Source: Xylanibacter brevis ATCC 19188 (GTDB taxonomy: Bacteria > Bacteroidota > Bacteroidia > Bacteroidales > Bacteroidaceae). Taken from it: a stretch of 64,000 nt of DNA. The notes under the pieces were generated by a model. It was not told where the DNA came from. It saw only the letters and a program-made list of their open reading frames with translations, and did no database searches. Position numbers and translations under genes: made by a program. The stretch covers positions 1 through 64,000 of the forward strand of contig NZ_JHXM01000008.1 in NCBI RefSeq assembly GCF_000621725.1, read 5' to 3'. Shown one piece after another: positions 1 to 64,000 of this stretch (positions are counted from its first letter, which is position 1; each line of letters starts with the position of its first letter).

Positions 1-660
1 CCCTCAGAGGCACATACCCAGACAGGTCCGCAGAAGGTGATGTGGAAGTCCGCAGGAAGGCTCTCGGGGGCTGTCTGCCCCCTGCCGCTGGGCACCCCCT
101 GAGTGTTTTTCATGGCGTGGGCTTCGCCAAGGCGAGTCAACGAATCCAGTATGAAGTCATATTCTCAGATGAAAAGGTCAACGTTTCCAGTACGAAGTCC
201 ACTAACCCGGGAAAAGAGACAACAAAAACAGGAAAGCAGACAACCTAATCAGAGAGATAAGTCAACAAAATCAGTATAATAAACAGTAATTAACAAAACA
301 GTAACAAATCAAGGCTCTGAGGGAGTCAACACTATACAGGGAAAGACATGGCTTAATGCCCTTGGCATCGTTTTACCAAATGTATTCTTCCCCATAATTG
401 TATCTTATTGAGCGCAAAGTTAAATAAAAATGTTTAATATAATAAACATTTTTAAGAATATTTGTGCTTTAACACATGTTTTTGGTTCTTTTGGTCTGAA
501 AACTGCGCTCCGTCTGTCGATATAGTGGAACTTTTGCTGTTTTTGCTTTCATAATTTGTTAAAAGACTAATATTTTTGCCTCTGTGCTCATATTTTTAGC
601 AAACAAATCATTATCTTTGTAACCTATAATGTAATGATGTGTAACATAGAACGAACACAG
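1..660. other. Left-edge region without a supported gene
   Basis: I find no convincing gene here. The first 250 bases are G/C-richer and contain short hairpins such as GGGGC/GCCCC near 67-83. They may be the end of an element lying outside the window. The rest is A/T-rich. On the minus strand a TAACTTTG box (complement of 412-419) could start a leftward transcript, but no plausible protein follows it. The rightward promoter of the fic gene lies at the end of the stretch. Confidence 0.4.
612..619 (+). promoter_or_regulatory. Bacteroidetes -7 box (TATCTTTG) for fic
   Basis: TATCTTTG fits the Bacteroidetes housekeeping -7 consensus TAnnTTTG and lies about 58 bases before the fic start codon, which predicts a short leader. 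A second candidate, TATTTTTG, lies near 571. The assignment rests on consensus match only. Confidence 0.45.
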
Positions 661-677
661 GTCACAAGAAAAGATAC

Positions 678-1694
678 ATGACAGATTTACAAAAGAAATA
701 TAGTCAGGCAGACGAGAACAACCGAAAACTATCTGCTTATCGTCCACTGCCACCAGAGACACTAAAGTCGCTGCGTGAATACTATCGTGTGGGGCTGACC
801 TATACCAGTAATGCCCTGGAGGGCAACAGCCTGACTGAATCTGAAACCAAAGTGGTTATCGAGGACGGATTGACGATAGAAGGCAAACCACTACGCGACC
901 ATTACGAGGCTGTTGGTCATGCGAAAGCCTACGACTACATTTACAATATCACCGAGAAAGAAGGGTTGGCGGAAGAAGATATCCTCTGTCTGCATCGTCT
1001 GTTCTATCAGCAGATTGATTCTGAAAAGGCAGGCCACTACCGCAACGTTAAGGTGTATATCAGCGGCAGTCGCTATGCCGTTGCTGCTGTATCGAAAATC
1101 CCTGATGAGATGCAGAAACTTGTCAGGTGGTACAACGAAAACGAGAAGAAACTGCATCCTGTGGAACTGGCCGCAACGTTGCACCAGCGTTTCGTGTTTA
1201 TTCACCCATTCGTTGATGGTAACGGACGTGTGGCCCGACTGTTGATGAATCTAGCTCTGTTGCGTAATGGCTATACTATCGCAATCATTCCAGCTATCCT
1301 TCGTCACGAATATATCTATTCGCTCGAAACAGCTCATACCCGCCCAGAGGTGTTCACCGACTTCATTGCCGACCGTGTGGTAGCCACCCAACTCGACCTG
1401 CTAAGGCTGATGAGAGACGATGATACTGTAAATGATACTTTAAATGATACTGTAAATGATACTGTAAAACGCACGAATACCTCTCTGTTGTCCAAAACTG
1501 AACAAGCGGTACTGGATGCTATTAGTACGCATCCCGATTACTCTTATGAACAACTGGCGGCAACTTGCGGCGTCTCGCGCCCAACCATTGCCCGAACAGT
1601 CAAGTCACTACAGATTCATGGACACATACGTCGTGTCGGTTCTGATAAAACAGGTCATTGGGAGGTGATTAACGAAGTTATACGTGAATCTTGA
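678..1694 (+). CDS. Fic-domain protein, class II, with C-terminal winged helix
   Basis: Fic enzymes usually transfer AMP from ATP to hydroxyl side chains of target proteins. The catalytic motif HPFVDGNGR starts at His176 and is intact, with the acidic residue and both glycines present. Near the N terminus, residues 44-49 (SNALEG) match the class II inhibitory motif [ST]xxxE[GN], so activity is probably autoinhibited. A helix-turn-helix segment at about residues 280-330 (the region with EQLAATCGVSRPTIART) suggests DNA binding or autoregulation. Between the two domains lies a low-complexity NDT[VL] linker encoded by a 12-base tandem repeat. At 338 residues the length is normal for Fic proteins with a C-terminal winged helix. 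The target is unknown. Confidence 0.9.
   Translation: MTDLQKKYSQADENNRKLSAYRPLPPETLKSLREYYRVGLTYTSNALEGNSLTESETKVVIEDGLTIEGKPLRDHYEAVGHAKAYDYIYNITEKEGLAEEDILCLHRLFYQQIDSEKAGHYRNVKVYISGSRYAVAAVSKIPDEMQKLVRWYNENEKKLHPVELAATLHQRFVFIHPFVDGNGRVARLLMNLALLRNGYTIAIIPAILRHEYIYSLETAHTRPEVFTDFIADRVVATQLDLLRLMRDDDTVNDTLNDTVNDTVKRTNTSLLSKTEQAVLDAISTHPDYSYEQLAATCGVSRPTIARTVKSLQIHGHIRRVGSDKTGHWEVINEVIRES
1422..1469 (+). repeat. 12-bp tandem repeat inside fic (4 units)
   Basis: Four near-identical copies of GATACTGTAAAT encode the repeated peptide NDTV/NDTL in the linker between the Fic and winged-helix domains. Because the unit is a multiple of three, gain or loss of copies would change linker length without breaking the frame. 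Confidence 0.85.
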
Positions 1695-1766
1695 AACCAA
1701 AAGTAGGCTTATACCTTCGGAGTGGGTTCGTAGTAGGTTCGTAGATGGAAGAAGAAAGAACGCTCA

Positions 1767-2120
1767 TTGGAGTATGCAAAGTTAAAAAGTAAAACGATAA
1801 TAGATAAGAGAATGGACTACGATGGCAGATTTATCATGCAGAAGACGGTGGATTGGTCGCTGTTGAATGACGGAATGACCATTCCTGTGTCAGCATGTGC
1901 GCCTATTTCCTGTATCACTCGTTCACAGAACAACGACTCCACGAACATTATTATCATCAGTCCCCGCTCGAGCTCCGCTCGCTTGCTACCATCGGGACGC
2001 AAGAACTACCATCGTATTATTCATAAGAACAATCCGCACTTCAACCGCAAGAAGTTCCAGTTTGAATTTGCAAATGGAGAGGTGTTGAGGCTTAAGCTTT
2101 ATGAGCATTTGAAATTTTGA
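1767..2120 (+). CDS. Hypothetical protein upstream of the Wadjet operon
   Basis: I do not recognise this 117-residue protein. Another start is possible at 1812 (MDYDGRFIMQ). The C terminus is basic (HFNRKKFQFEF) and ends eight bases before the jetA start, so it is probably co-transcribed with the Wadjet-like genes. A TACCTTCG promoter-like box lies at 1712-1719, with two GGTTCGTAG direct repeats just after it. It could be a truncated remnant of a larger DNA-interacting protein; nothing in the sequence settles this. Confidence 0.45.
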   Translation: MEYAKLKSKTIIDKRMDYDGRFIMQKTVDWSLLNDGMTIPVSACAPISCITRSQNNDSTNIIIISPRSSSARLLPSGRKNYHRIIHKNNPHFNRKKFQFEFANGEVLRLKLYEHLKF

Positions 2121-2127
2121 TTGCATA

Positions 2128-3327
2128 ATGGAGATACTTTCACATTTCAGAACGATAGAAGAACTCACGAAAACACTCTCGCGTGAACAAGGACTGCTAA
2201 GTGAGATGTTTGAGAAGCGAAAACTGATGAAGTTTCCGTTGGGATTGGCTTTGGAACTCGTTGGCGGAAATGAGACACGCCTCAGAAGACTCGTTGATTA
2301 TGGTGTATTGGTAGAAACAGGGAATACCATAGAGATAGAAAGCGACTACCTGAACTTCTTCGAGGAGGTACTGAATGTCAACGAAGAAATAAGCGTGTTG
2401 AGCGTTCAGGAGTGCATCAATACGCTGAAAGAGTACATCGGCTATTTCCTGCAAGAGACCAATACCAACCGAAAAGCAGGATACCAGGACAGTGTGCGGC
2501 AGCTGCTGAAAAAGACTGGATTCAGAACGCTGAAGAATGTTGTAGATTTGAAACGCAATATGGACAATGCGTATAAGCAAGAGCCCAACTACATCATCAA
2601 GAAAAAGAAACTTCAGAATCTAGACGAGAAAAGCCACAGTATCCGTTCGATGATACGTGAGTGTGAGAAACTGATGGATAACGAACATGCTTTCTTCTTG
2701 ATGGCCAACGATCCACACATGGCCAAGACATGTAGCGATGTCAAGCATGACTTTGTGGAGGCTTATCATGCTCTTATGGAGATAGACAGGCAGATTATTG
2801 TATATATCAACCAGATAGAGCAGCAGAACCAACTCTATAAGAAGATACGTAAGCTCAAATATTTGCAAGACCAGTTACTCATCAAGACAGACACCAATCT
2901 GTTACAGGTGTTAGAGGACAGCAACCCTCTTTGGATGGAATCACGACAATACAGCAAAATTCGTCTTTCATTGGAAATATTGAGAGAGAGTGACCAAATA
3001 GTAGCAGTTTTGAGACGAATAGCTGAGCGTAACGGCTTGAAGAAAACAGCCAGGACAGAAGCAGAACCGCTGACAGATGAAGATTTGCAAGAACATACTC
3101 AAAGACTGAAGGAGGTGGATCCTGCTGAAGTGTGGAATGCGTTCTCGGCTTCAAGTTATAATCTGTTTGATTTCATCTTGAGATACGACTATAAGGCGAA
3201 GCTTGATCTAGAAGATCATACAGCGCTCTTCTGCCAGTTGGTCATCCTTCATCCAGACGAATGTAGGATGACCGGGAAATATGCAACTTATCAAGACATC
3301 GAATATCCTATCATCTATGCGAAATAA
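2128..3327 (+). CDS. jetA: JetA-like subunit of a Wadjet anti-plasmid system (MukF/kleisin-like)
   Basis: This 399-residue, largely helical protein opens a tightly packed four-gene operon whose order and overlaps match Wadjet (JetABCD, also MksFEBG-like): kleisin, small winged-helix subunit, SMC ATPase, Toprim nuclease. In that family the kleisin bridges the SMC heads, and the complex loop-extrudes and cuts small circular DNA. Sequence identity is not obvious by eye, so the call leans on position, helical heptad-rich content (about residues 140-260) and the diagnostic jetC and jetD. The lack of type I or II hallmark domains that I could recognise makes type III most likely. It overlaps jetB. 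Confidence 0.7.
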   Translation: MEILSHFRTIEELTKTLSREQGLLSEMFEKRKLMKFPLGLALELVGGNETRLRRLVDYGVLVETGNTIEIESDYLNFFEEVLNVNEEISVLSVQECINTLKEYIGYFLQETNTNRKAGYQDSVRQLLKKTGFRTLKNVVDLKRNMDNAYKQEPNYIIKKKKLQNLDEKSHSIRSMIRECEKLMDNEHAFFLMANDPHMAKTCSDVKHDFVEAYHALMEIDRQIIVYINQIEQQNQLYKKIRKLKYLQDQLLIKTDTNLLQVLEDSNPLWMESRQYSKIRLSLEILRESDQIVAVLRRIAERNGLKKTARTEAEPLTDEDLQEHTQRLKEVDPAEVWNAFSASSYNLFDFILRYDYKAKLDLEDHTALFCQLVILHPDECRMTGKYATYQDIEYPIIYAK

Positions 3328-3874
3328 CACTCAAAGAATATACGAGCGACTGAGCCGAGGAGAATTCCTCTCGGTTGATAGTACGGACACCTCTATCCGT
3401 CATTTATATGAGGATATAGAGGAAAATACAGAAGATTATACAGACTATTTTAAGGAAATTGGTCTGCAACTGGAATCAGGAAATGGCTATTTCTATTTTT
3501 CACGAATAGACGAAGGAAAACAGTCTATTGAACAGAAGTTGGATAGCTTTTCCAAGTGGCTCGACTACTTAGACTTTTTGAAGTGTTATAATCAGTCGTT
3601 TACAGCAGGTTATCAGTTCCGTAAGAGTCATCTGATAGAGCAGATAAGCCTGGACATTGAACTGAAAGAGAAAGCTGGACATCTGTTTAAGAAATACGGA
3701 GTAGGCTCTTATTTGGAGATAGTAAACAAGCTGCTTCAGGAAATGCTGAGTATGGGCTTTGCAGAGTGCATCAGCGAACAGGATGAGACCTATAAAATTA
3801 CTTCGGCTTTCCGTTATGCCGAGGAATTGGTTAACATGATTCAAATAGCCAACGAAGATGAAGTACCTGAATAA
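3317..3874 (+). CDS. jetB: JetB-like subunit of Wadjet (MukE-like)
   Basis: A 185-residue protein using the ATG at 3317, which overlaps the jetA stop by 11 bases; an in-frame ATG at 3281 is the alternative. MukE/JetB proteins are small winged-helix subunits that bind the kleisin and regulate the SMC ATPase. The N-terminal segment (RIYERLSRGEFLS) resembles the start of MukE-like proteins. The stop overlaps the jetC start by 17 bases, indicating translational coupling. The assignment depends strongly on operon context. Confidence 0.65.
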   Translation: MRNNTQRIYERLSRGEFLSVDSTDTSIRHLYEDIEENTEDYTDYFKEIGLQLESGNGYFYFSRIDEGKQSIEQKLDSFSKWLDYLDFLKCYNQSFTAGYQFRKSHLIEQISLDIELKEKAGHLFKKYGVGSYLEIVNKLLQEMLSMGFAECISEQDETYKITSAFRYAEELVNMIQIANEDEVPE

Positions 3875-6800
3875 GATCATATTTATCAATAGTGCTAACA
3901 TACCGTATGCAGAGATTTCTGTAGATGGCAATGTGCATTTTACTGGAACTCAGGGCGTGGGAAAGAGCACCGTATTGAGGGCGTTGTTGTTTTTCTACAA
4001 TGCAGACAAGCACCGTTTGGGCATTCAGCAGGGACAGAAGTCTTTCGATGAGTTCTATTTCCGTCAATCAAACTCTCATATACTATACGAGGTGATGCGC
4101 GACAATGGGGCCTATACTATTTTGGTAAGCAGATACCAAGGTCGTGCATCGTGGCGATTCATCGATGCACCTTATCAGCGCGAATGGCTCGTTGAGGATG
4201 ATAAACAGGTTTTAAGCGACTGGGTGAAGATACGTGAGCGTATCGACAAAAATGTGGCTGTTTCTGCAAGAATAGATTCGGGCGTGATGTTCAAGGACAT
4301 CATCTTTGGCAACACCCATGATCATAAATATACCCGTTATGCTTTGGTGCAGAGTGCTCACTATCAGAACATTCCGCGAAGCATACAGAACGTGTTTCTG
4401 AATACCAAACTTGATGCCGATTTCGTGAAGAACACTATCATACAATCGATGGCAGACGAGGACTTGCCTATAGACTTGCAAACCTACAGACGACTGGTGA
4501 CTGATTTTGACCGCGAGTATGACGAGATAGACTGTTGGTTCAAGCAGACACGTGATGGAAACTACCCTGTGCGTCAACAGGCATTGAAGATAGCCGAACA
4601 GGGAAGGCGAATTGTGGCACTCGACCAGCAATTATTGGATGTGTGGCGTATGCTGAATCATGCTGTGGCAGAGAGCGAACAGAAGATTCCATTTTTGGAG
4701 GCTGAAGCGGCAGAAATGAAAACGAACATCGAAAAAGAGCGCACACATGAAAAGGAGCTCACAACAGAATATGACAAGGATAGAGATGCGTTAAACCAAG
4801 AGTTAGGAGGCAAGAAGGGTAAGCTAAAGGAGATAACACAAACCAGAAAGGACTTCGAGGAACTTGGCATTGAGGAGAAACTGGCATTGGCGGCTCGTGA
4901 AGAGAGCATCAAGCAGGAAGCTGCCGACAAACAAATGTTGTTGGATGATCTTTTGAAAACCCATGCATCCATAGAAGAAAAGTACAATATTGCCCGAGGG
5001 AAGCTGGAGAATGCCCGGCAGGCGTTCGATATTGCACAAAAGGAGGCTTACTATCAGAAGCAAGAGGCGTTGCAAAAAGAACGCAAACGACTGGAAGAGG
5101 AGCGCACAAAAAACAGAAATGTTATAATGGACGCCTTCAATAGTTGGCGACATGAGTCTGACGAGCGATTGCAAATGCTGCTGGCAGAGCAAAACAGGGC
5201 CGACAATGCCGTGAAGGAGTTGCGTCTGTGGCATCCAAAGGCCGAGGAATTGTCCCAGATAATGGAACAGCTTAAGCAATTAGAGGTGACAGAAAAGGAG
5301 AACGCAGCACAGCAGACAGCCGTCAGAAGCCAGATTGCCCAGGTGGCTGCTGCGTATGAGATGAAGGAGACAGAACTGAAACAGGCCTCTCAGCATGAGC
5401 AAGAACGCTTAGAGGAAAGCCGCACTCAATGTAAGGAGCAAATCGCCAAGATAGAAGTGTTGCTGTCACATCTCGATGGTTCGTTGTATCAGTGGCTGAC
5501 CGAAAATGCGGAAGGATGGGAAAAAACCATTGGTAAAGTGGTTGACGAAGAAAGAATACTGTATGCGGGGGGATTGGAACCGCAGTTGGATACAACTGCT
5601 TCCGCCAGTCTGTTCGGCATCAAACTGAACTTAAACGACATTGATGCTGTCCATCACACACCAGATGATTATCGTGAAGAGAAAAAACGTCTGGAAGAGC
5701 AATTGCAACAGACAAACCGAGAATTTACACAATTACCCACCACTCTTCAGGAAGACATCTCGAAACTTGGGAAGAAATATGCCATTCAGCTCAATCCTCT
5801 CCGTCAGCAGGCAACATTGCTAAAAGTGGAGGAAGAACAGATTCCCATGAAGCGGCAGAATCTGCAAAATCAGCAGCATCAGTTAGAGATGGAAGAGCAA
5901 GAACTGATAGCACAAGAAAAGGCTATCCGTGAACGATCCTTCAATGAAGCCCTACTGAAAGTTCAAGCAGAAAAAGACGCCCGCGAAACGAAAGAGATCA
6001 AGAACAAAAAGGAACTCAAAGACCTTGACACTGCCTTTAACAAGGCGTCAAAAGCCCTTGACGAAGAATTACGACTGTTCAAGGAATCGCAAGCTAAAGA
6101 GGCAACTGTCCGTCATCAAGAGTTCGCTGCTCAAAAGGTTCAATTAAACGAACAACAGAAGGCAGAATTGGCTGGTAAGGGCGTGGACGTAACGCTGCTG
6201 GAGCAATATCGAAAGGCTCTGGACGCTCTCAATGAACTGCTGAAACAAATAGAAGCAGAACGCTCAACGGTGATTCGGTTCCGCGATGCAGAGCAAAACC
6301 TGTTTGCCAAGGAGCCGGAAATCAAGAAGAGTATCAAGGAAATAGAGCAACAGCTCACGATGATGCGCCAGCGCTATGAAGACAAGCGTGCCCGTATTGA
6401 GAAGAAACGGCAGGAGATAGAAGAACGTCAAAAATCGATTCTGAAGGAATTGACACACAGACGCGAGGGACTGAACCAATATCACCAGATGGTGGAGAAT
6501 GAGCATCTGGTCCCTGATTCATTCGTTACGGATGATAAGGTGGTAGAGAGTCATCAGGACTGCCTGCAACTCATCAGCCAACTGAGAGGAACAGTCAATC
6601 AGAAGCGTGAGACGATGGAAAAGCTGAAGGATACAGTTGTTAACTTCAACCGCAATTTCAAGCCTCAGAATGCCTTCCATTTCAACACGATGCCTGTGAC
6701 GGATAATGACTACCTGCAGATTTCCGTTGATTTGCAGGACTTCATGGATAATAACAAGATAGAAGAGTTCCGCTGTCGCACCAGCGAGCATTATAAGGAC

Positions 6801-7511
6801 ATCCTGGGACGTATCTCTACGGAGATTGGAGCACTGATGAAACGCCGCTCAGATGTGGACAGTGTGATACTGGATATCAACAGGGATTTCGTAGAGAAGA
6901 ACTTTGCAGGAGTCATTAAGAGTATCGAACTGAGGGCGAATGATTCGTCAGACAGGCTCATGCAGTTGCTTATCTCCATACATGACTATACGGTGAAAAA
7001 TGCTCTATCGATTGGCGAACTTAACCTTTTCTCGAGTGACAATCGTGACGAAGTTAACCGCAAGGTAGTGGACTATCTAAAAAATCTCTCCCATCAGTTG
7101 CAAGATGAGCAAACCAGACCAACAGTATCACTTGCTGATGCTTTCCGTCTGCAATTCCGTGTGAAAGAAAACGACAACGACACCAATTGGGTAGAACGTA
7201 TAAATAATGTAGGATCTGATGGTACGGATATTCTGGTTAAGGCAATGGTGAACATCATGCTCATCAATGTATTCAAGAAGAAAGCTGAGCGAAAGAGCGG
7301 TAGCTTCATTGTACATTGCATGATGGACGAGATAGGAAGACTGCACCCCAACAACATCAAGGGCATCCTACAGTTTGCTAATTCGCGCAATATCTATCTC
7401 ATAAATAGTTCACCCACATCTTATAATCCATACGATTACAAATACACCTATTTGCTCAGCAAACATGGGGTAAAAACTAGAGTGGACAAACTTTTGAAAC
7501 GGACAAAATAA
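3858..7511 (+). CDS. jetC: JetC-like SMC/MukB-type ATPase of Wadjet
   Basis: A 1217-residue SMC-like motor. The Walker A motif GTQGVGKST lies at residues 30-38, long charged coiled coils fill roughly residues 270-950 with a globular hinge-like segment around 540-620, an ABC-signature-like stretch (GSDGTD) lies near residue 1120, and the Walker B region ends in MMDE with Asp1157 and Glu1158. This head-coil-hinge-coil-head plan is that of MukB/JetC, which hydrolyses ATP to extrude plasmid DNA before cleavage. It overlaps jetB upstream and is separated from jetD by only two bases. Confidence 0.85.
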   Translation: MKYLNKIIFINSANIPYAEISVDGNVHFTGTQGVGKSTVLRALLFFYNADKHRLGIQQGQKSFDEFYFRQSNSHILYEVMRDNGAYTILVSRYQGRASWRFIDAPYQREWLVEDDKQVLSDWVKIRERIDKNVAVSARIDSGVMFKDIIFGNTHDHKYTRYALVQSAHYQNIPRSIQNVFLNTKLDADFVKNTIIQSMADEDLPIDLQTYRRLVTDFDREYDEIDCWFKQTRDGNYPVRQQALKIAEQGRRIVALDQQLLDVWRMLNHAVAESEQKIPFLEAEAAEMKTNIEKERTHEKELTTEYDKDRDALNQELGGKKGKLKEITQTRKDFEELGIEEKLALAAREESIKQEAADKQMLLDDLLKTHASIEEKYNIARGKLENARQAFDIAQKEAYYQKQEALQKERKRLEEERTKNRNVIMDAFNSWRHESDERLQMLLAEQNRADNAVKELRLWHPKAEELSQIMEQLKQLEVTEKENAAQQTAVRSQIAQVAAAYEMKETELKQASQHEQERLEESRTQCKEQIAKIEVLLSHLDGSLYQWLTENAEGWEKTIGKVVDEERILYAGGLEPQLDTTASASLFGIKLNLNDIDAVHHTPDDYREEKKRLEEQLQQTNREFTQLPTTLQEDISKLGKKYAIQLNPLRQQATLLKVEEEQIPMKRQNLQNQQHQLEMEEQELIAQEKAIRERSFNEALLKVQAEKDARETKEIKNKKELKDLDTAFNKASKALDEELRLFKESQAKEATVRHQEFAAQKVQLNEQQKAELAGKGVDVTLLEQYRKALDALNELLKQIEAERSTVIRFRDAEQNLFAKEPEIKKSIKEIEQQLTMMRQRYEDKRARIEKKRQEIEERQKSILKELTHRREGLNQYHQMVENEHLVPDSFVTDDKVVESHQDCLQLISQLRGTVNQKRETMEKLKDTVVNFNRNFKPQNAFHFNTMPVTDNDYLQISVDLQDFMDNNKIEEFRCRTSEHYKDILGRISTEIGALMKRRSDVDSVILDINRDFVEKNFAGVIKSIELRANDSSDRLMQLLISIHDYTVKNALSIGELNLFSSDNRDEVNRKVVDYLKNLSHQLQDEQTRPTVSLADAFRLQFRVKENDNDTNWVERINNVGSDGTDILVKAMVNIMLINVFKKKAERKSGSFIVHCMMDEIGRLHPNNIKGILQFANSRNIYLINSSPTSYNPYDYKYTYLLSKHGVKTRVDKLLKRTK

Positions 7512-7513
7512 TT

Positions 7514-8341
7514 ATGGCTATAAGTGCATCTATAAAAGCATTGATCTCTGGTGAGCAGGTTGCTGGCTCAAAGTTGAACTGTAAGCTACTTGATGAACTG
7601 ATGGCAGAAGGTTTACTGCTGGTAGCGACTCGTGGTTCTAGAAAAACATATCGTGCCCGTGATACAGAAGCGCTGAAAAGATACCTCATTGACAAAGATG
7701 AGAGTTATCGGATACTTGAAGTGACCGTTACAGATTCTCGCGCTTCATTGGCTGTAGAAACAGGGAATTCTAAACTTCTGAATGTTCGTTCTTGCCCAGG
7801 ATTTCCCGTGAACAGCTATGAACCCATTACATGCTTGCTTCGTGATAATGTATTTGTGGTCAATCCTCCGGATGGCAGTTTTGTGTTCATCGACGACTGG
7901 AAGCATTTTTCCGTTCCAGAGGATATCGTTGTAGTTGGAATAGAGAATATGGAGAACTTCCGTATGATTCGTCAGCAGAGAAAGATGTTTGAGTCTTTAT
8001 TGGGAGGCAAATCACTATTATTTGTCTCACGCTATCCACAATCGACAGATTTACGTAATTGGCTTAAAAGTATTTCGAATAAGTACGTTCACTTTGGCGA
8101 TTTCGATATGGCAGGAATTAGTATTTACTTGACTGAATTCCAAAAATATCTTGGTGACCGTGCTTCGTTTCTGATACCGTCTGATTTAGAACAGCGATTG
8201 TCACAAGGTTCTTCTGTTCGATACAACGCCCAATACGACAAGTTCCACACACTTCATTGTTCAGACAAAAATATACAGTCATTGCTTGAGTTAATCAATA
8301 AATATTGTCGTTGTTACGACCAAGAAGGATATATACAATAG
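7514..8341 (+). CDS. jetD: JetD-like Toprim nuclease of Wadjet
   Basis: JetD is the topoisomerase VI-A-like subunit that cuts the trapped circular DNA. The Toprim acidic residues are visible: Glu144 in VVGIENMENF and Asp196/Asp198 in FGDFDMAG. The N-terminal 60 residues look like a small winged helix. At 275 residues it is shorter than many type I JetD proteins of about 400, which fits a compact type III-like version or loss of an arm domain. Its position directly after the SMC gene is canonical. All catalytic residues that I can check are present, so the system looks functional. Confidence 0.8.
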   Translation: MAISASIKALISGEQVAGSKLNCKLLDELMAEGLLLVATRGSRKTYRARDTEALKRYLIDKDESYRILEVTVTDSRASLAVETGNSKLLNVRSCPGFPVNSYEPITCLLRDNVFVVNPPDGSFVFIDDWKHFSVPEDIVVVGIENMENFRMIRQQRKMFESLLGGKSLLFVSRYPQSTDLRNWLKSISNKYVHFGDFDMAGISIYLTEFQKYLGDRASFLIPSDLEQRLSQGSSVRYNAQYDKFHTLHCSDKNIQSLLELINKYCRCYDQEGYIQ

Positions 8342-8345
8342 TAGT

Positions 8346-8681
8346 ATGAATAATCATCAAAATCATATTGACATTCTTCCTGTTTCTGAGTGTTTGCTAC
8401 TAAATCTGTCAATACCAGAATATCAAAGGCCATATAAATGGAGCGTGTTGAGTATAGATACTATGCTTTGGGATATAAACAATGCCATTCAACAAAGTTT
8501 TGTATTCTCAGATTACAAGTATCGTATCGGTACAATAATCCTTCATAAGTCGGACCAAATACTTGATGTGGTAGATGGTCAGCAACGATTAATTTCGCTA
8601 ACATTGATATCCAAATATTTGGATGCCGATTTTGACAATGCTATTCTGCAAACAATGGGTGCCACAGGGACAGGTGACTGA
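8346..8681 (+). pseudogene. Truncated DUF262 (GmrSD N-terminal) protein
   Basis: Residues 20-45 (the stretch with PEYQRPYKWS) and VDGQQRLISL near residue 77 are the conserved blocks of DUF262, the NTPase/nuclease module of GmrSD-type enzymes that attack modified DNA; DGQQR is the signature. Intact proteins are 400-700 residues, but this frame stops after 111, just after the signature, with a divergent tail. It starts four bases after jetD, so it was probably an extra operon member that lost its 3' part in a deletion. It is most likely non-functional. Confidence 0.7.
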
Positions 8682-8699
8682 CATGTTGATGCTGATGGT

Positions 8700-8732
8700 A
8701 GGGCACAAAGGGGTCTGACCTTATTGTGCCCT
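8700..8732 (+). terminator. Hairpin after the Wadjet/DUF262 operon
   Basis: AGGGCACAA (8700-8708) pairs with TTGTGCCCT (8724-8732), a nine-base perfect stem. It lies between the truncated DUF262 gene and the next gene. No strong T-tract follows, so it may be a terminator or simply an RNA-end stabiliser. Confidence 0.5.
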
Positions 8733-8766
8733 TCCGTTCGAGAAAACCTAAAAAGAAAAGAGAAAT

Positions 8767-9327
8767 ATGAAAGACAGGTCTTTGAACTTTAGAGTGTTTA
8801 AGGCGATTTTGGCATTGCCCGTCACTGTAGGTGTTTTGATCCCCGCAATCCTATTGTACCTTTCTGGTTGGCAGTGGGGCGATGGCTGCCTTTGGAGATT
8901 GATGGTAGGGGCGATCTGTCTTCTTGCCGGTTTGACGCTGGCAATATGGACTATCAGACTATTCCAGAATAAGGGTAAAGGAACGCTGGCTCCATGGGAC
9001 GCCACAAGACATCTAATCACTTCCGGCCCCTATGCCTATGTCAGAAATCCTATGATTACTGGAATCATCCTGATTTTAACTGGCGAAGCGTGCTTGCTGG
9101 GCTCTTATGCAATCGGCATCTGGACTGTCCTATTTCTTGTTATCAACTTGATTTATTTCCCTTTGTCGGAGGAGCCGGGGCTGCGTGCACGCTTCGGAAA
9201 GGAGTATGACACGTATTGCCAGAACGTGCCTCGATACATCCCACGGCTAACACCATGGAAACGGAGGGAATCATTTGGGACAGGAACTTTGATTCACAGC
9301 AATGAAGCTCAGTCAGAAATAATGTGA
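8767..9327 (+). CDS. Isoprenylcysteine methyltransferase (ICMT/PEMT)-family membrane protein
   Basis: A 186-residue integral membrane protein with about four to five hydrophobic segments. The C-terminal half carries the family's SAM-binding block: GPYAYVRNP near residue 88 followed by EEP, RFGKEYDTYCQNVPRYIP near residue 145. Family members methylate small or lipid substrates at the inner membrane; the substrate here cannot be predicted. It ends four bases past the upstream in-frame start of the peroxiredoxin frame, so the two genes may be co-transcribed. Confidence 0.8.
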   Translation: MKDRSLNFRVFKAILALPVTVGVLIPAILLYLSGWQWGDGCLWRLMVGAICLLAGLTLAIWTIRLFQNKGKGTLAPWDATRHLITSGPYAYVRNPMITGIILILTGEACLLGSYAIGIWTVLFLVINLIYFPLSEEPGLRARFGKEYDTYCQNVPRYIPRLTPWKRRESFGTGTLIHSNEAQSEIM

Positions 9328-9389
9328 GAAGTTTGGTGTTCTCAATTTTTTGTGTTTTTTTTGCATCATTGAACAAAACGGAAACGATT

Positions 9390-9857
9390 ATGACTATTGG
9401 AGACAAGGCGCCCGAGATTCTGGGTAAGGACGAACAGGGACGGGACATCCGTCTGAGTGATTACAAGGGACGTAAACTAGTGCTATACTTCTACCCGAAG
9501 GACAATACGAGTGGATGTACAGCAGAGGCTTGCAGCTTGCGCGACTACTACAGCGAACTGCAGGGTAGGGGCTATGAGGTGGTTGGTGTGAGCAAAGACT
9601 CGGCTGCTTCGCACGTGAAGTTTAAGGAGAAGTTCCAGTTGCCGTTCCCCTTGATTGCTGACATCAATCATGAATTGCTGGAGGCGATGGGTGCTTGGGG
9701 TGAGAAGAATATGTATGGCAAGAAGACGATGGGTACCATACGCACTACTTTTATCATCAACGAGGAAGGCATCATCGAGAAGATATTTGCAGGGAAGCAG
9801 GTGAAGACCAAGGAACACGCTGAGCAAATTTTGCAGAATCACGAGACGGTTCTTTGA
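9390..9857 (+). CDS. bcp: Thioredoxin-dependent thiol peroxidase (Bcp/PrxQ)
   Basis: A 155-residue peroxiredoxin. Cys43 in DNTSGCT is the peroxidatic cysteine and Cys48 the resolving one, the five-residue spacing seen in Bcp/PrxQ. The fold's other blocks (LVLYFYPKD, GVSKDS, TTFIINEEG) are in order. It reduces peroxides with electrons from thioredoxin in the cytoplasm. I prefer the ATG at 9390 because the upstream in-frame extension (to 9324) is hydrophobic, atypical of the family and overlaps the preceding gene. Confidence 0.93.
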   Translation: MTIGDKAPEILGKDEQGRDIRLSDYKGRKLVLYFYPKDNTSGCTAEACSLRDYYSELQGRGYEVVGVSKDSAASHVKFKEKFQLPFPLIADINHELLEAMGAWGEKNMYGKKTMGTIRTTFIINEEGIIEKIFAGKQVKTKEHAEQILQNHETVL

Positions 9858-9978
9858 TTCGCTGAAGATGGCTGATGTAAGAGGGCTGATGTTTGATGTA
9901 TGAAGGCTGAAAGTATTACGGACTTACGAATCTACGGATACACGGAAATAAGAACGGAATAAATGCGTTATACGAAAT

Positions 9979-10240
9979 ATGGACAAAGAGAACAAACTGA
10001 TATTGTACAAGGATGAGGAAGGCAGGGTGAGTGTGAATACTCGCTTATGGAATTGAGCGAAGAGGAAACTCGAAAGAAATTCTTACAAGTTCATCAAGAG
10101 GGCAAAAGACAAGTGCGTCGAAACCCGTGAAACGGTTGAAAAATCTTAATGATAACTCGGATTGTGGCGACAGCAGTGGAACTGGCGCATCTTGAATCTA
10201 TCAATATGATAGAAAATGGAGTTAAAAAGAAGGGGAAATA
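9979..10240 (+). pseudogene. Remnant of a RhuM-family gene
   Basis: The bases from 9979 encode MDKENKLILYKDEEGRVSVN, which resembles the start of Bacteroidetes RhuM-family proteins, and the frame then stops after about 25 codons. The following 160 bases contain only short open stretches that I cannot align to a family. The stretch therefore looks like decayed coding DNA. The identification rests on about 20 residues. Confidence 0.35.
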
Positions 10241-12997
10241 ATGGATTATAAAAAGCCAAACACATTCATCATCATAAAAGGGCAGCCCAAGGCTTTGCAG
10301 ATAGAGCAGTTTCGGATGGGCGATAATGGTGTGTACGACGTGAAGTTCAAGTCTTCACCTCGTACATATCATTATAGGTATAGTGATGTGGTTTGGTTGA
10401 AGGATGCCGTCTGGCATGATCATCTGCATTGTAAGGTTTACATCGGTGGAAGAGAACAACATAATGTTGAAGACATTCGTTCCTTCCAACATGGTGAACA
10501 AACGCATTGGCGTATTACATTCAACAATGGTTATGTTCAAGACTACCTTTATGGTAGTATTCATGTGGTAGAATCGTGTCTGGCAGACGACATCGCAAAT
10601 AATGCTTTTGAATTCCTAAAGCGTATTGCACAGGTTAATGAACTGGGAAAGGATGAAGAGCATGGTGGCATCCTTCCTGCACTTTATGAAAAGATAGATT
10701 TCATTGATAAGGAGTTGGCCGCAGCCCCATATCTTAACCCAAATGTATATCATGTCAAGAGGCATCGTGTATCTGACCTGATTTTCCCTTTTGGCTGTAA
10801 CTCCAGTCAAGAAAAAGCTGTTACCGCTGCCTTTGAGAACCAAATCAGCGTGATTCAAGGGCCTCCAGGAACTGGAAAGACACAGACGATCCTGAATATC
10901 ATTGCCAACATCTTGGTACAGGGAAAAACGGTGATGGTGGTCTCTAACAATAACTCTGCAACAGCCAATGTGTTGGAGAAATTGCAGAAGTATGGACTGG
11001 ACTTCATTGTGGCTCCATTAGGAAAAAGGGAAAACAAGGAGGCCTTTGTCAGTAACCAACCTGTTGTGCCAGATGAATTACAGACTTGGAGTTTGTCGAT
11101 GACAGATTCGTTCCAAGAGAGACGAAGAGTGGCAGACACCTTGAAACAACTGCGGAAAGTATTTGAGTTGCAGGAGAGTTTGGCTTCTGCGAAGCAAGAG
11201 CTGAAGGCAATAGAACTGGAGTGGGAGCATTTCAAGCAGGACAATCAGATAGGCGAAGAAACATATTCGCCTAAAAGAACTGCTAAATCCCAGCGCATTA
11301 TGAATCTATGGCTTCGCTATCAAGCTTATGTTGAGGGCGATATCGTTTCATTCAGCACATTCGGTCAATTTGTGGAACGTATCAAGTGGGCTTGGATGAA
11401 TTTTACCAGGAAATATCTTCTTGGCGTAAAGTCACCATTAGATAGAAACAATATTCAACCGACCATTTTGGAGCTTCAGGCATTGTACTACATTGTGAGA
11501 ATTAAGGAATTAAACGACCTTATATACCACCATACAAGTTTGCTCGCCTCATATGACTCAAAGGCATTGACGTCTGCACTAACAGACCATTCAATGGCCG
11601 TTCTAAAAAATGCTCTCAATGGCAGATACTGCAAGGAGCAACGCCGGATGTTTAATGACGTGAAAGAGTTGCGCCTTTACGCAGAAGAATTAGTGAATCA
11701 ATATCCTGTTGTTTTGAGTACAACGTTTTCTGCAAGAACAGCTGTCCCTGATATGGTTTATGACTACCTTATTATGGATGAAGCTTCGCAGGTCTCTATT
11801 GAAACTGGTGCTTTGGCTCTTACTTGTGCTAAGAATGCTGTAATTGTGGGTGACACCCTCCAGCTCCCGAATGTGGTTACGGATGAAGACAAGTTGAAAT
11901 TGGACAGCATATTCAAAGAATACAAGGTGATGGAAGGGTACAACTGTGCTGAGTACAGCTTTCTGCAGTCTGTCTGTGCAGTCATACCAAACGTCAAGCA
12001 AACCTTGCTCAGAGAGCACTACCGCTGTCATCCAAAAATCATCAACTTTTGCAATCAGCGTTTCTATGGTGGGAATCTGTTGATTATGACAGAAGACAAT
12101 GATGAATCCAATGTACTGACAGCTGTGAAAACAGCTCCAGGACATCATACGCGTGGTCACTATAACCAGCGCGAGATAGATGTGGTAAAGGAAGAAATCA
12201 TGCCAAACTTGCAAGATGAAACGGATATTGGTATCATTACACCTTATAACCAACAGGTGAATGAATTTAACCATCAGATTCCCACTATAGAGGCCGCCAC
12301 CATTCATAAGTATCAGGGGCGAGAAAAGGACGCCATCATCATGAGTGTTGTGGATGACGAGATAAGCGATTTCGCAGATGATCCCAATTTGTTGAATGTC
12401 GCCATATCAAGAGCGAAGAAACACTTCTGCCTGGTCGTTTCTGGTAACGAACAGGAGCGAGCAGGAAACATCACAGATTTGGTAGACTATATCGCCTACA
12501 ACAATTTCTCCGTAACGGAGAGTAAGATCAGCTCTATTTTCGATTATCTTTATAGTCAATATACAGCTGAGCGTATGGCTTTTCTTGCAGGTCATCGTAA
12601 TATTTCTGAATATGATTCAGAGAATCTGACATTCTCATTGATTGAGAACATCATTCATGAGTACCCTGAATACGCTCACTTGGGTGTGTTCTGTCACACT
12701 CCGCTAAGGACCGTTGTAAGAGATTGGTCGTTACTCAATGATGAAGAGTGTAAATACATCTCTCATTATTCGACTCATCTTGACTTTCTCATAGTAAATC
12801 ACGTTACAAAAAAGCCAGTGCTTGCGATTGAGACCGATGGGTATAACTTCCATCATGAAGAAACGGACCAACATCGACGTGACGAAATGAAGAACCACAT
12901 TCTTGATGTATATGGTTTGCCCTTGCTTCGTCTGTCAACGACTGGTAGTGGAGAAAAGGACAAGATGATAAAAGCATTAAAAGATATAACGAGCTAA
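10241..12997 (+). CDS. SF1 (UPF1-like) helicase with C-terminal nuclease-like domain
   Basis: A 918-residue protein. The helicase motifs are GPPGTGKT (residues 207-214), the Walker B segment with LIMDEASQ, motif III GDTLQLPNVV, HYRCHPKI, IHKYQGREKDAII and LLNVAISRAKK, the order seen in DNA/RNA helicases of the UPF1/Dna2 group. The last 120 residues (LDFLIVN, LAIETDGYNFH, PLLRLSTTG) resemble the PD-(D/E)xK or very-short-patch-repair-like domain that caps many bacterial members. Such proteins often sit in defence islands, and this one is 1.5 kb from a decayed defence gene and near Wadjet. The cellular role is unknown. Confidence 0.85.
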   Translation: MDYKKPNTFIIIKGQPKALQIEQFRMGDNGVYDVKFKSSPRTYHYRYSDVVWLKDAVWHDHLHCKVYIGGREQHNVEDIRSFQHGEQTHWRITFNNGYVQDYLYGSIHVVESCLADDIANNAFEFLKRIAQVNELGKDEEHGGILPALYEKIDFIDKELAAAPYLNPNVYHVKRHRVSDLIFPFGCNSSQEKAVTAAFENQISVIQGPPGTGKTQTILNIIANILVQGKTVMVVSNNNSATANVLEKLQKYGLDFIVAPLGKRENKEAFVSNQPVVPDELQTWSLSMTDSFQERRRVADTLKQLRKVFELQESLASAKQELKAIELEWEHFKQDNQIGEETYSPKRTAKSQRIMNLWLRYQAYVEGDIVSFSTFGQFVERIKWAWMNFTRKYLLGVKSPLDRNNIQPTILELQALYYIVRIKELNDLIYHHTSLLASYDSKALTSALTDHSMAVLKNALNGRYCKEQRRMFNDVKELRLYAEELVNQYPVVLSTTFSARTAVPDMVYDYLIMDEASQVSIETGALALTCAKNAVIVGDTLQLPNVVTDEDKLKLDSIFKEYKVMEGYNCAEYSFLQSVCAVIPNVKQTLLREHYRCHPKIINFCNQRFYGGNLLIMTEDNDESNVLTAVKTAPGHHTRGHYNQREIDVVKEEIMPNLQDETDIGIITPYNQQVNEFNHQIPTIEAATIHKYQGREKDAIIMSVVDDEISDFADDPNLLNVAISRAKKHFCLVVSGNEQERAGNITDLVDYIAYNNFSVTESKISSIFDYLYSQYTAERMAFLAGHRNISEYDSENLTFSLIENIIHEYPEYAHLGVFCHTPLRTVVRDWSLLNDEECKYISHYSTHLDFLIVNHVTKKPVLAIETDGYNFHHEETDQHRRDEMKNHILDVYGLPLLRLSTTGSGEKDKMIKALKDITS

Positions 12998-13599
12998 AAT
13001 TGTCCGATGAATATTGATATATATTTATTATCCCCGCTGAATCTACTTTCCCACGCAGAATCTACTTTCCGACGCAGAATGCAAAATCTGCAAATATAAG
13101 TCGTTGATAATCAGTATAAACGCCTTTGTTTTAAGGTGTCTAAAGTGACTCCGAGGGACGGTAGGGAGACGCAAAACAGGCAAAAATCTACAAATATGAC
13201 TGCCGTCAAAAAAAGGAAATGCAAACATCTGCAAAATCGTTTTTCCAGTTCTTTGCACGTTCACACTTTTTAACGCAGATTTTTGCACATTATTGCAATC
13301 GCTGTGAAGCGAGCAAGGAATGAATCTGTTGTGCTCTTTAGTGATGCTTATTGTCATTTCTAATCATTTTTTTGGTAGGGAATTTATAGAAGGCTTCGTT
13401 GTCGAAAAAAAGGTTTAGTTTGGATTATGGATATATAATATGGGAATAAACTAAACCAAACGGGAGTGCTATCAAACTGAATAATTGGCTTCTCTTTTCT
13501 TTTGATGGCAATTGTATCTCTATTTATGGTTTTATGCACGTTTTTTGTTTTTAAATTCGTGAAAAATATGAATTTGGAGATAATATTCTATAAAACAGA
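12998..13599. repeat. Diverged repeat, copy A, with terminal GGTTTAGTTT hairpin
   Basis: From about 13044 to 13362 the DNA is roughly 85-90 percent identical by eye to 17247-17575. Each copy begins with a tandem TACTTTCC[CG]ACGCAGAA pair. Further on, GGTTTAGTTT (13412-13421) pairs with AAACTAAACC (13448-13457). A minus-strand frame of about 100 codons spans both copies, but the differences change many residues, so I regard the copies as non-coding. Confidence 0.7.
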
Positions 13600-13640
13600 G
13601 TGATTTTAGACGAAAACAGTACAAAGCTAATATTTTTTAT

Positions 13641-13648
13641 TATATTTG
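13641..13648 (+). promoter_or_regulatory. Bacteroidetes -7 box (TATATTTG)
   Basis: TATATTTG is an exact TAnnTTTG match followed by a purine-rich start region. It lies 25 bases before the TTG of the AbiEi-like fragment and about 190 bases before the BspA-like gene, so it may now drive that gene through a long leader. Confidence 0.5.
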
Positions 13649-13665
13649 CACCAAAATTACTTAGT

Positions 13666-13815
13666 TTGACATTACAAAAGTGGATTGAAGATAGAGCTAT
13701 TCATGGTTTTCCTACGTTTTCTGTTGAGGATGTTAGGGCTGCTGACTTGTGCTCTTCAGAACAGATTCTTCAAAATGAACTTTCCAGACTTAGTTCAAAC
13801 AGGACTCAAAGATAA
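13666..13815 (+). pseudogene. N-terminal fragment resembling an AbiEi-type antitoxin
   Basis: Reading from the TTG at 13666 gives about 49 residues, including HGFPTFSVEDVR and ILQNELSRLSS, which resemble the N-terminal winged-helix block of type IV AbiEi-family antitoxins. These normally continue for another 150 residues with an AbiEii toxin gene after them; neither is present. It stops 23 bases before the surface-protein gene. I read it as a truncated relic whose promoter survives. Confidence 0.35.
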
Positions 13816-13838
13816 AATATTTAATTACTAAGAACTAT

Positions 13839-16800
13839 ATGAAGATGAGAAGACTACTATTTTTAGTAACAACCATGTTCTTGATGGTGCAGGGTGCAAG
13901 TGCTTGGAACGGCTCGGGATCATCCGGAGACCCATACCTTATCGCAAGTCCTGCCGACTGGGAAACGTTCGCCACGAGTACTAACGCCTATAGCGAAACG
14001 TTTTTCAAGTTGACTGCCGATATCACTGTGACCACGATGAGAACCAAAACATTCTCGGGCACGTTCGACGGAGGCGGAAACACGCTGACCTTCAATTACA
14101 CCGCGACAGGTGATAACGCTGCGCCATTTGCATATATCACTGGCGCAACTATCAAGAACCTTAGGGTGGCAGGTACCATAAATACCGGATATAAGTTTGC
14201 CGCCGGTATTGTAGCCATCAGCAACGGAGGTTCTATAGAAAACTGCCAAAGCAGCGTTACCATCGACTCCAGTACAAGTGGAGATGGCACTCACGGCGGA
14301 TTGGTGGCAGACAGTTACACAGGTACGCTCGACATCAGCAACTGTCTTTTCGACGGCAAGCTGTTGGGAAAAAATACCACAAGTTGTGGTGGTATTGTGG
14401 GTTGGCACAAGCAAGGTACTCTCAATATTTCTAACACTCTCTTTGCTCCGGCGGAAGTTACAGTTCAAGGAGGCGCCATCTTCGCCCGCAATGGTGCAAC
14501 AAGTCTTACCAACTGCTATTATATCTCCGACTGGTCTGCTGCTACCGATCAGGGCACCAATGCCAACAGCATGACTGCGGAAGCTTTAGTGGCAGCGCTG
14601 AACAACGGCACCAAGAACTGGTGTGTTTATCGTGGCAATGCCATTCCTATTATGGTGAACCTGGTTATCAGCACTAAGGCCCAGTGGGATACGTTTGCCG
14701 CAAATGTGGGCAACTACGACGGCAAATATGTGCAACTAAGCGCCAATATCGGAACGGCCAAAATCCCAGTCACTGCAATGAAAAGTGGTGAATTCAAAGG
14801 TGTTTTCGATGGCAACGGATATACACTGACTGTCAACCTTACAAATAGCGGAGGAAATGTAGCGCCTTTCTATTATCTCTATGGAGGTACTATCATGAAT
14901 TTGACAGTGTCAGGAGGTGTAACCACTGCAGGAAGTTTTAACGCAGGATTGGTAGCAAGAACTCATGGCGGAATAAATTATATTCAAAATTGTATTATTC
15001 ATACCAATGTTGCAGTAAAAGACTATGGCGGAGGTGTTGTGGGACATGCCGACAATGCTTCATCTCTTACGATAAGTGATTGTATCTATGACGGAACAAT
15101 TACACATACAGGTGACTATGCTGGTGGATTTATTGGCTGGTATAACAATAACCAAACTTTGGATCTCGTCATGACCAATTGCCTGTTCAAGGGAGACTAT
15201 ACTGGAAATGGCCAGTTCCATCCGATAGGCGTTAAAAAATTGGACGGAATCTTTAAAAGTATCAACTGTACGAACTGCTACTATACGAAGAATCCCGCTA
15301 ACATAGCCGACACTAGAAGAACTTTCACAGACGGCACCAAAGTATGCGAATTGAGCTTGGGTGATAATATCATTGCGACGGGCAGCTCGTGTACTTTCGA
15401 TGGCAAAACTTACCACTTGGGTACTGTTTCGCTGTCCTATACCCCCTCTAAGTCCACGCTTTTTTATATGATAGATGGTAACGAAATTAGTGGAAATAGC
15501 TTTACGATCAGTAAAGATAATCAAGCCTTTGATGCAGGTGCAGTAACCATAACGGCAGGCGACACCTCAATTACCTATCACTATGGGGGAACTAATAACA
15601 CCATCTTGTATATTGACGTAAATAACGGAAATAGTAACATGGTTACCCATCCTTGGACGTCAGGAGCCAACTATTCGTCCATTACGAGCGTCGTCATTGG
15701 GGATGGTGTCACGAGTATTTGCGGCAATGCATTCAAGCAATGCCCGAATCTGACTTCCGCTTCCATCGCCTCTACGGTGACGAGCATTGACAATCAGGCG
15801 TTTTCCGAATGTGGAAAGCTGGAAACGGTAACCTTTACTGATGCAGACAATAGTCATCTGACAATCATCCGACCCAACGCCTTTGCCAATTGCGAGAAAC
15901 TCTCTTCCATCACAATTCCCGAAGGCGTGGGGGAAATCGGTGAATTTGCGTTTGTTTGCTGCTCCGCTTTGGTTTCCGCCACTCTTCCCAGCACGTTGTC
16001 AACAATGGGCGTTCATGTGTTCCGCGACTGTACTAGTCTGGCTTCTGTCTTTTGTTTAGCATCGACTCCTCCAACAGGAGGGTCAAACATGTTCAACAGC
16101 AATGCCTCCGGTCGCAAAATCTACGTTCCTGCTGGAAGTGTTGGTGACTATAAGACAGCAGCTTACTGGAGCAGTTATGCCAGTGATATTATAGGCATTC
16201 AGTTTCTTACACTCAATGAAAGCACGAGCAACTCGACTGCAATCCAAAACGCCAACGGCCAAATGAGCGAAGTTACACTGAGCGGCCGCACCCTCTACAA
16301 GGACGGTAAGTGGAACACGCTGTGCCTGCCCTTCAACTTCTCGGCGGAGCAGATAGCAGCGCACAAGGACTTCGCAGGAGCAAAGCTGATGGAGCTGAAT
16401 ACGAACGGCAAGAACGGCTTCGACGCGACGAACGGCACGCTCTACCTGGCATTCAAGGAGGCCACGGCCATCACTGCCGGAGTGCCCTATCTGGTGAAAT
16501 GGGACGCTGCTGGAGCCGACTTCACCTCGCCCGTGTTCTTCGGCGTGACGATCAATGCTACGGCTACAACCACGGTGAGCAACGCCGACACGGGGCTGGC
16601 GGAAGTACAGATGGTAGGCTGCTACTCGCCCGTATCGGTGGATGCCAACGACAAGAGCATCCTGTTCCTAGGCGACAACAATACGCTCTACTACTCGACC
16701 GAGAATCGCAACATCCGCTCGTGCCGCGCCTACTTCTCGGTACCGTACCTCAAACAGAATCCCGGCGCCAAGACCCGCGCCTTTGTATTGAACTTTGACG

Positions 16801-16952
16801 ATGAAGAGGCAACAGGCATTCTGGAAATCTCTGCAGATTCAAAAGAAAAAAAGGATGATGCATGGTATTCACTTGCCGGTGTGCGCCTGAGCGGAAAGCC
16901 TGCACAGCGCGGAATATATATCAACAATGGAAATAAGGTCGTAATTAAGTGA
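13839..16952 (+). CDS. BspA-like leucine-rich-repeat surface protein
   Basis: A 1037-residue exported protein. The N-terminal signal peptide (LLFLVTTMFLMVQGASA, cleavage near residue 22) is followed by two homologous blocks at about 25-270 and 275-510, both with the pattern FDG[GN]GNTLT or FDGNGYTLT then NLTVSG or NLRVAG and glycine-rich turns, probably beta-helical. Residues 600-760 contain BspA/LRR_5 repeats (the NAFKQCPNL and FANCEKLSSITIPEG type). The C terminus (WYSLAGVRLSGKPAQRGIYI) matches the standard tail of Prevotella exported proteins. BspA proteins act in adhesion to host or other bacteria. The gene is flanked by two copies of a long non-coding repeat. Confidence 0.88.
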   Translation: MKMRRLLFLVTTMFLMVQGASAWNGSGSSGDPYLIASPADWETFATSTNAYSETFFKLTADITVTTMRTKTFSGTFDGGGNTLTFNYTATGDNAAPFAYITGATIKNLRVAGTINTGYKFAAGIVAISNGGSIENCQSSVTIDSSTSGDGTHGGLVADSYTGTLDISNCLFDGKLLGKNTTSCGGIVGWHKQGTLNISNTLFAPAEVTVQGGAIFARNGATSLTNCYYISDWSAATDQGTNANSMTAEALVAALNNGTKNWCVYRGNAIPIMVNLVISTKAQWDTFAANVGNYDGKYVQLSANIGTAKIPVTAMKSGEFKGVFDGNGYTLTVNLTNSGGNVAPFYYLYGGTIMNLTVSGGVTTAGSFNAGLVARTHGGINYIQNCIIHTNVAVKDYGGGVVGHADNASSLTISDCIYDGTITHTGDYAGGFIGWYNNNQTLDLVMTNCLFKGDYTGNGQFHPIGVKKLDGIFKSINCTNCYYTKNPANIADTRRTFTDGTKVCELSLGDNIIATGSSCTFDGKTYHLGTVSLSYTPSKSTLFYMIDGNEISGNSFTISKDNQAFDAGAVTITAGDTSITYHYGGTNNTILYIDVNNGNSNMVTHPWTSGANYSSITSVVIGDGVTSICGNAFKQCPNLTSASIASTVTSIDNQAFSECGKLETVTFTDADNSHLTIIRPNAFANCEKLSSITIPEGVGEIGEFAFVCCSALVSATLPSTLSTMGVHVFRDCTSLASVFCLASTPPTGGSNMFNSNASGRKIYVPAGSVGDYKTAAYWSSYASDIIGIQFLTLNESTSNSTAIQNANGQMSEVTLSGRTLYKDGKWNTLCLPFNFSAEQIAAHKDFAGAKLMELNTNGKNGFDATNGTLYLAFKEATAITAGVPYLVKWDAAGADFTSPVFFGVTINATATTTVSNADTGLAEVQMVGCYSPVSVDANDKSILFLGDNNTLYYSTENRNIRSCRAYFSVPYLKQNPGAKTRAFVLNFDDEEATGILEISADSKEKKDDAWYSLAGVRLSGKPAQRGIYINNGNKVVIK

Positions 16953-16957
16953 AAGAT

Positions 16958-17125
16958 ATGAAAAAGGATTATATGAAGCCCGCCATGTGCGTGGTAGAAC
17001 TACAGCATAAGACACACCTGCTGATAGTCAGCGAGACAAGTAGCATCAGCTCCACCGGCCTCGACAGCGGCGAGGAGATTGGCGTAAGCGATCAGGGCGG
17101 CGGCAGCAACATTTGGGACAGGTAA
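16958..17125 (+). CDS. Small protein of the Prevotella MKKxYMKPA type
   Basis: A 55-codon gene starting five bases after the surface-protein stop. It begins MKKDYMKPAMCVVELQHK and ends in a Gly/Ser/Asp-rich tail (GVSDQGGGSNIWDR). I recall similar very short proteins with a MKK-Y-xPA start and glycine-rich tail downstream of Prevotella surface-protein genes; their function is unknown. The N terminus has no clear signal peptide. Same-strand placement and a strong hairpin right after it suggest co-transcription with the BspA-like gene. Confidence 0.6.
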   Translation: MKKDYMKPAMCVVELQHKTHLLIVSETSSISSTGLDSGEEIGVSDQGGGSNIWDR

Positions 17126-17160
17126 ATAGTGAAATATGAGCGGAGGTTTGTAAACATTAG

Positions 17161-17223
17161 TGCCCTCCGCAGGGCAGCGCTGCTGAGCGTAAGCAGGAGA
17201 GACACTGCACGCTCAGCGGCGCT
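17161..17223 (+). terminator. Strong double hairpin after the BspA operon
   Basis: TGCCCT (17161-17166) pairs with AGGGCA (17171-17176) around a CCGC loop, immediately followed by AGCGCTGCTGAGCGT (17176-17190), which pairs over 15 positions (one G-U) with ACGCTCAGCGGCGCT (17209-17223). No T-tract follows. It is a likely transcript end for the surface-protein operon. Confidence 0.55.
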
Positions 17224-17246
17224 ATTGCGCGGCCGCAAGGATGCTT

Positions 17247-17790
17247 TACTTTCCCACGCAAAACCTACTTTCCGACGCAGAAGTTACTATCTGCAAATAT
17301 AAGTGGCTGATAATCAACGTAAATGCCTTTGTTTTAGGGTAACTAAAGTGACTCTGAGGGACAGTGGGGGGACGCAAAATAGGCAAAAATCTGCAAATAT
17401 GACTGCCTTCAAAAAAAGAAAATGCAAACATCTGCAAAATCGATTTTCCAGTTCTTTGCACGTTTACACTTTTTAACGCAGATTTTTGCACATTCTTGCA
17501 ATCGCTGAGAAGCGAGCAGCGAATGAATCTGTTGCGTCCTTTAGTGATGCTCATTGTTATTTCTAACCCTTTTTATAGTAACGCACTTGGTGACCTTTTA
17601 TTGCTCCATATAAGACGAATACGTTTTTGTCCCTGGGGGACAAATTCGAGTAGTGATTTGTCCCCCGTCAGTCTTCAGTCGTATTCGAGTTTGTCCCTTG
17701 TAAAGTAATGCTGGTTTCATAGCCGGAAGATAAAAGGTTTAGTTTAGGTTATGGATATTTAAAATGGGAATAAACTAAACCGTACCTTAT
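17247..17790. repeat. Diverged repeat, copy B, with an inserted palindromic block
   Basis: Copy B of the repeat described at 12998-13599. After the shared block (to about 17575) it carries an extra 150 bases not in copy A, then the same terminal hairpin (GGTTTAGTTT 17736-17745 with AAACTAAACC 17772-17781). The extra block holds nested inverted repeats: CGAATACG (17616-17623) with CGTATTCG (17680-17687), and GGGGGACAAA (17635-17644) with TTTGTCCCCC (17657-17666), plus two more TTTGTCCC units. Confidence 0.7.
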
Positions 17791-18116
17791 CCAATTAAAC
17801 CGAGCTACCTCTCTCTCTTTTGGACGGCAAATATAATTATATCCTCAGAATCCTTCGTGCGCGTATGCGTGTATAATAATAAGGACTGCCGTTTCTGCCT
17901 TCGTGAGTCGATGAAATTAGGTTGCAAAGGTAACTGTTGTTCCTTCATCTACCCAAGGTGATCCATTAGTATGACTCAAAATCTCCACACCATACGGGTT
18001 GTATTTAGAGCCATAACCTTGTGCTGATGGTCACAACACCTTGTGAAGCAACATAATTTCTAATCACTCCCGAAAGTAGAGAAATCTACAGTAGGGAAAT
18101 AAAAAACATCGAGATT

Positions 18117-18704
18117 ATGGCAAATCAAGCAACGACCACCTACAAGGTAACAGGCACACGCAAAGCAGTGAATGACCTGTGGAGCACACTCCAAAAGATG
18201 GAGGTGAACAGTAAGAACATCTGGCTTTACCAGTTGGCAGAGCACTATGGCATCGATTATGAGAAGAAGGGTATCAGCGTCAGAGGTCACATCTATTGGG
18301 CAGAATTTGAGGCAGACGAAGCCAATGACTACTATTTGCTATCTTTCGACACAGAAAGTGCGTGGGATGCTTGCTCGGAGTTATTCGAGGAAATAAACCA
18401 TGTGCTTGGTGACCAACTTTCTATATCATACAGAGTTTGCGAATGTGGCTGTGAAGTCTATTATGTGCATGATGAAGGTGACTTCTTCCCCGAAGAGGTG
18501 GCAGTCAGTTCCAGCGGTGAACCATTCGAGGATGCTTGTGATGACATCTACACCACCCTCAAAGATGCTATCAATGATTGGTGTGAGAAGATGAACATCG
18601 AGCAAGGTGAACGAACTGACGAGGAAATGATGAACTTCATCAATGAGTATGAGTATGACGATGATGACACCTACTTCTACATCCGTCAATTTACCTTTGA
18701 ATAA
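18117..18704 (+). CDS. Hypothetical acidic accessory protein, possibly Api92-like
   Basis: A 195-residue, strongly acidic protein. The start (YKVTGTRKAVNDLWSTLQKM) and the alternating strand/helix pattern resemble the ferredoxin-like fold of Api92-type (DUF1281) proteins found on plasmids and phages, but I am not certain. A CECGCEV cluster near residue 105 could bind metal. It opens a rightward series of accessory genes that includes two SSB-like proteins. The upstream 300 bases contain no other gene. Function unknown. Confidence 0.7.
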   Translation: MANQATTTYKVTGTRKAVNDLWSTLQKMEVNSKNIWLYQLAEHYGIDYEKKGISVRGHIYWAEFEADEANDYYLLSFDTESAWDACSELFEEINHVLGDQLSISYRVCECGCEVYYVHDEGDFFPEEVAVSSSGEPFEDACDDIYTTLKDAINDWCEKMNIEQGERTDEEMMNFINEYEYDDDDTYFYIRQFTFE

Positions 18705-18764
18705 CTAACCTGCGGTGGTATGCGGTCGTTACTGATGGCATACCATCGCATAATACATACAACT

Positions 18765-18941
18765 ATGTACACAGACGAAGATAACAGCACCGATTTGATT
18801 GGAGCGTTTTGTGAACTCCTATTCCCAAGGAAAGGTCACAGCAACGGCATCATCGTTGATGACTATGGTACTGAATGGCTTGTTCAGTTGACCAACGGCA
18901 AAGAAGTCCCTGTTTATAAAGACGAAGTTTTCATTGTATAG
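18765..18941 (+). CDS. Small hypothetical protein
   Basis: A 58-residue protein read from the ATG at 18765 (MYTDEDNSTD). An upstream in-frame start at 18720 is less likely because the added residues are atypical and run into the preceding intergenic space. It contains VDDYGTEWLVQLTNGKEVPV, which looks like a small beta-barrel. It follows the previous gene by 60 bases on the same strand. I do not recognise it. Confidence 0.5.
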   Translation: MYTDEDNSTDLIGAFCELLFPRKGHSNGIIVDDYGTEWLVQLTNGKEVPVYKDEVFIV

Positions 18942-19044
18942 ATTTTTGAGAGTCCATCTGTCGCATTTGACATTTGGGCTCTCTTTCTTTTGGACGGCAA
19001 AAACTGTTGTAGTTCCACATGTGGTTTGGAGAGCAATTCTGCAA

Positions 19045-19200
19045 ATGATGATTCGATGATGATTTCAATCACCATCAAATCATCATAAAAATGACTCATT
19101 TAAGCCAGCTTTTCTACCAAAGAAGCTGTTCAAGTTACCCTTATAAGCTTATTTTGGGAATATGATGATTTCGTGATGATTCCAATCACCATCAAATCAT
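19045..19200. repeat. Pair of ~40-bp imperfect direct repeats, iteron-like
   Basis: The units at 19045-19086 and 19162-19200 share an identical 18-base core CAATCACCATCAAATCAT and a similar ATGATGATT... front half, which is partly self-complementary. The spacing is about 116 bases. Similar arrangements serve as replication or partition protein binding sites, but no Rep gene is adjacent. Confidence 0.55.
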
Positions 19201-19223
19201 AAGTTCTAATATCAGGCTTGACG

Positions 19224-19264
19224 TACAAATCTACCACATTCTTTCGTTGATGTAGTAGATTTGT
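19224..19264. repeat. Inverted repeat with 11-bp arms
   Basis: TACAAATCTAC (19224-19234) and GTAGATTTGTA (19254-19264) are perfect inverted repeats around a 19-base centre that itself has CACAT and ATGTA ends. No T-tract follows. It could be a protein-binding or recombination site rather than a terminator. Confidence 0.55.
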
Positions 19265-19998
19265 ACAAGAACCTTTATATGTTGAGTGTTTTCGGTGCAA
19301 TGCTATCAACCATTGAATTTAGATTTTACCCACAATACTCAATAAACCTCTTATAATCCGTTTGGGAAGAAAACCTTCATTTTCATTGTATATTCGTTCT
19401 CTTGGAAAGGAAAGGCTTACTTGACCTTCTTCTTCGAGTTCATTCTTTTCCTCTTTCCTTTCCTGCAGGAGTTCTCATGCTGCTGTCTTACAGACCGCGT
19501 TGCTGAACATCCTAATTGCTTTTCCCCTGTCTTCTGTTGTAACCTTCCACTGCATTGCCTCGATAGCATGTCAATGGGCATCCTTCGTTTACCATACTTC
19601 CTGATGAATATGAATGATATGCTACATCTTCGCTTTGTCCTTCTCCGTCTGATAACCATTACGTGCCACCAATGAGCAGTTGACTGTCGAGCATCCTCCT
19701 TATCATATCTGTTACTGAATTGTTCTTATTCCGACTTCTTCATTTATGCCTTTTCCGGGCGAAGCGAGTCACACTTACTTTTTCCGTCGCAAAGTTAGTG
19801 CAAGCCGTATTCTGCAAGTACCAGGTGCCTTATTCCTCGGATTTTTTCAAAAACTTTTTGCCGTCTGTGCCAGCCAATAAAAACTTTTCCTGGCCCAAGG
19901 GTGAAATAATTCGGTAATTCCTTGCATTCCCATACTTTCCTTGCCAACTCTTAAAGCAACGTAAAAAATAAATGTTTCACTTCTAAAAATTCAAAAAA

Positions 19999-20376
19999 AT
20001 GAAAAAGATCGAGAACAATTTCGCAGTAACAGGTTTCGTAGGTAAGGATGCAGAAATCCGTCAGTTCACAACCGCTTCAGTAGCACGTTTCTCATTGGCC
20101 ATCGGTCGTAGCGAGAAGAACGGCGAAGAGAACAACCGCGTATCGGCTTTCATCAATGTGGAAGCATGGCGCAAGAACGAGAACGCCGATTCTTTCGACA
20201 AGCTCACCAAGGGTTCAATGCTCACCGTGGAGGGTTACTTCAAGCCCGAAGAGTGGAGCGATCAGGAAGGTGTCAAGCACAACCGAGTTCTGCTGGTAGC
20301 CACCAAGTTCTATGAGACTCCTGACAAGGAGGAAGCTCCGAAGGAGGAAAAGAAATCTAAGAAGAAGGCCAAGTAA
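19999..20376 (+). CDS. Single-stranded DNA-binding (SSB-like) OB-fold protein
   Basis: A 125-residue protein with the SSB OB-fold layout: FAVTGFVGKDAEIRQF at the start, ARFSLAIGRSEK, FINVEAWRK near residue 55 and LTVEGYFKPEEW near residue 77. The tail is basic and lysine-rich (EEKKSKKKAK) instead of the acidic DDLPF-type tip, so it probably does not recruit the usual SSB partners. It is followed by a second SSB-like gene 87 bases on. Element-borne SSBs protect transferred or replicating single strands. Confidence 0.85.
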   Translation: MKKIENNFAVTGFVGKDAEIRQFTTASVARFSLAIGRSEKNGEENNRVSAFINVEAWRKNENADSFDKLTKGSMLTVEGYFKPEEWSDQEGVKHNRVLLVATKFYETPDKEEAPKEEKKSKKKAK

Positions 20377-20463
20377 GCCTTCTTCTTCCTCTTATGAGGA
20401 ATCTCCCTAATGAAAGGGAAAAGTAAACTCGAAGATTATTCACCAACAAACAATTTCATAGTT

Positions 20464-20886
20464 ATGATTTACACTCACACAATCGGTCGTATCGGCAAGG
20501 ACTGTAAGACCATCACAGGCGCACACGGAACATTTATCGCAGTTGACATGGCTGTCGATGACTACTCCAAAGGTCAGAACATCACCACATGGGTAAGGGT
20601 ACGCAGCAGCAGAGAGAACCATATCCGTTTGGCTGAATACCTCACCAAGGGCAGACTCATTCTTGTAGAGGGCACAATCTCCACGTCGCAGTGGACTGAC
20701 CGCCAAGGTGAGAGCCACACGCAAATCTCCATCAATGCTGATAGCATCGCTTTCGTGAACGCTGGAAAGAAAGACGAGCAGGACACTGACCCGAAGAAGG
20801 CTGCCAAGAAAGGCGCAAAGGCTAAGAATACACCCCAGCCACCACAGGATGCTCCAGAGCCAGACGAGAAAGATTTGCCATTCTGA
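20464..20886 (+). CDS. Second SSB-like protein with classical acidic tip
   Basis: A 140-residue OB-fold protein; IGRIGKDCKTI, FIAVDMAVDD, TTWVRVRS and GRLILVEGTISTSQW are the SSB blocks in order. The linker is Lys/Pro-rich and the end is PDEKDLPF, matching the acidic C-terminal tip of true SSBs that docks partner enzymes. The ATG at 20464 is preferred; the upstream in-frame ATG at 20410 would add 18 residues ahead of the fold. Having one SSB with and one without the tip in tandem suggests a division of labour. Confidence 0.85.
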   Translation: MIYTHTIGRIGKDCKTITGAHGTFIAVDMAVDDYSKGQNITTWVRVRSSRENHIRLAEYLTKGRLILVEGTISTSQWTDRQGESHTQISINADSIAFVNAGKKDEQDTDPKKAAKKGAKAKNTPQPPQDAPEPDEKDLPF

Positions 20887-20908
20887 TAACCCCTTAATCC
20901 CTTCAGTT

Positions 20909-21130
20909 ATGGAATATCATATCGTCTATGCTAAGTTTGATGGATGCAAGAGCTTCAAGGCTTTTGATGTCAACGAGGGCAGACAAGTGGGCAATCTCAT
21001 TTATGCCTCACTGGTTGAGAACACAGAAGATACCAGGGCTAAACTTCAGAAACTCGCAGACATGAACAAGAGTTGCAACCTCGTTCTCCAGTTGAGGAGA
21101 AACGGCAAGGTTAAATTTCAAACAACATAA
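20909..21130 (+). CDS. Small hypothetical protein
   Basis: A 73-residue protein starting MEYHIVYAKFDGCKSFKAFD, 22 bases after the second SSB-like gene and on the same strand. The upstream in-frame start (20849) overlaps that SSB gene and is unlikely. The sequence predicts a small alpha/beta fold with a basic end (NGKVKFQTT). I do not recognise the family. Confidence 0.6.
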   Translation: MEYHIVYAKFDGCKSFKAFDVNEGRQVGNLIYASLVENTEDTRAKLQKLADMNKSCNLVLQLRRNGKVKFQTT

Positions 21131-21175
21131 TAAGGTAACGGGCAGACCAACCATCTGCCCACAATTTTTATTCTC

Positions 21176-21277
21176 ATGGATATAGTCGACAAAAAGAAGG
21201 AGCAGATAAAGACTCTGATTGAAAAGATGAAGCAAGAGGGAAAACCCATTGATTGGGCAACCGCCGTTCTATGCTGA
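21176..21277 (+). CDS. Very short ORF, lysine-rich helix
   Basis: A 33-codon frame (MDIVDKKKEQIKTLIEKMKQ then EGKPIDWATAVLC) 45 bases after the preceding gene and immediately before a terminator-like hairpin. The amphipathic helix and the placement as the last reading frame of the run argue that it is translated, but nothing else supports it. Confidence 0.35.
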   Translation: MDIVDKKKEQIKTLIEKMKQEGKPIDWATAVLC

Positions 21278-21285
21278 ATGTCAGT

Positions 21286-21325
21286 CCGTCCTGCTGTAAA
21301 CGGCAGGACGGTCACTTGTTTTACC
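21286..21325 (+). terminator. Rho-independent-type terminator
   Basis: CCGTCCTGC (21286-21294) pairs perfectly with GCAGGACGG (21303-21311) around an eight-base loop, followed by a T-rich stretch (TCACTTGTTTT). It ends the SSB run. Confidence 0.7.
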
Positions 21326-21403
21326 CTCATTTCATTATCCTTCAGAAAGTGTACTTCATCGGTGGAGCACAGCTGCACTGACCAAGTACACCTACTTCAG
21401 GAG

Positions 21404-21500
21404 AGGCAAACACGGAACAACTTGCTTCAGCTGCCAAGGATGATCGCATTGCGCACATGCTCAGCATCTGAAGCAAGTCCATCCGTTTGGTCGTTTGCCT
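21404..21500 (+). ncRNA. Candidate structured RNA with long-range stem
   Basis: AGGCAAAC (21404-21411) pairs with GTTTGCCT (21493-21500) and, inside it, ACTTGCTTCAG (21420-21430) pairs perfectly with CTGAAGCAAGT (21468-21478). Short unpaired stretches separate the two helices. The shape is that of a folded RNA or a cruciform DNA site. No known family is recognised. Confidence 0.4.
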
Positions 21501-21727
21501 TTATAATTTCATTTCATATTTCATCTGGACTTCTTATAGCAGCTACGCAGGTTGAATATTCTAATCAGAATACCTTACTCTTTGGTATTATAATGCTTCG
21601 CCCCACACCATGAAGCCAACCCCAGTCCCATTAACAGAGTCTTTATTTTCAGTCAGCAGAGCGTGACATGAAAGAAAAGACACAGTTACAGGGATTGGCA
21701 ATCACGAAAAGGTGTCCAGTCATCTTC

Positions 21728-21775
21728 AAACAGGGTCGGTGAGATCGCAAGGCGAAAACTCACTGACTCTGTTTT
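21728..21775 (+). terminator. Terminator-like hairpin with T-tract
   Basis: AAACAGGGTCGGTGAG (21728-21743) pairs with CTCACTGACTCTGTTT (from 21759) with two mismatches, and the run ends in TTTTT at 21771-21775. It could terminate a transcript coming from the hairpin region upstream. Confidence 0.55.
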
Positions 21776-22407
21776 TGCTAACAGTACACCACTTCGTCGG
21801 GAAGATTGCTTTTCTGGAATTTGGCTTCACCCCATCCCAAACTGTTATATTCTTACGACTATCCCTTTTCTAACCTGATGTACATAATTCTTATAATCTA
21901 CGCCCACACCATTGTCTAAACAGCATCCTCAGTTTGTCATAGAGGGAAAACTCTTGTGGTCAAACGAGTTGATCATAAGAGTTTCCTCACTCTGCCAAAG
22001 GTATGTCAAGGAGACTCTATCAATCATTGACAGAAGGTATTTGGCAAAACTAAACACTTTGCCAGATACTTTCAGTCTTTTATGCTTGATGGAGACTCCT
22101 CTTCCTGACATACTGGCTGATGATTCCTGTTTGGACAATCCCGCCCCACCTTTATAAGTTGTTATACAAGACATTTTCTGTCATATCCTTCAAAGCCCGT
22201 GAAAAGGAATTCTTCTGCAAAGGTAGTTTCGCCATTCAAACCGTCAAGAATAGCATGGCTTCGCTTTCAACAATCTTCCTTTTCGCTGAAAAGAGTATTC
22301 TTGAAACTATTTTTGCCTTATTGCCTTGCTGTCACCTTGAAAAGCAGAAAAATTCCCAATCACAGGCTGAAAGGCTTGAAAGAAAGGGAAAATAAAAATT
22401 TCAGAAT

Positions 22408-22794
22408 ATGGCAACAACAAATTTCAACAACCGACTGATAACGCCAGAGCTGACTGAGGCACTGAGCAGTTATCCCCTGTATTCTCAGGACGCGAAGAAG
22501 AAGGATGCAATGTGCATCGCAGTGTTTTATCTTGGCAATATCCGCTGGTACATCATGGAAGGTCAGCAGGAGGGCAATGACTTCACGCTCTATGGTATTG
22601 TTGCAGGTCTGCAAGAAACCGAGTACGGCTACCAATCCGCAACCGAAATGGCAAGTATCACCTATGATGCAAGCGAGTACGGACTTGGCACATTAAGAAT
22701 TGAGCAGGACAAGGATTTTAAGCCTTGCAAACTTGCAGACATCAAGGACGAGGAACTGCAACTTTTCCTTTCACGGCTCTATGATAAAGACTAA
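22408..22794 (+). CDS. DUF2958 domain protein
   Basis: A 128-residue protein. The start (LITPELTEALSSYPLYSQD) and the blocks FYLGNIRWYIMEG, FTLYGIVAGLQETEYGY and LGTLRIEQDKDF match DUF2958, a family common on plasmids and integrative elements whose biochemical role is unknown. It is preceded by a 260-base leader that is related to the leader of the phosphoribosyltransferase gene. The next gene starts 25 bases after its stop. Confidence 0.7.
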   Translation: MATTNFNNRLITPELTEALSSYPLYSQDAKKKDAMCIAVFYLGNIRWYIMEGQQEGNDFTLYGIVAGLQETEYGYQSATEMASITYDASEYGLGTLRIEQDKDFKPCKLADIKDEELQLFLSRLYDKD

Positions 22795-22819
22795 TGTATA
22801 CCCCCAAATATTGAAGATT

Positions 22820-23365
22820 ATGAAAATTATCGTAATGGACAGCGCAAATGTGCGTATCGAGGTATTAAATGTTCCCGACCACATGATTGAAGAGGACATC
22901 GAGCAGTTCTTGGCAGAACATGACTATTCGCTCAATAACATTTCATGGATGGCTGCACCCATCGACTTTGTGCCGGTGCAGTTCCATGAATATGGTATCT
23001 GCCATTCGGATGGAGAAGAGTTGCACTTTGTTCGTCAAGGAAAACTCAAAGACTTCTCTATCTATGACAGTGTGCAGGAGGTGAAGCACCGTGAGCAGGA
23101 GGAACTTGCCGAAAAGCTCAGACTTCGTGGCGAGAAGGTGGATGATGGCTATGAGTGGCACTTTGAGGGTGAATGTCCCATCGTTGCAGCTTATGACTAT
23201 GATGAGCCATGTGATGTGGTTATCCTTTCTGTCAGAGTTGACAAGGACGGATATTTCACCATCATTGGCGACGAGAAGAATGACCGAGGTAACGAGCACG
23301 AGATTGATATTGACGAAATCTTTGCAGGTCATTTGGACTTCATCATTTCCGAAATAGGAAAGTAA
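22820..23365 (+). CDS. Hypothetical acidic protein
   Basis: A 181-residue protein read from the ATG at 22820 (MKIIVMDSANVRIEVLNVPD); a longer frame from 22700 would run inside the preceding gene. The first 60 residues (with EDIEQFLAEHDYSLNNISWM) are seen in other Bacteroidales accessory proteins, in my recollection, without a known function. It is strongly acidic, which is common for DNA-mimic or antirestriction proteins, but this is only a compositional hint. Confidence 0.6.
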   Translation: MKIIVMDSANVRIEVLNVPDHMIEEDIEQFLAEHDYSLNNISWMAAPIDFVPVQFHEYGICHSDGEELHFVRQGKLKDFSIYDSVQEVKHREQEELAEKLRLRGEKVDDGYEWHFEGECPIVAAYDYDEPCDVVILSVRVDKDGYFTIIGDEKNDRGNEHEIDIDEIFAGHLDFIISEIGK

Positions 23366-23422
23366 ATCACTTTGGGGATAGGTGGCAACTCCGCTGCCTA
23401 TTCCCAATAATAGCCAACCATT

Positions 23423-23719
23423 ATGAAACAGATTTTTGTAGTTTACGAAACTGACCCCTGGCATAGTACCAGCCATAGAGAGTGCGCTGGAGTCTTCACC
23501 AGCAAATGGGCTGCCGTGAATGCCATTGTGAAAAACCACCGCATAGAGCTGGATGAGTTCTTCAGCGAGGAAGAGATAGAAAAGACCTCAAAACGAGTGT
23601 TGGAAGCCGAAGTTAGACGCAGACTCCGCAAAGAACTGGAGTTTGCCTATCAGACACAAGGCTATGAAACCAACTATGACATTGAGGTATGGAATATCAA
23701 TGAATGGTATCTGACATAA
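23423..23719 (+). CDS. Hypothetical protein
   Basis: A 98-residue protein (MKQIFVVYETDPWHSTSHRE) with a mixed strand/helix layout and a charged helical centre (EEEIEKTSKRVLEAEVRRRL). It lies 57 bases after the previous gene, same strand, and 370 bases before the next coding start. I do not recognise it. Confidence 0.6.
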   Translation: MKQIFVVYETDPWHSTSHRECAGVFTSKWAAVNAIVKNHRIELDEFFSEEEIEKTSKRVLEAEVRRRLRKELEFAYQTQGYETNYDIEVWNINEWYLT

Positions 23720-24091
23720 CACTAAAGATTGTGGAACGATGCCTTGAATGGCTGCTTCGCCCTTCAGATGACGGATCCGAAGGGCGAAATGGCTGTTATA
23801 ATATCCTTGCAGGTTAATACTCTTGAACTATACATGAACTACAGTTCACTTGATGGTTTCACCAATCTCCATGTCGGACAAGTGACAGCGGAAAGTTTTT
23901 TCTGCGAAGTTATCACGTCCGCGTCAAATAGCAAGTCGTACTTTGTGAACAATCTTCCTTTTCGCAGAAAAGAGTATTCTTCACAGCAGACTTGCCTTAT
24001 TGCCGTTACCGTACTTCTGGAGGCAGAAAAAATCTTCCCTGGTCACGGTCCGAAAGGATTTAATGAAAGGGAAATAAAAAACGAAACGGCA
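23720..24091 (+). promoter_or_regulatory. Long leader of the phosphoribosyltransferase gene, related to the DUF2958 leader
   Basis: Shared blocks with 22200-22407, in the same order: a leftward-facing box (GCGAAGTTA 23904-23912; GCAAAGGTA 22217-22225), ACAATCTTCCTTTTCGC followed by GAAAAGAGTATTCTT, TTGCCTTATTGCC, GGCAGAAAAA, and GAAAGGGAAATAAAAA just before the start codon. The frame is open here by chance, which would extend the downstream protein, but the conservation with a non-coding leader argues that translation starts at 24092. Confidence 0.55.
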
Positions 24092-24676
24092 ATGAACATG
24101 GTCAAGGTTTTCATCAAGGGTCAAGAGGACAAGGAACTCAGCAGTTTCCTCCGTTACTATCCAACTCGCATCAAGAATGTGGGCATAGATGGCGTATTCG
24201 ACCGACAGACTATCTTTGATTTCAAGGATGGCTGCAATCAGCCCCAAGTGGCTCAGTTCGTAGCAAAGGAACTTGTAAGAAAGTTCGGGCGCAAGATTGG
24301 AAAGGTGGTTTTCTCATGTGTCCCTGCAAGTAGCCAAGAGCGCAACGAGACGCGCAACAAGGCTTTCTCTGCACTTGTATGTCAGTTGTCGGGAGCCATC
24401 GATGGTTTTTCCCATGTCAAGGTCAATGGAGAGCGGTCTGCAGTTCATGGCACAAAGATGAAGAAAGAGGTTCGTGCCAAGCGACTTGAAGAGAGCAACA
24501 CCATAGAGGTAGATGCAAGTTTCTTTAAGAACAAAATTGTATGTGTTTGGGATGATGTGGTGACTACGGGAACGTCCTTTTGTGCCTATGCAGCGCAGTT
24601 GGAGAGTGTCGGAGCACACGTAACTAATGGCATCTTCCTTGGAAAGACTTCATATAGATATGTACCAACTTATTGA
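24092..24676 (+). CDS. ComF-like phosphoribosyltransferase
   Basis: A 194-residue protein. The PRPP-binding loop VWDDVVTTGTS carries adjacent Asp154/Asp155, the signature of type I phosphoribosyltransferases, and the upstream block FSCVPASS is typical of ComF-like members. These enzymes use PRPP to form or break nucleotides, but ComF-group substrates are unknown. The ATG at 24092 is chosen over 23729 because the intervening DNA matches a non-coding leader elsewhere. Its end overlaps the next gene by 17 bases, so the two are translationally coupled. Confidence 0.75.
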   Translation: MNMVKVFIKGQEDKELSSFLRYYPTRIKNVGIDGVFDRQTIFDFKDGCNQPQVAQFVAKELVRKFGRKIGKVVFSCVPASSQERNETRNKAFSALVCQLSGAIDGFSHVKVNGERSAVHGTKMKKEVRAKRLEESNTIEVDASFFKNKIVCVWDDVVTTGTSFCAYAAQLESVGAHVTNGIFLGKTSYRYVPTY

Positions 24677-25172
24677 TGATTATATGGAACAAAGAAAATT
24701 TAGCAGGGCGGCAACAGCCGCCTTTACTGGGCATCGCTTTGTCGATGCTTCACAGAGGGAACACGTCAAGAAGCGGCTTTCAAATGCTGTGCTTGATGCT
24801 TATGGGCATGGCATCCGAAATTTCATATCCGGCTTTGCCATTGGGTTTGATATGATGGCGGCAGAAGCGATCGTTTCACTGAAACGTAGCTATCCCGACA
24901 TCACATTGATAGCTGCAATTCCCTTTAAGGGTCAAGCCAGTCGTTTCGGTTTTTATGACCGAAAGCGATATGACAGGTTGCTGGAGGTTGCTGATGATGT
25001 GATTGTGCTCAGTGAGAGTTATTATCCAAGGTGTTTCTTGGACAGGGATGAGTTCATGGTGAACAACTCCTCTAAGCTCATCGGCTATTATGATGGTCGA
25101 GAGAAAGGTGGAACGTTCTACACCATTCGTAAGGCAATGGCTCAGAACATCCCTATAGTGAATGTGTTTTGA
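24660..25172 (+). CDS. DUF1273/SLOG-superfamily protein
   Basis: A 170-residue protein. AFTGHR (residues 21-26), ISGFAIGFDMMAAEA and LIAAIPFKGQASRF are the DUF1273/YpsA blocks of the SLOG superfamily, Rossmann-like domains thought to bind or process nucleotide-derived ligands. An alternative start is the ATG at 24684. It overlaps the phosphoribosyltransferase gene, which suggests that the two act on the same ligand. Not an antirestriction or DprA protein by motif, although DprA belongs to the same superfamily. Confidence 0.75.
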   Translation: MYQLIDDYMEQRKFSRAATAAFTGHRFVDASQREHVKKRLSNAVLDAYGHGIRNFISGFAIGFDMMAAEAIVSLKRSYPDITLIAAIPFKGQASRFGFYDRKRYDRLLEVADDVIVLSESYYPRCFLDRDEFMVNNSSKLIGYYDGREKGGTFYTIRKAMAQNIPIVNVF

Positions 25173-25190
25173 AATCTAAAAGTTTGATTT

Positions 25191-25304
25191 ATGGGTGATA
25201 TTGGAAGCATTATTATCATCGTCATAGTCTTCCGCGTCATCTTCCTCGTGCTTAGTGCATGGTGGAGAGGTGATAGCAGGAATGACTTTAGACGTGACAG
25301 ATAG
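25191..25304 (+). CDS. Small single-span membrane protein
   Basis: A 37-codon frame, MGDIGSIIIIVIVFRVIFLV then a basic tail (WWRGDSRNDFRRDR), 18 bases after the SLOG gene. It is one hydrophobic helix followed by positive charges, so it would insert with the tail in the cytoplasm. Short toxins look like this, but so do harmless accessory peptides; the evidence is composition and position only. Confidence 0.4.
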   Translation: MGDIGSIIIIVIVFRVIFLVLSAWWRGDSRNDFRRDR

Positions 25305-25403
25305 CAGTCTGGCATATAGCCACACTACTCTTCTTCGATGTCGTCAGGCCACCAGAACTGTTGCAGTTCGTGGATGATGTCATCCCAATCCTTCATGGTG
25401 AAC

Positions 25404-26222
25404 GTACCTTCGCTCTTTATCTTTCTTTGGATGACCGTCTTTGGAAATGGAGCCATCTGGATGGATAGAAATGTATTGGGTGGTACACTCAGTAAACTGG
25501 TGAATGAACCAGATATTCTGCTATTTGCATTCTTCGAGAGTTTCCCGATGGCTAAGGCTATCTGTGTGATGGCAATTACGATGATTGCTATTTTCTTCGT
25601 TACTTCTGCTGACTCAGGTATCCTGGTAATGAACAGTATCTCTACTTCCAATCATCCTCATTCTCCTAAATGGCAGAATGTATTCTGGGGAGTACTCATG
25701 GCTGTTATAACCATGGCGTTGATCTCTGCAGGCGGACTGAAATCATTGCAGACAATGACTCTCATATCAGCATTGCCTTTCGGTATCATCATGTTTATAC
25801 TCTGTCTCTGCCTCTTTAAGGGTTTGCGCACCGACGAACTGTATAATTCGGCGCACATGCCATACGGCAGCCGTAACTGGAATGGTGAGCACTGGAAACT
25901 GCGCCTGCAGCAAATCGTCACTTTCCATCAGAAGAGCGACATCAAGCGATTCTTTAAGGAGAAAGTTGAGCCTGCCTTCGCCGAGCTGCAATAGGAGTTT
26001 GCTAAGTATGGCATTGAGGCCAATATCCTCAGAGGTAAGAATGGTCCGCTATCTATCGAACTCAATATTCCTCATGATCGCATTCGCAACTTCCGCTATG
26101 GCGTGACAACGGAAAAGCTGCAGATGGCCGATGTGCTCCGCGAGTACGACCGTTATATCAGTATCGTAGCCGATGAGCGCAACGCCATGGTATTTGTGGA
26201 CAAGAATCTGAAGTCTACATAA
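25404..26222 (+). pseudogene. Decayed BCCT-family (betaine/choline-type) transporter
   Basis: The frame from about 25404 reads LFIFLWMTVFGNGAIWM, FFVTSADSGILVMNS and the last transmembrane helices of a BCCT sodium/betaine-type carrier. The first 300 residues expected for the family are missing, and an in-frame TAG at 25992-25994 splits off the C-terminal domain, which continues open to the TAA at 26220. The left boundary coincides with the end of the accessory module, suggesting a deletion or insertion event. The short minus-strand frame at 25325-25396 (MKDWDDIIHEL...) is of unknown meaning. Confidence 0.8.
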
Positions 26223-27246
26223 TGGCAGGCACCATGTATTTTGCCATGCAGTAACCCCCACCTATGAGCCATATCCAGAGGATGAAGGCCAGGAGGAAGG
26301 GCTTGGCACCTGCCTTCTTGAATTTGTCTATACTGGTCTCTGCACCAAGGGCTGTCATCGCCATGGTGAGGAGGAAGGTATCGAGCGTATTGATAAATTC
26401 CACTGCGCTGGCTGGCAAGAGGTTGAGAGAATTGAATCCGATTACCACCAGGAAGAGAATAGCAAACCAAGGGATGGTGATCTTGCCTTTCTCGCCGTCC
26501 TCTCTGCCTGCCACATCCTTTGCCACAAAGAAGGCGATGACCAGCAATACTGGTACAAGCATCATCACGCGTATCATTTTTACGATGATGGCATTATCGG
26601 ATACATCGGCACCCATCGCATTGCCAGCACCCACCACATGAGCCACCTCGTGAATGGTGCTACCTGCAAAGATACCCATCTGCGATGCTGGCAGATCAAA
26701 TACGCCTGCACGATACAGCATGGGGTAAACAAACATAGAGAGTGTGCCAAATATCACCACCGTAGCAACGGCCACAGCAGTCTTATAAGGTTTGGGCTTG
26801 ATGGCGCCATCTACACCCATCACTGCAGCTGCACCACAAATGGCACTACCACAGGCTGTAAGCAGGGCGATAGAACGGTCCATTTTGAGCAATCTACCGA
26901 TAAACACACCCAGCAGGATGGTACAGGTCACCACAATGGCATCTACCACGATGGCGGGCAGTCCTACTGCGATAACATCCTGAAACGAGAGTTTGAAACC
27001 ATAGAGGATGATACCAAATCGCAGGATTCTCTTGCCGGTAAAAGCGATGCCTGGCACCCATGCATCGGGCAACTGATTGCGCAGACTGTTGGCATACAGC
27101 ATACCAAGAATAATACCTACTACCAGCGGACTAAAGCTAAGCGCCTTGACCAACTGCATATCACCAATGTAAAAAGCGGCACAAGCAAAGAGTGCCATGA
27201 GTAGCACACCATTGAGCATGCTGCCACGTTGTTCTGAAATCTTCAT
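26215..27246 (-). CDS. YeiH-family putative exporter (UPF0324)
   Basis: A 343-residue membrane protein with about ten to eleven hydrophobic helices. ACGSAICGAAAVMGV, FAGSTIHEVAHVVGAG and the RFGIILYGFKLSFQDV region are the YeiH/UPF0324 hallmarks; members are annotated as putative sulfate exporters. I use the ATG at 27246, since an upstream in-frame start at 27276 overlaps the -7 box. A LysR regulator lies just upstream on the same strand, the usual pairing for this family. Its end overlaps the decayed BCCT gene tail to tail. Confidence 0.85.
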   Translation of the reverse strand: MKISEQRGSMLNGVLLMALFACAAFYIGDMQLVKALSFSPLVVGIILGMLYANSLRNQLPDAWVPGIAFTGKRILRFGIILYGFKLSFQDVIAVGLPAIVVDAIVVTCTILLGVFIGRLLKMDRSIALLTACGSAICGAAAVMGVDGAIKPKPYKTAVAVATVVIFGTLSMFVYPMLYRAGVFDLPASQMGIFAGSTIHEVAHVVGAGNAMGADVSDNAIIVKMIRVMMLVPVLLVIAFFVAKDVAGREDGEKGKITIPWFAILFLVVIGFNSLNLLPASAVEFINTLDTFLLTMAMTALGAETSIDKFKKAGAKPFLLAFILWIWLIGGGYCMAKYMVPAIM

Positions 27247-27273
27247 AATTTTGTCGTTTGTTTTTTTTGCCTG

Positions 27274-27281
27274 CAAAGGTA
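27274..27281 (-). promoter_or_regulatory. -7 box (TACCTTTG) for the YeiH gene
   Basis: The minus strand reads TACCTTTGCAG about 28 bases before the ATG at 27246, an exact TAnnTTTG match, implying a separate promoter between the LysR gene and the exporter gene. Confidence 0.55.
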
Positions 27282-27325
27282 CGAAAAGTTACGAAGAATA
27301 CAGTCTATATGGTCATACAAAATAA

Positions 27326-28219
27326 CTATCCCTTATAACCAGCAGTTATAAAGCGCTTGAATGATTTAGCGATTTCAGAGGTCTCGCCTTGCTTTTCCAC
27401 GAGAGATAATTTGCGATTGATGCTCATCCCATCTATCTCCACTATGCGGAAGATATTGCTGTATATTTCCTTGTTGACCGAGCGTATGCTCACGATGCCC
27501 AGCGCATCTGATTTCTCTACATAATGCTTGATACCCTCTGTTGTTCCGAAGTTCATTTCTATGTCCAGGTCGGATAAGCTAATGCCCTGACGCTTAAGTG
27601 CTTGTTGCATCACGTCAAGAGTACCAGAGCCGAACTCTCTGATCACGATAGGGATAGATTTCAATTCTGCCAGCGAAATGCTTTCCTTCGTCAGTTGGGT
27701 GTTGTCTGAGCGAACGATAGCCACCAGTTCATCATCCATGAAGGATGTATATTTCAGTTGTGGCTGACGTATCACGCCCTCCACCATACCTATATCAATT
27801 CTGTCTGACGAGAGCGCATATTCTATTTCTCTGCTATTGCCACTCAGCATGGAGATGCGCACATCAGGAAACTGGCGATGAAAAGCTGCAATCATCTCTG
27901 GAACCACATATTGCGAGATGGTGGTACTTGCTCCAATACGCAGCTCACCTGTGGTATACTGCTGCAGGGCATTCATGTCGTAATTTAGTTTCTGGTAATT
28001 CTTCAGAATCTTGTTGGCATGATCTAGCAGCAACTGACCGGCCTTGGTCAGTTGAATTTTGTTACCCAAGCGCTCGAAAAGTCGCACATTATACTCCTTT
28101 TCCAGTTCCTGCACATGCTTGCTGATGGCAGGCTGACTGATAAAAAGCTCTTGAGAAGCCTTGGTAAAGCTCAAGTTTCGAGCCACACTCTGAAATACCT
28201 TCAATCGAATATCTATCAT
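27326..28219 (-). CDS. LysR-family transcriptional regulator
   Basis: A 297-residue regulator. The N-terminal helix-turn-helix (FTKASQELFISQPAISKHVQ, residues 18-37) is textbook LysR, followed by the linker helix and the two-lobed periplasmic-binding-like effector domain (GELRIGASTTISQYV, then IDIGMVEG and LVAIVRS). Its place directly upstream of a YeiH-type exporter gene suggests that it controls that gene; the inducer is unknown. It is close to the CysB/CbbR-like branch by its binding helix. Confidence 0.92.
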   Translation of the reverse strand: MIDIRLKVFQSVARNLSFTKASQELFISQPAISKHVQELEKEYNVRLFERLGNKIQLTKAGQLLLDHANKILKNYQKLNYDMNALQQYTTGELRIGASTTISQYVVPEMIAAFHRQFPDVRISMLSGNSREIEYALSSDRIDIGMVEGVIRQPQLKYTSFMDDELVAIVRSDNTQLTKESISLAELKSIPIVIREFGSGTLDVMQQALKRQGISLSDLDIEMNFGTTEGIKHYVEKSDALGIVSIRSVNKEIYSNIFRIVEIDGMSINRKLSLVEKQGETSEIAKSFKRFITAGYKG

Positions 28220-28235
28220 ATTATTGAGTGTATTG

Positions 28236-29531
28236 TCATTTCAAAACTATAATGTCACTCCAACGAGTCGTTGGATTTTTACTCTTGAAATCATGCTTGA
28301 TGGCATTGGCAAAGACGTTGGCCTTACCCTTGCCATCCTTCTGGGTGTATTGCTGACTGCCAAGAACAATGGTCTCAGTTCCATTGACCTTGTTGATGCG
28401 GTCGATAACGGCATCCAGTCGCTTCATCTTCTCAAACTGTTCCGCATTTGTGTCAAACAAGTCCTGCTGAATTGGACTGTTAGGCCCAATTCCCATAACG
28501 ATGACACCTGCTTTCTTATAGTGATAGCCCTGACGGTAGAGTTTCTGAAGAACTTCATTAGCTGCTTTGACAATGGTGACAGTCGAGCTGGAGGGTGTGA
28601 GAAGACGCATTTCCTGAAAGTTCCAGTATTGAGGCAGGTCTTCACGGAAAGCATTGGTGTTGAGAAATACGCCTACGATGGACGCGACCGTACCTTGCTG
28701 ACGTAGTTTCTCTGCACATCTGGCAGCATAGTTCGATACATGAGTACGGAGTCCATCAAGGTCTGTAATCATACCATTGAAAGAACGGCTGGTACAGATA
28801 GATTTCTTCTTAGCCATCTCTTCATTGGGCACACAGTCCTCTCCGTTCAGTTCTCGCCAAGTACGCTCAATAACGATGTTGTTGAATGTTGCTCGCACCC
28901 AACTCTGGTTATGCTCTGCAAAGTCATAGGCAGTCTTCACGCCAAGAGCTTCAAGACGTGCGGCATAACGTCGGCCAATGCCCCAGACTTCATCTATGGG
29001 GTATAGTTTCAATGCTTTGATACGCTTCTCGTCTGAATCGATCATGCAGCAATGGCGGTAGCCCTGGTATTTCTTGGCGAAATGGCTGGCCATCTTCGCA
29101 AGGGTCTTATTAGGTGCCAGTCCGATACTGACAGGCATTCCCACGTTTCGCTTGATTTTCTTGTGCAGCTCTTCGCCCCATGCTTTCAAGTCCATATGCT
29201 CCATGCCATCAAGATAGACAAAGCATTCATCGATGCTGTAACGGAAGTAGGCAGGTGCCTCCTTGCTGATGATTGAAACCACACGGCTTGTCAATTCACC
29301 ATACAACTCATAGTTGGATGAGAATACGACAATCTTTTGATTGGGGAACTGCTCTGCCAGTTGGAAATAAGGTGTTCCGGCTTTGATGCCCATCTTTTTG
29401 GCTTCATTTGACCGCGCCACCACGCAGCCGTCATTATTCGAGAGCACAACGACAGGCTTGTCTTTCAAGTCTGGTCGAAAGACACGCTCACATGAAACGT
29501 AACAGTTATCGCAGTCAATGATGCCGTACAT
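28236..29531 (-). CDS. umuC: Y-family translesion DNA polymerase, UmuC
   Basis: A 431-residue polymerase. MYGIIDCDNCYVSCERVF carries the first metal-binding Asp, YSIDECFVY the catalytic Asp-Glu pair near residue 100, and GIGRRYAARLEALGV the helix-hairpin-helix thumb block. The tail (SDIIVLK) is that of UmuC-type DNA polymerase V subunits. The ATG at 29531 is preferred; an in-frame ATG three codons earlier is possible. It lies in an operon with umuD, separated by one unknown gene. It allows bypass of damaged bases with UmuD'2. Confidence 0.93.
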   Translation of the reverse strand: MYGIIDCDNCYVSCERVFRPDLKDKPVVVLSNNDGCVVARSNEAKKMGIKAGTPYFQLAEQFPNQKIVVFSSNYELYGELTSRVVSIISKEAPAYFRYSIDECFVYLDGMEHMDLKAWGEELHKKIKRNVGMPVSIGLAPNKTLAKMASHFAKKYQGYRHCCMIDSDEKRIKALKLYPIDEVWGIGRRYAARLEALGVKTAYDFAEHNQSWVRATFNNIVIERTWRELNGEDCVPNEEMAKKKSICTSRSFNGMITDLDGLRTHVSNYAARCAEKLRQQGTVASIVGVFLNTNAFREDLPQYWNFQEMRLLTPSSSTVTIVKAANEVLQKLYRQGYHYKKAGVIVMGIGPNSPIQQDLFDTNAEQFEKMKRLDAVIDRINKVNGTETIVLGSQQYTQKDGKGKANVFANAIKHDFKSKNPTTRWSDIIVLK

Positions 29532-29562
29532 GGTTTCCAAGCATTGAATTATACTACATAAA

Positions 29563-29970
29563 TTAGTCTTTGGCAGTTCTCAGATAGCCAATTACCATAT
29601 TCATCCATCTACCATATCGAATATGCGGTGGAACACAGAGCAAGTCAGGACTGAGCTGATTATATATAGATTCAGCAAGGACAAGGAAATTTCCTGCTCC
29701 TAAGCTTATGCCTTTCCATCCGTTAGGAGTTTTTTCAACCTCGAAGAAACCGAATAAACAGCCTTTTAATGGAGGACAGACTTCATCGCACATTTCGATG
29801 GTCATATAGCCATAAGCATAATTCATACTATATTTCCGACCATCCTGAGCAATGACAATAATCTCACCCGGACTGCCTTGTGCGCCTCCATGAGCAAATG
29901 AAAATGCTATTACATTAAGATTTAGGAAATCCCTGTAATTTTTCTCATCTATGTATATTAAGTCCTCCAT
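29563..29970 (-). CDS. Hypothetical protein between umuD and umuC
   Basis: A 135-residue protein that I do not recognise. It has a glycine-rich start (SFAHGGAQGSPGEII), predicted strands and a helical C terminus (GRWMNMVIGYLRTAKD). It sits 21 bases after umuD and 22 bases before umuC on the same strand, so it is part of the SOS-type operon. Insertion of a gene between umuD and umuC is unusual and hints at a polymerase-associated or cargo role. Confidence 0.65.
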   Translation of the reverse strand: MEDLIYIDEKNYRDFLNLNVIAFSFAHGGAQGSPGEIIVIAQDGRKYSMNYAYGYMTIEMCDEVCPPLKGCLFGFFEVEKTPNGWKGISLGAGNFLVLAESIYNQLSPDLLCVPPHIRYGRWMNMVIGYLRTAKD

Positions 29971-29991
29971 AATACAAATATTCGCATAATA

Positions 29992-30426
29992 TCACTTCCA
30001 TCTTTTTATAGTCCAAATCACCACACCCCACACTTCAAAGTCATCATCTGCATCGATGCGAATAGGCTTGAAGTCCTTGTTGGCAGGACGTAACTCAATA
30101 TAGCCGTCCTTACGGTGACGTAAGTCGAGGTATTTGATGGTGAACTCGTCATTGATATATCCAACGACAATATCCCCATCCTGAGCTTCAACGGAACGGT
30201 CGATGACGGCAATATCTCCGTCATTGATACCTGCTTCAATCATCGAATCGCCTTCCACCTTGCCATAGAATGTTGCTTCTGGGTTCCGAATCAGATCACG
30301 ATTGAAATCCAGTGTCTCATGGCTGTAGTCTTCAGCTGGAGAAGGGAATCCGGCTTTTATGCCAGGAGCGAATTGAAGCTTCAGCTTCTTTTCAAAGTCA
30401 CCTTGTATAACTCGAATGCTTGACAT
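29992..30426 (-). CDS. umuD: UmuD, self-cleaving polymerase V subunit
   Basis: A 144-residue LexA/UmuD-type S24 peptidase. The cleavage bond is Ala25-Gly26 (KAGF), the nucleophile Ser61 in EGDSM and the general base Lys98 in EFTIKYL, at almost exactly the positions of E. coli UmuD (24/25, 60, 97). RecA filaments trigger self-cleavage, and the product joins UmuC to form a translesion polymerase. It starts one base after the stop of the upstream gene, so it is translationally coupled to it. Confidence 0.93.
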   Translation of the reverse strand: MSSIRVIQGDFEKKLKLQFAPGIKAGFPSPAEDYSHETLDFNRDLIRNPEATFYGKVEGDSMIEAGINDGDIAVIDRSVEAQDGDIVVGYINDEFTIKYLDLRHRKDGYIELRPANKDFKPIRIDADDDFEVWGVVIWTIKRWK

Positions 30427-30427
30427 A

Positions 30428-30865
30428 TTATAAACTCTCTATTTGATATAGACACTTTCCTTTTCTATAGTGATTGGGAGATAATCTCTTAATGCTGTCA
30501 AAAGCTAATATGTAATCCTTTACACACCATTCCCATGCTTCTTGTATGACATAGTTTTTATCGTAAAGGATCCATACCAATTTGTCCCATTCGTAATTAG
30601 AAGCCTTTGGAACCATTGTTACAAAACTGCCTTTTTTCCCGCTTGGACGATTAGCTTTTACTTGATATCTTATATTGTTAAAAACAAAATCTGCACCTTT
30701 ACTTACAGCTGTTTTGTCCTTCATGTATTCTGAATACTCATTTTCAGACATCCCGACTAACATGGCGGCATCATATTCGGAAAGGGCACTTGTAATTGAT
30801 GGTGCAACCCCGAAGCTTTCTTGCCATTGCAAAGCAATATCTATAAGTTTATTTCTTAAAGTCAT
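30428..30865 (-). CDS. Putative PD-(D/E)xK-like nuclease upstream of umuD
   Basis: A 145-residue protein. GADFVFNNIRYQVKANRPSGK (about residues 56-76) has the spacing of a nuclease core, Asp then a strand ending in QVK, where Gln replaces the usual Glu as in some restriction enzymes, and KGSF follows. The N terminus looks like a short helical DNA-binding segment. Family assignment is by pattern only. Its stop lies one base before the umuD ATG, which places it as the first gene of the umuD operon. Confidence 0.5.
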   Translation of the reverse strand: MTLRNKLIDIALQWQESFGVAPSITSALSEYDAAMLVGMSENEYSEYMKDKTAVSKGADFVFNNIRYQVKANRPSGKKGSFVTMVPKASNYEWDKLVWILYDKNYVIQEAWEWCVKDYILAFDSIKRLSPNHYRKGKCLYQIESL

Positions 30866-30895
30866 ATCACACTCAGATAAATTGGAATTTACCCA

Positions 30896-31552
30896 TTACC
30901 CCTCCACAAACGCCTTGATTTCTTGCTCCAAGAGGCGGAATACATTTGCAACCAGATAGCCATCTGCAATCGCATGATTCAGGCGGACTGTCACTGGCAT
31001 AACAAGCCTACCGTTTTCTTCCCTGTATTTCCCCCAGTTGACAATAGGCGCAAAATACAGATGCCCGTCAGGCAGTTCTATGTTCAGCGAATCGTACGAG
31101 AGCCATGATATGAACGATGCATCAAACCAGTTCGGGTGGTTCGCCATATCCAGTCCGTATTCCCTTGTTTTCTTTGCCTCTTCAACATCCCGCAAAGCAG
31201 AAGCATAGAACTTTTCATAGTCCTCAAAGTATTCTGTATAGACAGGTGTGCATGTTTCCGTATCTTCATGAAAAACATACTGTGTGGGATTTATCACGTC
31301 GTAGCAGATGAGTTCATCCGTCTGCCAGAGATAGCCCATTCTGTAGTCTTCACGTGAATTCATCACATTGGAGAGAATATACAGGAAGTTGATATAAAAC
31401 TTTGTCCCTGTTTTCTTGGAGTATGAAGCAAGTTCTGTTACGTCTATCCTCGCCGTTATGGAAGTAGAGCATTTACAATCTTCGGAAAAGTGACGGAAGA
31501 CACCTTTCCTATAGTATTTATCTCTGTCAATTACCTTATAGTTCGTATTCAT
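30896..31552 (-). CDS. Chloramphenicol acetyltransferase (CatA-like)
   Basis: A 218-residue protein with the type A chloramphenicol acetyltransferase plan: the N-terminal RKGVFRHFSEDCKCSTSITARID block, CTPVYTEYFEDYEKFY, WFDASFISWLSYDSLN and the catalytic His in LNHAIADGYLVA near the C terminus (canonical HHAxxDG). The first His of the canonical pair is Asn here, as in some family members. It transfers acetyl from acetyl-CoA, to chloramphenicol in the well-studied enzymes; the substrate here is not proven. The ATG at 31552 is preferred over 31579, which overlaps the upstream gene. Confidence 0.8.
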   Translation of the reverse strand: MNTNYKVIDRDKYYRKGVFRHFSEDCKCSTSITARIDVTELASYSKKTGTKFYINFLYILSNVMNSREDYRMGYLWQTDELICYDVINPTQYVFHEDTETCTPVYTEYFEDYEKFYASALRDVEEAKKTREYGLDMANHPNWFDASFISWLSYDSLNIELPDGHLYFAPIVNWGKYREENGRLVMPVTVRLNHAIADGYLVANVFRLLEQEIKAFVEG

Positions 31553-31568
31553 AATTGTAAATTCCGAT

Positions 31569-32918
31569 TTATCTATCAATTAGCGTATATTCATTCTTGG
31601 CTTCCTCATCAGTCGCTTCAGGTTCCTTTATCCAGCCACCACGATAATCAGCAATGGGCGCTATCTGCAGTGGATGACGGTCAGTAATCTCGTAAGTCAG
31701 TCCCTGCTGATGCAGCTCGTCAAGGAATGTATCAAGATAGACATCGGTCGTAAACCGCTGCATGAAACTGATGCAGAAAATGCCAGCGGCAGCACTGACT
31801 TCCACCACAATCATATAGGCAGAGTCGGTCTCTGTGCGCATCTCCTTTACATACTGTTCGGCTGCGCCCAGACGGGCCTTCCCCACATAACTGAACATAC
31901 ACGAACCGTACTGCTGACTCAGTTGGTTTGTCGGAGCAAAGGCCTGATAGCGGGCTTCAAGCGTGGGCAGCGCCTCCACTCTGTCCATTCTGCCCTGTGT
32001 CTGCCAGAAGTAGTCCAGCAGATTGTCTGGATATGTCTGCTCCTTCACCATCTTACGGAATGTGGCTACCTGCGCTTCGAAATTTTTACCTTGTATGTCT
32101 TGTCCAAACGAAAGGAACAGTCCGCCGACTTGCGAATGATGTGCCGCATCGGTTCCAAGGGTGTGCCTCAGATCTACCGCTACGGTAACGGTTGGTGCCT
32201 GAGGCGCACTCTCTGGATGCAGACGGGCGATGGCTCTTGCAAGGAGCAGAGACAGGAAAGAGGTTGGCGTGGCACCGCAGGCGCGTACACGCTTCATCAT
32301 CTGTTCCTCAGAGATACGTATCTGCACCACTTCCTTCTTATCAGCAAGGGGTACGATGGCATCGGTTGCCAGATTGATAACCTTGGGACGCTCGGGCAGT
32401 TGCTGCGGATGAATGCTCGTTGGTCTTGGTCCTGTGGCAGGATCTGTCCATTCTGTCTCGTCGATGATGTCACCTGCCACCCAGACTCCTGCAGAGTCTA
32501 ATCCACAATCGTAGCGTCTGCGGCAGTATTCATAAAGCAGTGTCCGAAGGATGCGATAGGCGGCAGTCCCGTCGATGAGCGCATGAAAAAAATCCAATGC
32601 CATGCAATCGTCCCACCACGCGAATGCCATCAGATGTTCATTGGCTTCTTCACTACACAAGCATACCGGATGACGACTGTCCGTGACTTTCCAAGGCCGT
32701 GGATTGTCGTGATAGACATAGTGCTCGCTGCCATCAGCATCGCGTACTACACCGAGTTTGACGCACAGGTAGGGGTATCTCGTCCGTGTTGCTGCAACTG
32801 CTTCTTCGAGCAGATGCCCATCCACACCATCCTTCATCTGCAGAATGATGCGCACAGTCATAGGGTACTCATCATCGGCCCTGTTCAAGTAAAAACGCTC
32901 AATATATAATCTTTTCAT
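31569..32918 (-). CDS. HxxxD-type acyltransferase (condensation/alcohol acetyltransferase-like)
   Basis: A 449-residue protein. DFFHALIDGTAAYRIL near residue 120 holds the HxxxDG active-site motif of the condensation/WES/alcohol acetyltransferase superfamily; SQVGGLFLSFGQD and GSCMFSYVGKARLG fit the later latch strands. These enzymes move acyl groups from CoA or carrier proteins to hydroxyl or amine acceptors. It starts 25 bases from the esterase lipoprotein gene upstream and is followed by the acetyltransferase-like gene, all leftward. The substrate is unknown. Confidence 0.75.
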   Translation of the reverse strand: MKRLYIERFYLNRADDEYPMTVRIILQMKDGVDGHLLEEAVAATRTRYPYLCVKLGVVRDADGSEHYVYHDNPRPWKVTDSRHPVCLCSEEANEHLMAFAWWDDCMALDFFHALIDGTAAYRILRTLLYEYCRRRYDCGLDSAGVWVAGDIIDETEWTDPATGPRPTSIHPQQLPERPKVINLATDAIVPLADKKEVVQIRISEEQMMKRVRACGATPTSFLSLLLARAIARLHPESAPQAPTVTVAVDLRHTLGTDAAHHSQVGGLFLSFGQDIQGKNFEAQVATFRKMVKEQTYPDNLLDYFWQTQGRMDRVEALPTLEARYQAFAPTNQLSQQYGSCMFSYVGKARLGAAEQYVKEMRTETDSAYMIVVEVSAAAGIFCISFMQRFTTDVYLDTFLDELHQQGLTYEITDRHPLQIAPIADYRGGWIKEPEATDEEAKNEYTLIDR

Positions 32919-32942
32919 CTGTCGGTTTGGATTTGTCAAAGT

Positions 32943-33884
32943 CTATTTACTCTGTTTGAACAGCCAGTCGCGAACTGCGGCAATCTTATATCCATAGTCG
33001 AAGGATGCCATGTGCTCCATGCCCTTGCCCGATTCGGGGAGTACGCTTCCTGCCTCCCAACGAATGAAGTTGATATTGCCGTCACGGGCAATCAGTTTTT
33101 CTGCCAACTTCTCTTGTTCCGCAGACGGCAATTTTGCACTCCAAGATGCAGAGTCAACCCTTGCATTATTCTCCTTCAGCACCTTCGCCAGGTCTCTCAT
33201 GCCGCCGGAAGCCTTTTGGTCGCCACCAGCCACGATGTAGAAGAAATGCTTCTTGCCGAAGTCCTGCATCTTCGAGGTGTCCCACTGACTGCTGACGAAG
33301 AGTGAGGCAGCAAAGAGGTCTGGATGGGTGATGTTGAAGTAGAACGACATCATGCCGCCCATCGACTGACCGGTGGTGTATAGACGGTTGGTATCTATAT
33401 TGTATTCCTTGCAGACCTTTTTAAGCAGACGTATGGTCATCTCCACCTCGTCCGTCGTGCTCCAGTCGTCCTGCACCGCCCATTCAGTGTATTGGGGAAC
33501 CAATACGAACGCTGGATGCTCTTTCTGATCCCTGTCTGAGGCGAACTCCAACGCTCCATATCCCTGAGTGAGCGGAGCCGTCACGTCCTTACCTACGGTA
33601 CTGGCATCGGCCATGAACAACACTAATGGGAGTTTGTGACCTGCCTCGGCACCTTCGGGAACAAGTAGGTTATAGGACATTATCTTACCCGTCTTGGCAT
33701 CCTCAAAGGTGAGCTGTCTGAACTTCTTCAGTGTCTCGTTCTTCAAAGCAACAAACGCGCTGTCAGAATCCTTGTTAACACTCATACCGCCACCCATGCG
33801 CGGTCCTCTTTCTCCGCCCTTCTTCTGGGCACAGGCAGTCAGGCACATGAGTCCTACTGCCAGCAAAAACATTACTTTATTCAT
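32943..33884 (-). CDS. Alpha/beta-hydrolase lipoprotein (esterase, PHB-depolymerase-like)
   Basis: A 313-residue secreted lipoprotein: signal sequence MFLLAVGLMCLTAC with the lipobox cysteine at residue 18, then an alpha/beta-hydrolase core. The nucleophile elbow is GQSMGG near residue 168, and AGSVLPESGKGMEHMASF near the end supplies the catalytic His region. The family hydrolyses esters or short peptides at the cell surface. It belongs to a leftward cluster of acyl-transfer enzymes, which would fit removal or exchange of acyl groups on a shared substrate. Confidence 0.8.
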   Translation of the reverse strand: MNKVMFLLAVGLMCLTACAQKKGGERGPRMGGGMSVNKDSDSAFVALKNETLKKFRQLTFEDAKTGKIMSYNLLVPEGAEAGHKLPLVLFMADASTVGKDVTAPLTQGYGALEFASDRDQKEHPAFVLVPQYTEWAVQDDWSTTDEVEMTIRLLKKVCKEYNIDTNRLYTTGQSMGGMMSFYFNITHPDLFAASLFVSSQWDTSKMQDFGKKHFFYIVAGGDQKASGGMRDLAKVLKENNARVDSASWSAKLPSAEQEKLAEKLIARDGNINFIRWEAGSVLPESGKGMEHMASFDYGYKIAAVRDWLFKQSK

Positions 33885-33986
33885 ATTTTCTTGGAGTGTT
33901 TCGAGTCGCGGCTCTGGTCTCTACCAAGACCTTTTAAAATTAACTATTATTCAGTTCCAACAGATAAATTGGAATTTTTCTGTCTT

Positions 33987-34555
33987 TTATACTTCTATCT
34001 TTTTTATCACTTTGGCTGGAACGCCACCAACAATGGTATTCGGTTCAACGTCCTTTGTCACTACTGCACCAGCAGCTACTACGGCTCCATCGCCGATGGT
34101 TACTCCAGCAAGAACGGTGGCATTGGCTCCTATCCAGACATTCTTGCCAATATGGATGGGGCATAGCTCATGCTCTGACGCTTGGCAGGGTCAAGGTCGT
34201 GGTTGATGGTTGCCAGCACGACATTGTGACCAATAAGTGCGCCTTCGTCGATGGTGATACCACCCTGATCCTGGAACTTGCAGCCCATGTTGATGAAGAC
34301 CCGTTCACCAACGACGGTGTTCTTGCCGCAGTCGGTGTGAAACGGTGGAAACATCCCAACCGTCTTGGGAACCTCTCGCCCCCAAAGCTGCTCCAGTAAA
34401 TCGTGCAGCTGCTCTGGAGTATGATACTTGCCGTTAATCTCAGCCGTTATCTGCAGAGCTTCCTGAGATAGCTGATGAAACATCATGTGGACATCGCCGC
34501 CTCCGATGACAGGCTTGCCCGATGCCATGTAGTCACGAAATTCTTGTATTGTCAT
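33987..34555 (-). pseudogene. Sugar O-acetyltransferase (maltose/galactoside type), frameshifted
   Basis: Codons 1-136 read a maltose-acetyltransferase-like N terminus and left-handed beta-helix (GERVFINMGCKFQDQGGI, LIGHNVVLATINHD). At 34158-34161 the minus strand has CCCC where one more C would restore frame; after the shift the expected hexapeptides continue ([29 protein letters not shown]) to a stop at 33987. The total is one base short of 190 codons. Either a real single-base deletion or a homopolymer sequencing error. The enzyme acetylates sugars with acetyl-CoA. Confidence 0.85.
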
Positions 34556-34561
34556 TGTTCT

Positions 34562-34765
34562 TTATTTTTCTTTTGTGAATTTGTAAACAGCCCATGTTGG
34601 TAGAATAACCAATACCAATAAGCTTATCTCCACCAATGCGTAGGAGCCGAAATAGTCAACCAATGTTTGGAATTTCAAAACTCCATCCACGAGGAATACC
34701 AGGAGGGCAAACCAGCAGATAAAGAATATTGCTGAATACTTGATTTTTCGATTCTTTATTTTCAT
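34562..34765 (-). CDS. Small two-span membrane protein
   Basis: A 67-residue protein with two hydrophobic helices (IFFICWFALLVFLVDGVL and ALVEISLLVLVILPTWAV) and basic ends (MKIKNRKIK; FTKEK). It lies seven bases from the sugar acetyltransferase start and 15 from the YjbR gene, all leftward. No family recognised. Confidence 0.6.
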   Translation of the reverse strand: MKIKNRKIKYSAIFFICWFALLVFLVDGVLKFQTLVDYFGSYALVEISLLVLVILPTWAVYKFTKEK

Positions 34766-34780
34766 TTTACTACAACTAAA

Positions 34781-35161
34781 TCAATCTAATACAGATAAAT
34801 AATTGGAGCGAATAGCCTTTGGAAGTTTCAATGCAATGAGTTGGTATGACTCTTTAATCAACCCCTTTACTATTGCTTCGTCCATTTCTTCATAATAGAT
34901 GTCGCTCCAGTGCGTCTTGTTCCAATGATAGGCAGGTGTTACGGCAGAGAATTGTTCTCTAAGTTCGATATTCCTGTCTGGTGACAGTTTCAAGGCAATT
35001 CTTGAAACTCCGTCCTTCATATCATATCGGCCACCGCCTAACCATAGGCAGACGAATATCTTTCCCTCCAAGCGGAAGTTAAGGATGTCTTCACCAAACG
35101 CTTGGTCTTCGGTCACTCCTGCGAGGGACAGCGTGTATTCTCTGACTTGCTCGATATTCAT
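34781..35161 (-). CDS. MmcQ/YjbR-family protein
   Basis: A 126-residue protein with the YjbR/MmcQ signature: MNIEQVREYTLSLAGVTEDQ at the start, LNFRLEGKIFVCL, ALKLSPDRNIELREQF, TPAYHWNKTHW and the SYQLIALKLPK end. The fold is CyaY-like and is proposed to bind DNA. Its ATG (35161) overlaps the nitroreductase stop by four bases (ATGA), so they are translationally coupled, a pairing that is common for this family. Confidence 0.9.
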   Translation of the reverse strand: MNIEQVREYTLSLAGVTEDQAFGEDILNFRLEGKIFVCLWLGGGRYDMKDGVSRIALKLSPDRNIELREQFSAVTPAYHWNKTHWSDIYYEEMDEAIVKGLIKESYQLIALKLPKAIRSNYLSVLD

Positions 35162-35844
35162 ACCCACTCAAAATTTACTTCTCCTGCACCAATTTCAAAG
35201 TGGTATTTGGCAATGCCCAAGTCCATCTTTGTATAGCCAATCATGGAAAATCCCTTCTTCGCTCTTATCTGATGACAGTTGTTTTTCACTCCAACGTGTT
35301 CAAACGAAAACTTCTGTTGGTTTACGGCTGTAGGAGCAAGCAATGCTGCTTCAATGCCTTTCTTAAACCATGATGGAGTGATGTCACTGGCATTGCTCAC
35401 TTGCTCGACGGTCTTGATTTTATGGCTGACACCTTGTGTCTCACCATAACCGATGGCAATGTAACAAGCAATCTTCTCGTCTTCGCCAAGCTCATACGTT
35501 CCTGACACCTTCGAATAGGAGAGACCTACCCAACAGGTGTTTAATCCAAGTGTCTGAGCCTGTAACACCAGATGCTCTCCATAGTAGCCTATGCGTTCAT
35601 CAAGATCTTCGGCTTTCTTTCCTGCCATGACAATATAGTTGTTGGCATTACGAAACTTCCCATATTTGGCCATTGTCCCTTGGAATGCCTTTGGCTCGTT
35701 AAGGATCAACTGCATGTGCAGCTTGCCTTCACAATTCAGAACGGCAATCTGCTCTTCCAGTGCCTTTACTACATCGTCTGTCAATGGCTCGTTTTTGTAT
35801 GCCCTTACACTATGCCGGGCTTCAATAGCTTCTTGTAGTGTCAT
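35158..35844 (-). CDS. Nitroreductase-family flavoprotein
   Basis: A 228-residue enzyme. ARHSVRAYKNEPL (residues 8-20) is the FMN phosphate-binding start of nitroreductases; GEHLVLQAQTLGLNTCWVG and ALLAPTAVNQQKF are the remaining family blocks. It reduces nitro groups or related electron-poor substrates with NAD(P)H. The ATG at 35844 is preferred to 35886, since the longer form overlaps the upstream gene and lacks family similarity. Confidence 0.9.
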   Translation of the reverse strand: MTLQEAIEARHSVRAYKNEPLTDDVVKALEEQIAVLNCEGKLHMQLILNEPKAFQGTMAKYGKFRNANNYIVMAGKKAEDLDERIGYYGEHLVLQAQTLGLNTCWVGLSYSKVSGTYELGEDEKIACYIAIGYGETQGVSHKIKTVEQVSNASDITPSWFKKGIEAALLAPTAVNQQKFSFEHVGVKNNCHQIRAKKGFSMIGYTKMDLGIAKYHFEIGAGEVNFEWV

Positions 35845-36485
35845 TGTTTGTCTTCTTTGATAATCGGGGTCTTCCTTTCGTTCCATTTCTTGATTGGGCC
35901 AGAATGTGGGCCACGATTTAGTGTTATGCCATATTTGCGCAGGATCCTGAAGATGGAACTTCTACTCTTGAAACCGCTGACAGCCCAAATATCGTCAATA
36001 GCATGGCCTCCATTGTACATGTTTACAATCGTAGCCTCTCGTTCTTGACGGGATTTAGTTGATTTAGTCTTGGTCTTGGCAGTCCGCAAACGCATGATAT
36101 GGGTTGATGCCTTGCGAAGTGTGGCAACTTCTGCAGGGAGGGAACCAATCATGTCGAGGAAGTCTGATGTCTTCAAAGCTGGGAAGACTTCATCCTTTGA
36201 GTCAACCTTGTCGTGAATAGAGATAATGCGTATCACCTTGATACGGCATAGTTCGAGGAAGTAAGAAAGTTCTCTGGTACCACGCAACGCATTGCTGAAT
36301 TTGCTCAATACCAGTTCATCACCTCGTTCAAGACTCATGAGAAGAGCTTTCCACTCTGGACGCAACTTCTCATCCTCGGCATTCTCTTCGACAATTTTCA
36401 CGCAGCCGAATTTCTCCATCCAAGCCTTATCAGACTCGACGGATTCGTATGCCTCTGCCAGAAAGATATAACCTACCTTTGCCAT
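35841..36485 (-). CDS. Serine-recombinase-like DNA-binding protein lacking the catalytic serine
   Basis: A 214-residue protein. The N-terminal 110 residues follow the resolvase fold (VGYIFLAEAYE, FGCVKIVEENAEDEKLRPEWKALL, GDELVLSKFSNALRGTREL), but the first strand that normally reads YxRVS here reads YIFLA, so the catalytic serine is absent. The C terminus has a helix-turn-helix (HAIDDIWAVSGFKSRSSIFRIL). That argues for a regulator derived from a recombinase. It is read from 36485, not 36563, because a TATCTTTG box lies at 36541-36548. The divergent region carries repeated ATCATACTC motifs. Confidence 0.65.
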   Translation of the reverse strand: MAKVGYIFLAEAYESVESDKAWMEKFGCVKIVEENAEDEKLRPEWKALLMSLERGDELVLSKFSNALRGTRELSYFLELCRIKVIRIISIHDKVDSKDEVFPALKTSDFLDMIGSLPAEVATLRKASTHIMRLRTAKTKTKSTKSRQEREATIVNMYNGGHAIDDIWAVSGFKSRSSIFRILRKYGITLNRGPHSGPIKKWNERKTPIIKEDKQ

Positions 36486-36751
36486 ATTTGTTTTCAGTTT
36501 GTTAGTGGGTGAAACTTGCGTTTTTACCTGTTTTATGATGCAAAGATACACTTTTATTTCCAATAATAATCATACTCAAATGATATTTGTGCATTTTTAA
36601 TACTTGATACTCGACTGTCTATTTGCTTTCGAGTATGATTATTTCAAACTTCAAGTATCATTTATAACAATACTTAAAGTTACAATCATACTGCTCGCTA
36701 TTTCGATTATTATACTTACCTTTGCAGCGGATTTCAAACAATTATCAGTAT
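36486..36751. promoter_or_regulatory. Divergent promoter region with repeated ATCATACTC motifs
   Basis: The leftward promoter has TATCTTTG (minus strand, 36541-36548) and the rightward one TACCTTTG (36717-36724). Between them lie ATCATACTCAAATGAT (36569-36584), GATACTCGA (36606-36614), CGAGTATGATTAT (36630-36642), AAGTATCATTT (36653-36663) and AATCATACTG (36684-36693), all variants of one ten-base motif or its complement. A further copy, TAATCATACTCG, lies at about 36843-36854 inside the next gene. The same motif recurs at 60537-60572. Confidence 0.6.
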
Positions 36752-37864
36752 ATGTATAGCACTAAACCAAATTGTTACATGAATACTTTAAAGCTTTACT
36801 CAATGTTGAAAGTCAACCAAAAGAAAGCAAAGGAAACAAAGTATAATCATACTCGCATTATATTGGCTATTTCTGCCACTATAATTGCCATCCTTTGTAT
36901 GGCATCATGTGCCACTGACAAGTCGAAGTATCATTTCGATTCAAGTAAAGATGCTCTTACCAGTTATCATGTTTACTTGTCTGAACTACAGAAAAAGGAA
37001 TCCTTGTCTTCAGATGATTTTGTAACCACCATCAGCAACTGGTCTGAGTTGCGTGATAGTGTTTACGCTTACATCAGCAAGGATTCAGCATTCTATGCTC
37101 ATACTTATCTGTCTTCAGAGTTCTATAGCATACATGACTCTATCAGAACTGAGATGTTCAGACTTGCCGTTGGACAAGACAGAACACTCAAAGACGTTCT
37201 TAGAGTCAAGAAGTCCACCTCACAATATAATAATGAGGAGGACATCAAAACCACTTTTAACTCAGCCAAAGCGTTTTATGCCTCTCTTGACAGCCTTGAA
37301 GTTTTCAAAGCAGACAAAGGACAGACGCTTGTCTTATACAGAAAATTCTTTTCCGGCATAAACGATATCGAGTTTAAGAAACTCAACGATCTGAAATCAG
37401 TCATCCGTACTGAAGACAGATTATTCCGTACCTTCCTTACTCATATCAATGAATATAGTGATATATCTCTTGCTGATATTACCAAAGGTACAGAACAATT
37501 ATGTAAGTCCGTCTATGGATATGCGACTGATGGAGAACTTGATGCCAAGGATGTTATGGTATATATGTCTATGCGCACGAACCGACGTTTGGTGCAGAAC
37601 ACCCAATCTTGTATTGAAAGCATCAGGCGCAGAGACAAGCTTACCGACAAGCAGCAGGAAGCTTATTACTGGATGCTCATTCAGCCTTACATAGCCATAG
37701 ATTCCTTTGGAATGGCTATGCTCACCCCGGAACAGGAGAGGACGCTGCTCTCATACGCTGACGAGATTCAACGTATGGAACAGACTCACAAGCTCGGCAA
37801 GAATCACAGGAAACTTTCAGAAATGAGCAACCTCATTCTCAAACTTTACATTTCAGGACTCTAA
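36752..37864 (+). CDS. Hypothetical lipoprotein of the element
   Basis: A lipoprotein candidate: a basic N terminus, the hydrophobic run IILAISATIIAILCMAS and then Cys (lipobox CMAS-C), followed by a soluble, mostly helical 320-residue domain of unknown family. Start choice is open among 36752, 36779 and 36803; the -7 box at 36717-36724 predicts a transcript start near 36731, so TTG at 36722 is excluded. An operator-like copy inside the coding region near 36845 is unexplained. First gene of the rightward arm. Confidence 0.7.
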   Translation: MYSTKPNCYMNTLKLYSMLKVNQKKAKETKYNHTRIILAISATIIAILCMASCATDKSKYHFDSSKDALTSYHVYLSELQKKESLSSDDFVTTISNWSELRDSVYAYISKDSAFYAHTYLSSEFYSIHDSIRTEMFRLAVGQDRTLKDVLRVKKSTSQYNNEEDIKTTFNSAKAFYASLDSLEVFKADKGQTLVLYRKFFSGINDIEFKKLNDLKSVIRTEDRLFRTFLTHINEYSDISLADITKGTEQLCKSVYGYATDGELDAKDVMVYMSMRTNRRLVQNTQSCIESIRRRDKLTDKQQEAYYWMLIQPYIAIDSFGMAMLTPEQERTLLSYADEIQRMEQTHKLGKNHRKLSEMSNLILKLYISGL

Positions 37865-37877
37865 TCAAGACATCACT

Positions 37878-38324
37878 ATGATACAAGAAGAAATCGAACA
37901 ATTCAAGATGCTTGCGCCAGCCATTTTGCCAGAACTCTTCGATAGCGTAAGCATCGCAGAAACAGACATCGACGAAGAGAGTGCCACAATTTCCTACGCA
38001 TTGTCTCACCAGTACGACCTGGAAGATGTAATGGACAAATTCGAGGATCAGATGGAACTTACCATCCTCTATCATTTCATCCCCTCTGCTCATACTGATT
38101 TCGGACACCAGTGCTGTGCTTACTCAGATACACAGTTCGGCCACATGTTCAAGATACATGCCAGTACGAATGCTTCTGGTAAGGTCGAGACTCTGACAGT
38201 CACAGTGTACGATTCCTTGGATGCCATGTGTACAGACCTCATGGAAGACCTTGACCGCCATGAGAATCGAGGAAAGTTCGTTCATAAGGTTCCGAAAGAA
38301 GACCTGTTGGTAGAGTTCTGCTAA
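37878..38324 (+). CDS. Hypothetical acidic protein
   Basis: A 148-residue acidic protein (MIQEEIEQFKMLAPAILPEL) with a central HCC-rich stretch (YHFIPSAHTDFGHQCCAYSD) and a C-terminal helix. It starts 13 bases after the lipoprotein gene and ends four bases before the next. I do not recognise it; the tight packing shows that it belongs to the same operon. Confidence 0.65.
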   Translation: MIQEEIEQFKMLAPAILPELFDSVSIAETDIDEESATISYALSHQYDLEDVMDKFEDQMELTILYHFIPSAHTDFGHQCCAYSDTQFGHMFKIHASTNASGKVETLTVTVYDSLDAMCTDLMEDLDRHENRGKFVHKVPKEDLLVEFC

Positions 38325-38327
38325 TGT

Positions 38328-38690
38328 ATGGAGCTTGCTTTAATCAGACGAATAGCAGACATCATCAATGAACGAAGGACATGGATAAACGCAGAACTCA
38401 GTCCGAAACAGACTCCATATCTCATACCGCACGACGGCACTATTTCTGTATGCTACAGTTGCTCCCTGAACCTTCAGGTCATAGAAGCACGAAATGGCTA
38501 CAAAAAAAATCAGAAGTGGATAATACCAGAAGTCGTACTGGAGAAATCTGCCAGAAAGATAAAGGCCCACGATGCAGCCTTTTGGGAACGGCTAACCACT
38601 GGGCAAATGAACTATCAGGACGTGGAACGTCTCATTCTTGATGCCACTTACGGCATAGTAAAACTCACACTCGATGAATACGGAATTTAA
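38328..38690 (+). CDS. Hypothetical protein
   Basis: A 120-residue protein (MELALIRRIADIINERRTWI) with a helical N terminus and a CYSCSLN pair of cysteines near residue 43. It overlaps nothing but sits four bases after the preceding gene and 25 before the next. No family recognised. Confidence 0.65.
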   Translation: MELALIRRIADIINERRTWINAELSPKQTPYLIPHDGTISVCYSCSLNLQVIEARNGYKKNQKWIIPEVVLEKSARKIKAHDAAFWERLTTGQMNYQDVERLILDATYGIVKLTLDEYGI

Positions 38691-38715
38691 TGTTTAACTC
38701 TAAAAACGTGTAAGT

Positions 38716-39213
38716 ATGATATTCTCAATGATCCATCTGGTGCTTATCTCCGTGATAATCCTTGCACCTTGGTTTCTTTACAAGAACCCGTCGCGTCGGA
38801 TGATACTGTTCTATCAGCGGATGTCCTACAGTACCCATTGCCGACTGTTCTATGGCAAGATTCTGCTGCTGACTCTCATCCTTTTCCACTTCGTCTGTTA
38901 CTGGATGAAGCCAGGAGAATATGGAGTGATGCTGTCCACTGTTCTGGTGTTTTATCTTTTCTCGGCAAAACGTACTCTCTCACTGATCAATGGCATAAGA
39001 AACAGCCGTGGGGTCATGGCGTTTGTCTTCACAATAGCACTGGCACTATTGTTCACACCTCACATGTACAGTCTCGGTGTGACTTTGGGCTACATTCTTC
39101 TGGCAGCAGGGTTCTATCCATCAAGTCTGCTGGAGGGTGAAAAGCCATCCCATAAGGAGTTTGCCACCTATCAGGAATTTCAGGATGACATTATTCGGAA
39201 CTACTACTTATAG
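38716..39213 (+). CDS. Membrane protein of unknown function
   Basis: A 165-residue protein with four to five hydrophobic helices (LVLISVIILAPWFL, ILLLTLILFHFVCYW, VMLSTVLVFYLFS, FVFTIALALLFTP, GVTLGYILLAAGF) and a cytoplasmic acidic tail (EFATYQEFQDDIIRNYYL). It lies in the rightward arm between two soluble unknowns and the winged-helix gene. It could be a surface-exclusion or entry-exclusion type protein, but no sequence feature shows that. Confidence 0.65.
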   Translation: MIFSMIHLVLISVIILAPWFLYKNPSRRMILFYQRMSYSTHCRLFYGKILLLTLILFHFVCYWMKPGEYGVMLSTVLVFYLFSAKRTLSLINGIRNSRGVMAFVFTIALALLFTPHMYSLGVTLGYILLAAGFYPSSLLEGEKPSHKEFATYQEFQDDIIRNYYL

Positions 39214-39292
39214 CACCACTCAAAGTGGACACTCGGTGATTTAATCAACGTCTGCTATAGTCAGACAAGTATTCACAACTAAAGGATTGTAA

Positions 39293-40180
39293 ATGGATAA
39301 CAAGAATGTAACTTTGTATGGAATGGAGAATGACATGGCTCTTCTCCAATTCCTTCGCTCGAAAAATACTGAACGATTCACCAAACTCGATGCCTTCTGC
39401 TATTTGATTGGCAAAATGTCTGGACAAGACAAGGCGCATAAAGGCGACTCATCAAAAGACATTTCACCACTTTGTCATGGCGAATTCACAGGTTCAATCT
39501 CAGAGCTTGCCAATGATTGGCATTGGCACCGCGCCACGGTACGCTCATTCCTCGATGGACTGGAAAGCCTTGGTGTCATCAAGCGAGAACTCCAAGGGCG
39601 TGACTATACCTTCATATTGCGTACCCACACCAGTCTTTCTATTCCAATCATCACTTACGACACAGTGCTTGAAGTCGCTTACCTTCTTCTCCAACACTGG
39701 GACGAATACAATCTGTCTCCAAAGTTCCTGGCTGCTTATTTTGAAGCATACGACGGAACTATGAATGATGAAGATGATTGTTGTGATCCTGACTGGAACA
39801 GAGAAGACCATAATGCAAAAATCGTCTTAGAGTGTTTCTCTCATCTGGAATTTTCGGTCATCTTTAACTTACGATCCGATGACTCTCTTGTCCAGATGGT
39901 TGCATCCACTTTCAAAGGTGCAGGTCAATGGTCATGGACAAAATGGATGCAAGCTTTGATGTATATGGACTTTGTGCTGATGGGAGAAGATTTCCCAGAC
40001 ATTGATAAGTCTGATGAAGACTCATACAAGCACAATGCTTTTGTCTGTGACTTCTCAAAGCAAGACATGCGTCTGCTACGTGAACTGTTCTACAAGTTGA
40101 AGAAGATGGAGAAAGATGATTCCGAACAAACGGACTCAAACCACACTTCTTCTTCCCTTACTTCTCAGGATAACGAATGA
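39293..40180 (+). CDS. Winged-helix DNA-binding protein upstream of the relaxase
   Basis: A 295-residue protein. Residues 55-100 (GSISELANDWHWHRATVRSFLDGL then ESLGVIKREL) form a clear winged helix-turn-helix. The remaining helical region has a negatively charged C terminus. It is separated from the MobV-type gene by the putative oriT, so it could be a relaxosome accessory protein or a replication initiator. No Rep signature is visible. The acidic, serine-rich tail is probably disordered. Confidence 0.65.
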   Translation: MDNKNVTLYGMENDMALLQFLRSKNTERFTKLDAFCYLIGKMSGQDKAHKGDSSKDISPLCHGEFTGSISELANDWHWHRATVRSFLDGLESLGVIKRELQGRDYTFILRTHTSLSIPIITYDTVLEVAYLLLQHWDEYNLSPKFLAAYFEAYDGTMNDEDDCCDPDWNREDHNAKIVLECFSHLEFSVIFNLRSDDSLVQMVASTFKGAGQWSWTKWMQALMYMDFVLMGEDFPDIDKSDEDSYKHNAFVCDFSKQDMRLLRELFYKLKKMEKDDSEQTDSNHTSSSLTSQDNE

Positions 40181-40221
40181 TGCTTTTAATCTGTAAACAG
40201 TCTTTTGATTTTTTCATGTAG

Positions 40222-40356
40222 TCCGGGAGCAAGCCCGGAGGCTGACCGAAACGTTAGCGCGATGGGCTTGCCCTTATCGGGGCACCAGGCTTGCCTGTTG
40301 TCCACTCAACGAAAGGGAGGGGTAGCCTAATACCCCTCGACCTAAAAGGACGAGGG
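40222..40356 (+). other. Putative oriT region with three hairpins
   Basis: Between the winged-helix gene and the relaxase lie TCCGGG (40222-40227)/CCCGGA (40234-40239), GGGGTA (40319-40324)/TACCCC (40331-40336) and CCCTCG (40334-40339)/CGAGGG (40351-40356). The last two share bases 40334-40336 and so cannot form together. GCTTGCC occurs twice in direct orientation (near 40266 and 40289). MobV relaxases nick next to inverted repeats immediately upstream of their own gene, so the position is right. The nick site itself is not identified. Confidence 0.55.
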
Positions 40357-40422
40357 AGAGGTGTCCAGATGAATTAGCAAGCTAAGGACACAGATAGTAA
40401 CAAAAACAACCATACGAAGCGT

Positions 40423-41880
40423 ATGAATGGAGCTAAACAGGTAATTGATTTCCGTGCCTCTAAAGGCTTTACGGTATCGCAGAGCAACGAGCATCTACGT
40501 GTCTATTCAGACAAGACACTGAAACATGCTCTTTCCATAGGCAACTATGATTTGACTCGTGAGCATCTGAATTTCGAGATAACCAAAGGAGGCAAAATAC
40601 AGCCAGTCGATAAGACCAGGAGCATCCCAGAGCGAATCGCAGCAAATCTTGCAGCTCGTGGTATCAAGGATCCAAATGAGGGACTTGAAGAACCACGGTT
40701 CCGAACAGTGGTGAATTTCATCCTTGGAGGAAGCCGTGAGCGAATGCTTGAAATCGCTTTCGGTGACCAGAAGGTGAACCTGGCAAAAGGTGCTGATAAT
40801 TCACACCTGAAACGTAGCAAGGATATAGAGCAATGGGCGAAGGATATGTACTACTTCGTCAGTGACAGATGGGGTGAGGAAAACATTGCAGCTTTCGTCG
40901 TTCACTTGGACGAAATGAATTTTCATGTGCATCTTACTCTTCTGCCTATAGATGAGAATGGTCACTTCGCCTACAAGAAGATTTTCGCAGGAAAGGACAA
41001 GTTTGAGTTCAAGGCAAGGACACTGGCCATGCATGATGCTTTTGCCAAGGTGAATGAGAAATGGGGCCTCTATCGTGGCACAAGCATCACTGAGACTGGA
41101 GCCCGACACCGCTCAACGGAAGAGTACCGCCGTTTGCTCGATGAGGAGTGTGTCACACTGGAAGACAAGATAGAGAACCATCGTAAGGTGCTGTCAGGTC
41201 TTCAACAGGAAATTTCACTGGCAGAACGTCGTGTGAAAGGTCTCACCTCAATGGTGCTCAATCTTGAAAAGGACAAGGAATCAGTTGAGAGAGAACTGGA
41301 TAGTCTGGCATCTGCTGTTTTGGATAATGCTGATGGCAAGCTTTCCAATGAAGACAAGATAGCTGCTCTTCACAGACAACTCGCAGACATCAATGCTAAA
41401 CTGGCAGATAAGAAACAGAAGCTGTCAGATGCAGAGGATAAACTTGACAAGCTGAAGAAAGAGGCTGAGAGCATCAAGGAGCGCACAGAAGAATTACGAG
41501 GTGAAGCTACACAAGTGGCTACTTCGGTGCAGCAAAAGGTACGTGATGAAGTGACCAAGGCACTCTATGAGAATGTGGTCAGTGATTTCAGATTGAGACT
41601 CCCACAGATGCCAAATGACGTTCAGCTTCAACTGGACGAATCAGTACTGATGGACGTTGCTGAACACGGGAACCAGATTGTGGCTTGCGCCATGCTTCTG
41701 TTTGCCGGATATGTCGAACAGGCGACAGAGTTTGCCAAAGGTCACGGTGGAGGAGGTGGTGGCCCATCTTCAGGATGGGGACGAGACCCCAAAGATGATG
41801 ATCGTGAGTGGGCGCGTCGATGTGCGATGATGGCTACCAAGATGATGCGCTCTGGTTCTGGACGTAAACTGAAGCGATAA
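40423..41880 (+). CDS. MobV/Pre-family relaxase
   Basis: A 485-residue mobilization protein. HLNFEITKGGKIQPVDKTRS is the second relaxase block and HLDEMNFHVHL holds the metal-binding triad His161, His168, His170 of MobV/Pre enzymes (HUH-type). Residues 250-370 are a coiled coil, then a glycine-rich stretch (GHGGGGGGPSSGWG) precedes a basic tail. It nicks oriT and leads the strand into the recipient. It lies directly after hairpins that look like oriT. A plasmid recombination (Pre) activity is possible as well. Confidence 0.88.
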   Translation: MNGAKQVIDFRASKGFTVSQSNEHLRVYSDKTLKHALSIGNYDLTREHLNFEITKGGKIQPVDKTRSIPERIAANLAARGIKDPNEGLEEPRFRTVVNFILGGSRERMLEIAFGDQKVNLAKGADNSHLKRSKDIEQWAKDMYYFVSDRWGEENIAAFVVHLDEMNFHVHLTLLPIDENGHFAYKKIFAGKDKFEFKARTLAMHDAFAKVNEKWGLYRGTSITETGARHRSTEEYRRLLDEECVTLEDKIENHRKVLSGLQQEISLAERRVKGLTSMVLNLEKDKESVERELDSLASAVLDNADGKLSNEDKIAALHRQLADINAKLADKKQKLSDAEDKLDKLKKEAESIKERTEELRGEATQVATSVQQKVRDEVTKALYENVVSDFRLRLPQMPNDVQLQLDESVLMDVAEHGNQIVACAMLLFAGYVEQATEFAKGHGGGGGGPSSGWGRDPKDDDREWARRCAMMATKMMRSGSGRKLKR

Positions 41881-41963
41881 TCCATTGCTGAAGTTGCCAC
41901 TTGAAAATTCGATTATAGTCAATACATTGCTCAAAGTAAGTAATCTTAAAAAGTAAAACAAGA

Positions 41964-43424
41964 ATGAAAAAAAAGATTGTAATCATGTCCATGTTATGCC
42001 TGGCACTAACTGCTTCGGCATCTGGACAATCAAATGAAGTTGACTCTTCCCACATGGAACCTGTCATCACCTCGGATGTCATGCTGCAATCCCTGCAGCC
42101 AACCTATCTCAGAAACGTCAGCGAAGGCTCAGGATGGGACAGAAACTGGTTCTTGGAGGTCAAGGGCGGAACATCTGCTTTCCTTGGCTCGCCTGTAGGT
42201 TGCGGTGACTTGTTCGATCGTCTCACTCCAGCTGTGCAGGTTGGTATCGGAAAATGGTTCACTCCAGCCGTCGGTGGCCGAATTGAGTTTCAGGGTTGCC
42301 AGTTCAAGAACGCAGAGTTTGCCACTATGAAGTACCAGTTCATACATGCTGACTTCATGTATAACCTGACCGCTTTCATTAGCCAGAATGAACTTGGACT
42401 ATCCCGATGGGATGTAATCCCATTCCTGGGCATAGGCATGGTTCATAACTCAGACTGGTCAAGTGGAAACGGAAGTGGCACTAACCATCCATTCGCCTTT
42501 GCCTACGGTCTCGAAGCAAGATACCGAATCACTAACCGTCTGCATCTGCTTGCAGAGCTGAGTGGTATGACTACCATGAAGAATTTTGATGCCATAGGTT
42601 CTTCCAGTCGGTTCGGTGACAATATGTTTACACTGTCAGCAGGATTGTCTGTGACCATAGGTAAGGTTGGTCATAAAAGAATCATCGACGCAAAGCCCTA
42701 CATGAGCCAGAACGAATGGCTGCTGGACTATGCAAATGGCCTTTCATCCCGAAACAGATACTTGACGAAACGTGTCCATGAGGATGAGCTTTGTATGGCA
42801 GAATATCGTAAGATTCTGGAGATTGAAGGTCTGCTTGACCTCTACAAGGACAGGCTGACAGACAAGGGACATACGAAAATCAAGTCCCTATATCCTAAGA
42901 ATGATTATTCTGGCTTGAACAGTCTTCGCGCACGTCTGGCTAACCGAGGATGGGACGGTAATCCTAATACGATGCCAAGAGCTATGCAGAAACGTAATGG
43001 CGTGGAAGATACTGAGGATATCTATTCACTCGATAGCCTTTTCAACAACTCAGGCGTTACTGACAATGCTTATCTGAGTGCTATGCTCAACGGGCAGGAA
43101 TACATTGGTGCTCCCATCTACTTCTTTTTCCATTTAGGTACGGATGTCCTAACCGAAAAGAACCAGGTGATGAACCTCGATGAGATAGCCAGAGTAGCCA
43201 ACAAACATGGCCTTCAGGTGAAGGTCATTGGAGCTGCAGACAGTGCTACAGGTACGGAGTCCATCAACGATAATCTGAGCCGTCAGCGAGCGGAATATAT
43301 ACGTCGCTTGCTGCTTGACCGAGGCGTTGATGACAGTCGGGTATATACCATCTATGCAGGTGGCATAGACAAGTATTCTCCTGCTGAAGCGAACAGAAAC
43401 ACCTGTGTAGTGCTGTCTTTCTAA
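41964..43424 (+). CDS. Outer-membrane beta-barrel protein with OmpA-like C terminus
   Basis: A 486-residue exported protein: signal peptide (IVIMSMLCLALTASASG), a barrel-like N-terminal half with alternating aromatic strands (WFLEVKGGTSAFLG, GIGKWFTPAVGGRIEFQG) and a C-terminal OmpA-type peptidoglycan-binding fold (LQVKVIGAADSATG, NDNLSRQRAEYIRRLLLDRG, ANRNTCVVLSF). Such proteins anchor the outer membrane to the wall and occur in Bacteroidales transfer regions. It is transcribed with the relaxase. Confidence 0.8.
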   Translation: MKKKIVIMSMLCLALTASASGQSNEVDSSHMEPVITSDVMLQSLQPTYLRNVSEGSGWDRNWFLEVKGGTSAFLGSPVGCGDLFDRLTPAVQVGIGKWFTPAVGGRIEFQGCQFKNAEFATMKYQFIHADFMYNLTAFISQNELGLSRWDVIPFLGIGMVHNSDWSSGNGSGTNHPFAFAYGLEARYRITNRLHLLAELSGMTTMKNFDAIGSSSRFGDNMFTLSAGLSVTIGKVGHKRIIDAKPYMSQNEWLLDYANGLSSRNRYLTKRVHEDELCMAEYRKILEIEGLLDLYKDRLTDKGHTKIKSLYPKNDYSGLNSLRARLANRGWDGNPNTMPRAMQKRNGVEDTEDIYSLDSLFNNSGVTDNAYLSAMLNGQEYIGAPIYFFFHLGTDVLTEKNQVMNLDEIARVANKHGLQVKVIGAADSATGTESINDNLSRQRAEYIRRLLLDRGVDDSRVYTIYAGGIDKYSPAEANRNTCVVLSF

Positions 43425-43457
43425 AGAATCTTTATAACAACCAATTTACAAACAATT

Positions 43458-43955
43458 ATGATTGATATTGAAACTATTACCCCCCAGCAACTGCTGCTGA
43501 TGCCCGTCGATGAGTATCTTCGTACCTTTGGCAACAAGAAAGCGTCTAAACGCGCTCTTGCCATCCTGTGTACCAAGTTACTGAAAAATGCAGACCGTCT
43601 GCGTATGAATCTGATTGGTGGCCGTCCACTGTCAAAAGACGGTGAACCTCTTTGTGTCGGTGACCTCATTCGTGTTCCACATCCATACCTCTACAAAGCG
43701 AGGATTGGACAGGACAGCCTTCACTTTATCTGTGAGGCTCTGGAGAGAAATGAGCTTAGACTGAATATGAACGACAAGGCCATCGAACAGTATATTGAGA
43801 CTTTCGATATAAACATTACCAAACTCCGCATGGTGCTTGAGCTCCTTTGCCGTCAGTGCCTCCGTGAGAAGAAACGTGATTTCTCACGCATCTTCGACCG
43901 TAAGAAGGAAATTATGCCTGGCTTTGACTGCTATGTGCTTGTAACCAGAATTTAG
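43458..43955 (+). CDS. Hypothetical protein, last gene of the rightward arm
   Basis: A 165-residue helical protein (MIDIETITPQQLLLMPVDEY) that begins 33 bases after the OmpA-like gene and ends just before the convergent hairpin. Residues 55-80 (GRPLSKDGEPLCVGDLIRVP) may form a small beta element; the remainder is helical and basic near the end (REKKRDFSRIFDRKKE). No family recognised. Confidence 0.65.
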   Translation: MIDIETITPQQLLLMPVDEYLRTFGNKKASKRALAILCTKLLKNADRLRMNLIGGRPLSKDGEPLCVGDLIRVPHPYLYKARIGQDSLHFICEALERNELRLNMNDKAIEQYIETFDINITKLRMVLELLCRQCLREKKRDFSRIFDRKKEIMPGFDCYVLVTRI

Positions 43956-44002
43956 GCGTTTCTTGATGGATATGTGATTTTGTCATAATGGTTTTTAATG
44001 AA

Positions 44003-44035
44003 GAAGGGCACCGCTCGTGATGAGTAGTGCCCTTC
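44003..44035. terminator. Bidirectional hairpin between the convergent arms
   Basis: GAAGGGCAC (44003-44011) pairs with GTGCCCTTC (44027-44035) around a 15-base loop. It lies between the stops of two converging operons (43955 and 44056) and is followed by T-rich sequence rightward (CAACTTTGTT). A shared terminator for both arms is the natural reading. Confidence 0.65.
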
Positions 44036-44055
44036 AACTTTGTTATAGAGGATGA

Positions 44056-45279
44056 TCAGCGATGAAACCGATAGCCGGTGTTCTCCTCCTGTTTAGGAAG
44101 TGCTTTTGCTGCCAGAGGCTCAGACTGCTTTGCCTCTGTCTTGGCTTCCTCCTGTTCATTCTTCTCAGGAGTCTTCACGTCGTTGCTTTCGTCTCTCGTT
44201 TCCTGAACACCTTTGTCCAGCTGAAGCTGAATGGCATCAACCTTTTGGGTAATCATCTGTGATGCTTTCTTCACATCCGTCAGGATTGTCTTGATGAAGG
44301 TTGGTTCCTCCTTCAGACTCTCCAGCCAGCCTTTGAGATAGGCAGCTGAATCTTCCTTCAGATGCTTGGTCATGCCATAACGCTGAGATACAAGCGCAGC
44401 CGTCATTTCTGCCTTCAGTTCTTCGGTACTGTATTCCTTACTGCCGAAAGAGGTTGGTTTGAGCCTGTCCAACTGGTCTTCAGCACCTGTTGAATGAGCC
44501 ATCTCGTGGAAAAGGTTGCTATAGAAGGACTCACCATCCTTGAACTGTGATTTCTCTGGTATGACGATTTCCTTCTTTGAAATGCTGTAATAGGCATTGT
44601 CACCATGAATAGGCTTGATGGGACAAATCCACTCGTTATGCTCAATCATGTGGTCAACTGGCTTGAAAGAGAAATCTTCTCCTTCTGCCACTTGTGGACG
44701 CACCTGCTGATTCTGTTCTTCCAGCTTGTGATACAGTTCCGGGCGAGCTTCCTTCAGGTTCGTCTGGTCAACGTTGAAGACGTTATAGACAGACAGTTTC
44801 GGATAGACGTTGTATTTTGCCTTTTCCTCTTCTGAAAGTCGCTTGTAGTCATCATACTTAATCTTCTCCTTTGTTTCCTTGTCAACACAGGTGAAGGTGG
44901 TGATGAATACAGGGATGGACTTGCTTCCTTTGTTGATGGACACCTTGGGTAGTTCATTGCCCTCTGCATCGGTAAGCTGCACCTTACCACCTTCCTTGTC
45001 CTTGCCGTAGTTGAGACCAACCACACGGTCGAAGGTACAGAATACAGGCAACTTGAAGCCTTCTTTCTCGCAGTGCATCATGAGCATCATGGCGTTCATG
45101 CCATTGTACTCCCTGCCTGAGAGGTTCTTTGGCCATGTGAGGGCACCCTCCGTAAACCAAGGCTTCTTCCAGTCGCTCTGAAGAGTTGAGATTTTCTCTA
45201 TCATCATTTCGGCGAACTTTTCCAAAGCTCGGTCTTCGGCTGATGGCCCTGCATGGTTATATTTATTATCCTTACGCAT
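44056..45279 (-). CDS. ArdC-like antirestriction/zincin metallopeptidase
   Basis: A 407-residue protein. Residues 20-190 form the ArdC N-terminal ssDNA-binding domain (WFTEGALTWPKNLSGREYNG, FCTFDRVVGLNYG, NVFNVDQTN). The C-terminal half is a zincin with HEMAH at 258-262 followed by STG, a complete HExxH site. ArdC proteins protect incoming single-stranded DNA from host nucleases and, in IncW pSa, are reported to be carried to the recipient with the DNA. It ends in the tripeptide FHR, as do two other proteins of this arm. The tail of 70 residues is Glu/Lys-rich and likely disordered. Last gene of the leftward operon. Confidence 0.85.
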   Translation of the reverse strand: MRKDNKYNHAGPSAEDRALEKFAEMMIEKISTLQSDWKKPWFTEGALTWPKNLSGREYNGMNAMMLMMHCEKEGFKLPVFCTFDRVVGLNYGKDKEGGKVQLTDAEGNELPKVSINKGSKSIPVFITTFTCVDKETKEKIKYDDYKRLSEEEKAKYNVYPKLSVYNVFNVDQTNLKEARPELYHKLEEQNQQVRPQVAEGEDFSFKPVDHMIEHNEWICPIKPIHGDNAYYSISKKEIVIPEKSQFKDGESFYSNLFHEMAHSTGAEDQLDRLKPTSFGSKEYSTEELKAEMTAALVSQRYGMTKHLKEDSAAYLKGWLESLKEEPTFIKTILTDVKKASQMITQKVDAIQLQLDKGVQETRDESNDVKTPEKNEQEEAKTEAKQSEPLAAKALPKQEENTGYRFHR

Positions 45280-45284
45280 AGGCT

Positions 45285-45899
45285 TTAGGTGTTAGGATTG
45301 TTAGCTGTCTTGTCCCACTTAGACACCTCACTGACACGGCAAGCAATGTCAAGACGGTCGTTATAGACAGACATCTGGAGTTCACCCTTGGCATTGATGC
45401 CAGCCTTGGGCTGCATCCAGTCCTTACGGCTCTCGCCAAACTGGAGGAAACGGATCCAGGTATAATCGTAGTTCTCACCGTTCTTCTCGCTGCTGAAGGC
45501 TGAGAATACACAGAAGGGATTGCCCTTCTTGTCCTTCTTCTCCTCAATCTTATTGCCGAGAGTGCCGCGAAACTCGATATCACCCTTGATGCTGTCTTCA
45601 GAACCTGCGCTGAAGGTGTTGATGCCTGTGGCAGAGAGATTCAGATAGAAAGCTTCTCCTTTCTTGTGGAAAGTGAGAGTGCCAACCACCTCGACACGAT
45701 TGCCTACAGGATAGTTCGCAAGCTCCTCCTGAGAGCCGCCATCCTTGGCCACGCTGATTTCTACGGTCTTGTTGATGCCAGACTTGGCAGGGATGACCAC
45801 GTTAATACCTAATGACATGAAGGGCTTACCCTCCTTACCTGTACGCATCTGCGCTGTGCGTGAGATGGTACCACAAACTGTTACATTACATTTAATCAT
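45285..45899 (-). CDS. Tandem OB-fold, SSB-like protein
   Basis: A 204-residue protein with two OB-fold-like halves. The first (CNVTVCGTISRTAQM, KPFMSLGINVVIP, RVEVVGTLTFHK) and second (IEFRGTLGNKIEEKK, GNPFCVFSAFSSE, QMSVYNDRLDIACRVSEV) have the same strand order. It probably binds single-stranded DNA during transfer. It lies five bases upstream of the ArdC-like gene. Confidence 0.7.
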   Translation of the reverse strand: MIKCNVTVCGTISRTAQMRTGKEGKPFMSLGINVVIPAKSGINKTVEISVAKDGGSQEELANYPVGNRVEVVGTLTFHKKGEAFYLNLSATGINTFSAGSEDSIKGDIEFRGTLGNKIEEKKDKKGNPFCVFSAFSSEKNGENYDYTWIRFLQFGESRKDWMQPKAGINAKGELQMSVYNDRLDIACRVSEVSKWDKTANNPNT

Positions 45900-45936
45900 A
45901 AAAGCTGAAAATTAGAAGTTAATATTAAGAGAAAAG

Positions 45937-46128
45937 TTATAGTTGCTGGTCTTCTGTTGCTGCATGTCTGATGTCTTCCGCTATCCAGCACAGTAAGGCA
46001 ACCATGACAGAACAATAGATAATGCATCCAATCAGACCTAACAGGCAATAAAGTCCATAGATGATGCTGCCGATAATTGCTCCGGCTATCAGCAAGGTCA
46101 ATACCTTATTGAAGATCCTTTCTTTCAT
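45937..46128 (-). CDS. Small two-span membrane protein
   Basis: A 63-residue protein from the ATG at 46128: a basic start (MKERIFNKVL), two hydrophobic helices (LTLLIAGAIIGSIIYGLYCL and LGLIGCIIYCSVMVALLCWI) and an acidic end. It begins one base after the stop of the hydrolase gene upstream. No family recognised; such small proteins accompany transfer machinery. Confidence 0.55.
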   Translation of the reverse strand: MKERIFNKVLTLLIAGAIIGSIIYGLYCLLGLIGCIIYCSVMVALLCWIAEDIRHAATEDQQL

Positions 46129-46129
46129 G

Positions 46130-47728
46130 TTACTTTCTTTGAATGGATTGTTCCTGGTTCTGTTGTGCATCCATGCCTTGCTGATAGTTTTGGGACATCT
46201 GCTGTGAAACAACAATGCCGTTCACCACACTGGCTACCGCACGACGTTTGTCATCCTCTGAGAGGCTGCTGTTTCCCAAGGCTTGCTGGAGTCTTGTCAT
46301 TTCAGCATTGGTGATTTCATGGGTGAAGTTCACCGTGCCGTTATCCACCTGAAGAAGTGGCCTGTTATCGGAAATGATGAGATTGCACACTTTCATCTGG
46401 GGGAGGAGAGAAGTCAGGTCTATCTGTCTGTTGGCTGCTGCATCAGTGACAGCTTGCATCTTTTCCTCCTCGCTCTTGTTGTCAATCTGGATTGCCAATG
46501 CCATCAGTGAGGTGAAAAGAGTCATGGCCATCTCTATCACTGGGTCACCATTTGGGTTCATGCTCATACCGCTGTCCTCCGAAGACAAGATTTTCTTCAT
46601 CCATTCGTCAGGTGACATATTCGTGTCAATCTGCTGCTGGGCTGTGACAGTTTCCTGAGCTACAGGATTAGCAGCCTTATAGCTGGCCAACAAGTCTTTT
46701 CCGTTATGAAGCAGCTGTTGAGACAATCCACCTTTCTGGCTTATCTCTGCGATATATGCAGCTGGGTCAATATTGCGTTTCGTGCCGTCACTGGCAATGG
46801 TCTTGACCTCAAAATGCAAATGTGGCCCTGTTGTCCTGGTTCCTGTATTTCCTGATACGCCAATCTTCTGACCGGCATTGACATTATCTCCAACCTTCAC
46901 GTCGATGCTCGACATGTGCATGTAGGTCGTCTGATACTTGCTGCCATCTTCACGGTTATACTCAATCGTAACCGACTTGCCGCCGCCAGTGTTGGCATTG
47001 TGGTTCACACCAACCACCTTGCCGTTGTTCTCTGTGGCAAGTAGTGCTTCGTTCTTGCAGCTTACGTCAATTCCTTTATGGAACTGCGTCTTGCTGTGAT
47101 CCATTGGGTCACGACGGTTGCCGAAAGGTGAAGTCACAAGCATAAACTCCTCTCGTTTCAAAGGAAGGGAATAAAGACCATTGGGAGTGGGCTTTGCAGT
47201 AACACTATTGGCAGGAGTGGCAGACACATCCCCCTTGCGGTAGTCTGTGGTGCCAATCTTCTTTCCCTCTCTCTTAGCCTGTTCAATCACCATCTGGTCA
47301 TATTTCTGCAGGTTTGCCCCTTCAATGACTCCAACGATGGTGCTGACATAGTTCTTGGCGGTAGCATAACCACCTGCCTTGATGCCAGCAGCCCATCCTT
47401 TGTAGTCATCAGCAGAGAGGTTCCTGGTGTATTTCTGGTAGCGGTCTGCCATGAGGACTTTACTGTGGTCTTCATAGCTCTGCCCAACGTTATCGTACTT
47501 CTTGAACTTCTCATTAGGCTTGTCATCATCGGCACGGACGTATGCGCCGTTGAACTCACCCTTTACACCGAAATGGTTATTGGCAGTTCTGGCGAGCATA
47601 CTCTTTCCTTCTGCTGACTCAATGATGCCTTGGGCAAGAGTGATGGATGCAGGGATGCCATATCTGCGCATCTGCTCCATAGCTTCCGCTGCATGTTCCT
47701 CAATATATTTTTGTCTTGATGCTGTCAC
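46130..47728 (-). CDS. Peptidoglycan hydrolase: glucosaminidase plus M23 peptidase
   Basis: A 532-residue two-enzyme protein. Residues 5-140 are a glucosaminidase (FlgJ/LytG type) with GIPASITLAQGIIESAEGKS and NNHFGVKG. Residues 200-330 are an M23 endopeptidase with complete zinc ligands: FHKGID and GPHLHFEV. The remaining 200 residues are helical and Gln-rich. No signal peptide is visible, so export must use another route, perhaps the transfer machinery. Such hydrolases open the wall for the conjugation channel. Confidence 0.88.
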   Translation of the reverse strand: MTASRQKYIEEHAAEAMEQMRRYGIPASITLAQGIIESAEGKSMLARTANNHFGVKGEFNGAYVRADDDKPNEKFKKYDNVGQSYEDHSKVLMADRYQKYTRNLSADDYKGWAAGIKAGGYATAKNYVSTIVGVIEGANLQKYDQMVIEQAKREGKKIGTTDYRKGDVSATPANSVTAKPTPNGLYSLPLKREEFMLVTSPFGNRRDPMDHSKTQFHKGIDVSCKNEALLATENNGKVVGVNHNANTGGGKSVTIEYNREDGSKYQTTYMHMSSIDVKVGDNVNAGQKIGVSGNTGTRTTGPHLHFEVKTIASDGTKRNIDPAAYIAEISQKGGLSQQLLHNGKDLLASYKAANPVAQETVTAQQQIDTNMSPDEWMKKILSSEDSGMSMNPNGDPVIEMAMTLFTSLMALAIQIDNKSEEEKMQAVTDAAANRQIDLTSLLPQMKVCNLIISDNRPLLQVDNGTVNFTHEITNAEMTRLQQALGNSSLSEDDKRRAVASVVNGIVVSQQMSQNYQQGMDAQQNQEQSIQRK

Positions 47729-47746
47729 TTTCTTTATTCTTTTGGG

Positions 47747-50254
47747 TTATCGATGAAAGGCTTGATGCTTCTCTGGTTCTGCCTTTGCTTCCTTTTCAGA
47801 GGCAGCACCAGGTGTCACCAATTCTGAGATACCGCGCTTTGCCGTCTGCTTGGGAGCTTCCAACTGGTCACAGATGGCTACACGCTCTCCGGCACGGATG
47901 AGTTTTGGCAGATAAGTGTCAAGGGCATGGTAAGGGAATCCTGCCATTTTTACAGCATTACCATCAGGCCCTTTCTGCTTGGTGCTCTTAGTGAGAGTGA
48001 TACCGAGTATCTTAGAGGCTTTCTCAGCGTCTTGCTGATAAGTCTCATAGAAATCGCCTGTGCGGAACAGTAGAAGAGCGTCAGGATGCTTGCTCTTTAA
48101 GTCCAGGAACTGCTTCATAATCGGAGAAAGGACTACGGCTGCTACGGCTTTGGTCTCTGCTTTGGTGGCTTCTTCCTTGGCTTTTTCCTCCTTACGCTCT
48201 TTCTCTTTCTGCTCTGGAGAGTTACGACGCTTTTCTTCTTCCTGCTTCTTCTCAGATTGCGTCTGCTCTTCCTTCTGCTCTTCCTTTTTGTCTTCCTCTT
48301 CATGGGCTTCGACATTCTTAGTCTGCTCCTTGGTTTCAGACTGTGCTTCCTGCTCTGTCTTGTCGGTACCAACGGCTACTGCATCGGTACGTTCCTTACG
48401 GAGCACGTCGGCAAAAAGGGATGCTGCAAGATGAGTCTTGTAGTCCTGTTTGTCATCAGCCAGCCACATACGCTGCCACTGCTGTTGATTGACCTCACGG
48501 GCTTGAAGCCTGTTGCCGTCGATGGTAGGTACGCACAGAATGACACTCGGCTTGTTGTCTGTGGCTTTGGTCTTGAAGATGTTCACACGCTCGATACGTG
48601 CCAACTCCTCGGCTGTAGCCTGACTCTTGAAGAGGTCTGTCTTCAACTCAGGCTTCTCCATAGCCATAGCATAGTATCTTGAAGCCATCTCCAGACGCAT
48701 GTGGTCACTGGCTTCTTCATTGCCTTGCTTCATGGTCACGAAAAAGCGGTTGACATCTGCCTTGTCAGCATATACGGCAAAGGATGGCTCATTCTCTGGC
48801 TTCAGGAACATCGCCCACTTGCCAGCGTCATCCCTCAGCATAAGCACTTTGTCGAAAGCAACAGAGTTGGAACGGCTGACGGCTTCTGCAACATCGAGCT
48901 TGGCAAGGTCTCTCAGTTCCCAGTTGTTGAGCTTGGAAACGGAAACTTCCTTGCCAGCGAAGAAACTGTCATCAGGACGATAGCCCAATGAACCATCCAT
49001 GTTGAAGAAGGAAACGGTCTCAAAGCCTTCCTTGCGCAAGGCTTTCTCGATACGTCCTTTGTTCATGCCTGGTATTTCGTTGTCCACCTCTAAGGAAGCA
49101 CCTGCAGGGAGTACGACATCCGCTTTCTTTGCCTCGGAGTCACGTACTACGACAAATTCCTTGGTGTCTTTGTTGGGCAGGTTCTTCAGCTCATCAGCGA
49201 CATAGTAGTGCTTGGGCTGTTCTGCCTGAGTTCCCTCTTTTTGCTGTGGGGATGCCAACTCAACCTTCTCACCACGCTCTGCCTTGTGAAGCATATCCAG
49301 AGCATTGTTGACATCCATCTCCACGACATCAATGAGACAGGGATTCTCTTTGAGTTCTCGCTGCCAGTAGTCAACCATTTTCATGCTTTCAGCAGAGAGC
49401 TTGGCAGGAAGTCCCAATTCAAGCATCTTACTGCCAGCTGCCAACTCGACAATAAGGCGTTCCTGCTTTGCTGCATCTTCAGGAGAGGTGTTTCCGTTGT
49501 TCATGCCGTTACGTCCCAGACGCTGTGCATTGCCTGTGGCACTTACCACCTGACGCATGAGTTCGTTGGTGAAGTCCTTGTAAGACTCGAAATCCTTCTC
49601 ACTGGGCATATACACCGTATCTTTCTTGGAATCGTAATGGGCAACACCGCTGCCATCAAGACGGATGGGAACAAGGTTGTCGCGTGTCTTCAGGATGAAG
49701 TCATTGACTGAAATACGCAGGTGGTCACTCTCAGATTTGGAGTGCTCACGATCCTCAGAGGTTCCATGTGCCTTGACTTCCTGCTCATAGCGTTCCTTGT
49801 CAACGAAAGGAAGGGTTGTCTGGTCAATATTGAACAGAGCACGGACTTCACGGGTTCTGACTCCCTTGTATTCTGCCTGTTGCTTTTCGTCCAAAGCCTT
49901 GTAGTCTTCACGGCTGATGACATCTTCAGGATTATGCCTGTTGACATATTCCTTCCAGTTGTACCAGTTGAAGGGAACTCCCTTTTCCTTGGACTGTACT
50001 GACTCGCCGCGTTTCTTGGCTTCGCTGAAAAGCGTGTACTCGTTGGTCTTGTAGTTGTTCTGGTCACTGTGAAGTGCCATTGTCATGGCATTGAAGGCTG
50101 AGACATTGACACCTCGTGGATAGAAACGTGGTGCCGTCTTCTCTGATGGGTTCAACCATACACCGCCATTCTCCTTGGCTCTTTCCATTGCATTGATGAG
50201 AAGTTCAGCCTGTTTTTCGGCTGCTGCTTTCTCCTGTGGGTTCTTTTCCTGCAT
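47747..50254 (-). CDS. Protease-dead ArdC-like protein fused to a MutS domain I
   Basis: An 835-residue polyvalent-type protein. Residues 40-300 follow ArdC ([30 protein letters not shown]), but where the zincin needs HExxH it has NELMR at 230-234, so it is probably inactive. A DUF3945-like middle and a long Glu/Lys/Gln region (about 620-700) lead to a C-terminal MutS domain I, from about 705 ([29 protein letters not shown] with the Phe-x-Glu mismatch-reading motif, [23 protein letters not shown]). It ends in FHR. Binding and protection of incoming DNA is inferred. Confidence 0.8.
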
Positions 50255-50278
50255 ATATCTATTGTTTTAATGGGTTTG

Positions 50279-51703
50279 TTATCGTTGTGCAAGTGTCCTG
50301 GTCTGAGCCTGTTGCTCACTGGCTGCATAGTTCTCAGCTGCTATCTGTCGCATCTGGTCGTTCTTGGCAAGTACGGCATTGGCAAGGGTGTTAAGAGGCA
50401 GTGCGCCCTGATTGTATGCGTCCACCACTCTGTCCGGCAAAGCGATGGTACATGGAACCTTGTCGATGGTTGCAATCAGACAGTTGCCCTTAATCTGCGG
50501 TTGCGAGATTCGGGCATTGAGGGTTTCATCCTCATAGACTTTGTAGTTGCCCCGGACATTGGCATTTCCACCTTGTCCGTAGCTGACTCCATTGTGGTTG
50601 TCCAAGGCTTCGTGACCTGCCTTGTTCAAAAGGTTGAGTCCTCCCATACCGATAAGAACCATCTTCAGAATGGGATTCCTGACGAACATACCTGCCACTA
50701 TACTGGCTAAAGGCAACATATTGTCCTTCAGACCAAGGGATTTGGTCTTACCTGTGAAAATGCCTACAAGCATGTCTGGCAGCATGGCCAGTACATAGCC
50801 GAGATTGTGTCCTATGTCGGAAATGCCGTTCAGACCAACAGAACTGAGCAAACCGCTCCAGCCATTCTGATTGGTCTGTTGTGGTTGCTCCTGCTGTGTT
50901 TCAGGTTGAGTCTGGGCGACTTCTTTTTGCTCTTTTACAGGCTGCTCCTGTGTTTCCGTTGTCCGTTCCACTGTTGGGGTGTTTTCTTTTGGTTTTGGAG
51001 ATGACTTGGGTTGTTCCTGATTCCTTTTTGCCTGAGTAGCCTTGTATTCGGCTCTATGTTCGGGTGCAATAATCAAAGGAACATCATCGGTTTCTTTTGC
51101 TCCCACCTTGTCGATGGCAGCATTCAAGGCAAGGTCAACGCCAACAAACTTGGCTGCTCCAGACCAACTGCCACCGATACCGCCCATTGTCATATAGTCT
51201 GCGGCTGCTCCCAAGACATAACCTGTTCCTTTTTCCAAAGTGGATGGTTTATATCTCTTCTCAGCCTGTGCCGTGATATGGTTCTCCAGTGGTGATTTAT
51301 TAAGTGCCTGGGGAAGATAGAAGATGGTGTTGGTTGCTGCCTTGCGCATGATATAGTCAATGGATGACTTCGGAATCTCATCCTTGATCATCTTTTCAAT
51401 CATCATCTTCTCTATCTTTGGAGTGACGGTAATGTGCTGCTTTTTCAGCTCATCCTTCACCATCTGAATGTAGTCTTCAGTATGCTTGGAGTTCCATTTT
51501 CCCGTGTATCTGAGAGAGGCAAGACTGGCTGCTTGTGCCGACATTCCTCCGTCAGGCCCTGCTGCTCCAGCCATGATATATGGCAAGCTGCTGGTATGGA
51601 TGGCCATCTCTTCAGACTGCTTTAACCGAAGGTCTCGCATTACTTTGTCCATTATTGGCAAGACCTTAGTCCTGAATAACTTATCGTTGCTTGTTTCTGC
51701 CAT
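50279..51703 (-). CDS. Hypothetical transfer-region protein
   Basis: A 474-residue protein, unknown family. The N-terminal 150 residues are helical and soluble, followed by a glycine-rich stretch (AADYMTMGGIGGSWSGAA), a Gln/Pro/Glu-rich disordered segment (about 220-280) and hydrophobic helices around residues 300-370 (IGHNLGYVLAMLPDMLVGIF, LPLASIVAGMFV, LKMVLIGMGGLNLL). The C-terminal 100 residues look globular. It lies between the ArdC-fusion gene and the pilin-like gene, so a membrane role in transfer is plausible. Confidence 0.65.
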   Translation of the reverse strand: MAETSNDKLFRTKVLPIMDKVMRDLRLKQSEEMAIHTSSLPYIMAGAAGPDGGMSAQAASLASLRYTGKWNSKHTEDYIQMVKDELKKQHITVTPKIEKMMIEKMIKDEIPKSSIDYIMRKAATNTIFYLPQALNKSPLENHITAQAEKRYKPSTLEKGTGYVLGAAADYMTMGGIGGSWSGAAKFVGVDLALNAAIDKVGAKETDDVPLIIAPEHRAEYKATQAKRNQEQPKSSPKPKENTPTVERTTETQEQPVKEQKEVAQTQPETQQEQPQQTNQNGWSGLLSSVGLNGISDIGHNLGYVLAMLPDMLVGIFTGKTKSLGLKDNMLPLASIVAGMFVRNPILKMVLIGMGGLNLLNKAGHEALDNHNGVSYGQGGNANVRGNYKVYEDETLNARISQPQIKGNCLIATIDKVPCTIALPDRVVDAYNQGALPLNTLANAVLAKNDQMRQIAAENYAASEQQAQTRTLAQR

Positions 51704-51724
51704 TACTTGAAGTGATGTTACAGA

Positions 51725-52366
51725 TTAGTTATGGGGTAGATTACCCGATATTCTCATCAGCTGCTCAAACATGTCATGGTCGATTTGTCCTTGACGATAG
51801 GCATTGTGAATGTAGGCAAGAGTACGTCCATAGGAACCTTCACGTCCTGACCCGAAATGATCATAGATGTCCATCAGGTGATTGGCGACTGTCATATTCG
51901 TTTCTGGAGGGAAAGTTATCCAGTTTCCAGTTTTGTCATGGAAGGATGGTATTTCCGTGTTGATGCCAGTCTGTGAGATTCCTCCTTGGTCAGAGGCAAG
52001 GAAACCGTCTGAAGTTCCACTACCTGTAGATGAACTGCTGCTTCCTTCTGTGGAAGAACCACTGCCATCAACTCCGAAGAACTGAGGTAAGGCGGTAGCC
52101 ATCAACACGAAGCACATACAGCTGCCTACAGTCATCATCATCCTCTTCCTGATTTGGTTAGGATTGGTCTGCATACTCAGATAGATGCTCATGGCACCTG
52201 CAACGGCTATCACGGCAGCTATCACATAACACACTCCCTGAACATAAGGAAGGTAAGAACCTACGCCGTCAGCAGCATCGCTCAAACCAGACAAGCCACT
52301 GTCTGCGAATGAGGACACTGCCATAGGCGTAACGAAAATTATGGAAAACAATCTTTTTGTTATCAT
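51725..52366 (-). CDS. DUF4134-like (TraE/VirB2-type) pilin-like membrane protein
   Basis: A 213-residue protein from the ATG at 52366. The first 110 residues have a signal-like start (RLFSIIFVTPMAVSSFA), a short amphipathic segment and two hydrophobic helices separated by NPNQIRKR, the plan of DUF4134 proteins, which are VirB2-pilin-like in Bacteroidales conjugative elements. An unusual Ser/Gly/Thr-rich linker (GSGSSTEGSSSSSTGSG) leads to an extra 90-residue C-terminal domain. The ATG overlaps the stop of the upstream frame as ATGA. Confidence 0.7.
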   Translation of the reverse strand: MITKRLFSIIFVTPMAVSSFADSGLSGLSDAADGVGSYLPYVQGVCYVIAAVIAVAGAMSIYLSMQTNPNQIRKRMMMTVGSCMCFVLMATALPQFFGVDGSGSSTEGSSSSSTGSGTSDGFLASDQGGISQTGINTEIPSFHDKTGNWITFPPETNMTVANHLMDIYDHFGSGREGSYGRTLAYIHNAYRQGQIDHDMFEQLMRISGNLPHN

Positions 52367-52686
52367 AAGTTCAATTGGTTTAATATCTGTTCTTTTGTCT
52401 GTTCGATGGCGTGATGATAGACTTCCATCTGTTTTGGAAAGTATTCCTCTAACCATTCGTCCTTATCTACATTGTCATTGATGAACTTGATTGCCAGCAT
52501 ACGGTCAATCTCTATGGCTGCTTCTCCAGCCTCGCTGTTGTTGAACCATGCCTTTGTCCACCATCGGATTCCGCTTTTGTCTGGATAGACACTCACAAGT
52601 CTTGGTATATCGAAGCTCTGCACGTCAATCTCCAGCTCTGCCAGCGGATCAATGAGTCCGCTACTGGCTACGGCTCTGTCTTCAGC
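52363..52686 (-). CDS. Downstream frame reached by candidate -1 frameshift (107-residue extension)
   Basis: This frame is open from directly after the A10 run (52687-52696) to a TGA at 52363. It has only a weak independent start (GTG at 52623, without a Shine-Dalgarno-like sequence). A -1 slip on A AAA AAG in the M23-like gene would add 107 residues containing GLIDPLAELEIDVQSFDIPR and WWTKAWFNN, giving a protein of about 378 residues. Its stop overlaps the pilin-like ATG as ATGA. If there is no slippage, residues from about 52623 would be an independent small gene. Confidence 0.6.
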   Translation of the reverse strand, partial: AEDRAVASSGLIDPLAELEIDVQSFDIPRLVSVYPDKSGIRWWTKAWFNNSEAGEAAIEIDRMLAIKFINDNVDKDEWLEEYFPKQMEVYHHAIEQTKEQILNQLNL

Positions 52687-53498
52687 TTTTTTTTTTCGAG
52701 TGCGGACATCGTACTGAGAAAGACATGATGCCTCAATGCCAGATAATTGAGGAAATCAGCTATCAGCAGGTTCTGCACTTTCTCAGCCAATGGTATGCTC
52801 CTGGCACCCATACCCAAAGGATTTGCCATGCTGGGCAGGGTCTCATAGAAGTAGTTCTTCATCGCTGACATCGTGAAGATGTTGCGAAGCGCAAGTTCCG
52901 TATGCTCAGGAATGGAGTACAGGCCATTGCTCATGTCACTCATGTAATCCGGGAAGAAGCGCATCATCAGCTCTTCAATCTCCTTCTGGTCTTTGTCGTA
53001 CATGGTATGCACGTCCATGTCGATGGTGACGAACTGAGGCACGGCACCTACCTGACCTTGCTGTTCCATTGTTTTGAGGTTGCCGTAAATCATGGTGAGA
53101 AATTCCAACGGGTTCATTTCCTCGCCATTGTACTTAACTTCCATGTGGAGCATGTCGGCACTCACAGCGACCACCTGACCTGCCTTTACTACCTGTCCGT
53201 AGTTGGCAAAGACATTGCTCAGATGGGAATAGGTCACTTCATAGTTGCCGTAGCGGATGACCTGATAGATGCAGTGAATGGCATCATTTCCCAATCCCGA
53301 CACCTTACCTGTAGCAACAGCAGAAAGCAGGTAATGCTTAACATCGAAGTCAATCCCATGATGGAAGAATTTCTCTCCTGTCTTAGGGTGCTTCTGCTTG
53401 CCGTAGCCGAGCGACATCTCTACATCTTTGTTCTTCTCCTCAAACGGCATACAGTAGCCGCTGTCTGACTGGAGTATCATTTCATGTGTAAACTGCAT
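52668..53498 (-). CDS. M23-like protein with incomplete zinc site
   Basis: A 276-residue protein from the ATG at 53498 (MQFTHEMILQ). It is M23-like: FFHHGIDFDV supplies the first His and Asp, and GQVVAVSADMLHMEV occupies the place of GxHLHFEV, but the first His of HxH is Met, so it may be catalytically dead and serve to bind peptidoglycan. The C-terminal 110 residues are helical. The last codons (LEKKKLKTEP) cross an A10 run, the possible site of frameshifting. No signal peptide. Confidence 0.75.
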   Translation of the reverse strand: MQFTHEMILQSDSGYCMPFEEKNKDVEMSLGYGKQKHPKTGEKFFHHGIDFDVKHYLLSAVATGKVSGLGNDAIHCIYQVIRYGNYEVTYSHLSNVFANYGQVVKAGQVVAVSADMLHMEVKYNGEEMNPLEFLTMIYGNLKTMEQQGQVGAVPQFVTIDMDVHTMYDKDQKEIEELMMRFFPDYMSDMSNGLYSIPEHTELALRNIFTMSAMKNYFYETLPSMANPLGMGARSIPLAEKVQNLLIADFLNYLALRHHVFLSTMSALEKKKLKTEP

Positions 53499-53526
53499 AT
53501 TGTTATCCTTGAAAATTAGTCTTTGA

Positions 53527-54231
53527 TTATCTGCCCCTGTGAATCTGTTCCCTTGGCGGTTCATCCACCTGAACGACCTGTGCCTGTGGCTTCGGCAGCT
53601 CCCTCTGTGGTGTTTCCTGTGCCAAAGGCTTCTGCTGTCCACCTCCCAGCACCTGACTCATATTGGCATTGTTGCCAATCATCATCATGCCAAGGACTGC
53701 TCCGGCTATCTTTCCGAGCCATCCGAAACGTCCGAAAACAAGCAAGGCTGAAAGTACCAGTCCTGCAAGGCTGAGACCTGACACATTGCCTTTGCCAAGG
53801 TTGCTGAAGAAGTTACTGAACATATCGCCTCCGTTGCCAGAGAACACACCACGAAGGAAGTTTGACATGCCGCTCCACTTGCTATCCACACTGGTCATGG
53901 CATTGTTCATGGTATCGACAGCACCGCCAACGGAATCCTTCAGCTCAGTTACGGTATTGGCTACGCCATCAACCTTGTCACTGACCGTATCAATGGTATC
54001 TGAGCCTACGACAGCATCGCCAACAATACGAGCGACACTCTTATCCGTGGTCAGCTTTTCCCAACCGACGTATGCGGCAGCACCGCCGACAGCAGCGGTC
54101 TTGGTGGCTGTGCCGAGTCCCTTGATGGTTCTCTGAGGATGGATGACAGCACTGCCAACGGATGAAGCCGTTGCCTTGGCTGCACGGCCACCGTACTTAA
54201 ATGTTGCTTTGAGTAATGAACTCCAACTCAT
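53527..54231 (-). CDS. Hypothetical membrane protein
   Basis: A 234-residue protein with a glycine/alanine-rich start, a helical middle (TIDTVSDKVDGVANTVTEL) and two hydrophobic helices near 150-200 (LSLAGLVLSALLVF, GKIAGAVLGMMMIG). The C terminus is Pro/Gln-rich and ends EPPREQIHRGR. Transfer-region context only. Confidence 0.6.
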   Translation of the reverse strand: MSWSSLLKATFKYGGRAAKATASSVGSAVIHPQRTIKGLGTATKTAAVGGAAAYVGWEKLTTDKSVARIVGDAVVGSDTIDTVSDKVDGVANTVTELKDSVGGAVDTMNNAMTSVDSKWSGMSNFLRGVFSGNGGDMFSNFFSNLGKGNVSGLSLAGLVLSALLVFGRFGWLGKIAGAVLGMMMIGNNANMSQVLGGGQQKPLAQETPQRELPKPQAQVVQVDEPPREQIHRGR

Positions 54232-54260
54232 ATTCTATGCTCTTTAAGTTCAACAATCAA

Positions 54261-54959
54261 TTATCTTCTCCCATTTCGCCTCCAGCGTTCCATACATTGC
54301 CTTGTGATACTGGCTTTGTCCGCTTCACTCCTGGCACTGTAATCAATCTCTGCCCACACGTCAGCAAGGGATGTATATTTCACCGCCTTGATAAGACGCT
54401 GGAGTTTCTTGTTCATGAGTTTGAGCTTGGGACGGATGCCAAAGATGATCTCCAGACGTTCCTTCTCAGTCATCTTGGTATTGGCGAGACAGACCTGACG
54501 GATGTCATTGACAATATCCACGCTTCCCATGATAATCTCCCGATAGATTTTGTTACGATTAGCGGAAAGTGCCACTGCAAGGGCATTAGTGGGATGAGCA
54601 CTTAACTGATGGCTGAAACTTCCAAGGTTGTCAACCATCCTGTCAATCTCATGGTAGAAGCCGTATATCTGTGCTGCATAGGCTATGATGCTGTGAAAGT
54701 CATCAAGGTATTTGTTGAACTCCTTCTGAAGGTCTGTGGTAGCATTGACCTCCTCGGTAATCCAGATATGGCCTGTTGCCTCCAGCAGCATCATCTTTTC
54801 CTGTTGCTTCAGCTCTTTCTTGGCTTTGTCCGTATAGAGCGCAATCATTCCTGCCAGCACAGGGTCATTGCCCTGAGCATGGAGCATACTCCCACCAACT
54901 CCCCCGAAGGGGAGGGCGAGAGTCAGCATGATTATGACAAAGAAAGATTTATTCAACAT
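54261..54959 (-). CDS. Exported helical transfer-region protein, paralogue 1
   Basis: A 232-residue protein with a signal peptide (FFVIIMLTLALPFGGVGGSMLHA, cleavage near residue 29) and a mature helical domain. It resembles the next upstream gene product: both end with K-L-x-x-L then Y-T-x-x-DVW and a basic tail with RRW or RWRR. The two are probably tandem duplicates in the periplasm. VirB5-like pilus tip proteins are exported helical proteins too, but I see no decisive similarity. Confidence 0.7.
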   Translation of the reverse strand: MLNKSFFVIIMLTLALPFGGVGGSMLHAQGNDPVLAGMIALYTDKAKKELKQQEKMMLLEATGHIWITEEVNATTDLQKEFNKYLDDFHSIIAYAAQIYGFYHEIDRMVDNLGSFSHQLSAHPTNALAVALSANRNKIYREIIMGSVDIVNDIRQVCLANTKMTEKERLEIIFGIRPKLKLMNKKLQRLIKAVKYTSLADVWAEIDYSARSEADKASITRQCMERWRRNGRR

Positions 54960-54972
54960 GATTCATTCCGTT

Positions 54973-55722
54973 TTAGTATGCAGCTCTGGCACATCTTATC
55001 CATCGTCTGTGGGCCTGTAGTGCTATTTCCCCATTGGTACGGTCAAGCATTCCGGCGGTTACACTGTTCCATACATCAGTCATGGTGTAGTAGCGGATGG
55101 ATAGATAGAGCTTGGTGAGTTTCTTATTGAAAGCATCGAGCCTGTCATTGAGTGCCCAAAGGGTCTTGCTTCTCTCTGCTCCAGTAAGCATATTCTCTGT
55201 ACCTCCCTTGGCAATGGCATCCCTCAATGTTGTGTAGATGGTCACAAGTTCCGTGGCCGTCTCTATGTAGAGGTTGTTCATCGACATGGTGGCAACGATA
55301 CCTTGCGGATTGTCGGCCATCGCTTTTCTCAGGTTGCAGAGATTGATGAAGATGCGTACACCGTCATCATATAGTGTGGTACAGGCTTTCAATGTACTGG
55401 CATAGCCGTCCACCGTCTTCAGATAGGAGTTGTACTTCTTTTCCCACTTGTGAATCATCGTAAACTCGGCTGCAATGCCGTTCTGAAGCAGTGCGGTCTT
55501 CTGCTGGTCATCAATCTGGGTCTTGATCTGACCATTGATGAGTTCATTGCCTTCTGCCAGTGCCACATATTCCAAAGGATTGCTTGAAGTTATCTGGGCA
55601 TGGGCTTTCCCGAAACTCAACCACAAAAGGACAAATGCCATGAATGCGACTGTCCACCACCGTTGGTCAAAATGCCATCGGTCTTTGTTCATAGGATAGA
55701 TGTTACCGATTGGTGATTTCAT
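54973..55722 (-). CDS. Exported helical transfer-region protein, paralogue 2
   Basis: A 249-residue protein; starts at 55722 or 55692 are both plausible. A hydrophobic run (WWTVAFMAFVLLWLSFGKAHA) is the signal peptide, with the mature helical part after it. KKLTKLYLSIRYYTMTDVWNS near the end matches the paralogue downstream. Its start overlaps the PH-domain gene by about 20 bases when read from 55722. Confidence 0.7.
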   Translation of the reverse strand: MKSPIGNIYPMNKDRWHFDQRWWTVAFMAFVLLWLSFGKAHAQITSSNPLEYVALAEGNELINGQIKTQIDDQQKTALLQNGIAAEFTMIHKWEKKYNSYLKTVDGYASTLKACTTLYDDGVRIFINLCNLRKAMADNPQGIVATMSMNNLYIETATELVTIYTTLRDAIAKGGTENMLTGAERSKTLWALNDRLDAFNKKLTKLYLSIRYYTMTDVWNSVTAGMLDRTNGEIALQAHRRWIRCARAAY

Positions 55723-56194
55723 AAATGCCTTTTCTGCGTTTATTGTATTCAACTCTTTCTCTGATGATAGCCACCACATCGAGCTTTTCTTTCACTCCGT
55801 AAATGTCGAGCTTTGGATTGGTTCTGTCGCCGCTGTAGATGCTGACGGTCTTTAGTCCGAACAACTGTTCCAGTATATCCCTGCTCTCGCTGAAGTCCAC
55901 GATGCGGTAAAGCTCAATGTAGTCGCTTGTCCTATGGAAGATGCCATGCTGGATGATAAGCTGCTCAGAGGAAACAATGAACCTAAGCTTGCACAGATAC
56001 AGACAGCCGTAAAGCATCATAAGGGTTGTGATGGTACCAAGTATCAGGAATGGTGCCTTGAAGGTGATGGCTTCATGTCCGGCAACAAGGAACAGTACCA
56101 TACTGACAAGGAACATCAATCCCTGACTGATGATATACTGCGCCCAATGTGGGCGAAGCGTGATGATGTTGAAGCGTCTGATTACCTGTTCCAT
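55703..56194 (-). CDS. Bacterial PH domain (bPH2/YdbS-like) membrane protein
   Basis: A 163-residue protein. Two membrane helices at about 20-65 (YIISQGLMFLVSMVLFLVAG and FLILGTITTLMMLYGCLYL) are followed by the bPH2 block LIIQHGIFHRTSDYIELYRIVDF, then SIYSGDRTNPKLDIYGV. Members are small membrane proteins with a cytoplasmic PH-like fold whose role is not settled. It is two bases upstream of the Toprim gene stop. Confidence 0.75.
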   Translation of the reverse strand: MEQVIRRFNIITLRPHWAQYIISQGLMFLVSMVLFLVAGHEAITFKAPFLILGTITTLMMLYGCLYLCKLRFIVSSEQLIIQHGIFHRTSDYIELYRIVDFSESRDILEQLFGLKTVSIYSGDRTNPKLDIYGVKEKLDVVAIIRERVEYNKRRKGIYEITNR

Positions 56195-56196
56195 AG

Positions 56197-57723
56197 TTAC
56201 CGATGATAATGTCTTCGCTCTTCCTGGTCTGATGTCTCTACCTCCATTGCAACGTTGCCTTGCTCGTCAACACTGGTGGTATAGTCCACGTCATGCTGTA
56301 TCTTCTTGTCATTGCCAACATCTTCGGATTCCACGTCAAGTGCTGCTGTGTCTTCCTTGATGTCAAGAGCCTTGCAAAGACTCTCCTTGAAAGTCTTCCA
56401 TGCCTCCGATGCCTGGTTGATAGCTTCCTCTTTGTCGCATGGTGCTACAAGTCTGGAAGAACGCATCTCGTAGGCATCTTCATACAGGGCTTCATATCTG
56501 GCATAGAGTTTCTGGACTGACTTCGGAAGAAGGTCAATCTGCTCACTATTCGGATGAAGCACATCTTTCGTGGATGGTATGTCATCCGTTCCTTTTCTGA
56601 AGAAATCCACGTAAGCCTTGTATTCTTCAGGGACATTGCCCTTTGCCAGCGGATGATTCTTACGCTCGATCATGGCAAGCAGCTCCTCATTGAAGTCCTT
56701 ATAGCCGTCATTGGTTTCCTCACGGACGACACGGTTACTTGGGACGTTGGCTTTCTCTGCCAAATCCCTGAACATGTCTGCGAACTTCATTCCGGCATCA
56801 TCCATGTCAAAGCCCATGTGAAAAGTGGCATCCTTGGCAGTTCTCAATAATCCTTCAAACTGTTTTGCGGATGGATTACCGCCCGTAGAAGCATAGACAC
56901 CACCAACAAGTTCCTTCTTTTCCTGAGTGGTTAGGTTACTGTCTTTACCTGCCAGCATTTGATAGAAAGCCATTGCATCGTATGCACTCTCAAAGATGAA
57001 GACTCGCTTGGCATCCTGTAGCTTGGTGCCAATCGGACTGGCAATCCAAAGCCCTTCACTGGCATTGGAGCCTCTGGCCATGCCTTTGTAAGATGTGCCG
57101 TCCTGCTTTCTTCTTCCCCTTTCTTCCAAACCGACAATCTTTCCGTCTGAAGATCCAGGAATGGTCATGGGGAAGGAGAGGTTCTTGTAAGTCTGGTCGC
57201 CAACAGTGCGTTCTGCAAGGACAAAATGGTGATGGAAAGCATACTGCGTACTGAGGTTGATACCTCTTGGCTGGAAATAAGGATAGAACGGCTTTTGCGT
57301 TTCCCTGTCATTGCCGTCAAAACGATGCAGCTTGTAATCATCTATCTTGAAAGGTGGAAGGTCACGCTGTGGATTGATAATCTTCTTTTCCCTTTCCTCG
57401 ATAGGATTATTCAAAAGCCTGTTGCAGACAAGGTTGACGAGTCTGTCCTTATCCATGCCAGCCGTGTAGTCAGAGAACATTTCTGGATGCTCCTTGATGA
57501 AGCTGATTACGTTGTAATTCTTCCGCGTAGGCGGCTGGAAACAGCAAAGGCCATTAGCAGTGACAATGAACTTGTCACCACGAATACGTCTGCCCTCGCT
57601 GTCCAGCCTTACATACGACGGATAGCGCAAGCCGTCACGTCTGTTCAACGTGTAGCCAGCGTCTATCAGCACATCCTGAATACTGAGCTTGTTTTTGAAA
57701 TCGTCGTAGGTGAGTTCTGCCAT
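56197..57723 (-). CDS. Toprim-domain primase-like protein
   Basis: A 508-residue protein. The N-terminal 60 residues resemble a DnaG-type zinc-binding module without the cysteine set (GLCCFQPP remains), and the Toprim core shows Glu245 in VFIFESAYDAM and Asp306/Asp308 in MGFDMDDAG. That is the layout of DUF3991/Toprim primase-like proteins of Bacteroidales elements, which may prime DNA in the recipient. The acidic tail ends YHR. Conjugative primases such as RP4 TraC and ColIb Sog are known to be moved into recipients. Confidence 0.85.
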   Translation of the reverse strand: MAELTYDDFKNKLSIQDVLIDAGYTLNRRDGLRYPSYVRLDSEGRRIRGDKFIVTANGLCCFQPPTRKNYNVISFIKEHPEMFSDYTAGMDKDRLVNLVCNRLLNNPIEEREKKIINPQRDLPPFKIDDYKLHRFDGNDRETQKPFYPYFQPRGINLSTQYAFHHHFVLAERTVGDQTYKNLSFPMTIPGSSDGKIVGLEERGRRKQDGTSYKGMARGSNASEGLWIASPIGTKLQDAKRVFIFESAYDAMAFYQMLAGKDSNLTTQEKKELVGGVYASTGGNPSAKQFEGLLRTAKDATFHMGFDMDDAGMKFADMFRDLAEKANVPSNRVVREETNDGYKDFNEELLAMIERKNHPLAKGNVPEEYKAYVDFFRKGTDDIPSTKDVLHPNSEQIDLLPKSVQKLYARYEALYEDAYEMRSSRLVAPCDKEEAINQASEAWKTFKESLCKALDIKEDTAALDVESEDVGNDKKIQHDVDYTTSVDEQGNVAMEVETSDQEERRHYHR

Positions 57724-57746
57724 TTTGTTATCCTGAATAAATCCTT

Positions 57747-59393
57747 TTACCTTGTGTGCCCTAATCCTACGCCGTGTTCTCCAGCATTCAGTCCTGCATC
57801 AAAAGCCCTTGATGCCAACTCCTGCGGTGAGTCAACACCAGGCTTGAAATACACATGAGGTCTGTCAGGCCCATGATGCTCCATGAAAATGGAAGGCCCA
57901 CTGTGATGGTGGAAGTCATGGGTCAGCTCATGTGTGATGGCAAGTCCGGCAAGCAAGGCTCCACCGATCTTTGCGCCCAAGCTGGTATTCATACCAGGAA
58001 TGTTTTTCATATCCACCTCACTGAAGATGTGGGAGAAGAGCTTCATGCGATGGTAGTCATCGATGGCCATGAACTTATCATACTGCTTCTGAGTAATCTC
58101 ATGGCTGATGCTCTCACCGTTGATGACCGCTGTCATGCGGTACTTGGCTTCGCCCTTGGCATCCTTCTCGATTTCACCCTGCTCATTCCTGACTGGCTCA
58201 ACCTTGATGTCATCGACATTGACTTCACGACCATGCTTTCCCTCACGATACCATGCCTTGCCCTCATTGAGTTCATAGAGGGCATTGCCGTCAACATGAG
58301 CAACGGAACGGTCTTCAGGTTCAAGCTGAACCTGTCTGCCGTCCATAGTCAGGGGAATATTCGCCTGTCCCAGAATCAGTGTCTGACGGTCATTCAGTTC
58401 TGCTTCGACCTCTGGCTTCAGCTTAATGCCAATCTGCTCCTTGGAATTGAGCATATCCATCGTAATCTTCTCGCTGAAGTCGCCCTTGATGACATTGTTG
58501 AGTATGTCGAGACGCTGCTGAACAGGCACTTCCTTGATGGAGTTGCTTGTCAGCTTCTTGACTTCTTCCTCAGTCAGGTCATAGACGAAATCCTGCTTGG
58601 TGGCAGAGGATTGGATGGTGAGAGTCTTCTTTTCTGGATCAATCACGATACCGTGACTGTCCAGACACTCCTTGAACTTCTCATTGGAGAAATAGACCTT
58701 CGAGGTGATAAGCTCATTATATGGCTTAGCTGGTTCCAGCTTCCGTGGAGCCACTTCCATAGGAGTGATGACTGTCTGTAGGTCTGCCAGCACATCCTGT
58801 TTCGGAGGCTGTACGGCTGTCTGCTGTCCCTTGTAGTAGAAGCCGTAACCGCCATTCTGCAACTCTCCTGGTTTAATGCGACCGTCTGGACGGTCTGGAA
58901 CCATTGGAGCACCCTGCATGAAGAGCGCACCACCGACACGTCGCATGTGGAAACCTGCTTGCTGTCGAGGTGTCCAGCCCAAGAAGAAACGGTCGTGCAG
59001 TCCCCACATGGGATGCAGCCCACGTCTGTCCCAAGCCATACGGCCATATTCACCGACACCAATCCTATAGCCGTGAAGTCCCATGGCAACACGTCCGTTG
59101 GCATTACGAGCGTGTACGAAGTTCCTTGGAACATAAAAGTCATTGCCGACAAGTGCCGCAAAGGTGTTGTAGGCATTCTTGTTGGCATAATTCGTACCCC
59201 AGTCTGTCATGGCTTTCATCTGCTGGGCAGAGATGGGATAGGTGAGAAGCGGAGAGTCATGCCCTTGAACTGCCAACTGAAAGCCATCGCCCTGACGGAT
59301 GATGTGCGCTTGCATACCATTACGTCTGAGGATGTCTTGCAGCTCTGGCGACAAATCGCCTCTCAGTGGTAGAGAATTGGAACGTATCGACAT
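57747..59393 (-). CDS. Large transfer-region protein with HELTH motif
   Basis: A 548-residue protein from the ATG at 59393 (an in-frame ATG at 59417 adds eight residues). The middle (about 220-480) has repeated motifs like DUF3945/DUF4099 proteins (GNALYELNEGKAW, HEITQKQYDKFM). Near the C terminus a hydrophobic stretch is followed by HELTH (496-500 in the longer form) and DFHHH, then many histidines, which would fit a zincin or another metal site. No family that I know combines these. It ends GLGHTR. Confidence 0.6.
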   Translation of the reverse strand: MSIRSNSLPLRGDLSPELQDILRRNGMQAHIIRQGDGFQLAVQGHDSPLLTYPISAQQMKAMTDWGTNYANKNAYNTFAALVGNDFYVPRNFVHARNANGRVAMGLHGYRIGVGEYGRMAWDRRGLHPMWGLHDRFFLGWTPRQQAGFHMRRVGGALFMQGAPMVPDRPDGRIKPGELQNGGYGFYYKGQQTAVQPPKQDVLADLQTVITPMEVAPRKLEPAKPYNELITSKVYFSNEKFKECLDSHGIVIDPEKKTLTIQSSATKQDFVYDLTEEEVKKLTSNSIKEVPVQQRLDILNNVIKGDFSEKITMDMLNSKEQIGIKLKPEVEAELNDRQTLILGQANIPLTMDGRQVQLEPEDRSVAHVDGNALYELNEGKAWYREGKHGREVNVDDIKVEPVRNEQGEIEKDAKGEAKYRMTAVINGESISHEITQKQYDKFMAIDDYHRMKLFSHIFSEVDMKNIPGMNTSLGAKIGGALLAGLAITHELTHDFHHHSGPSIFMEHHGPDRPHVYFKPGVDSPQELASRAFDAGLNAGEHGVGLGHTR

Positions 59394-59417
59394 AATAGTG
59401 TTGTTTAGATTCAACAA

Positions 59418-59642
59418 TCAGGCATTGCCATCAGCCAGTGCCTTTTCAAGTTCTTCTCCTTTGTAGTCAACGAACTTTTCTGCCGACTCATCGCCAACAG
59501 ACAGTCCACGATCTTTGCAGAAGTCAGCATATTCGTTCTGCCATTCTTTGGAGTGATGGTTCACATAGTCGAGCCAGCCAAACTCGCCGCTCTGCTTTTT
59601 CTGAACCAACTCGCTTTCGGAATAATACTTGTTTGTAGCCAT
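59418..59642 (-). CDS. Small hypothetical acidic protein
   Basis: A 74-residue protein (MATNKYYSESELVQKKQSGE) with Trp-rich, acidic helices (WLDYVNHHSKEWQNEYADFC). It lies between the HELTH protein and the DUF4099 gene in the same leftward run, 31 bases from the latter. No family recognised. Confidence 0.6.
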   Translation of the reverse strand: MATNKYYSESELVQKKQSGEFGWLDYVNHHSKEWQNEYADFCKDRGLSVGDESAEKFVDYKGEELEKALADGNA

Positions 59643-59673
59643 TGTCCTTTCTTTTTAGGGTTATCGTTTTTGA

Positions 59674-60423
59674 TTAACGCATGTGTCCCATGCTTCTGAG
59701 ACCTGCCTTTCTCTGCTCATTCCAGAGTTCATCGGTATAGTCCTCTTCCTTGACGTAATCAAGATTGCCGTCATCACCCATGACCCAACAGCCGTAGATG
59801 CCGAAGGTGAACTTGTCCCAATCACGGGTTCGCTGTTCGCTCCACATCTTGGCATCGCCTGAAGATACACGTACTCCAGTGCGGTTGTTAAGGTCGATAC
59901 CAACAGTGATTGGCTCATCATCATCGTCACGGACGAAGGTGACAGGCTCACCATTCTGGAGGTTGTTAAACTCGGCTTCGCTCAGATGGATATCCTCTGA
60001 AATGAACTGGAGGTTGCGGGCGATAACCTGAACTGGTGCAGACAATACCTGGTTGGTCTCGTTGTCAATCTGTACAAAGGAGCGTACCATATTGCCATTC
60101 TTGTCTGGAATGGTGCCAACGATAATCTTACCTTGTTCTAACAAAGTACGGCTCTGCTCTGAGAACAGTCTAAGATCTGCTTTCTCTATCTCAGGATAGA
60201 AGAGAGCATCAACATCGCCGTCCTCTTTACGGATGAGCTTGAAGCGGCTACGACTCTTGACCTCATTGCCGTCATTGTCAACAACCATAATAGGAAGAAC
60301 GGGCGAGCGTCTTCCTTCGAGAATGTCATTGGTAATCCTGACAGGGAGGTCTTCAATCATTTCACGGGTCAGACCCAAACGGTCAAGGGTCTGGAATGGA
60401 ATTTCGTTCTCGGTAAACTGCAT
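59674..60423 (-). CDS. DUF4099/DUF3945-like protein, first gene of the leftward arm
   Basis: A 249-residue protein. MQFTENEIPFQTLDRLGLTR and LLEGRRSPVLPI-like stretches match the start of DUF4099 proteins. The rest has DUF3945-like repeats (LSEAEFNNLQNGEPVTF). These families are found in Bacteroidales mobile elements next to primase and topoisomerase genes. It is the promoter-proximal gene of the 16 kb leftward operon, with TACCTTCG at 60464-60471. Confidence 0.75.
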   Translation of the reverse strand: MQFTENEIPFQTLDRLGLTREMIEDLPVRITNDILEGRRSPVLPIMVVDNDGNEVKSRSRFKLIRKEDGDVDALFYPEIEKADLRLFSEQSRTLLEQGKIIVGTIPDKNGNMVRSFVQIDNETNQVLSAPVQVIARNLQFISEDIHLSEAEFNNLQNGEPVTFVRDDDDEPITVGIDLNNRTGVRVSSGDAKMWSEQRTRDWDKFTFGIYGCWVMGDDGNLDYVKEEDYTDELWNEQRKAGLRSMGHMR

Positions 60424-60463
60424 TTTCTTCAATTTTTATCAGTTGATGAAACAATTTTGGCTG

Positions 60464-60588
60464 CGAAGGTACACCATAATTATTCATCTTAGCTGAAGAA
60501 AATACTAAATCAGGTCGATTTTGAGTCTTGATAACATTTGAGTATAATTTTGCAGGAGAAATCATACTCAAAACTTATCAAATGTTAT
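60464..60588. promoter_or_regulatory. Divergent promoter region with nested inverted repeats
   Basis: The leftward -7 box is TACCTTCG (minus strand, 60464-60471), the rightward one is TAATTTTG (60545-60552). Around the rightward box, TTTGAGTAT (60537-60545) and ATACTCAAA (60564-60572) form one inverted repeat, nested in a second, ATAACATTTGA (60531-60541) with TCAAATGTTAT (60578-60588). ATCATACTC here is identical to the motif at 36569-36577. The placement over the promoter core suggests repression. Confidence 0.65.
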
Positions 60589-60649
60589 AATCGTAAGGTA
60601 TTGTCTAATGGTATTTTTCTTAGTGGCACAAGAACACTAACTTTGTACC

Positions 60650-61300
60650 ATGAAAAAATCAATACTCGTAATACTCATATCGGCATTTGTTCCGATTGCA
60701 AGTTTCGCACAGTTCAATACCATCGGTGATGTTGCAAGTCGCCCATCAATCAAGATAATAAAGAATCCTTCAGAACAAACAGTTGCTCCGAAGGATAGTA
60801 TTCTGCCGTCAGATACGGCATCCGCTGAGATTCCCGATAGGATAGAAGGGAAAGAAGAGAGGCTGAGGACGTACCTCAGTGTGTCCTTCCCTTTGAAGAA
60901 GATACATATTAACTCAAAGTTCGGAATGAGGATGCATCCTGTATATCATAAGTATATCATGCACAACGGCATTGATCTTCATGCACGACATGAGGATGTC
61001 CTGTCGATGCTGCCAGGCAAGGTACTTAGGGTAGGATATGACAGCCGTTCTGGGAAATACGTGACAGTACAGACGGCTAACTACACGGTCAGCTATTGCC
61101 ATCTGTCAGAACAATATGTAAAGACCAATGACTACCTCCAAGCTGGAGAGCCATTGGGATTAACAGGCAATACTGGAGCATCTACTGGTGAACATCTGCA
61201 TCTGACAACAAAAAAGGATGGCAAGGCTTTTGACCCTACCATCCTTATTGATTATGTGCGTTCAGTGAAGAACTCGTGCTTGAACGACTTGGCTTTCTAA
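60650..61300 (+). CDS. Exported M23 peptidase (LytM/NlpD-like)
   Basis: A 216-residue protein. A signal peptide (ILVILISAFVPIASFAQ) precedes a short linker and an M23 endopeptidase with a complete zinc site: MHNGIDLHA and TGEHLHLT. It should cut peptide cross-links in the periplasm. It has its own promoter with operator-like repeats and diverges from the transfer operon, so it may be co-regulated with it to open the wall when transfer begins. Third M23-type protein in this module. Confidence 0.9.
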   Translation: MKKSILVILISAFVPIASFAQFNTIGDVASRPSIKIIKNPSEQTVAPKDSILPSDTASAEIPDRIEGKEERLRTYLSVSFPLKKIHINSKFGMRMHPVYHKYIMHNGIDLHARHEDVLSMLPGKVLRVGYDSRSGKYVTVQTANYTVSYCHLSEQYVKTNDYLQAGEPLGLTGNTGASTGEHLHLTTKKDGKAFDPTILIDYVRSVKNSCLNDLAF

Positions 61301-61496
61301 AATATAATCATTCGCTGTCATAATCCATGTCGTTTTGTGTATTTGAAAATAAATGCTGAAAAACACACTGTGTAAAACACAAAAAATGCAAAAAACACAA
61401 TAAAAAAGGTGTTTATTGAGAAAAAATTATGAAAATTGAGTTGACTTTCAATTTTTATTGTTATTTTTGCAACAGTTTATTATAAATAATGTACGC
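61301..61496. promoter_or_regulatory. A/T-rich promoter region with AAAACAC repeats before the XRE gene
   Basis: ACACACTGTGT (61363-61373) is palindromic, and AAAACAC recurs three to four times between 61359 and 61400. The promoter of the XRE gene has TTG (61441-61443) 18 bases before TATTTTTG (61462-61469), a good Bacteroidetes match. The repeats may be autoregulatory operators of the XRE protein. Confidence 0.5.
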
Positions 61497-61718
61497 ATGG
61501 AACGCAAGATTAATCGCATTAAAGTTATGCTCGCTGAGAAAGGCAAGACTAATAAGTGGCTATCCGAACAAGTAGGAAAGGATCCTGCTACGGTTAGTAA
61601 ATGGTGTACAAACATGGCTCAACCCACACTTGAAACTATGATGCAAATTGCAAAGGTTTTAGAAGTTGATTTGAATGATCTCGTTCGCTTCGAAGCATTG
61701 CCGGATATTGAGAAGTAA
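61497..61718 (+). CDS. Cro/CI-type (XRE) helix-turn-helix regulator
   Basis: A 73-residue protein consisting of one XRE domain: LAEKGKTNKWLSEQVGKDPATVSKW is the helix-turn-helix, TLETMMQIAKVLEVDLNDLV the last helices. The ATG at 61497 is used because the promoter box lies at 61462-61469, inside a longer in-frame extension from 61458. It precedes a large SNF2-type helicase by about 100 bases and probably controls it. Confidence 0.85.
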   Translation: MERKINRIKVMLAEKGKTNKWLSEQVGKDPATVSKWCTNMAQPTLETMMQIAKVLEVDLNDLVRFEALPDIEK

Positions 61719-61823
61719 AAGCTGGCATACAAACAATTATTACGAGCCATTAACGTGTCATTAAAAATGGATTATTAAATTCATATATCAATGAAGTAAT
61801 ATCCGTTTGTTCGCATTATAATT

Positions 61824-64000
61824 ATGGATTTACCCAAAGTTATCAATAATGTTTCAGAAAGAGTCGTTGACGATTTGAGAGTCAAATTGTCAAAATCTCC
61901 TATTGTCTCAATAGCTGCGGCATCTTTCTCAATTTATGCCTTTGAAGCTTTAAAGGAAGAGCTTGAAGGTATAGAAGAGTTACGTTTTATTTTCACATCA
62001 CCTACTTTCATCAAGGAGAAGGTGAAGAAGGAAAAACGTGAGTTCTTTATTCCTAAATTATCGCGCGAACGTAATTTGTATGGAAGTGAATTTGAAATAA
62101 AGCTTCGCAATAAATTGGAACAAAAGGCGATAGCAAGGGAGTGTGCGGCATGGATAAGAAACAAAGTATGTTTTAAGTCAAATGCCTCACACGAAGCTAT
62201 GGGTGGTTTCTTGCATCTGAAAGGTGATAGTCAGAATGCTTATGTTCCATTCAATGAGTTTACAACAACAGAACTGGGATGTGAGCGTGGCAACAATGTT
62301 TACTCCATGGTAAATGTTATGCCTTCTCCTTTTGCAGAAGAATATCTTAAAATTTTCAATGAACAATGGAATAATAAGGATAAGTTTGTTGATGTAACTG
62401 AACGAGTACTGGAATACATAGAAACAGTATATAATGAGAACTCGCCCGAATTTGTTTATTTCCTAACTCTTTATAATATCTTCAATGAATTTCTTGATGA
62501 CATTTCTGAAGATGTTTTGCCCAATGAAAAAACTGGGTTTAAGACGAGCTTGATATGGAATAAGCTATATAATTTTCAGCGTGATGCCGTACTTGCTATA
62601 ATCAATAAACTTGAAAAGTATAATGGTTGCATTCTTGCAGACAGTGTGGGTTTAGGTAAAACTTTCACGGCTCTTGCTGTTATCAAATATTATGAGAACC
62701 GAAACAAGTCTGTACTTGTTCTCTGTCCTAAAAAGCTAAATGAAAACTGGATAACTTTCCGTTCTAATTACAAAAATAACCCTATAGCTGGTGACCGTTT
62801 GAGATATGATATTCTCTTCCATAGTGACCTATCACGTGATAAGGGATTGAGTAACGGCATGAACTTGGAGCATATCAATTGGGGAAATTATGATCTTATC
62901 GTCATTGATGAAAGTCATAACTTCCGTAATGGTGGAAACATCGATGATGAAGATGATGTGGACATCTGGGATGAAGATGCACCAAAAAAGAAAGAAAATC
63001 GCTATCAACGTTTGATGAAGCGAGTGATAAGGGCAGGTGTTAAGACAAAAGTCTTGATGCTCAGTGCTACGCCGGTGAACAATCGCTTCAATGATTTGCG
63101 TAATCAGTTACAGTTGGCTTATGAAGGTAAAGAAGAAATCATAAACGAGGCATTGGAACTAGACAAAGGTATCGATGTCGTGTTTGCTAATGCCCAGCGT
63201 GCTTACACTTCATGGGCAAAGTTACCCGCTGAGGAGCGCACTACAGAGCGGTTGCTTGATAAATTAAGTTTTGATTTCTTCCAGTTGTTAGATGCCGTAA
63301 CAATAGCGAGGTCGCGCAGTCATATCGTTAAATATTACGATACCAAAGATATCGGCAAGTTCCCGACTCGATTGGCACCAATAACCCGTCGCCCGAAGTT
63401 GACTGACCTGGATAGTGCTATCAATTTTTCTGAAATAGCCGAGTTGTTGAACAGACTTAATTTGAGTATATATACTCCATCACTTTACCTTTTAGAGAGT
63501 GCTAGAGAAGACTATGAGATAAACTTGGATGGCAGTGGTATATCTATAGATGGTCGAGAAAAAGGATTGAGAAAGCTCATGGCCACAAATATGCTCAAAC
63601 GTCTGGAAAGTTCAGTAAATTCTTTCCGGCTTACTATAACCAGGATTGATGGTTACATTGATGAAACAGTCAAACAAATCAATGACTTTGAAAAGAATCG
63701 TGCAAACAAAACAATTGACGTGACCGATTTCTTGGATGATTTTGATAGTTACGATGTAGAAGATGACGCTTTGGTGGGACGCAAATCGAAAGTTAATCTG
63801 AATGATATGGATTACCTTAGTTGGCGTACAGACTTGTTGGCTGACAAGGAACGTCTTGATTTGCTTCTTCTCATGCTCAAAGATATTACGCCAGAACATG
63901 ACAGTAAATTACAGATGCTATATCGGGACTTGCTGCATAAGTTCGAGCATAACATTAACGATGGCAATAAGAAGGTTCTTATCTTTACTGCATTTGCAGA
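61824..64000 (+). CDS. SNF2-type helicase, partial (runs off the window)
   Basis: At least 725 codons, open to the window end. Residues 1-180 may contain a phospholipase-D-like or other N-terminal domain (SIAAASFSIYAFEALKEELE). The helicase core has Walker A GLGKT (276-280), VIDESHN (DESH at 362-365) and LSATPVNN (from 413), all SNF2/SF2 features. Helicases of this architecture are frequent in defence and restriction-like loci, and the small XRE gene before it is typical of such loci. The C-terminal helicase lobe is outside the window. Confidence 0.8.
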   Translation, partial: MDLPKVINNVSERVVDDLRVKLSKSPIVSIAAASFSIYAFEALKEELEGIEELRFIFTSPTFIKEKVKKEKREFFIPKLSRERNLYGSEFEIKLRNKLEQKAIARECAAWIRNKVCFKSNASHEAMGGFLHLKGDSQNAYVPFNEFTTTELGCERGNNVYSMVNVMPSPFAEEYLKIFNEQWNNKDKFVDVTERVLEYIETVYNENSPEFVYFLTLYNIFNEFLDDISEDVLPNEKTGFKTSLIWNKLYNFQRDAVLAIINKLEKYNGCILADSVGLGKTFTALAVIKYYENRNKSVLVLCPKKLNENWITFRSNYKNNPIAGDRLRYDILFHSDLSRDKGLSNGMNLEHINWGNYDLIVIDESHNFRNGGNIDDEDDVDIWDEDAPKKKENRYQRLMKRVIRAGVKTKVLMLSATPVNNRFNDLRNQLQLAYEGKEEIINEALELDKGIDVVFANAQRAYTSWAKLPAEERTTERLLDKLSFDFFQLLDAVTIARSRSHIVKYYDTKDIGKFPTRLAPITRRPKLTDLDSAINFSEIAELLNRLNLSIYTPSLYLLESAREDYEINLDGSGISIDGREKGLRKLMATNMLKRLESSVNSFRLTITRIDGYIDETVKQINDFEKNRANKTIDVTDFLDDFDSYDVEDDALVGRKSKVNLNDMDYLSWRTDLLADKERLDLLLLMLKDITPEHDSKLQMLYRDLLHKFEHNINDGNKKVLIFTAFA

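Follow-up and report, generated by a model that had tools for sequence, protein, structure and literature searches.

A conserved A-run in an M23-like gene of Bacteroidales mobile elements is a candidate slippage site for making two proteins from one gene

The 64 kb window analyzed here, meaning the whole stretch of DNA and not the feature under study, comes from Xylanibacter brevis ATCC 19188 and contains an M23-like gene that ends just past a run of ten As, with a second open frame behind the run. The features at this junction are as follows.

52668–53498, minus strand: M23-like gene, 0-frame (short) product of 276 aa; open reading frame with a Pfam Peptidase_M23 match
52687–52696, minus strand: A10 run, putative slip site; each of the 81 distinct junctions from homologues has 8 to 11 As here
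52686–52692, minus strand: A AAA AAG heptamer, in phase, inside and after the A10 run
52363–52686, minus strand: −1 frame extension, 107 codons (52366–52686) plus TGA (52363–52365); open, conserved frame with dN far below dS
52640–52668, minus strand: inverted repeat noted in a sequence-only reading of the window; present, unconserved, without excess folding and probably not functional
51725–52366, minus strand: DUF4134 gene (Pfam PF13572, E 3.1e-20), its ATG overlapping the extension stop
53527–54231, minus strand: gene for 234 aa, upstream within the same block; matched by tblastn at 74 of the 81 junction loci

On the minus strand the junction reads CTC GAA AAA AAA AAG CTG AAG ACA GAG CCG TAG, the A10 run being T10 on the plus strand. 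The 0-frame of the M23-like gene closes at the TAG at 52670–52668, and the extension TGA at 52365–52363 overlaps the ATG (52366–52364) of the DUF4134 gene. The sequence-only reading had described the gene end, the A10 run, the in-phase heptamer, the 107-codon −1 frame and this stop–start overlap, and all of them were confirmed in the sequence. Nowhere else in the window do nine or more As or Ts follow one another; 518 kb of other loci, junctions excluded, hold two A/T runs of nine and none longer. Selection against A/T runs appears at nine in many bacterial genomes, as stated in the available text of PMC1088944. The window's genome contains 56 exact A9 tracts (both strands, regardless of coding status), so avoidance of A9 is at most a possibility in this host.

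Homologues were drawn from genome contigs (14 loci), from genome samples of the genus, family and order, and from plasmids (six records, five used), IMG/VR (3 loci) and phage records (6). A profile of the extension matched 33 of 399 genomes in the family sample, 38 of 398 in the genus sample and 3 of 393 in the order sample, the last three being the window's own genome, a second genome from its genus and, within a 2067-aa open frame, a match that is weak and partial (E 1.8e-4). In a search of 200 genomes, all 19 M23 matches at E ≤2.9e-71 carry the extension. Among 136 loci it is found in 122 and absent from 14, namely L033–L045, which are other M23 proteins, and L081. The 122 loci reduce to 81 distinct junction sequences, some closely related; 48 junction loci at <85% identity over 100 bases formed the set for folding and SD tests.

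The extension lies in the −1 frame in 72 of these 81 junctions (A9 in 47, A10 in 25), in frame in four (three A10, one A11) and in the +1 frame in five (three A9, two A8). All six phage-record junctions are −1 with A9, three of them duplicating earlier ones. The −1 junctions span isolates, MAGs and plasmids recorded as complete; they differ in codon register and in the position of the 0-frame stop, whose distance from the run is 10–44 bases with a median of 16. A programmed −1 frame change joining the M23-like protein to the extension, as the sequence-only reading had proposed, is supported by its retention in 72 of 81 distinct junctions. The accompanying question of whether homologues always split the two frames at an A-run received a mixed answer: four join them, and none does so without the run. 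Six junctions depart from their relatives by a single A, five with one fewer and the +1 frame (L012, L079, L080, L093 and L095) and one with one more (L133, A11, in frame); these may be sequencing errors or real tract drift, and as exceptions they weigh against the frameshift reading.

Purifying selection acts on both the M23 part and the extension. Compared with the window copy, extensions gave dN/dS values of 0.02–0.10 in the four of 16 comparisons with computable dS, synonymous sites being saturated in the remaining 12 (dN 0.07–0.68), and an alignment of 19 diverse extensions has 16 invariant columns. The first conserved motif of the extension is DP in 80 of 81 junctions and DL in the other; between the run and DP lie 12 codons in 71 of the 80, and in the nine of register 0 the distance is 11 codons plus 2 bases. 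The extension found no match in Pfam, NCBIfam or PHROGs, its profile gave only chance-level matches against the PDB (best E 0.35), and AlphaFold2 models were too poor for use (pLDDT 53.6 for the extension, 35.4 for the M23 part). The M23 part itself scores 35.7 bits against a Peptidase_M23 cut-off of 28.7. The first His of the HxH motif is catalytic in LytM. That position is never His in the 79 readable of 81 M23-like proteins, which suggests a binding or structural role, or an altered activity; with this residue missing in 79 of 79 readable homologues, the M23-like protein may not be an active peptidase.

Three relatives (L023, L024 and L110) form one clade in which the extension is fused in frame and A10 is retained. 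A −1 slip in these genes meets a stop after 3, 2 and 6 codons, respectively, and a +1 slip after 12 to 15 codons. In this clade the default is reversed, the long form being unslipped and the short one expected on slippage, and the run is kept. Had the long form alone mattered, fused genes would be expected to have spread, yet the set holds just the three of this clade and a single A11 junction; both the short and the long form therefore seem to be needed.

The sequence around the run follows a narrow pattern. At least nine As are present in 72 of 72 −1 junctions, whichever codon register they occupy. Both lysines are encoded by AAA in all 80 tree rows, against an AAG usage of 59% in the same genes. 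The codon ahead of the lysines was counted in the 75 tree rows that are not +1: where it encodes V, E, Q, L or I, its last base is A in 67 of 67 rows, and the A-ending form persists over at least 12 residue changes on the tree (A-ending usage in the same genes is 18% for V, 45% for E, 23% for Q, 7% for L and 26% for I). The other eight rows have an S, D or G codon ending in T, followed by AAA as the third codon; there are three independent register changes to xxT, each paired with a third codon AAA (sign test p 0.25). The third 0-frame residue is N, K or once S, and the fourth is of eight kinds. The single S (AGC, in L136) comes with two As before the lysines, and the run is still nine. This codon pattern reads as a run-length rule. 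Any nine-A run also holds an in-phase A AAA AAA, so the length pattern largely fits a ribosomal slip too, and lysine constraint in the long protein may add to it.

We consider it probable that the junction is a programmed site for making two proteins from one gene, with RNA polymerase as the most likely agent of the slip. In this mechanism, unslipped expression would yield the 276-aa M23-like protein, and slippage would join the M23-like part to the ~107-aa conserved domain, some of the mRNAs receiving a changed number of As from RNA polymerase. How much long product is made relative to short would probably determine the composition of a transfer-machine part associated with the envelope or peptidoglycan. 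The broader proposal, a family-wide transcriptional-slippage switch in the transfer region of these elements that would set the ratio of two M23 forms lacking a catalytic residue, with the default inverted and the switch kept in the fused clade, seems to us evenly poised between right and wrong. Polymerase is favored over ribosome, short of proof, because at least nine As are kept, the preceding codons end in A, structure is lacking and a tRNA-Lys(CUU) is present; we weigh the two agents at about two to one.

If ribosomes shifted by −1 at A AAA AAG or A AAA AAA, a uniform mRNA would yield the same two proteins; such programmed frameshifting is a possible, if less likely, account. All 72 −1 junctions contain A AAA AAA or A AAA AAG/AAC in phase, and the −1 extension is under coding selection behind an in-phase X XXY YYZ heptamer. 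In the available text of PMC4066793, 61% of heptamers shift somewhat without stimulators, and few E. coli motifs are as efficient as A AAA AAG. The host also carries a tRNA-Lys with the UUU anticodon. A ribosomal slip would need only seven bases, yet at least nine As are kept; moreover, the third codon in −1 junctions is often AAC (38 of 72) or AAA (8 of 72), both of which slip far less readily in E. coli than AAG does (PMC5009743, as available).

RNA structure and other stimulators, which usually but not necessarily accompany −1 ribosomal frameshifting, bear on the same choice. The sequence-only reading had likened the site to E. coli dnaX, with a hairpin behind the heptamer. The hairpin arms are present (GCCA at 52668–52665 and GCGGA at 52661–52657, facing TCCGC at 52648–52644 and TGGC at 52643–52640), but the 60 bases containing them fold no better than shuffles (z −0.31 in the window), and the arms are altered in relatives, for example L005 and L017. 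A conserved hairpin at the junction was accordingly rejected. Across the 48 loci, downstream pseudoknot-free folding showed no excess at three window sizes (mean z +0.14, +0.15 and −0.16); controls gave z of −0.56 to 0.00, and three of the 48 loci fell below −2 at the middle size. SD-like motifs were barely above control, in 14 of 48 loci versus 20% of 768 control windows. The genome encodes two tRNA-Lys genes with CUU and two with UUU, rather than the single UUU that applies to E. coli dnaX. Given no excess structure, a tRNA-Lys(CUU) and at least nine retained As, the dnaX-like ribosomal slip with a hairpin is unsupported or unproven.

Known systems offer partial parallels. E. coli dnaX undergoes a −1 ribosomal frameshift at A AAA AAG, and a single tRNA-Lys reads both lysine codons in that species, according to the available text of PMC5009743. 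The window shares the in-phase A AAA AAG; unlike dnaX, the M23 junctions have no conserved stimulators, their host has a tRNA-Lys(CUU), and it is the run rather than the heptamer that is kept. In Thermus thermophilus dnaX, an A9 run lies in a single ORF and the short form arises when the polymerase slips (PMC1088944 and PMC5009743, as available). The fused clade resembles this arrangement in its in-frame long ORF, its A10 run and its early stops in both other frames, whereas most M23-extension genes are arranged in reverse and the protein is unrelated. Shigella spa13, in a type III secretion operon, gains a 112-aa extension by transcriptional slippage (PMC5009743, same text); the slip-made C-terminal extension is of similar size (107 codons in the window), and its end overlaps the start of the next gene as in the window, an overlap that is not general in the M23 family. 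The spa13 protein and secretion system are different, and slippage, ratio and function were measured for spa13, whereas for the M23 gene we infer them. The literature searched, part of it as partial text, gave no report of the M23-extension gene, although the supplementary cluster lists of PMC3711429 may hold an automatic listing; nor did it yield programmed slippage in a conjugation operon.

It is improbable that the extension is a separate protein, made by re-initiation or from a non-standard start near the M23 stop. Four annotated public records do give the M23 part and the extension as two proteins, the separate one of ~94 aa, and 17 of 80 junctions have an in-frame ATG, GTG or TTG before DP. 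The other 63 have none, and an independent start was rejected on that count. The claim of the sequence-only reading that the extension has no good start of its own stands for the window, where the sole listed start in its frame is a GTG at 52623, downstream of DP; those 17 junctions have a possible start. A separate protein would also leave the A-run and the near-constant run-to-DP spacing unexplained, and three relatives are fused. Less probable again is DNA phase variation, in which slipped-strand replication would change the tract length and turn the long form on or off between cells: the six of 81 junctions that are one A off from relatives would fit it, but 72 of 81 share the same −1 state through the tree rather than being mixed, and outside the fused clade the odd junctions are single tips (L133, being too short, is not in the tree). 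Homopolymer sequencing or assembly error, which the sequence-only reading had held to be the main alternative, and gene decay are rejected for the family and very nearly without standing, because 72 of 81 distinct sequences share the offset, with differing registers and with stops at distances of 10 to 44 bases from it, and both parts are under purifying selection; errors of this kind do arise at A10, and some of the six odd junctions may be due to them.

Also present in the surrounding block are Toprim, PH-domain, ArdC, glucosaminidase-M23, SSB-like, MobV and OmpA genes. Eighteen of 21 window proteins compared, a set that includes the M23 gene and the extension, match a Parabacteroides plasmid record in largely the same order. 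On the complete Prevotella plasmid pE2-28, the M23 gene and extension share a strand and follow, at a distance of three genes, the traN of a CTnDOT-like operon that also has traK, traM, DUF4133 and DUF4134. The position next to such an operon is the likeness to CTnDOT-like Bacteroidota transfer operons; the differences are that the M23-extension gene bears no Tra name in annotations and that its window neighbors are MobV, OmpA, ArdC and Toprim genes. From its position, the gene appears to be part of the DNA-transfer region in mobile elements of Bacteroidales and may have a role in transfer. All six plasmid records are classed as non-mobilizable in PLSDB, which counts against such a role. The suggestion that slippage could also set translation of the pilin-like DUF4134 gene did not prove general: a relative of that gene lies behind at least 15 of 81 junctions (a lower bound, as flanks are short), and general coupling was rejected.

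Several other features of these elements were recorded. The plasmid records L047 and L050, from Parabacteroides distasonis and Bacteroides finegoldii, have an identical junction and extension, by recent transfer or because one sample set was assembled together; the score of a Phocaeicola massiliensis record (H4) equals theirs. An 835-aa protein at 47747–50254 (minus strand) combines an ArdC-like N-terminal domain, a zincin domain and MutS domain I (E 3.6e-34), and L047 has a relative of it at the same place. The 232-aa and 268-aa neighbors at 54261–54959 and 54973–55779 (minus strand) look like distant paralogues, and the 268-aa protein also matches the place of the 232-aa gene in L047 at 23% identity. 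A chloramphenicol acetyltransferase family gene (Pfam CAT, E 4.2e-45) lies at 30896–31579 (minus strand), ~21 kb from the junction.

Phage tail-chaperone recoding, as in gpG/gpGT, was considered and rejected: ten proteins compared with PHROGs gave no tail chaperone, their matches being of M23 and glucosaminidase type (endolysins and a tape-measure family). The gene is also present in three IMG/VR contigs (L128–L130) and six unverified 'Bacteriophage sp.' scaffolds (L184–L189), and tail genes also occur in one plasmid record. The contigs and scaffolds may be mobile elements filed as viral, and the M23-extension gene may have a phage link.

If the preferred reading of slippage, most likely by RNA polymerase, is correct, a gene publicly recorded as two would be one recoded gene with two products, probably part of a transfer machinery, on gut mobile elements that are widespread. 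Split and fused relatives with the same run would form a natural experiment on the need for two forms, and an exact run-length rule makes the choice between polymerase and ribosome directly testable. Other A-tract junctions in Bacteroidota may likewise be annotated as errors or split genes.
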